Shown here piece by piece: positions 1 to 36,119 of a stretch of DNA of 36,119 nt. The notes under the pieces were generated by a model, which saw only the letters and a program-made list of their open reading frames with translations, was not told where the DNA came from and searched no databases. Source of the DNA: an uncultured Endomicrobiia bacterium (lineage in GTDB: Bacteria; Elusimicrobiota; Endomicrobiia; Endomicrobiales; Endomicrobiaceae); NCBI GenBank assembly GCA_905234925.1, contig CAJOJJ010000003.1:1-36119 (forward strand), given 5' to 3'. A program made the translations under genes and the position numbers. Numbering within the stretch: the first letter of the stretch is position 1; every line of letters begins with the position of its first letter.

Positions 1-70
1 GTAAAATCTTCTTCCGTTACTTTAGCAAACGAGAACAGAATTTCCTTTTTGCATCAACGAAAACGACACT
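1..70. other. Left edge, no confident gene
   Basis: No complete gene is visible. On the minus strand, bases 3-53 read open toward the window edge as C-K-K-E-I-L-F-S-F-A-K-V-T-E-E-D-F, which looks protein-like. The frame is preceded by a TGA and has no ATG; an ATG at 54-56 on that strand lies in another frame, separated by a run of five A. It could be the start of a gene lying to the left, a frameshifted remnant, or chance. Two plus-strand frames are also open into the repeat that follows. Confidence 0.2.
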
Positions 71-111
71 GGATTGCCACGCTCGACAAAGTCTCGCTCG
101 CAATGACGGAC
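71..111. repeat. Palindromic repeat, GATTGC/GCAATGACGGAC type
   Basis: An imperfect hairpin is closed by ATTGC at 73-77 and GCAAT at 100-104, with GAC-AAA-GTC in its centre, and ends in ATGACGGAC. The layout GATT..[hairpin]..AATGAC is shared with copies at 7951-7988, 8580-8608 and (inverted) 25196-25224. I read it as a member of a dispersed intergenic repeat family. Confidence 0.55.
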
Positions 112-121
112 TAAAAAGTAT

Positions 122-745
122 TTAAATATATTCCAACAGTTTTTTACAGTCCAAACAGCCTTTTCTTATTACCACGTATGGAAACCGTACCATATCAATT
201 ACGGTAGATTCAAAAGAAAATTCACATTTTCCGTCGTCAACTACCATATCAATATCGCCTGAAAAATAGTCATAAGCAATCTGTGCGGTAACGGCACTTT
301 TTCTGCCGGAAATATTTGCCGAAGTTGTCATAAGGGGAATATCATACTTTGCCATAATATCAAGAAGTATTTTGCAATTCGGTATGCGTACACCGAGATT
401 ATCTCTGCCGCCGGTAAGCAGCTTTCCTAAGTCCGTCGTCGGCAGAATTAATGTCAGCTGTCCCGGCCAAAAATCCATAACTATTTGTTCGGTTTTTTTG
501 GGGAAAACAACAAACCTTTTTAAGGTTTCAAGGTTGTCTGCCATTAAAATAAGAGGCTTCTTTTTATTTCTGTTTTTCAGTTCGTATATTTTTTTCTGCC
601 CGTCGAAATTAAAAACACTTGTCATTATTCCATATACGGTATCGGTAGGAAGAACGACTATGCCTTTATTTTTCAGAACGTTGTTTACCTGCTCAATTAT
701 ATTTTCGGCAGTTTCTTTCTTGGTATTTATTAGTTTTGTTTTCAT
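122..745 (-). CDS. tsaC: Threonylcarbamoyl-AMP synthase (Sua5/YrdC/TsaC family)
   Basis: This enzyme makes threonylcarbamoyl-AMP from threonine, bicarbonate and ATP, the first step of the t6A37 modification of ANN-decoding tRNAs. The 207-residue protein is a single YrdC domain. Visible landmarks are the N-terminal VVLPTDTVYG segment, the basic K-N-R-x-K-K-K-P-L-I stretch, TTSANISG and STVID. The length fits the short TsaC form without the C-terminal Sua5 domain. I chose the ATG at 745 because the family begins just before this point and the upstream in-frame extension to 853 translates a repeat. There is no clear ribosome binding site. sir2 lies upstream on the same strand but is separated by about 150 bases of repeat, so co-transcription is uncertain. 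Confidence 0.9.
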   Translation of the reverse strand: MKTKLINTKKETAENIIEQVNNVLKNKGIVVLPTDTVYGIMTSVFNFDGQKKIYELKNRNKKKPLILMADNLETLKRFVVFPKKTEQIVMDFWPGQLTLILPTTDLGKLLTGGRDNLGVRIPNCKILLDIMAKYDIPLMTTSANISGRKSAVTAQIAYDYFSGDIDMVVDDGKCEFSFESTVIDMVRFPYVVIRKGCLDCKKLLEYI

Positions 746-774
746 AGTATTTTTATAACATATATCCCCGACAA

Positions 775-850
775 ACAGACAAACGACAGATCTCTCCGAG
801 CTAAAGCTCGTTCGAGATGACATAAATGTCACACTCGTGGATGACACCGC
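775..850. repeat. Palindromic repeat between tsaC and sir2
   Basis: ATCTC at 790-794 and CGAGC at 797-801 pair with GCTCG at 806-810 and GAGAT at 814-818 around a TAAA loop. A second small palindrome follows: GACAT at 819-823 and ATGTC at 826-830. The GAGATGACA ending matches the general layout of the other repeats in this window, and related bases recur near 33650. No gene is visible between 746 and 897. Confidence 0.55.
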
Positions 851-897
851 CACACGGTTAAACTACAAACAACGAGATCCCGCATTAAGTGGCAAAG

Positions 898-1629
898 TTA
901 TAAAAATTTTGTAAGTTCTGCAAAAAATTCGGTGGCTTTCATAGGAAAATAATAGTCCGTTATCTGCGAAGTAAATGCCGATTCAAGCGTGTTTACTTCA
1001 ATAATTTTTGCACCGTATCTTTTGGACGTAAACGGCAGATAACATGCGGGCATTACCTGCCCTGCCGTACCGACAATGATTACCAAATCAGCTTTCAGTG
1101 CCATTTCGCTTGCTTTGTCGTAATTCTTTTTATTTATTCCTTCTCCGTAGAAAACGAAATCCGGCTTTAACACCCCGCCGCATGACGGACATTTAGGTAA
1201 TTCCTGCGATAAGTCGGTCTCTTTCGTTTTATAAGGCAGATTACAATTTGTACAGATTAGTCTGTGTATAGTTCCGTGAAATTCCACTACATTTTGCGAA
1301 CCTGCAGCCTGATGAAGACCGTCGATGTTTTGTGTAATTATCCCTTTAAGAATTTTACGTTTTTCAAGGTCTGCCAACACTTTATGCGCTTTGTTCGGCT
1401 CGGCAACACCCATAGAGTCGAAAAATATTTTGTGCATCTCCTGCCACGACTTTTTCGGATTGGAATAAAAAAAGCTTAGCTCAATAAATTTCGGATCGTA
1501 CTTATTCCACAGTCCGCCTTTTCCCGTAAACGGTGGAATACCGCTCTCTACGGAAATTCCCGCTCCGGTAAAACCGATTGCGTGTTTTGATTTTTTAATT
1601 AAATCTGCTGCTATTTCTATATTATTCAT
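898..1629 (-). CDS. Sir2-family NAD-dependent protein deacylase
   Basis: Sirtuins use NAD to remove acyl groups from protein lysines and act in the cytoplasm. The 243-residue protein has GAGIS at 22-26, TQNIDGLH at 99-106, the catalytic His in F-H-G at 118, and four zinc cysteines at 126, 129, 147 and 150. The motif that is usually GIPDFR is GIPPFTG here, so the Arg that normally contacts NAD is replaced. Family membership is firm, but whether the substrate is acetyl, succinyl or something else cannot be told. An extended -10 box ends six bases before the ATG, so the mRNA may be leaderless. It diverges from comM. Confidence 0.9.
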   Translation of the reverse strand: MNNIEIAADLIKKSKHAIGFTGAGISVESGIPPFTGKGGLWNKYDPKFIELSFFYSNPKKSWQEMHKIFFDSMGVAEPNKAHKVLADLEKRKILKGIITQNIDGLHQAAGSQNVVEFHGTIHRLICTNCNLPYKTKETDLSQELPKCPSCGGVLKPDFVFYGEGINKKNYDKASEMALKADLVIIVGTAGQVMPACYLPFTSKRYGAKIIEVNTLESAFTSQITDYYFPMKATEFFAELTKFL

Positions 1630-1635
1630 AGTTGT

Positions 1636-1644
1636 ATTATAGCA
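1636..1644 (-). promoter_or_regulatory. Extended -10 promoter of sir2
   Basis: On the minus strand the bases read TGCTATAAT, an extended -10 element (TGn plus perfect TATAAT). The hexamer occupies 1636-1641. Only six bases separate it from the ATG at 1629, which puts the expected start of transcription at or next to the start codon. No good -35 box is seen at the usual distance (TTAATT at 1659-1664). Confidence 0.6.
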
Positions 1645-1653
1645 TATTTTTCT

Positions 1654-1682
1654 TTGTAAATTAATAAAAAAAATAGTATAAT
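1654..1682 (+). promoter_or_regulatory. Promoter of the comM-mrdA-rodA unit
   Basis: TTGTAA at 1654-1659 and TATAAT at 1677-1682 are separated by 17 bases, a good sigma-70-type arrangement. The expected leader is about 60 bases and carries a GAGG ribosome binding site just before the ATG at 1751. The region is shared back to back with the sir2 promoter. Confidence 0.6.
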
Positions 1683-1750
1683 GAGCAAACCTGTAATTGA
1701 TAATTCAAAATTTACAGTTATTTTTGGCAAAGAGAATAGAGGAAACTGCT

Positions 1751-3274
1751 ATGATTTCGTTTATTCATTCTGCGTCGGTACAGGGGATTGATGCCTGTTT
1801 AATTGATGTGGAAATTGATATATCTTCGGGAATGCCTAACTTCTCAATAGTCGGGCTGCCCGATACATCGGTTAAAGAGGCTAAAGACAGAGTATTTTCC
1901 GCAGTGCGAAATTCAGGTTTTGATTTCCCTACAAAGAAAATTACCGTAAACCTTGCTCCTGCTGATATAAAAAAAGAGGGAAGTACTTTTGATTTACCGA
2001 TAGCATTGGGAATACTTGCCTGCGGTAAAGTTCTTGAAAGAAACAGTTTAAAAGATATTTGTGCCGTCGGAGAATTATCTTTAGACGGTAAACTGAGACC
2101 CGTTAAAGGAATACTGCCGATAGTGTTAAGCTTGCACAAGTTCGGCATAACAAAAATAATAGTTCCGGAAAAGAACAAAAATGAAGCCTGCGTGGCGGCA
2201 AATATCGATATATATCCGTTTAAAAGTTTGGAAGAAGTAACAAAGTTCTTAAAAAACGAAATTAAAGTTGAACCTTACAGAAAGGAAGCTTCCGAAGAGA
2301 CTAAAACGGTAAAATTTTCTTCGGTGGATTTTTCCGATATTAAGGGACAATTTTTTGCAAAAAGAGCAGCCGAAGTAGCCTGTGCCGGCGGACATAATAT
2401 GATAATGGTCGGTCCTCCGGGTTCGGGCAAGACGATGATTGCCAAAAGAATACCGACAATTCTTCCGACCATGAGTATTGATGAGGCTATAGAAACCACC
2501 AAAATTTGGTCGGTGTCGGGCTTGATAAAAGCGGGCGAAAGTTTAATTACCGAACGCCCTTTCAGAAGTCCGCACCATACTACGTCGTCGGTGGCACTTA
2601 TAGGCGGCGGTTCACACCCGAAACCGGGCGAGGTAAGTTTGGCACATAACGGAGTTTTGTTTTTAGATGAGCTGCCGGAGTTCAAAAGAGATGTTTTGGA
2701 AGTTTTAAGACAACCCCTGGAAGATAAAATCGTTACCGTTTCCAGAGCAAAAAGTACGTTATCTTTTCCGGCATCTTTTATGTTAATAGCATCAATGAAC
2801 CCGTGCCAGTGCGGTAATTACGGCAGTGCAAAAGAATGTACGTGTTCCCCGTATCAGATAAAAAAGTACAGAGCAAAAATTTCAGGTCCGTTGATGGACA
2901 GAATTGATATACAGGTGGAAGTTCCTGCGCTTAAAATAGAGGAAATAACACAGAATAAAAATGTTATTTCGGAACCCTCAGCGGCAATAAAAGAGCGCGT
3001 TATTAAAGCCAGAAACATTCAGTACGAGCGCTTTAAAGGCAAAAATATTTACTGCAATGCACAGATGGGTCCGCGTGAAATAAAAAAGTACTGCATACTT
3101 GAAGAGAAAGCTGAACTAATGCTGAAAAATGCCATAGAAAAGCTCGGTTTTTCCGCAAGAGCTTATGACAGAATATTAAAAGTTGCAAGAACGGTTGCGG
3201 ATTTGGCGGCAAGCCCGACGATATCTGACGTACACGTAGCGGAAGCAATAAAGTATAGAAATCTTGATAAATAA
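1751..3274 (+). CDS. comM: YifB/ComM family Mg-chelatase-like AAA+ ATPase
   Basis: This is the AAA+ family that in naturally transformable bacteria acts as a helicase assisting branch migration of incoming DNA. The 507-residue protein has the N-terminal ChlI domain (about 20-140, with GMPNFSIVGLPD near 28), Walker A GPPGSGKT at 221-228, Walker B LFLDELPEF near 303, a cysteine-rich stretch (N-P-C-Q-C-G ... C-T-C) and a C-terminal Mg-chelatase domain. The length matches E. coli YifB. I chose the ATG at 1751 because it follows an AGAGG site and begins with the family's usual N-terminus. mrdA starts 12 bases after its stop. The prepilin genes nearby would fit a competence role, but that link is inference. 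Confidence 0.92.
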   Translation: MISFIHSASVQGIDACLIDVEIDISSGMPNFSIVGLPDTSVKEAKDRVFSAVRNSGFDFPTKKITVNLAPADIKKEGSTFDLPIALGILACGKVLERNSLKDICAVGELSLDGKLRPVKGILPIVLSLHKFGITKIIVPEKNKNEACVAANIDIYPFKSLEEVTKFLKNEIKVEPYRKEASEETKTVKFSSVDFSDIKGQFFAKRAAEVACAGGHNMIMVGPPGSGKTMIAKRIPTILPTMSIDEAIETTKIWSVSGLIKAGESLITERPFRSPHHTTSSVALIGGGSHPKPGEVSLAHNGVLFLDELPEFKRDVLEVLRQPLEDKIVTVSRAKSTLSFPASFMLIASMNPCQCGNYGSAKECTCSPYQIKKYRAKISGPLMDRIDIQVEVPALKIEEITQNKNVISEPSAAIKERVIKARNIQYERFKGKNIYCNAQMGPREIKKYCILEEKAELMLKNAIEKLGFSARAYDRILKVARTVADLAASPTISDVHVAEAIKYRNLDK

Positions 3275-3285
3275 TGAGATTATAA

Positions 3286-5163
3286 ATGTCCTGGAGTAAC
3301 GAAAACAGAAACGAATATCTTTTCTTTACGGAAAAACATAAAAATATATTTCTGCTTTTGCTGCTCATTTTTTTTCTGTTATCGGTAAAACTTTTTTATC
3401 TGCAGATAGTCAGAGGAAATTATTACAGAGAAGTATCGGAACACCAGCGTTTAAGCACCACTCACGAAAGAGCTTTCCGAGGACTGATTTATGACAGGAA
3501 TAATAATCTTATCGTCGATAATATTACCAACTATGTTGCATTGTTTTATCCTTTCGAACAGCAGTATATGCCTTCCGAAGAGAGTATAGAAAAACTCAGT
3601 GAAATTCTGCAAAAAGATATAAAAAAATCCATAGAAACAGGCTGGCGTTACGGGCGTGTTGTAAAACTTGCCGAAAATTTAACCGTTAACGAAGCATTTA
3701 AAATACAGGAAAACAAATTATTTCTTCCCGGTATTACCGTAGTAAAAGAACCAAAAAGAAGATATTATGATGCCGTTGAAAATGCACATGTAATAGGGTA
3801 TGTAAATGAGCTTCGTGCAGAAGAACTGGAAAATATGGAAAATACGGATTTAAGAGTCGGCGATATTATAGGCAGGTGCGGGATAGAACAAAGCTTTGAT
3901 AAATATTTACGCGGTAAGGACGGCGGTTTGTCTTTTGAGGTAACGGCTAAGGGACGCCATAAAAAAATGTTTAATTATAATGCTCCAACTATCGGCAACA
4001 CCTTGTATTTAACTATTGATACGGATTTGCAAAAAGTTGCGTATAAAGCTCTTTCGGAATCTTCTTCCGGAAAAGGTGCCGCAATAGTGCTGGATGTTAA
4101 TACGGGGGCAGTCAGAGCATTTGTTTCCTGCCCGGGGTATGATGTAAATAAAATTTCTTATGTTAAAGAATACAGAAAGTATTTAAAAGATAAAAAGCTT
4201 CCGTTTTTTAACAGATGCATACAGGCTCTTTATCCGCCGGGTTCAATATTTAAAATTATTACTTTTGTTGCTGCACTTGAAGAACTGAAATATAATTATC
4301 ACATAATCGAAAACTGTACAGGTTCATTTGAACTCGGCGACAGATTTTATTCCTGTTCATCAAAGAAAGGACACGGGAAAGTTGACCTTATCTCGGCAAT
4401 GGCATATTCCTGCAACGTTTATTTTTATAAAATCGGTTTGGCTTTAGGCGTACGTATTATAGACGAGTATGCAAAAAAATTCTTCCTCGGGGAAAAAACG
4501 GGTATAGAAATAGCATCGGAAAAGAGCGGTTTTGTACCTACTCCCGATTGGAAAAAAGCAAAAACAAAAATGTCATGGCTTAAAGGCGATACCGCCATTC
4601 TGTCCATAGGGCAGGGCGCTTTATGGGTAACACCGCTGCAAATGGCAAATCTCATTTCTGCTGTATCGACAAGAGGTATATCGTATCAACCGTATTTCGT
4701 CGAAAAAGTAAGAGATTCCGTAACAAATAAAATTATATATTTACATGAACCTGTACGAAACGAAAAAATAGAATTATCAAATTATACATGGCAGCAGCTG
4801 CATAAATCTCTTAAAGCCGCAGTAGAATACGGTACTGCCAAAAGAACCAAATTTAACGATTTGAAAGTTGCAGCAAAAACAGGTACCGCCGAAAATCCTC
4901 AAGGCGACGACCACGCTTGGGCTGTTGCCTACGCACCTGCAGACAATCCTCAAATTGCCGTAGCGGTTATCGTGGAAAACGGCGGTTTCGGAGGAAGCGT
5001 TTCCGTGCCGGTAATAAGAGAAATTTTAAAACAATATTTCCATATTACTGAACCTGACCCGGAAGAAGATGAAAACAACAAAAATAACAAAAACAAGAAA
5101 AATATAAAAAACAACAAAAAAACAAAGAACAAAAAAAACAAACAAAAAAATGTTAAACGTTAA
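3286..5163 (+). CDS. mrdA: Penicillin-binding protein 2, elongasome transpeptidase
   Basis: A class B PBP that cross-links peptidoglycan during cell elongation, working with RodA at the inner membrane. There is an N-terminal membrane anchor at about 20-41, a dimerisation/pedestal region to about 230, and a transpeptidase domain with the catalytic S320-I-F-K323, the S375-C-N triad and K531-T-G. The 625 residues match PBP2, and its RodA partner follows directly. The C-terminal tail from about residue 592 is made almost only of Lys and Asn, encoded by A-rich DNA with runs of seven and eight A. The rodA start lies inside this tail, a 14-base overlap that suggests translational coupling. No strong ribosome binding site precedes the ATG. 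Confidence 0.93.
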   Translation: MSWSNENRNEYLFFTEKHKNIFLLLLLIFFLLSVKLFYLQIVRGNYYREVSEHQRLSTTHERAFRGLIYDRNNNLIVDNITNYVALFYPFEQQYMPSEESIEKLSEILQKDIKKSIETGWRYGRVVKLAENLTVNEAFKIQENKLFLPGITVVKEPKRRYYDAVENAHVIGYVNELRAEELENMENTDLRVGDIIGRCGIEQSFDKYLRGKDGGLSFEVTAKGRHKKMFNYNAPTIGNTLYLTIDTDLQKVAYKALSESSSGKGAAIVLDVNTGAVRAFVSCPGYDVNKISYVKEYRKYLKDKKLPFFNRCIQALYPPGSIFKIITFVAALEELKYNYHIIENCTGSFELGDRFYSCSSKKGHGKVDLISAMAYSCNVYFYKIGLALGVRIIDEYAKKFFLGEKTGIEIASEKSGFVPTPDWKKAKTKMSWLKGDTAILSIGQGALWVTPLQMANLISAVSTRGISYQPYFVEKVRDSVTNKIIYLHEPVRNEKIELSNYTWQQLHKSLKAAVEYGTAKRTKFNDLKVAAKTGTAENPQGDDHAWAVAYAPADNPQIAVAVIVENGGFGGSVSVPVIREILKQYFHITEPDPEEDENNKNNKNKKNIKNNKKTKNKKNKQKNVKR

Positions 5164-6490
5164 ATCTATTTTTACCAAAATTACGGAAAATATCGATATT
5201 ACTTTTTGGATATCGCTGTTATATCTTTTATTTGTCGGTTTCACGGCGATATATTCGGCAAGCTTTAATAACGACAATTTAACAAAGTTTGTCAGTACGC
5301 AAGGTGCGGCACTTGGTATAGGTGTTATCGGGATGATTTTCTTTGCCGGTTTTAACTATCAACACTATAAACATTTTTATAAATTCATATATATTTTTTC
5401 CTGCCTGCTGCTTGTGTCCGTTTTAATCTTCGGTATGGAAATTAAAGGTACTAAAGGTTGGTTTAAATTTCCGTTTTTTTCGTTTCAGCCTGTTGAAGTA
5501 ACCAAAATTATGTTAATACTTGTTCTTTCGGCGTACATTGATATCAACTGGCGTTATATTAAAAAACTTTCAGTGTTTATAAAAACGCTTCTTATTACGT
5601 TCGGCCATTTTGCCCTTATTATGCTTCAGCCGGATTTTTCTTCAACGTTATCATATTTTCCCGTAACATTGGTTTTACTTTATGTTGCAGGCGCAAAATT
5701 AACACATATTTTTTCGGTTGTTTTATACGGTAGTTTGGCAGTATCAATTCCTTTGCTTACTACATTTTTTAAGCTTCAACCCGAACTGCTGGAAACAAAC
5801 AAAGTGTTAAGCTTTTTTGTAAATGCCACTTCGCAATGGCAGAATGCGGCAATAATTTTAGGTTCCGTAATTTTAATAATAGTTTTGGTTAAATGGTTTT
5901 TAAATAAACTTAGAATTCCTATCGGATGGACATACCCTGTATTATTCTTGTGCATAATTATTGCAGGTTCTTTTTCTTCAATAGTTGTTAATAAATCATT
6001 AAAAGAATATCAAAGAAAAAGGCTTATTGTATTCCTAAAGCCGGAAATTGATGCCCGTGCTTCGGGGTACAATATTATTCAGTCGAAAATTGCTCTCGGC
6101 TCGGGGGAATTTTCAGGAAAAGGCTTTCTGAAAGGTACACAAACACAGCTCGGTTTCCTTCCCGAACAGAGAACGGACTTTATTTTCTCCGTTATCGGTG
6201 AAGAGGGCGGCTATCTGTTCGCTCAGATGACAATTCTTTTCTATTTTCTTTTTGTTTGGCGCGCTTTGGTTGTGGCACGACAGGCAAGAGACAGGTTCGG
6301 CTCTCTTATTGCTACGGGTATTGCAGTTATGTTTGCTTTCTATGGTATAATCAATATTGGGATGGTTATGGGCTTAATGCCTGTTACGGGGTTGCCGCTT
6401 TTAATGGTATCGTACGGCGGTTCAAGTATGGTATCGTCAATGTTTGCTATCGGAATATTGATTTCTATCCACATCAGACGTTTTTACTAA
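5150..6490 (+). CDS. rodA: RodA, SEDS-family peptidoglycan glycosyltransferase
   Basis: A multipass inner-membrane polymerase that links lipid II into glycan strands for elongation, paired with PBP2. Family signatures are FQPVEVTKI near 112, the QPDF motif near 160, YQRKRLIVFLKPEIDARASGYNIIQSKIALGSG near 287-319, FLPEQRTDFIFSVIGEEGG near 336-354, and GLPLLMVSYGGSSM near 414. At 446 residues it is about 75 longer than E. coli RodA. The excess lies at about 205-282, which holds two extra hydrophobic segments before the YQRKR motif. The start overlaps the end of mrdA and has no ribosome binding site of its own, consistent with coupled translation. Confidence 0.92.
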   Translation: MLNVKSIFTKITENIDITFWISLLYLLFVGFTAIYSASFNNDNLTKFVSTQGAALGIGVIGMIFFAGFNYQHYKHFYKFIYIFSCLLLVSVLIFGMEIKGTKGWFKFPFFSFQPVEVTKIMLILVLSAYIDINWRYIKKLSVFIKTLLITFGHFALIMLQPDFSSTLSYFPVTLVLLYVAGAKLTHIFSVVLYGSLAVSIPLLTTFFKLQPELLETNKVLSFFVNATSQWQNAAIILGSVILIIVLVKWFLNKLRIPIGWTYPVLFLCIIIAGSFSSIVVNKSLKEYQRKRLIVFLKPEIDARASGYNIIQSKIALGSGEFSGKGFLKGTQTQLGFLPEQRTDFIFSVIGEEGGYLFAQMTILFYFLFVWRALVVARQARDRFGSLIATGIAVMFAFYGIINIGMVMGLMPVTGLPLLMVSYGGSSMVSSMFAIGILISIHIRRFY

Positions 6491-6540
6491 TATCCAGCCG
6501 CTTTATTTAAATTCAAAATCTTTTTGTCTTTTGTGACATC

Positions 6541-6577
6541 AAAAAAGACAGGAAGATTGCTATGTTATCTCCCTGTC
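6541..6577 (-). terminator. Intrinsic terminator of the first prepilin gene
   Basis: On the minus strand a stem of 11 pairs with one mismatch (GACAGG at 6547-6552 paired with CCTGTC at 6572-6577, extended inward by AAGAT/ATCTC) is followed by six T. It lies about 30 bases past the prepilin stop. The loop holds CATAGCA, which recurs in the hairpin at 10677-10703. A separate small A/T hairpin sits at about 6584-6604. Confidence 0.75.
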
Positions 6578-6608
6578 ATAATAAAGCATATATACTATGC
6601 TTTAAAAT

Positions 6609-7025
6609 TTATATTTCTCCAATAGTAGATCCTGTTGTTATATTGTATCTTATTTCTAAATATGTTTTTCCATTATCTATTAAATTTTCCGGCTTTACTA
6701 TGTAAGCCTGAAAATACGATTTTTCTGAACCAGGATCACCCGGCTGCATCCATGTAAAATATTTATTCCCTCGAGCATCAATTCCTAAAACAGTTTCAAA
6801 ACATGTCCAAATACCGCTCATTTCCTGTTCTCTCAAAAAATTCCCATATTCGCTGTAATATGCTTTTTGTGCAGAAAGTATTACTCCCAATAATGAATAT
6901 CCTTCCGACATCATCGCTTTATTTACATACCCTCTGTAAATAGGAACAGAAATTACCGACAAAATGATAACGATTGCAATCGTGATTACCAACTCTACTA
7001 AAGTAAAACCTTTCAATCTTTTCAT
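6609..7025 (-). CDS. Type IV prepilin-like protein
   Basis: A pilin- or pseudopilin-type protein of 138 residues. It begins M-K-R-L-K-G followed by F-T-L-V-E, the class III signal cut by prepilin peptidase after Gly6, with the conserved Glu at mature position 5 and a hydrophobic helix to about residue 27. The C-terminal part contains G-I-D-A-R-G-N-K-Y-F, closely matching N-I-D-A-R-N-N-S-Y-F in the second prepilin (12771-13157), so the two are paralogues. The start is supported by AGGAGG seven bases upstream. It has its own near-consensus promoter and terminator and no pilus assembly genes beside it. Whether it forms a pilus, a competence pseudopilus or a secretion pseudopilus cannot be told. 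Confidence 0.88.
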   Translation of the reverse strand: MKRLKGFTLVELVITIAIVIILSVISVPIYRGYVNKAMMSEGYSLLGVILSAQKAYYSEYGNFLREQEMSGIWTCFETVLGIDARGNKYFTWMQPGDPGSEKSYFQAYIVKPENLIDNGKTYLEIRYNITTGSTIGEI

Positions 7026-7059
7026 AATATCCTCCTAAATTGATTTTTTCCGTGCGTAT

Positions 7060-7088
7060 AGTATAACACAAAAACTCGTCTTTGTCAA
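7060..7088 (-). promoter_or_regulatory. Near-consensus promoter of the first prepilin gene
   Basis: On the minus strand TTGACA (7083-7088) and TATACT (7060-7065) are separated by exactly 17 bases. This is one of the best sigma-70 promoters in the window. The -35 box overlaps the first half-site of the adjacent inverted repeat, so a bound regulator could block or guide polymerase here. Confidence 0.8.
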
Positions 7089-7119
7089 GAAATATTCTTG
7101 AATATTAATTCAAGAATAT
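7085..7119. promoter_or_regulatory. Operator-like overlapping inverted repeats
   Basis: A perfect 12-base inverted repeat lies at 7092-7103 and 7108-7119 with a 4-base centre. A second inverted repeat, TCAAGAA at 7085-7091 and TTCTTGA at 7095-7101, overlaps it. Together they give three half-sites of the TTCAAGAA type. They lie between the prepilin promoter and the -10 box of the divergent XRE regulator. I infer an operator for that regulator; there is no direct proof. Confidence 0.6.
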
Positions 7120-7153
7120 ATAAGGTTTTAATTTTGTTTGAAAATTGAGAAAA

Positions 7154-7159
7154 TATAAT
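7154..7159 (+). promoter_or_regulatory. -10 box of the XRE regulator gene
   Basis: A perfect TATAAT lies 21 bases before the ATG at 7181. The -35 region is poor (ATTTTG at 7131-7136). This placement rules against the upstream in-frame ATG at 7145, which would lie before the transcription start, and supports the start at 7181. Confidence 0.5.
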
Positions 7160-7180
7160 AAAATAACAGGGAGATTACAT

Positions 7181-7546
7181 ATGACAAAATCAGGAAATAA
7201 AAATATTTATTCCATAATAAGTAAGAGAATTAAAGAAGAAAGAAAAAAATTAAATTTAACACAGGAAGAACTTGCGGAAAAAATTAATATGAGCTATAAA
7301 TATTTGAGCAACATAGAACGTAATGTTGATAAACCGAGTTTGGATCTTCTTGTAAGATTATCCGAAAAACTGAAAATATCCGTTATAACTCTTCTTACCG
7401 ACACTAAAAATGATACCAAAAACAAACAGGAAATTAAAAAAGATACTTTTTTAAGACAGCTTCAGTATTTGACTGCAGACCTGAACAACGAACAACAAAA
7501 AGAAATAATAAACATAATAAAAGGTGTGAAAAAACTTTCAAAATAA
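7181..7546 (+). CDS. XRE-family helix-turn-helix regulator
   Basis: A DNA-binding protein of 121 residues. The N-terminal half is a Cro/C1-type helix-turn-helix domain (about 9-65) with the typical R-I-K-E-E-R ... L-T-Q-E-E-L-A-E-K-I ... Y-L-S-N-I-E-R-N pattern. The C-terminal half is short, charged and helical, with no recognised ligand domain. The start at 7181 is chosen because GGGAGA precedes it at suitable spacing. It is transcribed away from the prepilin gene, with operator-like inverted repeats between the two, so autoregulation and control of that prepilin are reasonable inferences. Its own terminator follows. No other phage or plasmid genes are nearby. Confidence 0.88.
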   Translation: MTKSGNKNIYSIISKRIKEERKKLNLTQEELAEKINMSYKYLSNIERNVDKPSLDLLVRLSEKLKISVITLLTDTKNDTKNKQEIKKDTFLRQLQYLTADLNNEQQKEIINIIKGVKKLSK

Positions 7547-7576
7547 AAATAGTTTTATATTATATTATCAATAAAA

Positions 7577-7610
7577 ACAAGTAAGAAATAAAATTCCTGC
7601 TTGTTTTTTT
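7577..7610 (+). terminator. Intrinsic terminator of the XRE regulator gene
   Basis: ACAAG at 7577-7581 pairs with CTTGT at 7600-7604. The stem extends inward with one wobble and one mismatch and is followed by six or more T. It lies about 30 bases after the regulator's stop codon. Confidence 0.7.
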
Positions 7611-7639
7611 ATTTGTAAACTGTTTTATAAAATTGTAAA

Positions 7640-7725
7640 CTATTTAATATAATGTACAATGAACAACAATTAAAGACAACAACGGCTCGCAACGACACAG
7701 CTGCGCGGTTGAACAGCCCAAAATG
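7640..7725. repeat. Mosaic intergenic repeat before the SpoU methyltransferase
   Basis: An AT module (ATATAATGTACAATG near 7646-7660) is followed by GAACAACAATTAAAG and then CAACAACGGCTC. About 27 of 31 bases of the second part match bases inside the FAD oxidase coding sequence near 34618-34648. The first part recurs before rnpB and inside the oxidase gene. No gene is visible between the terminator at 7610 and the start at 7759. Confidence 0.55.
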
Positions 7726-7758
7726 TGCGGTCGTTATATATTAACATATGGAGAAAGT

Positions 7759-8607
7759 ATGCTCATTACCGGTCCACACAACGATATAATTAAACAGATT
7801 ATTGCTCTTAAACAAAAGAAAAACAGAGACGAGCAAGGTTTATTTATTGTGGAAGGGCAGAAACAGGTTTCGGAAATTCCGAAAGACTGGAAAATAAAAT
7901 ACACAGTAACGACAGAAAACGACAAAAAGAGGAAAGACAACGGTAACATAGATTCCGCGTCAGAACGTTACCGTTCGCACGGAATGACAAGCAATATTCA
8001 AGTTTATGAAGTTTCCAAACAATTATTTAAAAAAATATCCGGAACGGAAACACCTCAGGGAATTTTAGCGGTTGTGGAAAAAAAGAAGTACGACATTGAA
8101 AAAACGTTAAACCTAAAAGGTATTTTTATTGTTTGCGACAATTTGCAAGATCCCGGCAACGTCGGCACTATCATAAGAACGGCAGAAGCTTTCTCCTGTA
8201 AAGGAATTTTTCTTTCCAAAAATTCTGCAGATGTTTACGGCGATAAAGTTGTGCGTGCCACAATGGGTGCGATTTTTAATATCCCGCTATTTCAAGAGTG
8301 CGATATTGTGCAGTTAATAAAAACTTTCAAAGAAAAAAATATACGGACCTGTGCATTGGCATTAGACGGAAGTAAAAATTTACAAGAATTAAAATTAAAT
8401 TCCGATTCCGCTGCAATTATTGTGGGAAATGAAGCAAAGGGAATATCGCCTGAAGTACTGAATATTACCGACGACAAAATAAAAATAGAAATGACTGGAA
8501 AAGCGGAATCTTTAAACGCTGCAATTGCCACAGCTATAGCAATTTATAATTTACAATTAACAACAACGACAAACAGAGAGATTCCCGACAGAAACATTCG
8601 GGAATGA
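7759..8607 (+). CDS. SpoU/TrmH-family 2'-O-ribose RNA methyltransferase
   Basis: A SAM-dependent enzyme that methylates a ribose 2'-OH in rRNA or tRNA; the target cannot be told. The 282-residue protein has an N-terminal substrate-binding domain (about 1-105, beginning L-I-T-G-P-H-N-D-I-I-K) and a SPOUT knot domain with N-L-Q-D-P-G-N-V-G-T-I-I-R-T-A near 128, VGNEAKGIS at 222-230 and SLNAAIATAIAIY at 251-263. I chose the ATG at 7759 for its GGAGA site and family-like N-terminus. Two stretches look foreign: residues about 53-79 are encoded by a palindromic repeat, and the last 17 or so residues after A-I-Y-N-L are encoded by another copy, whose 3' arm supplies the stop codon. Confidence 0.9.
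   Translation: MLITGPHNDIIKQIIALKQKKNRDEQGLFIVEGQKQVSEIPKDWKIKYTVTTENDKKRKDNGNIDSASERYRSHGMTSNIQVYEVSKQLFKKISGTETPQGILAVVEKKKYDIEKTLNLKGIFIVCDNLQDPGNVGTIIRTAEAFSCKGIFLSKNSADVYGDKVVRATMGAIFNIPLFQECDIVQLIKTFKEKNIRTCALALDGSKNLQELKLNSDSAAIIVGNEAKGISPEVLNITDDKIKIEMTGKAESLNAAIATAIAIYNLQLTTTTNREIPDRNIRE
7938..7990. repeat. Palindromic repeat inside a coding sequence
   Basis: CGGTAAC at 7941-7947 pairs with GTTACCG at 7967-7973, and ATTCCG at 7952-7957 with CGGAAT at 7980-7985, followed by GACA. This is the same GATTCC..GGAATGACA layout as the repeats at 8580 and 25196. It is read in frame as part of the SpoU methyltransferase, between two conserved parts of its N-terminal domain. Confidence 0.55.
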
Positions 8608-8646
8608 CAGACGGAACGGCAATGTATAATATATAATGTATAATAA
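8540..8646. repeat. Mosaic repeat at the end of the methyltransferase gene
   Basis: The repeat starts with an AT module (GCAATTTATAATTTACAATT, 8539-8558), then a CAACAACGACAAACAG stretch, a hairpin with ATTCCCGA at 8581-8588 and TCGGGAAT at 8598-8605, GACAGAC, and a second AT module (GGCAATGTATAATATATAAT from 8618). It provides the C-terminus and stop codon of the preceding gene and the -10-like TATAAT boxes of the next one. An inverted relative with the same order of parts lies at 25158-25224. Confidence 0.6.
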
Positions 8647-8652
8647 ATGACA

Positions 8653-9693
8653 ATGAAAAAAATTTTATTAGCATTATCATTTTTAATATTTTCTTACAGC
8701 GGATTGTTTGCTAAGACAAACAATACTTTTTTCTTTTTCCCCTTTTATTCTCCCGATACAAGTGCAGGCATCTCTCTTGTAGATATGATGCATTTTAAAG
8801 AAGAGAAACATAAATTTTTCTCTTCATTGAATATGTTTGCCATGGGAACTTTTAAAAATCAATTTATCATCGGAGTTATTCCGTCAATATATTTTGACAA
8901 CCAAAATTATCTGCTGGAAGGAAAACTTATTTATACGAATTTCCCTAAAAAATTTTACGGTATAGGCAACAAATCTTCAGAAAATAATGAAGAAGATTTC
9001 CTGAACAGAAAACACGGTTTCGGAATAGCATTATCAAGAAAGGTAATAAAAAATTTAATGTTCGGCGTGCAGTACGATTGTGAAGATATGACAATACAAG
9101 ATACGGAAAATGACGGAACTTTGCAATACATTAAAACAAACGGTGTTGTTTCCGGCTTAGGGTTTAAAACAAAATTCGATACAAGAAACAGCAATATTTA
9201 CCCTACCGAAGGAGTGTTAATAAAGGCAGAATATTTATTATACAATAACAGATTCGGCAGTAAATATAATTATTCCAAAACGGATTTTGATTTTAGAAAT
9301 TATTTTCATATATATAAAAAGAAAGTTTTGTTTTCTTATCAACTGTTTGGAGAATTTATTAACGGAAATGCACCTATACAGGTAATGCCTGCTTTGGGCG
9401 GTTCAAATTTGTTGAGAGGATTTTATGCGGACAGATACAAGGATAATATTCTGCTTGCTTTACAGCCTGAGCTGAAAATAAAAATTACAAACGTTGTTTG
9501 GTTGGCACTGTTCAGCGGTGTGGGAAACGTATATAAAGATACGGAAGATATAGATTTACTGAAGATAAAAACAGCCTCGGGTGTCGGTGTAAGAATAAAA
9601 ATAAAGGACGACCCGAGGATGAATTTTAGAATAGATTTTGCCGCTTCCAACGAAGAAAAAGGAACATATTTTACGCTTATGGAAGCATTTTAA
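8653..9693 (+). CDS. BamA/TamA-type outer-membrane barrel without POTRA domains
   Basis: A predicted exported protein of about 346 residues with an N-terminal signal peptide (M-K-K-I-L-L-A-L-S-F-L-I-F-S-Y-S-G-L-F-A). The rest resembles the C-terminal surface-antigen (D15/Omp85) barrel: G-F-K-T-K-F-D-T-R-N-S-N-I-Y-P-T-E-G near residue 170, and G-G-S-N-L-L-R-G-F-Y-A-D-R-Y near 255, where the R-G-F/Y loop motif of the family sits. No POTRA repeats precede the barrel. There is no ribosome binding site. A TATAAT box at 8639-8644 lies eight bases before the ATG at 8653, so that start (rather than 8647) with a leaderless mRNA is plausible. The final residues are E-A-F. It converges with pfkA, overlapping by four bases. 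Its role is unknown. Confidence 0.75.
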   Translation: MKKILLALSFLIFSYSGLFAKTNNTFFFFPFYSPDTSAGISLVDMMHFKEEKHKFFSSLNMFAMGTFKNQFIIGVIPSIYFDNQNYLLEGKLIYTNFPKKFYGIGNKSSENNEEDFLNRKHGFGIALSRKVIKNLMFGVQYDCEDMTIQDTENDGTLQYIKTNGVVSGLGFKTKFDTRNSNIYPTEGVLIKAEYLLYNNRFGSKYNYSKTDFDFRNYFHIYKKKVLFSYQLFGEFINGNAPIQVMPALGGSNLLRGFYADRYKDNILLALQPELKIKITNVVWLALFSGVGNVYKDTEDIDLLKIKTASGVGVRIKIKDDPRMNFRIDFAASNEEKGTYFTLMEAF

Positions 9694-10655
9694 ATAGAAA
9701 GTTTCTGTAAAAGTTTATAATCTTCAATATCGAATTCTTTTTTCATTTTCGGAATTTCTTCAAACGGGGTAAGTTTTATTCTGCCGTATTCCACGCCAAC
9801 AAGAAAATTGGTTTTATCTTCTTTCAACAGCCTTATTGCTTCGGCACCAAGTACGGATGCCAAAATTCTTTCTCTTGCGGTAGGTATTCCGCCTCTCTGA
9901 ATATAACCTAAATTGCTTACTCTTACATCAAGTCCCGTTTTATCGGCAATCTGTTTACCGAATTCAAACGAATTTCCGCAACCCTCGGCATAAGCAACAA
10001 TTAAAGATTTTTTTCCGGATATGCTTGCCGTTCTGAATTTATCACAAAGTTCGTCAATATCAGGCTTAACTTCGGGAACTATTATCACTTCCGCACCTGC
10101 TGCAAGCCCGACAGCCAAAGTTAAAAAGCCGTGATGGCGTCCCATTATTTCTACAACAAAAATTCTTTCATGACTTTTGGCTGTATCTCTTATTTTGTCT
10201 ATTGCTTCAACTGCGGTATTAAGTGCCGTATCGTAACCGATAGTCTCTTCCGTACCGACAACATCGTTATCTATGGTTGCAGGCAAATTAACTACTTTTA
10301 TTCCGTGTTTGCTTATGGCAGTACCTGCAGCAAGCGAACCGTCCCCGCCGATAACTACAAGCCCGTCAATTTTTAATTCTTTTAAAATTTTAACGGCTTT
10401 GTTCATACCGACTTCGGTTTTCAGTTCCGGGCATCTTCCCGTTCTTAAAATTGTTCCGCCCTGATTGATTATTCCGCTGACGGTTCTTGCCGTCATATTT
10501 ATATAATCGCCGTCAAGCAATCCGCCGAACGCCCTCTGAAAACCTACCATTTCAAATCCGCAATAAATTCCGGTTCTTACTACGGAACGTACGGCTGCGT
10601 TCATTCCCGGAGCATCTCCTCCCGCCGTGATGATTCCAATTCTTTTATTACTCAT
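9690..10655 (-). CDS. pfkA: 6-phosphofructokinase
   Basis: Phosphorylates fructose 6-phosphate to fructose 1,6-bisphosphate, the committed step of glycolysis. The 321-residue length equals the bacterial ATP-dependent form. GGDAPGMN lies at 12-19; GGDGS at 103-107 has the glycine typical of ATP-using rather than diphosphate-using enzymes; PATIDND at 125-131 holds the catalytic Asp129, with Ala where PfkA usually has Gly (PGTIDND); I-M-G-R-H-H-G is near 169. The start is well supported by AAGGAGG. The gene has a good promoter (10779-10807) and a leader of about 115 bases containing a stable hairpin and the antisense of a prepilin 5' end. Confidence 0.93.
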   Translation of the reverse strand: MSNKRIGIITAGGDAPGMNAAVRSVVRTGIYCGFEMVGFQRAFGGLLDGDYINMTARTVSGIINQGGTILRTGRCPELKTEVGMNKAVKILKELKIDGLVVIGGDGSLAAGTAISKHGIKVVNLPATIDNDVVGTEETIGYDTALNTAVEAIDKIRDTAKSHERIFVVEIMGRHHGFLTLAVGLAAGAEVIIVPEVKPDIDELCDKFRTASISGKKSLIVAYAEGCGNSFEFGKQIADKTGLDVRVSNLGYIQRGGIPTARERILASVLGAEAIRLLKEDKTNFLVGVEYGRIKLTPFEEIPKMKKEFDIEDYKLLQKLSI

Positions 10656-10676
10656 TTTTCCTCCTTAAAGAAAGGT

Positions 10677-10703
10677 GGCTGGGAGTCATAGCATCTCCCA
10701 GCC
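10677..10703. other. Stable hairpin in the pfkA leader
   Basis: GGCTGGGAG at 10677-10685 pairs perfectly with CTCCCAGCC at 10695-10703 around a 9-base loop. On the minus strand it sits just upstream of the pfkA ribosome binding site. On the plus strand its order GGGAG..CATAGCA..TCTCCC matches the terminator of the first prepilin gene read in that gene's sense, and it directly precedes the prepilin fragment. No T-run follows on either strand, so it is not itself a normal terminator. Confidence 0.6.
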
Positions 10704-10716
10704 TAATGAAAAGATA

Positions 10717-10785
10717 ATGAAAGTAAAGAAAGGTTTTACCTTAGTAGAGTTGGTTGCCTTCTTTGGTCTTTCAGTCAGATTATAA
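10717..10785 (+). pseudogene. Prepilin 5'-end fragment (22 codons)
   Basis: The frame reads M-K-V-K-K-G then F-T-L-V-E-L-V-A, a complete class III signal peptide and prepilin-peptidase site, then runs into unrelated residues (F-F-G-L-S-V-R-L) and stops. Its bases match the 5' end of the prepilin gene at 7025 over about 26 positions with one difference. No hydrophobic helix or globular part follows, so I read it as a truncated remnant. Its far end coincides with the -10 box of the pfkA promoter on the other strand. Confidence 0.65.
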
Positions 10786-10807
10786 CAAATATTTTCTTTT
10801 TTGGCAA
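10779..10807 (-). promoter_or_regulatory. Promoter of pfkA
   Basis: On the minus strand TTGCCA (10802-10807) and a perfect TATAAT (10779-10784) are separated by 17 bases. The expected start near 10772 gives a leader of about 115 bases running through the antisense of the prepilin fragment and the hairpin. Confidence 0.7.
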
Positions 10808-10813
10808 CCTTTT

Positions 10814-11497
10814 TTATTTCATTTTAAAAATCATTTCTGTTCTTCTGTTTTGCGCACGACCTGCTTTTGTGGAATTATCGGCTATCGGTTTTGATTCACC
10901 AAATCCTTTTGTTGTTATTCTGCTTGCATCTACGCCTTTGTTAACAAGATACTTTTTAACGGATTTTGCTCTTCTTTCCGAAAGCTGCTGATTATAATCG
11001 GCTTTTCCTGTACTGTCGGTATGACCTTCAACTCTTAAAGTAACATCCGAATGCCTTTTCATAAAGTCGGCAACGGCATTCAAACCCTCATAACTTTTTT
11101 TCGATATCACTGCGGAGTTGACCTCATATAAACCTTTGTCTGCAATTTTTTCGAAATCTATTTTTATTTCATTGTTTTCATTTGTTTCGGCATGTTCTAT
11201 AGCATGCTTTATCTTATCGGAATCGCTTAAAGCCGCAACCATCTCCGGAGACATTTCTCTGTCGTCATTGTTCGGCTTTACTCCTTCAAGAGGTTCCGGT
11301 ACGGGAGCTTCGTCACTGAGGGCTGCCGCAAGCTCGTCGGATAAAGGCTGTTCTTCACTAACCGGAGCTTCTTCTTCCTGTGCAGGAGCTTCAACACTGC
11401 CGCATACACATCTGTCCGGACGTGCATACTTTACACCGCAGCCCGATATGCATACCGCAGCAAACAAAATCAAAAGTAAACTTAAATATTTATTCAT
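10814..11497 (-). CDS. OmpA/Pal-type peptidoglycan-binding lipoprotein
   Basis: A predicted lipoprotein of 227 residues. The signal peptide ends in I-S-G-C with Cys20 as the lipidation site. Then comes an acidic, Pro/Glu/Ala-rich linker (about 35-95) and a C-terminal OmpA domain (about 115-227). The latter shows V-E-G-H-T-D-S-T-G, L-S-E-R-R-A-K-S-V and G-F-G-E-S-K-P, the motifs that bind diaminopimelate peptidoglycan. It probably tethers the outer membrane to the wall, as Pal or related lipoproteins do; no Tol genes are nearby to identify it as Pal. TAAGGAGAT supports the start. The outer-membrane protein gene ends 25 bases upstream, so the two are likely co-transcribed. Confidence 0.88.
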   Translation of the reverse strand: MNKYLSLLLILFAAVCISGCGVKYARPDRCVCGSVEAPAQEEEAPVSEEQPLSDELAAALSDEAPVPEPLEGVKPNNDDREMSPEMVAALSDSDKIKHAIEHAETNENNEIKIDFEKIADKGLYEVNSAVISKKSYEGLNAVADFMKRHSDVTLRVEGHTDSTGKADYNQQLSERRAKSVKKYLVNKGVDASRITTKGFGESKPIADNSTKAGRAQNRRTEMIFKMK

Positions 11498-11522
11498 ATA
11501 TATTATCTCCTTAAATTAAAAT

Positions 11523-12524
11523 TTAGAATTTAAATTCCAAGCCTGCATTAACTATCCAGCCGTTTCTTCCGGAAAAGGTTTTATTTACTTTGCAGTGAAG
11601 AACGGTATATCCCCAAATCTTTTCAACACCTAAACCTGCAAGGGTATAGTTGGAATAATATGCATCATATTTGTCGGTATCATCTATTTTTACTTTACCG
11701 TTGGTAGAAGCAATAACATATTTTGCCTCTCCGGTAACTATCCAGCAGCGGCCGAAATTCTTTGCTAATTTTACGCCGGGAGCAATTGATGTATTGAAAT
11801 AGTTATTCGACTCGACTTTTGTTCCGTCAAGTTTAAAACTTTCCGATATATCAAAATCGGAATTAAAAACTATGTTCGGTTGAATCGTAAAATTTTTATT
11901 GCTTACTTCAAAATTATAACCTGCTTTTAAAGCCAATCCTATACTTTGTGAATCAAAATCGGTTTCATCTCCGTTTGCTTCCGTTTTGGTTTTTCTTAAA
12001 CCGAAATCGGCAACAGCACCGAAAAACAATTTGTTTATATACCAGTTGGCTCTGGCACCGATATATCCTCCGCTAAGCCGAGCCTTATCGGATTTGTCAA
12101 GTTTGCCCTCGGTATAAGCAGCAAAAATTCCGTAAGTTGCATCAAAACTGTCGGTATATTTTCTGTCGGTATCAATTCCTAAAATTACACCGTAGTAATC
12201 GGCATTGAATTTCTTATAATCGAAATCAACTTCTTCTTTTCCGTAAATACCCTTAATCCACATTGTTAAGCCTTCTCTGTCATCAACATCACCTGCGGGA
12301 TACTTGCTCTGTTTTACTTCGGAACTTTCACTTACAGTACCCTGCTTCTGAAATAAAGTATAATTCCCGGAATTATTAAAAACTGCTTCCGCTATTTCCT
12401 GAGTAAAAATACTTGTTCCTCCCGTTGCAACACTTGCAAATTTCCCGTCAATTGCAGCAGAAACTTTTACGGAAATACCTGCAACCAATAACAACGCACT
12501 GCACATTACTGCAAACTTCTTCAT
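11523..12524 (-). CDS. Outer-membrane beta-barrel protein (autotransporter-barrel-like)
   Basis: A predicted exported protein of 333 residues. A signal peptide of about 24 residues (M-K-K-F-A-V-M-C-S-A-L-L-L-V-A-G) is followed by a linker to about 85 and then alternating-residue beta strands to the end. Strand pairs such as Y-G-I-F-A-A-Y-T-E-G and G-G-Y-I-G-A-R-A-N-W-Y resemble autotransporter barrel domains. The protein ends G-L-E-F-K-F, with the terminal Phe expected of a BAM-assembled barrel. No passenger domain is present, so it is probably a structural porin-like protein. The ATG at 12524 is preferred because GGAGG precedes it; an in-frame ATG at 12548 lies close to the tRNA. It follows tRNA-Ser by about 31 bases with no separate promoter seen. 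Confidence 0.75.
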   Translation of the reverse strand: MKKFAVMCSALLLVAGISVKVSAAIDGKFASVATGGTSIFTQEIAEAVFNNSGNYTLFQKQGTVSESSEVKQSKYPAGDVDDREGLTMWIKGIYGKEEVDFDYKKFNADYYGVILGIDTDRKYTDSFDATYGIFAAYTEGKLDKSDKARLSGGYIGARANWYINKLFFGAVADFGLRKTKTEANGDETDFDSQSIGLALKAGYNFEVSNKNFTIQPNIVFNSDFDISESFKLDGTKVESNNYFNTSIAPGVKLAKNFGRCWIVTGEAKYVIASTNGKVKIDDTDKYDAYYSNYTLAGLGVEKIWGYTVLHCKVNKTFSGRNGWIVNAGLEFKF

Positions 12525-12555
12525 ACTGCCTCCATATTTTTCTGTCATTATAAAA

Positions 12556-12642
12556 CGGAGAGAAAGGGATTCGAACCCTTGTTACCGTTTCCGATAAACA
12601 GTCTTTCCAGGACTGCGCCTTCAACCACTCGGCCATCTCTCC
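12556..12642 (-). tRNA. tRNA-Ser (anticodon GGA)
   Basis: The acceptor arm GGAGAGA (12636-12642) pairs with the 3' TCTCTCC (12557-12563), with G as discriminator at 12556. The anticodon arm is CAGTC, loop CTGGAAA, GACTG, giving anticodon GGA for UCC/UCU. A long variable arm and GGTTCGAATCC T-arm are present, as expected of serine tRNA. The 3' CCA is not encoded. It appears to head a transcript with the outer-membrane protein downstream. Confidence 0.95.
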
Positions 12643-12671
12643 ATTATTGTTAAAATTTTAAGTTGACGTAG

Positions 12672-12700
12672 ATTATATAAATTTTTTATAAAAAATGCAA
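12672..12700 (-). promoter_or_regulatory. Promoter of tRNA-Ser
   Basis: On the minus strand TTGCAT (12695-12700) and TATAAT (12672-12677) are separated by 17 bases, with the tRNA 5' end about 30 bases past the -10 box. It probably also serves the two envelope genes downstream. Confidence 0.65.
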
Positions 12701-12731
12701 TGAATTTATCCGGTACTAAGTAAAATTCTTG

Positions 12732-12763
12732 TTGACAAGTCAAATATTATATACTATAATATT
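12732..12763 (+). promoter_or_regulatory. Consensus promoter of the second prepilin gene, with palindromic core
   Basis: TTGACA (12732-12737), a 17-base spacer and TATAAT (12755-12760) form a perfect consensus promoter. The -10 box is embedded in a perfect palindrome, AATATTATA-TAC-TATAATATT (12743-12763), and the -35 box in TTGAC-AA-GTCAA. Only ten bases separate the -10 box from the ATG at 12771, so the mRNA should have almost no leader. Confidence 0.8.
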
Positions 12764-12770
12764 TAATAGA

Positions 12771-13157
12771 ATGAAAAGAAAAACTGCAGGCTTTACCCTG
12801 GTGGAATTAATCATAGTGATAGTCATTATAGGTATATTAACTATAGTGGTTGTTCCTATTATGATGGGATATATCAAAAAAGCCAGACAGACCGAAGCAA
12901 AAACTTTGCTTAATCAAATAGGCACTTTCGAAAGAGTTTACAACGTAGAATACTTTTCTTTCTATTCAAGCCCTACAACAAGCTTTGACAAATTTATGAA
13001 TATTGATGCAAGAAATAACAGTTATTTTACGGCATATTATATCCATGCGGATGAAGATGTATATTCAGCCGTAGCAGTTCATTCCGAACCGTTGACATTA
13101 AAAGGTTCCGTGACGGCACCATCGACATTTATATATTATGACGGAGAGGAAAAGTAA
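12771..13157 (+). CDS. Type IV prepilin-like protein
   Basis: A pilin-like protein of 128 residues. It begins M-K-R-K-T-A-G then F-T-L-V-E-L-I-I-V-I-V-I-I-G-I-L, giving prepilin-peptidase cleavage after Gly7 and Glu at mature position 5, followed by a long hydrophobic helix. N-I-D-A-R-N-N-S-Y-F in the second half matches the other prepilin (6609-7025). The ATG at 12771 is chosen because the signal begins there and the perfect promoter ends just upstream; no ribosome binding site is present, so translation is probably leaderless. It has its own terminator at 13202-13227. No assembly ATPase, platform or secretin gene is nearby. Confidence 0.88.
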   Translation: MKRKTAGFTLVELIIVIVIIGILTIVVVPIMMGYIKKARQTEAKTLLNQIGTFERVYNVEYFSFYSSPTTSFDKFMNIDARNNSYFTAYYIHADEDVYSAVAVHSEPLTLKGSVTAPSTFIYYDGEEK

Positions 13158-13201
13158 TTCTGCACGATAAACCTCAAATTGTAAATTCTAAGTATTGACA
13201 G

Positions 13202-13227
13202 TCGCCGAAAAACCCGGCGATTTTTTT
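13202..13227 (+). terminator. Intrinsic terminator of the second prepilin gene
   Basis: TCGCCG at 13202-13207 and CGGCGA at 13215-13220 form a six-pair G/C-rich stem with a 7-base loop, followed by seven T. It lies 45 bases after the prepilin stop. Confidence 0.85.
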
Positions 13228-13228
13228 C

Positions 13229-13257
13229 TTGCCTGTTTGTTTTAAACTTGGTAAAAT
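13229..13257 (+). promoter_or_regulatory. Promoter of the zinc-ribbon protein gene
   Basis: TTGCCT (13229-13234) and TAAAAT (13252-13257) are separated by 17 bases, directly after the terminator T-run. The leader holds AAGGAGG at about 13258 and a second site, AGGAG, just before the ATG. Confidence 0.55.
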
Positions 13258-13287
13258 AAGGAGGCATATATTTATTTAGGAGAAAAA

Positions 13288-14001
13288 ATGGAAAACTTAA
13301 AAGAAACATTGGAACAATTATACCTGCTTCAGCAGCAGGACGTAAAAATTTTTGCATCTCAAAAAGATATTGACGAAATGCCGAAAATTATTGAGAAAAA
13401 ACAGAAAGCTCTCGAAGCCGTAAAAGCGGACTTTGAAAATAAAAAATCTCAGTATGTTAAATTGAATTCTTTGAAAAAAGAAAAAGAGGCTCTTTTGGAT
13501 TCGAAAGAAGCTGCTATCGCAAAACATACTGCCGACTTGAATACCATAAAATCCAACGATATGTATAAAACTTGTCTGCTTGAGATAGAAAAAGCCAAAG
13601 CCGATAAAAGCGTAGTAGAAGACGAAATTCTTAAGCTGCTGGACGATATTGCAAAAGAGCAGGAAAATTTAAAAGGTTACGAGCAGGAATCAAAAACAAA
13701 AGAAGCGGAAATAAACAAAGAAATTGAAGAAGCCAAAAATAAAATTGAAGAAGCCAAAAAAAATATTGAACAGACAAAAAAAGACAGAGATGAATTTGCA
13801 AAAGGTATTGATGCAAATATCCTGTCTCAGTATGAGAGAATAAGAGAATCAAGAGACGGGCAGGGTATAGCACTTATCTCCGGCGAAAGCTGCGGAGGCT
13901 GTAACGTAATGTTAAGACCTCAGCTGATAGTGCAGGCTACAAAGTGCAAAGAACTCGTCTATTGTGACAATTGTTCAAGAATCCTATTTAGAAAATCGTA
14001 A
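13288..14001 (+). CDS. Coiled-coil protein with C-terminal C4 zinc ribbon
   Basis: A 237-residue cytoplasmic protein with a long, highly charged coiled coil (about 1-185, rich in Lys, Glu and Ala) and a C-terminal ribbon with cysteine pairs 202/205 (C-G-G-C) and 226/229 (C-D-N-C). This is the widespread bacterial zinc-ribbon family often found near RNase P RNA or division genes; its members are thought to act as adaptors for nucleic acids or protein complexes, but the function is not settled. AGGAG precedes the ATG. The last codons (F-R-K-S and the stop) lie in the 5' arm and loop of a 14-base palindrome, so the C-terminal tail may be repeat-derived. rnpB follows. Confidence 0.82.
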   Translation: MENLKETLEQLYLLQQQDVKIFASQKDIDEMPKIIEKKQKALEAVKADFENKKSQYVKLNSLKKEKEALLDSKEAAIAKHTADLNTIKSNDMYKTCLLEIEKAKADKSVVEDEILKLLDDIAKEQENLKGYEQESKTKEAEINKEIEEAKNKIEEAKKNIEQTKKDRDEFAKGIDANILSQYERIRESRDGQGIALISGESCGGCNVMLRPQLIVQATKCKELVYCDNCSRILFRKS

Positions 14002-14017
14002 AACGATTTTCTAAATA
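13985..14017. repeat. Perfect fold-back palindrome overlapping a gene end
   Basis: A 14-base arm (13985-13998) and its exact complement (14004-14017) are separated by TAAAA. The stop codon of the zinc-ribbon gene lies in the loop. No T-run follows, so it is not a typical terminator, though it could protect the 3' end of the mRNA. Confidence 0.7.
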
Positions 14018-14029
14018 AGTTGTAAGTTA

Positions 14030-14090
14030 CCGTTTCGTCGTTTATTATACATTGTACATTATTGTACATTATAAATTATAAATTGTAGTA
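14030..14090. repeat. AT-rich mosaic repeat before rnpB
   Basis: Read on the minus strand, this stretch gives CAATTTATAATTTATAATG, then GTACAATAATGTACAATG and TATAATAAACGACG. The same modules occur at 8618-8646, 22823-22844, 25160-25188 and, within a coding sequence, 34580-34605. TATAAAT at 14077-14083 may also serve as the rnpB -10 region. Confidence 0.5.
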
Positions 14091-14092
14091 TA

Positions 14093-14467
14093 GGGGCAGA
14101 TGTTCGGCGGTCGCTTTACACTTGTTGTAAAGAGGAAAGTCCGAACTTTAATCTCTCAAAAGAGAGAAAAACGGTAGCGGGCAATTCCCGCAGTCAGCAA
14201 TGACAGAGGTGCGAACAGTGACGGCATTTTCCCGAAAGGGAAAGGCATTCCTCATCATAAAATCTCCTATAAAAAAAAGAGGAATAATTCCCGTTATAAT
14301 TTTTTTCTTTTTTCAATAAGACGGGAAATGAAACGGCTAAATCCTTACCGGAAAGCAAGACAGCAGTTGTTGTCGCTTGACCGCACGAAGCAATTTGTGC
14401 GGCAGAGAAATGACCGCAGGTGTTTATTTTTAAACATTACGGAATTCGGTGTATGAGCATCTGCCCT
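14093..14467 (+). ncRNA. rnpB: RNase P RNA (class A)
   Basis: The catalytic RNA that trims tRNA 5' leaders. The ends pair through GGGCAGATG near 14094 and CATCTGCCC at 14458-14466 (helix P1). Conserved core segments are present: GAGGAAAGTCC near 14131, ACAGAGGTGCGAACAGTGACGG near 14203 (split here by helix boundaries), GAAACGGCTAAATCC near 14328, AAGACAGCAG near 14357 and AGAGAAATGACCGC near 14404. The length of about 375 bases is normal. The A/T-rich insertion near 14255-14320 forms helices in the P12-P14 region (CCCGT/ACGGG and ATTCCTC/GAGGAAT). Confidence 0.92.
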
Positions 14468-14489
14468 AAATTTGCGAAGCAAATTTAGG
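14465..14489. repeat. Perfect palindrome at the rnpB 3' end
   Basis: CCTAAATTTGC (14465-14475) and GCAAATTTAGG (14479-14489) form an 11-pair stem with a GAA loop. It starts inside the last two bases of helix P1. No T-run follows. It may help define the RNA 3' end or be a fold-back repeat like the one at 13985-14017. Confidence 0.65.
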
Positions 14490-14582
14490 TTATAAGATTA
14501 TAAGTTTATAAGGTTATAAAAGATAAAAACTAATAAATTACAAAACAAACTCATAACCTTATAACCTGATAAGCTTATAAAC
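14490..14582. repeat. TTATAAG-type repeat, copy 1
   Basis: The left half consists of direct TTATAAG-type units; the right half (CATAACCTTATAACCTGATA, 14552-14571) contains their complements, giving a long imperfect palindrome. Its complement matches 27178-27219 closely, so the same element occurs twice in the window in opposite orientation. It lies just before rsmH and occupies most of the gap after rnpB. Confidence 0.65.
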
Positions 14583-14592
14583 TAAAATAATT

Positions 14593-15483
14593 ATGAATAC
14601 AGAAAATTTTTATCATCTTCCTGTTATGGTAAACGAAGTTGAACAGTATCTTATAACAAAAGATACGGGGTATTATGTCGACTGCACGTTCGGCGGGGGC
14701 GGACACAGCTTATTTTTATTAAACAAATATAAAAATATAAAAATCATCGCCTTTGACCAAGATGAAACTTCTTTAAAAAGATTCGAAACAAATCCGGAAT
14801 TACAAAAAGTAAAAGACAGAATTATTTTTTGCAATGACAATTTTAGGAATATAGAAAAAAATTTAAACAATTTAAATATTCCGAAAGTTTCGGGCATACT
14901 TGCCGATTTGGGTGTTTCTTCAAAACAACTCGACGATAAATCAAGAGGATTTTCTTTTAATTCCGAAGCTGTTCTTGATATGAGGATGAATAACAAGCAA
15001 AGCCTGACTGCTTATGAAATAGTAAACACTTTTCCCAAAGAAAAGCTGGAACAAATATTTTTCGAGTACGGAGAAGAAAGTTTTTCGCGGCAGATAGCAC
15101 AGAAAATAATTGATACCAGAATAAAGACAAACATCAAAACCTGCAATCAGCTGAAAGATATAATATGCAGCATTAAATATTCAAAGGGTAATATTAATCC
15201 TGCCACTAAAGTTTTTCAGGCGTTGCGCATCCGTGTCAACGACGAACTCGGCAGTTTAAAAGATTTATTAAACTCTTTGGAAAATATTTTGGAACCGAAA
15301 GCAAGAGCGGTTATAATGTCGTATCACTCTCTTGAAGACAGAATTGTAAAACAGTCATTCAAAGCCGCACAAAGTTTAAAGATAATAAATAAAAAAGTTA
15401 TTACTGCAACGGAAGAAGAAATAAAAATCAATCCAAGAAGCAGAAGTGCAAAAATAAGAGTATCGGAAAAAATTTATGAGTAA
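14593..15483 (+). CDS. rsmH: 16S rRNA (cytosine-1402-N4)-methyltransferase
   Basis: Methylates the exocyclic N4 of C1402 in the decoding centre of 16S rRNA, using SAM. The 296-residue protein starts with the family's H-L-P-V-M motif, has the SAM-binding D-C-T-F-G-G-G-G-H at about 31-39, A-F-D-Q-D near 54, A-D-L-G-V-S-S near 101, and Y-H-S-L-E-D-R-I-V-K near 249. It heads the division cluster, as rsmH usually does after mraZ; mraZ is absent here and rnpB plus a repeat lie upstream instead. No ribosome binding site is obvious at the ATG. ftsL overlaps its 3' end by eight bases. Confidence 0.95.
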   Translation: MNTENFYHLPVMVNEVEQYLITKDTGYYVDCTFGGGGHSLFLLNKYKNIKIIAFDQDETSLKRFETNPELQKVKDRIIFCNDNFRNIEKNLNNLNIPKVSGILADLGVSSKQLDDKSRGFSFNSEAVLDMRMNNKQSLTAYEIVNTFPKEKLEQIFFEYGEESFSRQIAQKIIDTRIKTNIKTCNQLKDIICSIKYSKGNINPATKVFQALRIRVNDELGSLKDLLNSLENILEPKARAVIMSYHSLEDRIVKQSFKAAQSLKIINKKVITATEEEIKINPRSRSAKIRVSEKIYE

Positions 15484-15739
15484 GAATTTTGTAACTGCAA
15501 TAGCCTTAATATTTTTGGCTGTTCTCTCGTTAGGTTTTGTTATTTTCGAGAAAAATCAACTTAAAATGGTAGAAATTAAGGTAAATAACCTTGAGGCCGA
15601 ATATCAAAAAATTAAAAATGAAACTAATTCCATAAGATCGGAAATAAATTCCATACTTGCACTGGAAAAACTTGTTAAAAAAGCGAAAGAAAAAAATTTT
15701 TTAAAACCGTCTCAGGACAAAATAACAGTTATTAAGTAA
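15476..15739 (+). CDS. ftsL: FtsL-like division protein
   Basis: A small bitopic membrane protein of 87 residues. One membrane segment (about 5-23) is followed by a periplasmic leucine-zipper-like coiled coil with hydrophobics at heptad spacing. Primary sequence is poorly conserved in this family, so the call rests on size, topology and position between rsmH and ftsI. FtsL normally forms a complex with FtsB and FtsQ that activates FtsW/FtsI. The start overlaps the rsmH stop, suggesting coupled translation. Confidence 0.8.
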   Translation: MSKNFVTAIALIFLAVLSLGFVIFEKNQLKMVEIKVNNLEAEYQKIKNETNSIRSEINSILALEKLVKKAKEKNFLKPSQDKITVIK

Positions 15740-15747
15740 TATATTAA

Positions 15748-17556
15748 ATGGCAAAAAAAAATAAAAAAAAATTTAATAAATTATTTTTTAAATCGTCTGA
15801 AAGAAAAACTAATAAAATAAAAAGTTTGTTCAACAGAAATAATTTTGTTATGGGATTTTTTTATTTCCTGTTTTTGATAATAATCGTTCGGCTGTTAAGC
15901 CTGCAGATAATAAACTATTCGAATATAAATAAGTACGGCAACAAAATAGTACACAAACAAGCTACCGAGAGACAAAAAAGAGGGCATATCCTTGACAGAA
16001 ACGGCAATATACTTGCAATGAGCATAAAAAAGTATAATCTTTATATTGATGCAAAGATGCTGCAGGATACGGCAGAAACGGAAAAGATATTAAACAGTTT
16101 TAACATTTTTTTTAAACCCCGCCACCTGGAACTGATAAAAAAGAAAAAATCTTACATTCCCATAAAACAAAATATCGACGAAAGAACAGCAATGGAAATA
16201 GCCGGCAGAAAAATTCCCGGCGTAGCTATGGAAAGCAGTTATATCAGATTGTATCCGGAACAACGCTTGGCTGCACACATAATAGGAAAAACGGATTCTA
16301 ACGAAAAGGGAATCTACGGCATAGAAAAATTCTGCGACGAGCAATTGACCGGCGACAACATAAAAAGACAGCAATATACCATAGGAAGCAACAAAATTTT
16401 CTCGGATTATCTGGAAGATAAAAATATTAATGAGCCTAACGATGTACGCCTTACGATAGACAGAAAACTTCAGTTTATTTTAGAGGAAGAACTTAATGAA
16501 GGCTTAAAAAGAACAAAAGCAAAAAAAGCCGTTGCCATAATTCAAAATCCGAATAACGGAGATATTCTCGCAATGGCATCTCTCCCGAATTATAATCCCA
16601 ATGAACCGGTATCTAAGATAGAATATCTGAATAATGTTGCAATAAGCGATATAAATGAACCCGGCTCAACATTTAAAATTATAATTTTGGCGGCAGTCTT
16701 GGAAGAAAAATTATTTAAATTGTCGGACAAGATAGACTGCGAAAACGGTAAATTCAAATATGCAGGAAGAATAATAAGAGACGATCACGGCAAAGCCAAA
16801 TTTTTGACGCTTAAACAAATAATAGAACAGTCTTCCAACGTGGGAACGGCAAAACTTGCATTAAAACTCGGCGAAGAAAAATTTTATAAATATATGAGGC
16901 TGTTCGGTTTTAATTCCGCAACAGGTATAGAGCTGACGGGCGAGGCTAAAGGAATGCTGAGACCCGTAGAAAGATGGACTAAGGGAAGCCTCCCGACGTT
17001 ATCTTTCGGACAGGAACTTTCCGTAACTGCCATACAAACCATAAGTGCATATTCGGCGATAGCAAACGGCGGAATGTTATTGAAACCTAAAATCATTAAA
17101 TCCATAGGAACAAAAGAATACAAGCTCAGAGAACCTGTCAGAAGAGTTGTTTCCGAAGATACCGCCGCCAAAGTAAAGACTGCTTTGGAAAGTGTGGTTA
17201 AAGACGGTACGGGAAAATCCGCAAAAGTTGAAGGATATTCAATAGCAGGTAAAACGGGAACTGCTCAAAAATATGATAAAACAATAAAAAGTTATTCCAA
17301 GAAACATTATATGGCATCTTTCTGCGGTATGATACCCGCAAAGAACCCCGAACTTGTAATACTTGTAATTTTCGACGAACCTGATGAAAAAAATTATTAT
17401 GCCGCATCGGTTGCGGCACCCGTTTTCGCAAATATTGCAAAAAGAGCTTTGGAATATTTGAAAATTCCGCCCGACGAAAAAATCGTCAAAAAAAATATAA
17501 AACCATCCGATAAAAATAAAAAGGAGAAAAAATATGCTTCTAAGCAGGCTGCTTGA
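15748..17556 (+). CDS. ftsI: Division transpeptidase FtsI (PBP3)
   Basis: A class B penicillin-binding protein that cross-links septal peptidoglycan together with FtsW. The very basic cytoplasmic N-terminus is followed by one membrane segment (about 33-53), the pedestal/dimerisation domain (about 75-225) and the transpeptidase domain with S307-T-F-K310, S362-S-N and K502-T-G. The 602 residues end in a Lys-rich tail with no PASTA repeats. It differs from the PBP2 gene by genomic partners: FtsL, Mur enzymes and FtsW here, RodA there. The 3' end overlaps murE by 23 bases, and the murE ribosome binding site lies within ftsI. Confidence 0.94.
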   Translation: MAKKNKKKFNKLFFKSSERKTNKIKSLFNRNNFVMGFFYFLFLIIIVRLLSLQIINYSNINKYGNKIVHKQATERQKRGHILDRNGNILAMSIKKYNLYIDAKMLQDTAETEKILNSFNIFFKPRHLELIKKKKSYIPIKQNIDERTAMEIAGRKIPGVAMESSYIRLYPEQRLAAHIIGKTDSNEKGIYGIEKFCDEQLTGDNIKRQQYTIGSNKIFSDYLEDKNINEPNDVRLTIDRKLQFILEEELNEGLKRTKAKKAVAIIQNPNNGDILAMASLPNYNPNEPVSKIEYLNNVAISDINEPGSTFKIIILAAVLEEKLFKLSDKIDCENGKFKYAGRIIRDDHGKAKFLTLKQIIEQSSNVGTAKLALKLGEEKFYKYMRLFGFNSATGIELTGEAKGMLRPVERWTKGSLPTLSFGQELSVTAIQTISAYSAIANGGMLLKPKIIKSIGTKEYKLREPVRRVVSEDTAAKVKTALESVVKDGTGKSAKVEGYSIAGKTGTAQKYDKTIKSYSKKHYMASFCGMIPAKNPELVILVIFDEPDEKNYYAASVAAPVFANIAKRALEYLKIPPDEKIVKKNIKPSDKNKKEKKYASKQAA

Positions 17557-19018
17557 AAACATTAAAGTAAAAGAAATTTCTCAATTCTGCGATGTTGATA
17601 TAAAAGGACTATCGTATGATTCCAGAAAAATTTCCGACGGATATATATTTTTTGCTTTAAGCGGCGCGCATACCGACGGAGCAAAATTTATTGACGATGC
17701 CGTATCAAAAGGGGCTGTGTGTATAATTTCTTCCGTAAAAATATCAAATTGCAAAGTTGCAAATATTGTCGTTGAAGATATTGTAAAAACCATGGCGGAT
17801 ATTGCCGCTAAATTTTATGATTATCCCGACAAGAAACTGTTTATTATAGGCGTTACGGGTACAAACGGAAAAACGTCCATAACATATATGCTTGAATCAA
17901 TACTTAAGAAATTAAATATTGATATCGGCGTGATAGGAACGATAACTTACAGATATGCAAATACCGTTATTGATGCCCCCAATACCACGCCGCAGTCTTT
18001 GGATTTATTTAAAATGATGTCGGATACGGTAAACGCAAAAATAAAATATTTGATTATGGAAGTATCTTCTCATTCTCTTGTTTTGGGACGAGTTTTGAAT
18101 ATTGAATTTGACGCTGCCGTATTTACAAACCTCACGCAAGACCATCTTGATTTCCACAAAAATATGGAAAATTATTTTAACGCAAAAAAAATATTGTTTG
18201 AGGGATTAAAAAATAATTTTAAAAATAATAAAAAGTTTGCTATAATTAATACCGATGATTTTTACGGAAAAAAACTGTTTGATAATGAAAATATACCGGC
18301 AGAAAAGATTTCCTATTCGACAAAAGATAAAAACGGAGATATTTTTGCGTGTGCAGAAGAGATATCTTTAAACAGTAAAGAAAGTTCTTTTGTTATCGAC
18401 TCTTCTTTCGGCAGAGGAAAAGTAACCGTAAATCAAATAGGACTGCACAACATATACAACCTGCTTGCCGTGTTCTGTATATGTACGGCAATGGGAATTG
18501 AATTTAATAAGATAATTGAAAATTTTAAATATATTACCGGCGCTCCGGGACGGTTGGAAAAAGTTCCAAGTGGAAAAGATTTTACGGTTATTGTGGACTA
18601 TGCGCACACCGACGATGCTTTAAAAAATGTAATACTTGCACTTAAAAATTTAAACCCTGTAAGAATTATTACCGTGTTCGGCTGCGGCGGAAACAGAGAC
18701 AAAACTAAAAGACCTTTGATGGCAAAAACGGCATGTTCTTTAAGCGATTTTGTTTTTATTACATCCGATAACCCGAGAGAAGAGAATCCCGCAGATATAA
18801 TAAAGGATGTGGAGCAGGGAGCAATAGAAGTAAATAAAAACAATTATCGAATTGTCGTCGACAGGAAGCAGGCAATATACGAGGCTGTTAAATTTGCAAA
18901 AAGCGGAGATGTTATTCTTGTTGCCGGGAAAGGACATGAAAATTATCAAATAATAGGAACAAAAAAAATTCATTTCGACGATAAAGAAACGTCAACGGAA
19001 ATTTTAAATAACATATAA
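17534..19018 (+). CDS. murE: UDP-MurNAc-L-Ala-D-Glu:meso-DAP ligase
   Basis: Adds the third stem-peptide residue to the peptidoglycan precursor, using ATP. The 494-residue protein has the Mur ligase P-loop GVTGTNGKTS at 106-115, the A-K-K motif near 217-219 with the lysine that is carbamylated in this family, and H-E-N near 468. D-N-P-R at 412-415 is the motif associated with meso-diaminopimelate rather than lysine. The GGAG site seven bases before the ATG supports the start, which lies inside the end of ftsI. Confidence 0.95.
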   Translation: MLLSRLLENIKVKEISQFCDVDIKGLSYDSRKISDGYIFFALSGAHTDGAKFIDDAVSKGAVCIISSVKISNCKVANIVVEDIVKTMADIAAKFYDYPDKKLFIIGVTGTNGKTSITYMLESILKKLNIDIGVIGTITYRYANTVIDAPNTTPQSLDLFKMMSDTVNAKIKYLIMEVSSHSLVLGRVLNIEFDAAVFTNLTQDHLDFHKNMENYFNAKKILFEGLKNNFKNNKKFAIINTDDFYGKKLFDNENIPAEKISYSTKDKNGDIFACAEEISLNSKESSFVIDSSFGRGKVTVNQIGLHNIYNLLAVFCICTAMGIEFNKIIENFKYITGAPGRLEKVPSGKDFTVIVDYAHTDDALKNVILALKNLNPVRIITVFGCGGNRDKTKRPLMAKTACSLSDFVFITSDNPREENPADIIKDVEQGAIEVNKNNYRIVVDRKQAIYEAVKFAKSGDVILVAGKGHENYQIIGTKKIHFDDKETSTEILNNI

Positions 19019-19027
19019 GGTACTAAA

Positions 19028-20425
19028 ATGGAAAATTTTTATTTGATGGATTTAATAAATGCGGTTAACGGTTCTTTTATTTTAGGTAATCCGCATCTTC
19101 CGATAACGGAAATAGGCATTGATACGAGAACTATTAAACAAGGGCAGGTCTTTTTCGCACTGAAAGGCAAAAAAGACGGTCATGAATATATAAAAGAAGC
19201 CATAGAAAAAAAAGTATCGGCAATAATATATTCCAGAGATGATGTGGATTTCAACGTTTTTTATCCCAATTTACCGTCTTTGGTAAAAGTTGACGACACA
19301 TCGGCCGCTTTGGAAAAGTTGGCCGCTTTCTACAGAAAAAAATTCAGACTGTTAAAGACCGTCGATGTTACCGGCTCAAACGGCAAGACCACCACGAAAG
19401 AAATGCTGGCTTCCATTTTAAAACAAAAAGGAAAAACTCTTACCAATAAAGGAAATTTTAATAACAGAATCGGTGTACCTCTTACTATTTTTAATCTTAC
19501 AAGCGATATCGAATATGCCGCTTTGGAAATAGGAACTTCGGAATTCGGAGAAATAAAAGCTCTGTGCGATATCACTCTGCCCCACTGCGGAATAATAACG
19601 AATATCGGTTCGTCTCACTTGGAATTTTTTAAAACGCCTCAAAACGTACTTAAAGAAAAATCTTCTCTGATAGACGAGATTGACGATAACGGATTTATAG
19701 TATTGAACAACGATAATTCTTATCTTAAAAATTATATCCCGCATATATCAAAAAAAGTTATCACTTTCGGTTTATACAGCGGTGCTGATGTTTATGCCAA
19801 AAATATAAGGTTATGGCTGGATAAACCGATGTTCGATATGTACATAAATTCTCATCACGAAACAATTGAACTTCCGATAAAGGGAAAATTCAATATTTTT
19901 AATGCACTTGCGGCGGCGGCAGCGGCACACGGACTGGGCTTTTCTTTTTCCGAAATAAAGAAAGGCTTAAAACATTTTACTCCCCCCGTTATGAGAATGC
20001 AGTCCTATACGTTAAAAAACGGTGCGACAATAATTAACGATGCGTACAATGCCAATCCGTCTTCAATGAAAGAAGCCATCACAAGTTTGGCTCAGTCTTA
20101 TCCCAATAAAGAGGTAACCCTTGTTTTGGGCGATATGCTTGAACTTGGAGATAAAGCCGCACAATATCATGCCGAAATAGGTAAATTCATAAATTCTCAA
20201 GACAATATAAAAAATGTATATCTGTTCGGAAGTCTGGTCAGCAGCATAAAGAATGAACTTTCAAAGAAAAGGTCCAGATATTTTATGACCAGAATAATAA
20301 TCTGTGAAGAATTGATGAAAGAAGCAAATGAAAACACCATTATTTTCATTAAAGGTTCCAGACGTATGCATCTTGATTTGGTTTATGACGAGCTTATTTC
20401 CATGGACAGAGCAAAGAAGGGTTAA
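19028..20425 (+). CDS. murF: UDP-MurNAc-tripeptide:D-Ala-D-Ala ligase
   Basis: Completes the UDP-MurNAc-pentapeptide by adding D-Ala-D-Ala. The 465-residue protein has the ATP loop G-S-N-G-K-T-T-T-K at 116-124, the N-K-G-N-F-N-N-R-I-G-V-P-L segment near 139, E-I-G-T-S-E-F-G-E-I near 166 and N-D-A-Y-N-A-N-P-S-S near 338, all typical of MurF. It starts nine bases after murE and ends two bases before mraY, in a tight operon. The gene for the D-Ala-D-Ala ligase (ddl) that supplies its substrate is not in the window. Confidence 0.94.
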   Translation: MENFYLMDLINAVNGSFILGNPHLPITEIGIDTRTIKQGQVFFALKGKKDGHEYIKEAIEKKVSAIIYSRDDVDFNVFYPNLPSLVKVDDTSAALEKLAAFYRKKFRLLKTVDVTGSNGKTTTKEMLASILKQKGKTLTNKGNFNNRIGVPLTIFNLTSDIEYAALEIGTSEFGEIKALCDITLPHCGIITNIGSSHLEFFKTPQNVLKEKSSLIDEIDDNGFIVLNNDNSYLKNYIPHISKKVITFGLYSGADVYAKNIRLWLDKPMFDMYINSHHETIELPIKGKFNIFNALAAAAAAHGLGFSFSEIKKGLKHFTPPVMRMQSYTLKNGATIINDAYNANPSSMKEAITSLAQSYPNKEVTLVLGDMLELGDKAAQYHAEIGKFINSQDNIKNVYLFGSLVSSIKNELSKKRSRYFMTRIIICEELMKEANENTIIFIKGSRRMHLDLVYDELISMDRAKKG

Positions 20426-20427
20426 CA

Positions 20428-21501
20428 ATGTTCTATCATTTATGTTATTCGTTGTTAGATGTTAATATTTTTCAGTATATTACTTTCAGAGCCGGCGGAG
20501 CCATACTGACAAGCTTAACAGTTTGTTTTTTAATTGCACCTTATATCATACGAACTTTAAAAAAATATAAAATCTCACAGACCATAAGAAACGACGGACC
20601 TAAAACGCATCAGCTTAAAGCCGGTACTACTACTATGGGCGGGGTAATAATTATTATTTCCATGCTTGTTTCGACATTGCTTTGGGCGAGGCTCGACAAC
20701 CCGTTTATTCTGTGGCTGATAGCAGCGACGATATTTTTCGGAATGATAGGTTTTTTTGACGATTATCTTAAACTTGTGAAAAGAAATCCTAAAGGTTTGT
20801 CGGCAAAAAAGAAATTATTTTTTCAGTCTTTGTTTGCCGTTTTTATAATAGCGTATTTATATTTCAATCCCACAAATGCTTTATATGCCACGTCGTTGAA
20901 TATTCCTTATTTTAAAACAAACTTTATTGAAATGTCGTTTTTGTATTTTATACTGATATTTTTTGTTATCGTAGGAAGTTCAAACGCCGTAAATTTAACC
21001 GACGGTCTTGACGGACTGGCAATAGGCAACATTATAATAGCGGCTGTCACTCTGGCAATATTTTCTTATCTGATAGGTAATGCCAACACAAGTGCATATT
21101 TGAAAGTTGCACATGTTTTGGGTGCGGGAGAAATTGCCGTATTTTTAATGGCTCTTTTCGGGGCGGGATTGGGCTTTTTGTGGTACAACACCTACCCCGC
21201 AGAAATTTTTATGGGAGACACGGGCAGTTTATGTCTTGGAGGCCTTTTAGGTATAACTGCCGTTTTTATAAAACAGGAATTAATTCTTTTCATATTGGGA
21301 GGAATATTTGTAGCTGAAGCACTTTCGGTTATGATTCAGGTATCCGTTTTCAGAAGAACGGGAAAACGATTTTTCAGAATGGCACCGCTGCATCATCATT
21401 TCGAGCTTGGCGGTCTTGCTGAAACAAAAGTAACAATAAGGTTTTGGATAATCGGAATAATACTTGCAATCATAGCGATAGGTTCGCTCAAATTAAGATA
21501 A
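20428..21501 (+). CDS. mraY: Phospho-MurNAc-pentapeptide transferase
   Basis: Transfers phospho-MurNAc-pentapeptide to undecaprenyl phosphate in the inner membrane, making lipid I. The 357-residue multipass protein has F-F-D-D-Y-L-K near 109-115, N-L-T-D-G-L-D-G near 189-196, the M-G-D-T-G-S loop near 265, and P-L-H-H-H-F-E-L near 313, the active-site motifs of the family. An AGAAGGG site overlaps the murF stop region. Confidence 0.95.
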   Translation: MFYHLCYSLLDVNIFQYITFRAGGAILTSLTVCFLIAPYIIRTLKKYKISQTIRNDGPKTHQLKAGTTTMGGVIIIISMLVSTLLWARLDNPFILWLIAATIFFGMIGFFDDYLKLVKRNPKGLSAKKKLFFQSLFAVFIIAYLYFNPTNALYATSLNIPYFKTNFIEMSFLYFILIFFVIVGSSNAVNLTDGLDGLAIGNIIIAAVTLAIFSYLIGNANTSAYLKVAHVLGAGEIAVFLMALFGAGLGFLWYNTYPAEIFMGDTGSLCLGGLLGITAVFIKQELILFILGGIFVAEALSVMIQVSVFRRTGKRFFRMAPLHHHFELGGLAETKVTIRFWIIGIILAIIAIGSLKLR

Positions 21502-21503
21502 AA

Positions 21504-22838
21504 ATGTTAAAAAATAAAGATATTAAAATTTCGGTTTTAGGTTTGGGAAAATCCGGTATCGGCTGTGCAAATTTGGCCGTATCAAAAGGATATTCCGTTT
21601 TTGCTTCCGACAGCGGTAAAAAAAGAACCCATGAAAAAATGAACTTGAATAAAAAAGTTTCGGTTGAATTCGGTAAACATTCTGAAAAAGTTCTTGACGG
21701 AGATATTATAATAAAAAGTCCCGGTCTGCCGAAAGAACTGGATATTTTAAAACAAGCCGTAAAGCGGGAAATACCGGTATTTAGCGAGTTGGACTTTGCA
21801 TTGAATTTTGCAAAACCAAAAAAAATTATTGCGGTTACAGGAACCAACGGAAAAACAACCACGACAACTTTGATTTATGAGATTATCAAAAAAGCATATA
21901 AAAATACTTTTGTTGCGGGAAATATCGGTTTTGCAATTTCCGACGTTGTAAAAAAGCTCAATAACAAATCAATTCTTGTGTTGGAATTGTCGTCATATCA
22001 ATTGGAAGATTCTCCTCTTTTCCGTCCCGACATCAGCGTAAGTATGAACATTACCCCCGACCATTTAAAACATCATCACACAATGGCAAATTACGTAAAA
22101 GCAAAATCCAACATTTTCATTAATCAACAAAATAAAGATTATGCAATCTACAATTATAACGACAAATATTTGAAAAAAAGTATAGTTAAAACAAAAGCAA
22201 AAATTTTTGAGTTCAACAACGATAAGACAAGAAACGGAATTTTTTATAAAGACGGAACGGTTTATATAAAAAAATCGGAAAAAACAGCAGCAAAATTCAG
22301 CCCGAAAATAAATATCGTCGGAAGACATAATATTGATAATATTCTTGCGGCTGCAGCCGCTGCATATTTAAGCGGCATAAAAGTCTCCGTAATAAATAAA
22401 GTGATTTCGAATTTTAAAGGCGTGGAACACAGAATAGAATTTGTTAAAGAAATTAACGGCGTAAAATATTATAACGATTCTAAAGCCACAAATGTGGATT
22501 CTACAAAAGTTGCTTTGGAATCTTTCGACAAAAACATTCAGCTGATTTTAGGCGGACAGGATAAAGGTTCTCCTTATAAACCTATATTTAATTTAATAAA
22601 GAAAAAAGTAAAAAATATTTTTTTGATAGGAGAAGCAACGGACATTATAAAAAAAGAACTCAAGGGTTCCGCTCCGATGATTGAATGCGGAACTTTGAAT
22701 AATGCAATAAAAAAAATCTATTCTTCTGCTCAAAAAGGCGACATTGTTTTATTTTCCCCCGCTTGTGCATCTTTCGACCAGTTTAACGACTTTGAACACA
22801 GAGGAAGAGAATTTAAGAAGGCAATTTATAATTTATAA
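21504..22838 (+). CDS. murD: UDP-MurNAc-L-Ala:D-Glu ligase
   Basis: Adds D-glutamate, the second stem-peptide residue. The 444-residue protein has G-L-G-K-S-G near 13, the ATP loop GTNGKTTTT at 113-121, E-L-S-S-Y-Q-L-E near 177 and Y-N-D-S-K-A-T-N near 340. The ATG at 21504, two bases after mraY, is preferred over the in-frame ATG at 21444 because the family's N-terminus begins here. Its last codons (A-I-Y-N-L, stop) fall in an AT module that matches the repeat before surE over 24 bases. Confidence 0.94.
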   Translation: MLKNKDIKISVLGLGKSGIGCANLAVSKGYSVFASDSGKKRTHEKMNLNKKVSVEFGKHSEKVLDGDIIIKSPGLPKELDILKQAVKREIPVFSELDFALNFAKPKKIIAVTGTNGKTTTTTLIYEIIKKAYKNTFVAGNIGFAISDVVKKLNNKSILVLELSSYQLEDSPLFRPDISVSMNITPDHLKHHHTMANYVKAKSNIFINQQNKDYAIYNYNDKYLKKSIVKTKAKIFEFNNDKTRNGIFYKDGTVYIKKSEKTAAKFSPKINIVGRHNIDNILAAAAAAYLSGIKVSVINKVISNFKGVEHRIEFVKEINGVKYYNDSKATNVDSTKVALESFDKNIQLILGGQDKGSPYKPIFNLIKKKVKNIFLIGEATDIIKKELKGSAPMIECGTLNNAIKKIYSSAQKGDIVLFSPACASFDQFNDFEHRGREFKKAIYNL

Positions 22839-22842
22839 TTAA

Positions 22843-24000
22843 ATGTTCAAATATTTTTTTAACGGACAACAAACTTCAACGAAAAATAAAAATTATGACA
22901 GTCGTTTTTTGGTAATAATATTTGTGTTGCTGCTGCTGATAGGATTTCTGGTAATATTGTCATGTGCGCCCGACTACAAGTATCTGTTTTCTGCAGCAAA
23001 AAACGATCCTTCTTATTTGCGATTCGCAAAACATATTTTTCAGCACTCATTTTTTATTTTTATAGGAATTGCGGCATTTTCTCTTACTGGTTTTATCATT
23101 GATTATAAAAAGTATCAGAAATTTTTTAATATTAATACTCCCGTTTTTCTGTATATTACCACTGCGGTACTGCTGGCTATGCCTTTTTTGTTTGCAGCAC
23201 ATAAAGGTGCACACAGGTGGATAAATTTAAAAGTTTTTTCTTTTCAGCCGTCCGAACTTGCAAAAATAGCTTTGATAATAGTATTAGCGGATTTTTTGTC
23301 GAGAAAACAGAAGTATATCAATGAACTTAAATATCAAATTGTTCCCGCAATATATTTTGCGGTATTTGCTTTAATATTGGTCTTTCAAAAAGATTTCGGA
23401 ACTTTTGTTCTTCTTGCTCTTACATATATTTCAATGTTTTTTATTGCCGGCATAGATTACAAGAAAATCTTTACGGCATTTGCCGGACTTATTTCCGCAT
23501 CTGCCGTGCTTATAATGCTTTTTCCTTACAGATTAAAAAGAATTTTGGATTTTATAAACTCCGTTTTTGATATGTCGGCAGCATCGTATAACATAAAATT
23601 ATCTTTGGTTGCTTTCGGTTCGGGAGGGCTTTTCGGCAAAGGTCCCGGAAACAGCGAAATGAAATTGGAACACCTTCCCGAAAGACATACCGACTTTATT
23701 TTTCCTATAATAGGCGAAGAGTACGGATTTATAGGAACTATCATAGTAATATTTTTATTCGTTATGTTGATGAATACGGGACTGTCGATAAGCAAAAACT
23801 GCCAAGACAATTTCGGTAAATATTTGGCTTTCGGAATAACTGTTACAATGACGTTACAGGTTTTAATAAATATGGCAATGACGACAAATCTTATTCCGGC
23901 GAAAGGTTTGCCGCTTCCGTTTATTTCGTACGGCGGTTCGTCAATGCTCATCAGCTGTTTAATGCTGGGAATACTTTTTAATATTTCAAGGAACAAATAA
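22843..24000 (+). CDS. ftsW: FtsW, septal SEDS glycosyltransferase
   Basis: Polymerises lipid II at the septum with FtsI. The 385-residue multipass protein has the SEDS signatures F-Q-P-S-E-L-A-K near 135, F-Q-K-D-F-G near 184, G-S-G-G-L-F-G-K-G-P-G near 262, L-P-E-R-H-T-D-F-I-F near 281 and G-L-P-L-P-F-I-S-Y-G-G-S-S near 358. The A-K-G-L-P-L-P-F form and position between murD and murG favour FtsW over RodA. The long extra segment of the RodA at 5150-6490 is absent. Confidence 0.94.
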   Translation: MFKYFFNGQQTSTKNKNYDSRFLVIIFVLLLLIGFLVILSCAPDYKYLFSAAKNDPSYLRFAKHIFQHSFFIFIGIAAFSLTGFIIDYKKYQKFFNINTPVFLYITTAVLLAMPFLFAAHKGAHRWINLKVFSFQPSELAKIALIIVLADFLSRKQKYINELKYQIVPAIYFAVFALILVFQKDFGTFVLLALTYISMFFIAGIDYKKIFTAFAGLISASAVLIMLFPYRLKRILDFINSVFDMSAASYNIKLSLVAFGSGGLFGKGPGNSEMKLEHLPERHTDFIFPIIGEEYGFIGTIIVIFLFVMLMNTGLSISKNCQDNFGKYLAFGITVTMTLQVLINMAMTTNLIPAKGLPLPFISYGGSSMLISCLMLGILFNISRNK

Positions 24001-24006
24001 GAAAAA

Positions 24007-25092
24007 ATGAAAAATAATATTCTTATTGCCGTCAGCGGTACCGGCGGACATGTATATCCGGGCTTTGCCCTCGGTGAAGAACTTAAACAAAACGGATACA
24101 ATCCCGTTTTTATTGTTAATAACAACAAAAACGGAATATCTTTAAAAATTGTGCAGACTTCCGGTTACGACTATGAAATTTTGGACTTTAAAGCACCTCC
24201 GCGTAAATTCGGAAAGGACTTATTTTTATTTCCTTTTAAATTTGTTAAAGCCCTGTTTGATACAAGAAAAATTTTAAAGAAATTGTCTCCCGCTGCAGTT
24301 GCAGGCATGGGAGCATATTTATCTTTTCCTGTCCTTCTTACGGCAAAGTTCTCGGGAATACCGACGTTAATTCACGAACAGAACTCCGTTCCCGGATTGG
24401 CAAACAAAATTCTTTCAAAAATTGTTACAAAAACTGCCGTAAGTTTTGAAAATACAAAGAAATATTTCAATAAAGATAAAACCGTTTTTACGTCAAACCC
24501 CGTAAGAAAAGATATTTTTGGAATATCCAGAAAAACCGCTGCGGAAAAACTGGGCTTATTACCTAATGTTTTTACGGTATTTATTTTCGGAGGTAGTTTA
24601 GGAGCGGTAAAATTAAATAACGCTGCATTTGATGCTGCACGAAGCTTGTTTGAAAAATACGGAAACAAAATTCAGTTTATACATATTACCGGCAACAACG
24701 ATTTTGAAGAAATAAAACAAAAATATTCAAACCTTGATACAAAAAAATTCATAACAAATTATATGAACGATATCGGCAATGCTTATGCCGCAAGCGATAT
24801 AATTATTTGTCGTGCAGGTGCGGGAGCGGTAAAAGAAGCTGAGCTTTACAATTTGCCTGCGGTATTTGTGCCGTTTCCGTATGCGACCGATAACCATCAG
24901 TATTACAACGCAAAATCGGTCGAAAAAGACGGTTTTAGAATAGTTATTGAAGAGAAAAATTTAACTTGCGAAAAAATAACGGATTTCATAATAAATCATT
25001 TTACCGAAAAGATTGATATTGACAGAAAGATTTGCCCTGTAAGCTTCCCGCAGGAAATTTTAGCAAAAGAAGCGTTAAAAATCATAAAGTGA
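24007..25092 (+). CDS. murG: UDP-GlcNAc:lipid I transferase
   Basis: Adds GlcNAc to lipid I to form lipid II at the inner face of the membrane. The 361-residue GT28 enzyme has G-T-G-G-H-V-Y-P-G near 11-19, H-E-Q-N-S-V-P-G near 125, F-G-G-S-L-G-A near 196 and R-A-G-A-G-A near 276, with P-F-P-Y-A-T-D-N-H-Q following. In many genomes murC, murB, ddl and ftsQAZ follow; here the operon ends in a repeat-filled gap. Confidence 0.94.
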   Translation: MKNNILIAVSGTGGHVYPGFALGEELKQNGYNPVFIVNNNKNGISLKIVQTSGYDYEILDFKAPPRKFGKDLFLFPFKFVKALFDTRKILKKLSPAAVAGMGAYLSFPVLLTAKFSGIPTLIHEQNSVPGLANKILSKIVTKTAVSFENTKKYFNKDKTVFTSNPVRKDIFGISRKTAAEKLGLLPNVFTVFIFGGSLGAVKLNNAAFDAARSLFEKYGNKIQFIHITGNNDFEEIKQKYSNLDTKKFITNYMNDIGNAYAASDIIICRAGAGAVKEAELYNLPAVFVPFPYATDNHQYYNAKSVEKDGFRIVIEEKNLTCEKITDFIINHFTEKIDIDRKICPVSFPQEILAKEALKIIK

Positions 25093-25157
25093 TTTTTGAG
25101 GATTGGAGGTATGGATGTATAGAGGGATGGAAATGACAGAAGGTCGGAAGTAAATAG

Positions 25158-25300
25158 GTATTTTTAATTATAAATTATAAATTGCCGTTTAGTCTGTCAT
25201 TCCCGAAAGTCGTAGTCGGGAATCTATGGTGTAAAAATACCGAATACACTTCAGCTCCTCAGCTGAGCGGACAAAGTCCGCGGCTCAGCTTCTCAGCTAA
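25158..25300. repeat. Mosaic repeat with two hairpins before surE
   Basis: An AT module (25165-25184) is followed by GCCGTTTAGTCTGTC, then a hairpin of ATTCCCGA (25199-25206) and TCGGGAAT (25216-25223). The complement carries the same parts in the same order as 8580-8640. A second, G/C-rich hairpin follows: AGCTGAGC (25261-25268) with GCTCAGCT (25283-25290), and inside it GGAC-AAA-GTCC (25269-25279). The rest of the murG-surE gap (25093-25365) holds a purine-rich stretch. A minus-free plus-strand frame stays open through 25158-25355 and from an ATG at 25302 reads M-V-H-K-G-D-K-Y-K-V-A-D-Q-I-L-R-S-I, with no ribosome binding site; I do not call it a gene. Confidence 0.6.
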
Positions 25301-25365
25301 TATGGTACATAAGGGAGACAAATACAAAGTTGCAGACCAAATATTAAGGTCAATATAGGAGCATT

Positions 25366-26103
25366 ATGAAATATAATATTCTAATAAGCAATGATGACGG
25401 AATAAAAGGTCCCGGCTTAAAACCTTTAATTAGTGAACTTGAAAAGTTTGCAAATATTTTTGTGGTTGTACCGAAACATGAAATGTCGGGAACAAGCCAG
25501 TCAATTCATTTAAAAAAATATTTGAAACTTGAAAAAATAAAAAATAATATTTTTGCTCTTATCGGAGGAACTCCGACGGATTGCGTAAAATATGCGTTAT
25601 ATTCTTTTTTTAAAGATAAAATAGATTTGGTTGTTTCGGGGATAAACACTTGTGCAAATTTGGCACAGGATGTAATTTATTCCGGAACTGTTGCCGCAGC
25701 CCGTGAGGGTGCATATCTTGGAATACCGTCAATGGCAGTTTCAGCATTTAATGAAGAAAATCCCTGTTATAATAAAGTTGCCGCAGCCTGTGCAAAGATA
25801 GCAAAGCAGATATTAAAAAATGAAAAAAAAGGTCGTCCTGCACTATGTTTGAATATAAATATTCCCGCAAACTACAAAGGAATAAAAGTTGTTCCCTTAG
25901 GAATAAGACAGTACGACGAAACTGTTGTGGAAAAGAAGACCAGAAAAGGAACTTACTATAAATTAGCCGGCAGATTTATTTCCGGAGAAAAAAACAAAAA
26001 TTCCGATATTCTTGCCGTTGAGCAAGGCTATATTTCCGTTACTCCTCTTAATTTAGATCATACGAATTTCAAAAAAATTAAAAGTATTTCGTTTGTTAAA
26101 TAA
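25366..26103 (+). CDS. surE: 5'/3'-nucleotidase SurE
   Basis: A metal-dependent phosphatase that removes phosphate from nucleoside monophosphates, associated with stationary-phase survival in E. coli. The 245-residue protein starts M-K-Y-N-I-L-I-S-N-D-D-G with metal ligands Asp10 and Asp11, then M-S-G-T-S-Q-S-I near 42, G-T-P-T-D-C-V near 67, V-V-S-G-I-N near 86 and Y-S-G-T-V-A-A-A-R-E-G near 101. AGGAG precedes the ATG. Its 3' end overlaps hemW, which converges from the other strand, by eight bases. Confidence 0.94.
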   Translation: MKYNILISNDDGIKGPGLKPLISELEKFANIFVVVPKHEMSGTSQSIHLKKYLKLEKIKNNIFALIGGTPTDCVKYALYSFFKDKIDLVVSGINTCANLAQDVIYSGTVAAAREGAYLGIPSMAVSAFNEENPCYNKVAAACAKIAKQILKNEKKGRPALCLNINIPANYKGIKVVPLGIRQYDETVVEKKTRKGTYYKLAGRFISGEKNKNSDILAVEQGYISVTPLNLDHTNFKKIKSISFVK

Positions 26104-27169
26104 AGTCCGAAAGGATAGAATTCGATATAAACAGGGATTTTTCGCTAAAAGAAATTTTCCCGTTTTTTAATATAAGTATTTTTTCTTTAATATATTTTTC
26201 CAATATATCTTCTTTATTTTTAAAATATTTTATATCTACGCCCTCCGAAAGACGAAGACCGAGCATAATTGTTTCTTTATTGTACAATTCATCGTCAATA
26301 AATTCTCTTTCAATAACGGTATCTTTATTATTTAAAATATTTTCAATATATTTCAATATATCCGTTTCGTTTTTATATCTGTACCTTTTATAATACGACG
26401 AAGAAGACGTGCCGAGCCCGATATATTCCCTGTTCTGCCAGTAAAGCTTATTATGACGGGAATATCTTTGTTCTTTTGCCCAATTGGAAATCTCGTAATG
26501 TTCAAAATTATTATTCCTTAACATATCACAGGTAAGTCTATACATTTCAGCCTGTAAATCCGTGTTGACCGAAATATTGTTCTTATAAAATATTGTTCCC
26601 TCTTCTATCGTTAAAGGATACAATGAAATATGTTGAGGATTTAAAGACAAAGCTTCCGTTAATGTGTTTTGCCAATCGTTGATACTCTGCCCAGGAATGC
26701 CGAACATTAAATCTATATTTATATCGTCAAAACCTGTTTCTTTTGCCGAAAAATAAACTTTTTTAAAATCTTCGTAATTATGCAGACGTCCCAAAATTTT
26801 CAATTTATCATCGAACACACTCTGCAGACCGAAACTTAAACGAGTTATGCCCGAACCGAATAAAAGATTAAGTTTTTCCTGAGTTACGGATTCGGGATTT
26901 GCTTCAAAGCTCCACTCACGCAAGTTTGAAATATTAAAATTATCTTTAATTGTTGAGATTAATTTTTTCAGCTGTTTAACGGATAAAACCGACGGTGTTC
27001 CGCCGCCGATATAGACTGTTTCAAGAGTTTCGTTTTTATATTTTGCGGCTTCTTTTTCCAAAGCATTTAAATATTTATCGGCAATTTCTTCCGTATATGC
27101 GACAGAAACAAAATCACAGTAGAAACATTTTTTTCTGCAAAATGGTATATGAACGTATAAAGCGAACAT
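26096..27169 (-). CDS. hemW: HemW-like radical SAM protein
   Basis: A radical SAM enzyme of the HemN/HemW group. The 357-residue length and the N-terminal Y-V-H-I-P-F-C-R-K-K-C-F-Y-C-D-F with cluster cysteines 11, 15 and 18 fit HemW, the proposed haem chaperone, rather than the longer oxygen-independent coproporphyrinogen oxidase HemN. Other landmarks are Y-I-G-G-G-T-P-S near 53, S-F-G-L-Q-S near 131 and L-M-F-G-I-P-G-Q near 169. No haem synthesis genes are in the window. A TTATAAG-type repeat lies immediately upstream and no ribosome binding site is clear. Confidence 0.88.
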   Translation of the reverse strand: MFALYVHIPFCRKKCFYCDFVSVAYTEEIADKYLNALEKEAAKYKNETLETVYIGGGTPSVLSVKQLKKLISTIKDNFNISNLREWSFEANPESVTQEKLNLLFGSGITRLSFGLQSVFDDKLKILGRLHNYEDFKKVYFSAKETGFDDINIDLMFGIPGQSINDWQNTLTEALSLNPQHISLYPLTIEEGTIFYKNNISVNTDLQAEMYRLTCDMLRNNNFEHYEISNWAKEQRYSRHNKLYWQNREYIGLGTSSSSYYKRYRYKNETDILKYIENILNNKDTVIEREFIDDELYNKETIMLGLRLSEGVDIKYFKNKEDILEKYIKEKILILKNGKISFSEKSLFISNSILSDFI

Positions 27170-27175
27170 AATTTT

Positions 27176-27270
27176 TAGTTTATAAGATTATAAGGTTATT
27201 AGGTTATGAGTTTGTTTTATAGTTTGTCGTTAAACTTATAATCTTATAATCTTATAAGCTAATAACCTGC
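27176..27270. repeat. TTATAAG-type repeat, copy 2
   Basis: This 95-base gap between tamB and hemW is filled by an element matching the complement of 14490-14582: TTATAAGATTATAAGG, GGTTATGAGTTTGTTTT, then complementary CTTATAATCTTATAATC and a final GCTAATAACC. The arms could fold into one long A/T-rich hairpin. Confidence 0.65.
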
Positions 27271-27272
27271 TT

Positions 27273-30200
27273 TTAGAATCTTATCCTCTGTTCCAGTGTT
27301 ACTCTTTTCTCAGGTTCGTATTCCGGATTGTCGGAGTTTAATCCGTAGCTGCCTTTCAAGAATAAGTTTCTGTTGACCTTAAAAGACATTTCCACTGCCT
27401 GTTTCAAATCTATTTCTTTCTGCACTTTATCAAAAGTTACCGAATAACCGACCTGCAGAAGCCTGTTAATATTTTTTTCGACGGAATACTTCATTCCGTA
27501 AAGAAGTTCCGCCATTGAAGCTTCTTCATCGGGAGAAATCTGCAGCGTATCCTGATTTACAAAGCCCAAACGAACATTATCTACAATACCCGTTTTTTTA
27601 AGCACGGTATTTGCCAAAGGCGTTGCCACGTTGGAGCTGAACATTCTTATAGCCTGTTGTTTCATCAGAAAATCCGTGCTTGTATCGAGAGTGCTTGTAT
27701 CGGCAGGATCAGTTTTTGTCAGTTTGGCCAGAGCTTTTTTAGAGTCCATGGTAGGATCGTTCTTTGAAGCAAATCTTGTTTTTAAATTGTCAATATCGGA
27801 TCTGTCGATATAAATTTTTATTATTTCGGCATCACTGTCTCCTGTAGTGTACACTTCGGATTCTCCCTCTGCCGTAATAAAAAAGTCGTTATTTATCAAT
27901 TCCATTTTGGAATTAATAATGGTAAAATCATTACCTAAGTATGAGAACAATCCTTCATTGGAAGTAACTACGCCGTTTGCGGAAAGATTTTCAAGCTTTC
28001 CTTTCAAATTTACGGAACCGACTAACAGCATATTGATATAAGAATTTTCGTAACGAGTATTGTTTGCAGTTTTTAAGTCAATATTTACATGAATACTGTC
28101 CAATAACTGACTTATAAAGAAAGGCGGTTCGGCATAATGCTGCTCTACCGGAGAAGGATAGCAAAATGTAGTATTTTCCAACACTGCCCATCCCGTAAGC
28201 TGCGGGTTTTTGGCATTGCCTTTCAACTTAAAATTAAATGTAGGAACTCCTTTTGAATAGTTGGCAAAATTTCCGGATTCAATTTTAAAAACACCCGACG
28301 TCGGTATGGGCAAGTCTTTAACTACTACGGGAACACCTTTTTTGGCAGTAAATAAGCTTATATCATAATATGACGGATTTACACCCTGCATTTTTACCGT
28401 ACCGGTAGCTTCAATAACACCCGAACCTGCCTTAGCATAGGCTTCCTGAATTTTAAATATATTTTTATTCCAAACTATATCGACGTTCAAATCTTTAATT
28501 TTATTTATATAAGAATTGGTTTTTATATTTTTTCCCGTCAGAGAAAGTTTTCCTATATTGGAAATATTTTTTCTTATTCCGGTTAATTTACCGTCTATTT
28601 TTAACGAACCTTTCTTTGTCGTAACATTATTTTCCGAAATATTGTTCAGTATGTACAAACCCGTATCATTTAATTTATATTTTACATCTACGGGACGTTT
28701 CATCATTTTTGAATTTAAAGAACTGTCCAGCCAAAACGGAAAATATCCGTCAACGGTAAATTCATATTTATCTTTTTTTATTAAGCTGAAATCATTAATA
28801 TTTAAATTATTATCTTTTACCATTACCGACACGTTGAACATATCGAACGGCACATGATAAACTGAACCGTTTACGGAATTGGCTTTCAGATTTATATCGG
28901 GATTAAGAATGCTTCCCGATGTTTTCAAACTGAAATTCAGACCTCCGTAGGCATCAATAGGCATATTGAACAATCCCGACAATGTTTCCATATCAAGATT
29001 TTTTCCGTTAATATTGAAATTTATATCGTCGTTAAAATAAGTACCGTTTAATGAAAATTTTCTGTTATTATGTCCTATAAAAATATTTTTAAAATTTATT
29101 TTCGGGTATCCGGCGAAATTTATGCTGCCGGAAATATTAAGAGGATTTGTCTCCGGAGTTTTAAACGAAAAAGTTCTGTTTGTTATATTGTATTTAAGGG
29201 ATAATGTATCTATTCTTTCCTCATTGAGCCACAAATCGCTTAATGTTATTGTACCGTCGTATTTGGAACCGGTTCTTCCCGGTATCAGCTTACCGGTAAG
29301 TTTCATATTTCCGAATACATCAAACAGTCCCAAATGTGTATTTACGAATTTAAATTTCGAATTATATTGACCTGTCTTGGCATTGAAATCCGCAGAAAGA
29401 ATTTTTATCTCGCTGTCGGAAATTTTTATTTTGGCATTATCTATGGAAACCGTTTTCTTTTTTTCGTCGGCTTTTGCTTTTGCGGCAAAAGAGTTGAACT
29501 TTAAAGTTTTTATGTACAATGTATCTGCATATAAATTCAGCGATGCTTTTAAATTTTTCAGTTTGCCGCTGAGTGTTCCGTTACCGTAAAATGTTCCTTT
29601 AAACGGCGTTCTGAAACCTACAAATTTATTTATAACATCTTCGGAAATTCCCACAAATTCAACTTTAATGTTTGTCTTTTTGGGCATTACTGCACCGTAA
29701 GCATCTATCTGCATTTCATTTTTTTTACCGGAAGTAAGCTGAAATTTCTTTAAAGAAAATTTGTTGTCCTTATAATTGAATTTTGTTTTGGCATCAAAAA
29801 GCAATTTATTGTACAGAGCATTTTTTAAATTCCCGTCGAAAGAAACCTCAGGATTTTTTATATTCCCGGAGACATTCAGCACGGAAGTCAGCCTGCCTTT
29901 TACGGACGGATAATACTGAGAAACTTTAGAGTTGTTATTTTTTAGAACAGCTTCCATATTTTTTGAAGCATAATCAAAATTTATCTCGCCGGATAAACCG
30001 TTACTGTTAACAAAATCTTTAATATTCAATTTGTTTAACGATAAAGTTAAAAAAGCTTCATGAGGAAAATTAAATTCGTTAAGTGTTAATTTATCCGTTT
30101 TAACCGTGCCTGCTATCTCGCCTGCTCCGGCATATTTTCCGGTAAAATTAGTGTTGTAATTTAAATTTATATTATTCAGTTTGAAATTTTTTATTGAACA

Positions 30201-31928
30201 GCTGAAAGAAGAACTGTCTTCTTTTTTTGTAAAATCTATGGAGGAAGTAATATCAACGGAAGTTTTTCCTCCTTTGAAAGTAAAAGTTGAAATATTTAAT
30301 TGTGTTTTTGAAACATTTCCGGAAATAACCCAGTTTTTAAACTTATTGTTTAAAAGTGAACCGTTTTTCAGTTTTGCATCAATGTATGTTATGTAATCCG
30401 TCGATGAAAAACTGATTGTACCGTCAATTTTCCCGTAGAGAGGCGAATTCTCAACACCCATCATATTCAACATATTATGTACATCCATTCCGTTGTAACG
30501 AACCGTAACACCGTTTTCCTTTTTCGTCTCGTAAAAACCGTTTAATATAACTTTTTTGTCTTCCGTCTCTACATCGGCAGTCCATTTGGAATTGTTTTTA
30601 TGCAGAGTTCCCGAAACGTTAAAGCCTTTCAGATTTTTTGATGCAAGTTGTTTGCCTTTCAGATAAACGGTTCCTTTTTTGTCGCCTATTTTTCCGTACA
30701 GAGATATCCTGCCTTTTGCGGTTTTGCTTAACTTTTTGACAAACGGAAGATTTTTTACCAAAAGGTCTTTTACGTCTACGGCAAGAGTACCTTTTTTATA
30801 ATTTCCGGTTATTTCGCCCAGTTTAATATCGTTATTGAAAACTTCAGTTTTATAACTGCCGTTTTTTCTGACTACGGTGCTGAAACTGTTGCCTGAATCA
30901 TGCACGCAGGAAATGTTATATGTTTTATTATTGTTATTTGTTACGTCCAAATCCAAGTTGCCGATGTCGTATCCGAAGAGAGTTGTATTTAATGCTGTAA
31001 TTTTTAATGTATCTATTGTTTGATTGTTTATATTTGCGGAGTAACGAAGCATTGTGTTTAAAACATCGTTGACATCTCTTACTTTAACTGTACCGGTAGA
31101 TGATAAAATATTGAAATCCGAATCCGTTTCCAAATATGTATCAACATCGTTGCCGAAAGATTTTACCGTAATTCCCGATGAACTTTTCTTAATATCGGTT
31201 TTAGTACTGTCAAAAATCAGCCCGTTGACAAAAATATCTTCGGTATTGACGCACACTTCAAAAGTTTTGTCCTGCGGATTATAAAAACCTTCAGAATTAA
31301 ATTTCGTCTTTACAAATCCGTCAAGTTCGGTATAAAAAACGCCTTTTATATATTGTCCGTCGAGATTTATGCTGCCTCCGGTTTTAATATTATAATTTAA
31401 CAAATTTAATGTTGCATCAATATCAATCCCTTTGTTCAATGAAATACCGACATTATCGGCCTTTATGACTTTACCTTTATAAAGTGCATAAATTCTTTCT
31501 ATATTGCAACTGAAATTGAAAAGATTAAAAACTTTATTTAAGGAATGAGAAATATCCGTTTCATTACGGGCGGCAGACAAATCAGAACTTTCCATATCCG
31601 GAAGATTATCGTCGGCAAAAATAATTTTATGAATATCTACGGAAAAAAGAGATTTAAGCGGCGTCTTTATATTTTTTATAAATTTCACCGGCTTAAATCC
31701 GAATGTTGCTCTGTCTATAAGCAGTTTATTATTATAAGATATTCCGTAAAATATTATGCTGCAGGGAAACTCTAAAGCAAAACTTCCTATTTTAACCGTG
31801 GAGCCCGACAATCTGTCTATGCCTTTTTGAATAAACGGCAGATAGTAGCATTCTCTTTTATCATATGTAAAAGAAAATGCTCCTATCACCAAAGCTAAAT
31901 ATAAAACATATCTTGTCAGTTTCCACAT
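27273..31928 (-). CDS. tamB: TamB-like translocation/assembly protein (DUF490)
   Basis: A very long (1551-residue) AsmA/TamB-type protein. An N-terminal membrane anchor (about 5-22) is followed by a long repetitive beta-rich region, which in this group folds as a groove bridging the inner and outer membranes, used for lipid transport or barrel assembly. The C-terminal part (about 1200-1551) is the TamB/DUF490 domain, with A-V-L-E-N-T-T-F-C-Y-P, G-L-F-S-Y-L-G-N-D-F-T-I, G-L-V-N-Q-D-type strands and the ending E-Q-R-I-R-F. It starts six bases after the aminotransferase gene on the same strand. No TamA is adjacent; the BamA-like barrel at 8653-9693 lacks POTRA domains and is an unproven partner. 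Confidence 0.88.
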   Translation of the reverse strand: MWKLTRYVLYLALVIGAFSFTYDKRECYYLPFIQKGIDRLSGSTVKIGSFALEFPCSIIFYGISYNNKLLIDRATFGFKPVKFIKNIKTPLKSLFSVDIHKIIFADDNLPDMESSDLSAARNETDISHSLNKVFNLFNFSCNIERIYALYKGKVIKADNVGISLNKGIDIDATLNLLNYNIKTGGSINLDGQYIKGVFYTELDGFVKTKFNSEGFYNPQDKTFEVCVNTEDIFVNGLIFDSTKTDIKKSSSGITVKSFGNDVDTYLETDSDFNILSSTGTVKVRDVNDVLNTMLRYSANINNQTIDTLKITALNTTLFGYDIGNLDLDVTNNNNKTYNISCVHDSGNSFSTVVRKNGSYKTEVFNNDIKLGEITGNYKKGTLAVDVKDLLVKNLPFVKKLSKTAKGRISLYGKIGDKKGTVYLKGKQLASKNLKGFNVSGTLHKNNSKWTADVETEDKKVILNGFYETKKENGVTVRYNGMDVHNMLNMMGVENSPLYGKIDGTISFSSTDYITYIDAKLKNGSLLNNKFKNWVISGNVSKTQLNISTFTFKGGKTSVDITSSIDFTKKEDSSSFSCSIKNFKLNNINLNYNTNFTGKYAGAGEIAGTVKTDKLTLNEFNFPHEAFLTLSLNKLNIKDFVNSNGLSGEINFDYASKNMEAVLKNNNSKVSQYYPSVKGRLTSVLNVSGNIKNPEVSFDGNLKNALYNKLLFDAKTKFNYKDNKFSLKKFQLTSGKKNEMQIDAYGAVMPKKTNIKVEFVGISEDVINKFVGFRTPFKGTFYGNGTLSGKLKNLKASLNLYADTLYIKTLKFNSFAAKAKADEKKKTVSIDNAKIKISDSEIKILSADFNAKTGQYNSKFKFVNTHLGLFDVFGNMKLTGKLIPGRTGSKYDGTITLSDLWLNEERIDTLSLKYNITNRTFSFKTPETNPLNISGSINFAGYPKINFKNIFIGHNNRKFSLNGTYFNDDINFNINGKNLDMETLSGLFNMPIDAYGGLNFSLKTSGSILNPDINLKANSVNGSVYHVPFDMFNVSVMVKDNNLNINDFSLIKKDKYEFTVDGYFPFWLDSSLNSKMMKRPVDVKYKLNDTGLYILNNISENNVTTKKGSLKIDGKLTGIRKNISNIGKLSLTGKNIKTNSYINKIKDLNVDIVWNKNIFKIQEAYAKAGSGVIEATGTVKMQGVNPSYYDISLFTAKKGVPVVVKDLPIPTSGVFKIESGNFANYSKGVPTFNFKLKGNAKNPQLTGWAVLENTTFCYPSPVEQHYAEPPFFISQLLDSIHVNIDLKTANNTRYENSYINMLLVGSVNLKGKLENLSANGVVTSNEGLFSYLGNDFTIINSKMELINNDFFITAEGESEVYTTGDSDAEIIKIYIDRSDIDNLKTRFASKNDPTMDSKKALAKLTKTDPADTSTLDTSTDFLMKQQAIRMFSSNVATPLANTVLKKTGIVDNVRLGFVNQDTLQISPDEEASMAELLYGMKYSVEKNINRLLQVGYSVTFDKVQKEIDLKQAVEMSFKVNRNLFLKGSYGLNSDNPEYEPEKRVTLEQRIRF

Positions 31929-31934
31929 TAATAA

Positions 31935-32813
31935 TTATTTTTTCTTTATGGGAGTTCCGGTTGATCTTGTTAATGCTTTAAATTCTTTTAACAGGCTGTT
32001 GAATACTTTTCCCGGTTTTCCGCTGCCGATAGTTCTTCCGTCAACTTTTACCACGGGAATGGATTCTGCAGCTGTTCCCGTTAAGAAACATTCGTCTGCA
32101 GTGTATAAATCGTATGTGGAAATAAGTTCTTCTCTCAATTCGATATTCAATTTATTTTTAATCAATTCTATTGAAGCATTTCTTGTAACGCCTTTCAGTG
32201 CGCCTGCGGATGCCGGAGGAGTAACAACTATTCCGTTTTTAACTATGAAGATATTGTCGCCGCTGCATTCTACAACATAGCCCTCTTTATTGAGCATTAT
32301 TGCTTCCAAAACGCCTGCTCTTTTTGCTTCCATTTTTGCCAAAATGTTATTTAGATAATTTAATGATTTTATGTTCGGGCTTAACGTATCCGGACAGTTT
32401 CTTCTGGTGCATACGGTAATAACTTCAAGACCGTTTTCATATAAGCTGTCGGGATATAAAGAAATTTTATCCGCTATAATAAACACGGTAGGTTTTGCAC
32501 AATTTGCGGGATCAAGTCCCAAATCGCCTGCACCTCTTGTAACTACAAGTCTGATATAAGCATCGTCGAGGTTATTTATTTCAAGCGTTTTTAAAAGAGC
32601 CGTTTCCATCTCTTCTTTTGTCATTCCTATATCAAGAGCAATAGCTTTTGCGCTGTCATAAAGTCTGTCGATATGTTCTTTACATCTGAACACTCTTCCG
32701 TTATATGCTCTGATTCCTTCAAAAACTCCGTCTCCGTAAAGTACACCGTGGTCGAATACGGAAACTACTGCCTGTTCTTTTTCTACAAATTGTCCATTTA
32801 GATAAATCTTCAT
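31935..32813 (-). CDS. ilvE: Branched-chain amino acid aminotransferase-like enzyme (class IV PLP)
   Basis: A fold-type IV aminotransferase of 292 residues, probably exchanging amino groups between glutamate and branched-chain 2-oxo acids. Visible are [15 protein letters not shown] near 21-35, R-G-A-G-D-L-G near 93-99, the PLP lysine K149 in [16 protein letters not shown] near 183 and G-T-A-A-E-S-I-P near 250. The G-D-G-V-F-E-G-I-R form favours IlvE over D-amino acid aminotransferase or ADC lyase, but the group is hard to separate by sequence alone. An AAGGAG site lies about 10 bases upstream. It is followed tightly by tamB. Confidence 0.85.
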
Positions 32814-32869
32814 CCTTTCTGTCTCCTTATAAAAATAAATATTGTTAACATATCTTTATCATTATACAA

Positions 32870-33529
32870 TTATTTTATCGTTCCGTCCATTATATTTATG
32901 CTTCTGTCGGCTTTCGCTGCCAGCTCCGGACTGTGTGTTACCACGACAAGCGTCATATCTCTTTTGTCGCACATTTCAAACATCAGTTTTTCTATAATCT
33001 TGCCGGTTTCCCTGTCGAGATTTCCGGTGGGCTCGTCGGCAAATAATATTTTAGGATTGTTTATCAATGCCCTTGCAAGTGCTGCTCTTTGCTGCTCTCC
33101 TCCGGAAAGTTCACTCGGGAAATGGTTAATTCTGTCCGTTAATCCCATAGTTTCAAGCAGGTTCATTGCTTCCGAAGTTTTTTCTTTTTTCTTTTCCCAT
33201 ACGGGCATCAAAACATTTTCCAAAACATTAAAATCGGCAAGCAGATAATGAAACTGAAACACAAAGCCGATATTTTTTTTTCTCATTTGTGCAAGCTTTA
33301 CCGAAGAAAAATTTGTTATATTTTCTCCGTCAATCAACACTTGTCCCGAAGTAGGTTTATCCATTAACCCTAAAATGTGAATTAACGTACTTTTGCCTGC
33401 ACCGGAAGGACCCGTAAGCGCAATTTTCTCTCCGGAATTTACGGATATATTTATTCCTTTAAGAACTTTAACTTCCTGATTATGAGGAAGCATATAGTTT
33501 TTTGTTAAATTTACGGTTTTAATATTCAT
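32870..33529 (-). CDS. LolD/MacB-type ABC transporter ATPase
   Basis: A 219-residue ATP-binding subunit. It has Walker A G-P-S-G-A-G-K-S-T at 40-48, the Q-loop F-V-F-Q-F near 91, signature L-S-G-G-E-Q-Q-R near 140, Walker B I-L-F-A-D-E-P-T-G-N near 164 and the H-switch near 198. L-M-D-K-P-T-S-G and the D-E-P-T-G-N-L-D form place it in the MacB/LolD/FtsE group; LolD (lipoprotein release from the inner membrane) is the likeliest role. No permease gene is adjacent in the window. A promoter whose -10 box lies eight bases before the ATG suggests a leaderless mRNA. The aminotransferase follows on the same strand after 56 bases. Confidence 0.85.
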   Translation of the reverse strand: MNIKTVNLTKNYMLPHNQEVKVLKGINISVNSGEKIALTGPSGAGKSTLIHILGLMDKPTSGQVLIDGENITNFSSVKLAQMRKKNIGFVFQFHYLLADFNVLENVLMPVWEKKKEKTSEAMNLLETMGLTDRINHFPSELSGGEQQRAALARALINNPKILFADEPTGNLDRETGKIIEKLMFEMCDKRDMTLVVVTHSPELAAKADRSINIMDGTIK

Positions 33530-33537
33530 ACTTCATT

Positions 33538-33566
33538 ATTTTATAATAATCATAAATTAATTGCAA
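33538..33566 (-). promoter_or_regulatory. Promoter of the LolD-like ATPase gene
   Basis: On the minus strand TTGCAA (33561-33566) and TAAAAT (33538-33543) are separated by 17 bases. Eight bases lie between the -10 box and the ATG, leaving room for essentially no leader and no ribosome binding site. Confidence 0.55.
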
Positions 33567-33614
33567 AAATTATAAAGGTATTTTGTAAAGGTTGAAAGAA
33601 TAAAAACAAAAATG

Positions 33615-33720
33615 TATAATATGCATATTACTATAAATTTTAAATTGTCGTATCATCTCGAACATTTTTACTTTTTGCTGTTTGCAGCTGCAGTTTATTA
33701 TACATTATACATTATACATT
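33615..33720. repeat. Mosaic repeat before the exonuclease gene
   Basis: Read on the minus strand, this holds (GTATAAT)-type tandem units (three and a half copies of a 7-base unit at 33697-33720), then AATAAACTGC, TTCGAGATGATACGACAATT and AAAATTTATAG. The parts match the repeats at 812-830 and 14030-14090. A palindromic GCAGCTGC lies at about 33684-33691. No gene is seen between 33530 and 33724. Confidence 0.45.
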
Positions 33721-33724
33721 AACT

Positions 33725-34318
33725 ATGATTCCTTCACCCATACAAACCAACAAACCTGATAATTTGGTATTCCTCGACGTTGAAACTACGGGGCTTTCCG
33801 TAGATCACGGAGCAAAGGTGTGCGAAATCGCTATGCTGAAAACGGAAAACGGTGTAGAAACGGAATTTTGTACTCTTGTAAATCCCGGTTATCCGATACT
33901 TCCCAAATATTCTCAAATTCACGGTATTACAAACGCAATGGTTAAAGATGCTCCGAGGTTTGAAGACATTGCAAAAAATATAGTAGATTTTATCGACGGT
34001 TACGTGTTGGTATGTCACAACGCTCCGTTTGATTTGGGTTTTATTTCCAAGCAGATAATGGAAAGCGGTATAGCCTCTCCCGAAATGTATTACTTGGACA
34101 CATTAATAATTTCCCGTCAGTATTTCAGTTTTCAGTCAAATAAGCTCGGAGACATTGCAAGGACGCTTGATGTGGAAGTTGAACAGGCACATCGTGCAAT
34201 GTCCGACGTAAAAACAATGTATGAAATATCGAAATATTTATTTTCCAATTTGTACAGAAAAGGAATCGACACAATAGAACCTGCCTATTTTGCACAATCT
34301 TTAAATATAAAAAAATAA
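33725..34318 (+). CDS. DEDDh 3'-5' exonuclease (DnaQ/epsilon-like)
   Basis: A 197-residue exonuclease domain protein with the catalytic set Asp18 and Glu20 (F-L-D-V-E-T-T-G-L), Asp103 (H-N-A-P-F-D), His156 and Asp161 (H-R-A-M-S-D-V). This is the proofreading-type fold; it may be the DNA polymerase III epsilon subunit or a stand-alone nuclease. No polymerase gene is adjacent and no clear clamp-binding motif was identified. No ribosome binding site precedes the ATG, which lies just after tandem TATACAT units. The oxidase gene starts four bases after its stop. Confidence 0.87.
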   Translation: MIPSPIQTNKPDNLVFLDVETTGLSVDHGAKVCEIAMLKTENGVETEFCTLVNPGYPILPKYSQIHGITNAMVKDAPRFEDIAKNIVDFIDGYVLVCHNAPFDLGFISKQIMESGIASPEMYYLDTLIISRQYFSFQSNKLGDIARTLDVEVEQAHRAMSDVKTMYEISKYLFSNLYRKGIDTIEPAYFAQSLNIKK

Positions 34319-34322
34319 AATT

Positions 34323-35885
34323 ATGATTATTAAAACCGACCAATCAACATTTGCACATTATTTGGAAGATGCTTCGGGAATGCTCGGGGCAAATGCAGAA
34401 AAAGTTTATATTCCCGAGACAAAAGAAGAAGTTTCTTCTTTATTGAAAGAATGTTCCGAAAAGAAAATTCCCGTTACCGTAGCAGCAGGCTGTACAGGAG
34501 TTACGGGCGGATGCCTTGCTTACGGCGGAGTGATTTTATCGACGGAAAAATTTAATAAGATTGGAAAAATACAACAACGACAATGTACAATGTACAATAA
34601 ACGACAAAATGAAAATGAACAACAATTAAAAGCAACTACCGCTCATAATAACGGACAAAGCGGCATAGAAACGGCAACTATTAGAGTGGGAAGCGGTGCG
34701 ATAGTAAACGAGATTAAAAGTTATGTTTTGTCTCAAGGCTGGATGTATGCACCCGACCCTACAGAAAAAAATGCTACTATCGGCGGGAACATTTCTACCG
34801 ATGCTTCAGGCGGAAGAGGTTTTAAGTACGGTACAACCAGAAAATATATTAATGCAATAGAGATAGTTTTGTCCGACGGTTCATATGCAAACATAAGAAG
34901 AGGCGAAACATTTGCTTCCGACGACGGAACGGTTGTTCTAAAAACAAATCTCGGCGAAAAAATTTTACATTTGCCGAAATACAAATTACCGAACATAAAA
35001 AATGCCGCCGCATATTATAACTACAAAAATGCCGACCTGATAGATGTTTTTATCGGGCATGAGGGAACGCTGGGCGTAATAATTTCCGCAGAATTGATAC
35101 TGATAAGACCTTTTGAAATGCTCTTCGGAGGGATAATCTTTTTCGATAAAAAAGAAAAATCCTGGGATTTCGTTAAAGAAATAAGAACTTTGTCCGAACA
35201 AAATAAAAAGAGCGGCGCCGTTGATATAAATGCAATGTCTGTAGAATATTTCGACAAAAATGCTCTTAACTTAATTAAGCCGTATTATCCCGTAATACCG
35301 GAAAATGTTGATGCGGGAATTTTATTCGAGCAGGACTGTACAAAAGAAACATACGATATTTTAATGGAAAAATGGATTGATATTATAGAAAAATACGGTA
35401 TAAACACCGACGATGTTTGGTTTGCTTCCGATGCTAAACAGCAGGAAGAGTTTAGAATATTCCGACATAAAATACCTGAATGTGTAAACGAAATAGTGAA
35501 AAAAAACAAAATTCCTAAAGTCGGTACGGACGTTGCCGTTCCTCACGATAAACTGCATGAGATGATATATTTCTGCGAACAGAAATTTAAAGAAAACAAT
35601 CTTTTTAATTTAACATTCGGACATATAGGAGAAAGCCACCTGCATGCAAATATAATTGCCTCAACGCAGGAAGAATATGAACGCTGCAAAAGTTTATACT
35701 TGGAAATTGCACGCAAAGCCGTTTCTCTGGGCGGTACCGTTACTGCCGAACACGGCATAGGAAAAGTAAAACATCACTTTTTGGAAGCAATGCTCGGTAA
35801 AGAGGGTATTGAAGAGATGCGTAAATTTAAGCTGTCGTTAGACCCTTCAAATATTCTCGGACAGAACAATATGTTTAAAATTTGA
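34323..35885 (+). CDS. FAD-linked oxidase, GlcD / D-lactate dehydrogenase family
   Basis: A flavoprotein of 520 residues that probably oxidises a 2-hydroxy acid such as glycolate or D-lactate. An N-terminal PCMH FAD-binding domain (about 25-245) shows A-G-C-T-G-V-T-G-G near 55, G-G-N-I-S-T-D-A-S-G-G near 153 and F-I-G-H-E-G-T-L-G near 247. The C-terminal FAD-oxidase domain has F-G-H-I-G-E-S-H-L-H-A-N near 436 and T-A-E-H-G-I-G-K near 475. Residues about 84-114 (rich in Gln, Asn, Arg and Thr) interrupt a short link between two strands of the FAD domain and are encoded by a repeat also found between genes. The frame is kept, so the protein may still work. It forms an operon with the exonuclease. 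Confidence 0.88.
   Translation: MIIKTDQSTFAHYLEDASGMLGANAEKVYIPETKEEVSSLLKECSEKKIPVTVAAGCTGVTGGCLAYGGVILSTEKFNKIGKIQQRQCTMYNKRQNENEQQLKATTAHNNGQSGIETATIRVGSGAIVNEIKSYVLSQGWMYAPDPTEKNATIGGNISTDASGGRGFKYGTTRKYINAIEIVLSDGSYANIRRGETFASDDGTVVLKTNLGEKILHLPKYKLPNIKNAAAYYNYKNADLIDVFIGHEGTLGVIISAELILIRPFEMLFGGIIFFDKKEKSWDFVKEIRTLSEQNKKSGAVDINAMSVEYFDKNALNLIKPYYPVIPENVDAGILFEQDCTKETYDILMEKWIDIIEKYGINTDDVWFASDAKQQEEFRIFRHKIPECVNEIVKKNKIPKVGTDVAVPHDKLHEMIYFCEQKFKENNLFNLTFGHIGESHLHANIIASTQEEYERCKSLYLEIARKAVSLGGTVTAEHGIGKVKHHFLEAMLGKEGIEEMRKFKLSLDPSNILGQNNMFKI
34572..34664. repeat. Mosaic intergenic-type repeat read in frame inside the oxidase gene
   Basis: The stretch holds CAATGTACAATGTACAAT, AAACGACAAAATG, then AATGAACAACAATTAAAAGC and AACTACCGCTC. 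The last two parts match 7656-7688 at about 27 of 31 positions, and the first two match the complement of 14035-14060. It contributes about 31 codons without a stop. Confidence 0.6.
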
Positions 35886-35952
35886 TTTCTGCAACAATAT
35901 CATTTCGATTAATTTTTTTATTCTCCACTTGAATAAATTTCACTTTTTGTTA

Positions 35953-35981
35953 TTGAAAAATATAAATTCATATATTATACT
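35953..35981 (+). promoter_or_regulatory. Promoter at the right edge
   Basis: TTGAAA (35953-35958) and TATACT (35976-35981) are separated by 17 bases, a good sigma-70 promoter reading rightward out of the window. No intrinsic terminator for the oxidase gene is obvious upstream. Confidence 0.6.
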
Positions 35982-35985
35982 TAAA

Positions 35986-36119
35986 ATATAAAGTTTATTT
36001 TAGGGAGAGCTGTGTCCTCATTAAAGAAAAATTGGAAAAGCTTCAAAATATATTGGACAAAGAAATATTTTAATTAATAAAAATTTTTCGTGTTGATTAA
36101 AAATTTCAATTATGATATA
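35986..36119 (+). other. Right edge: possible short gene or leader
   Basis: After the promoter, GGGAGAG precedes a GTG at 36012 that opens a 21-codon frame, M-S-S-L-K-K-N-W-K-S-F-K-I-Y-W-T-K-K-Y-F-N, ending at 36077. It could be a small protein, a leader peptide, or chance within an untranslated leader of a gene beyond the edge. No structured RNA family was recognised. The rest is A/T-rich and featureless. Confidence 0.25.

Follow-up and report, generated by a model that had tools for sequence, protein, structure and literature searches.

Rickettsial palindromic elements (RPEs) occur in frame within Rickettsia genes (Ogata et al., 2000; Ogata et al., 2002; reviewed in PMC2229807 and PMC10969869), and an RPE-carrying Gmk has been shown to be produced and active (cited in PMC2229807). 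The RPEs of R. conorii have been assigned to the superfamily of CGTC-tagged REPs, whose units of ∼20-40 bp have a stem of 8-9 bp and a loop of 4-5 nt and are arranged predominantly as head-to-head dimers (Di Nocera et al., 2013; PMC3733652). CGTC REPs are usually found without an associated transposase and are listed for Proteobacteria, Chlorobi, Bacteroidetes, Spirochaetes and Thermotogae, with Elusimicrobiota absent from the list (PMC3733652). Intragenic CGTC/GTAG REPs have been published, DNA polymerase I being among the hosts, and in one case, recB, different REPs lie at about the same site in two species (PMC3733652). The enterobacterial MITEs with open reading frames, ERIC and YPAL (Delihas), have terminal inverted repeats and target-site duplications (PMC2229807). 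Apart from such isolated examples of REPs and ERIC, the occurrence of palindromic repeats in frame within conserved enzymes has so far been treated as largely a Rickettsia trait. Here we argue, with a probability of roughly 0.87, that a segment of a GlcD-like enzyme from an uncultured rumen Elusimicrobiota derives from a non-autonomous repeat scattered through the genome, one copy of which is translated in frame and kept as a tolerated disordered loop much as RPEs are.

The window, the whole stretch of 36,119 nucleotides analysed here, corresponds to contig C3 of an assembled genome (G000; 1.37 Mb in 106 contigs) whose genus also includes Ca. Ruminimicrobiellum caprinum (G067/L031) and further Elusimicrobia of the rumen. 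The host gene (34323-35885, forward strand) is open throughout and encodes a GlcD/D-lactate dehydrogenase-like FAD oxidase of 520 aa, with Pfam matches to FAD_binding_4 (9.5e-25) and FAD-oxidase_C (7e-38). A sequence search of the PDB gives the same placement, and the top matches of a Foldseek fold search are mLDHD, D-2-hydroxyglutarate dehydrogenase and 7qh2_C. An earlier note on this DNA had proposed that an intergenic repeat of ∼31 codons is read in frame inside this flavin oxidase, at 34572-34664 on the forward strand (residues 84-114, QQRQCTMYNKRQNENEQQLKATTAHNNGQSG). The location is confirmed, and the size is corrected: compared with relatives the net gain is 84 nt, or 28 codons, and the part homologous to the composite repeat is 34576-34653 (+). 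The richness of the segment in Gln, Asn, Arg and Thr, remarked on in the note, amounts to 55%, compared with 15% across the remaining protein.

The insert is a lineage-specific gain. In a DNA-level alignment it is missing from the glcD of eight relatives, and one sister species has a different insert. The relatives' protein reads continuously as GKIQE-ISKDKALI, where that of the source genome reads GKIQQRQCTMYNKRQNENEQQLKATTAHNNGQSGIETATI. Matches were obtained in 63 of 77 family genomes searched, and in nearly all of them the query splits at residues ∼85|117; among 18 aligned family GlcD proteins, only those of the source genome and the sister species have a segment here. Homologues from other phyla are also without the segment, and those of solved structure are broken at the same place; A. 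woodii LctD (7qh2_C), for example, aligns as residues 18-86 and then 111-189. In the AlphaFold model, of modest overall confidence (mean pLDDT 70), the insert is a loop with block mean pLDDT values of 25-33, and the least confident part of the protein falls within residues 88-114. This loop lies between strands 84-86 and 117-123, as expected from the earlier suggestion that two strands of the FAD-binding domain are split, and the insert, like those in the other enzymes, probably adds a floppy surface loop.

The bases of the insert find ∼55 matching pieces within the source genome, the best other copy at E=8.7e-14. The two outcomes that the earlier note had named as refuting its proposal, a segment of the same length in other phyla or a lack of further genomic copies, were both looked for and neither was seen. 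Both intergenic resemblances in the window on which the earlier note had relied are borne out. The composite repeat before the TrmH/SpoU gene (7647-7696, +; 90% to the consensus) matches the insert over ∼32/38 columns with a score of 44, where the maximum of 1000 shuffles is 29, and the AT module before rnpB matches at 26/28 positions with a score of 46 (shuffle maximum 31). The intergenic heptad module before rnpB (14019-14065, -) forms an inverted repeat (I4) with 34577-34623, at 79% identity over 47 nt. Another intergenic heptad module, at 33693-33720 (-; inverted repeat I12), immediately precedes an exonuclease gene, which itself lies upstream of glcD. The rnpB gene itself (14095-14469) scores 88.8 bits with RF00010, below the gathering score of 100; one helix of its RNA is extended by a long A/U-rich insertion, while parts of the model elsewhere are missing. 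A separate type of intergenic repeat, inverted arrays of a AGGTTATA-like 8-base unit, occurs at 14484-14587, just after rnpB, and at 27166-27265, upstream of the gene at 26096-27169.

When the copies are set side by side, the composite element has the order GACACCGGATTGCCACC-AAAAG, heptads (ACAATGT)n ending ACAATAAACGACAA, CGGCAATGAACGACAATTAAAGACAACGTC and GGCTCGCAATGACG. At either end stands one arm of a palindrome (CGTCATTGCGAG...GTGGCAATCC). This palindrome is also found alone as CGTCATTGCGAG-CCGAC-AAA-GTCGG-CGTGGCAATCC; often, TACAATG-type heptads and AAACGACAA take up the space between its arms. Of 40 NGTCATTGCGAG sites in 606 kb sampled from the source genome, 36 begin with the CGTC tag, which, together with the palindrome arms at both ends, places the heptad module in or adjoining a CGTC-tagged REP. 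The same sample holds 83 heptad arrays, and AAACGACAA is what most often comes next. The GlcD copy is 81% identical to the composite consensus and contains heptads, AAACGACAA, AATGAACAACAATTAAA and a decayed right palindrome arm, CTCATAATAACGG; its heptad module, read from the sequence as ACAATGT-ACAATGT-ACAATAA-ACGACAA, occupies 34580-34607 (+). Matches to the 94-nt consensus number 44 in the source genome, 14 in G067, 11 in G073 and 0-8 in other congeners, so that the family is commonest in the source genome and two congeners. Translated in the sense direction the repeat is hydrophilic (..QCTMYNVQCTINDN..ERQLKTTSARND..), while the antisense strand of the consensus has two open frames, both hydrophobic. 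TACAATG-type heptads have no stop in any frame on either strand, and stops are present in TATAATG (sense strand) and in AATTATA heptads; this may explain which heptad versions occur in genes.

The tandem nature of the heptad could point to a local origin, in which slippage and point mutation built a low-complexity loop that merely resembles the repeats. Array length does differ among copies, and the corresponding loops of PolA and MurB vary in length in species without obvious repeats. The GlcD insert, however, runs past the heptads into the non-tandem GAACAACAATTAAAAGCAACTACCGCTCATAATAACGGAC, in the order of the composite element, and the inserts in TrmH and MurB are free of heptads yet match palindromic modules. 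These non-tandem matches largely refute local expansion, which we regard as very improbable.

The in-frame copy in GlcD is one of several. Five module queries on ∼606 kb of stretches from the source genome, not a random sample as some were picked for holding repeat matches, returned 162 loci. Although coding sequence makes up ∼81% of the sample, just eight loci lie well within genes, flanked on either side by coding signal; taken overall, genes show a strong depletion of the modules. The hosts are GlcD and TrmH, both in the window, together with LplA, FolP, MurB, PolA, a rhamnosyltransferase and a U32 (TrhP-like) protein. All eight copies are sense-oriented (chance 0.004, n=8), most of them being partial modules and not complete elements. 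Antisense copies that seemed to lie in genes (e.g., L078 and L187:8201) were excluded, being mostly pre-start stretches without coding signal. Less clear cases are QueE, with repeats in its N-terminal part, and a repeat-containing membrane protein encoded where contig C5 ends.

The second in-frame insert of the window is palindromic module D (ENDKKRKDNGNIDSASERYRSHGMTS; 7918-7992, +) in the TrmH/SpoU-family RNA methyltransferase (7723-8607, +; Pfam SpoU_methylase 2.7e-38). It accounts for 18-20 residues missing from genus orthologues, and the module is 91-96% identical, in the same frame, in several other open reading frames of the source genome. The C-terminus of the same protein (8539-8604) also appears to be repeat-derived, as repeat k-mers are found there. 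Alignments show LplA to be 27 aa and FolP 12 aa longer than genus orthologues; the predicted insert peptides include, for example, QTSINNVGLPHEK in LplA and ATTAHNNGQSGIETATIR in GlcD. In MurB (L181:18916-19920) the segment occupies a loop whose length varies between other species and which, judged by the following strand, is equivalent to the FAD_binding_4 loop filled in GlcD. For GlcD, LplA, FolP, TrmH and MurB, the in-frame copy has no counterpart in orthologues, as is the case for RPEs. The PolA linker between the exonuclease domains is longer in G000, G067 and G073 alike, and differs among the three. In the rhamnosyltransferase and the U32 protein, coding sequence flanks the repeat on both sides. 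The rhamnosyltransferase-like reading frame (L075:12023-13405) also has a C-terminal PBECR1 nuclease-like domain (Pfam 5e-11), an unusual fusion. Rare, sense-oriented, frame-preserving and, where this can be judged, situated in loops or linkers, the in-gene copies fit random insertion followed by purifying selection.

Repeat modules also reach the leaders of type IV pilin-like proteins. Several such genes of the source genome have long predicted leaders before GFTLVEL that consist of repeat modules (e.g., MKTLKSNKRCRIATKRQCTINDETAMNDKLTTTARNDGQKGIKGFTLVEL), whereas the leaders of paralogues are short (e.g., MKRKLKGFTLVEL). Long leaders are found at L074:956-1633, L086:6397-6969, L080:15964-16755, L084:19352-19930, L088:3-653 and L175:1383-2216, and further in L176, L177 and L183, and they combine several modules in one and the same frame. 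Cleavage of the leader makes this part of the pilin a plausible place for repeats to be tolerated; some pilin starts may lie downstream of the repeat, which makes this set weaker evidence than the eight genes above. In the window, intergenic positions 10714-10754 resemble the start of a pilin gene at 6988-7028 (ATGAAAGTAAAGAAAGGTTTTACCTTAGTAGAGTTGGT) and are probably a pilin remnant.

In Ca. Ruminimicrobiellum caprinum (G067), GlcD has a 27-codon insert at the same site with a different sequence (EDWKHQQQTANYNYNDTGLPRAKALAMTDNRQ). Its DNA holds the plain palindrome, for which there are ∼41 matches in G000. This unit folds with 5+4 bp, a 4-nt loop and a small internal loop, and the length of the inner stem varies among other plain units; given these variable stems and the long insertion in the composite, only plain units approach the stem format of CGTC REPs. 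The best local alignment between the two GlcD inserts spans 9 nt, within the range of shuffles, and so does not support shared content; a right-hand palindrome arm (CTCGCAATGACGGAC-like) is seemingly present in both, by eye only. The G067 insert resembles the MurB insert of G000 (EDWK...D.GLPR...LAMT). The site may have received either one old insertion that was later overwritten or two separate hits. The LplA of G067 (L125) is without the insert seen in G000, but another of its loops is extended by a segment of different sequence, GKANGRKRQTENDESKNQM.

The recurrence of inserts at one place could mean that they are selected protein features, such as binding loops or linkers, and not tolerated passengers. 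The GlcD site is filled in both sister species, the GlcD and MurB inserts occupy the equivalent loop of the same fold, and pilin leaders are hit repeatedly. Selection for function would sit poorly, however, with a content at the GlcD site that is almost wholly different in the sister species, with hosts that are functionally unrelated, with a model that leaves the insert unstructured, and with the strong depletion of the modules from genes, and we give it little credence. More tentatively, coding repeats might turn over at fixed tolerant sites (the GlcD site, the MurB loop and pilin leaders), the pool continually supplying loops and leaders rather than leaving one-time debris. We consider this possible but on balance doubtful; if true, loops and leader peptides would keep arising anew from the repeat pool.

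Least probable of all is a repeat-induced misjoin that placed intergenic DNA in glcD, an error to which dispersed repeats in a 106-contig metagenome-assembled genome are prone, as the gene is in frame on both sides with flanks that match relatives normally, eight separate genes are all frame-preserving and sense-strand, and the separate G067 assembly (L031) also has an insert at the GlcD site.

Taking the segment as a retained copy of the dispersed repeat, we propose that the repeat probably entered glcD, perhaps in a single ancestral insertion, in or before the common ancestor of the G000 species and Ca. Ruminimicrobiellum caprinum. It would have been kept because the frame was preserved, the hydrophilic strand would be the one translated, and the insertion fell in a hairpin loop on the surface of the FAD domain, a tolerant place in which added unstructured residues should do little harm and be close to neutral. 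The same filter would also account for the copies in TrmH, LplA, FolP, MurB, the PolA linker, the rhamnosyltransferase, the U32 protein and the pilin leaders. Movement would have been driven by a trans-acting enzyme or by recombination. Imperfect arms (GGATTGCCAC / CTCGCAATGACG) are present, and alignment with uninterrupted relatives resolved neither a target-site duplication nor a date for the insertion at glcD; no duplication is visible because these empty sites, in the closest uninterrupted homologues, are too diverged. The source genome yielded no dedicated or REP-associated transposase. Its single Y1 transposase (L073) was considered as a RAYT/IS200 mobiliser and rejected, since it is an IS200 equivalog (137.7 bits), scores 41.3 bits against the REP-associated transposase model (cut-off 80) and has no repeat directly flanking it.

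These observations add another phylum, likewise a host-associated lineage with a small genome, in which a different composite repeat has entered conserved enzymes. It can now be tested whether coding repeats are favoured by genome reduction or by a host-associated life, and how frequently dispersed DNA supplies new protein loops; a natural comparison is offered by the sister species, whose GlcD site holds different content. Literature searches for the heptanucleotide as an STRR gave no match, and those for the palindrome letters (TCATTGCGAG) gave only unrelated ones; searches on Elusimicrobi* and Endomicrobi* found no link to extragenic, intergenic or in-frame repeats, and the Ruminimicrobiellum literature consulted describes no such repeats.

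In-frame RPEs and intragenic CGTC/GTAG REPs are the direct precedents for this locus. The comparison with RPEs, already drawn in the earlier note, is apt because the insert copies a repeat dispersed in the genome, nearly all homologues are without it, it is in frame, and it is one of several. Both families are short, non-autonomous palindromic repeats found in intergenic DNA and in frame in unrelated conserved genes, and the link rests on the CGTC tag (PMC3733652) and the way of working. The present family differs from RPEs in its phylum, in the heptad module nested in or next to the palindrome, in the mostly partial modules found in genes and in the frequent type IV pilin leader hosts. With CGTC REPs it shares the tag at one end of the palindrome, some intragenic copies and the lack of an associated transposase gene, and its plain units come close to their short stem-loop, but a heptad-containing sequence of ∼50-60 nt can fill its inner part. 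ERIC and YPAL are similar by description, as small mobile repeats with open frames fused in frame to host genes, although duplications are described for them and none was resolved here. The STRRs of cyanobacteria are dispersed tandem heptanucleotides in intergenic DNA. The present heptads are likewise dispersed and intergenic and use another heptamer; STRRs are not known to form in-frame segments of proteins or to lie within palindromes. Against this background, the heptad module, the phylum, the pilin leaders and the turnover between sister species appear to be new.
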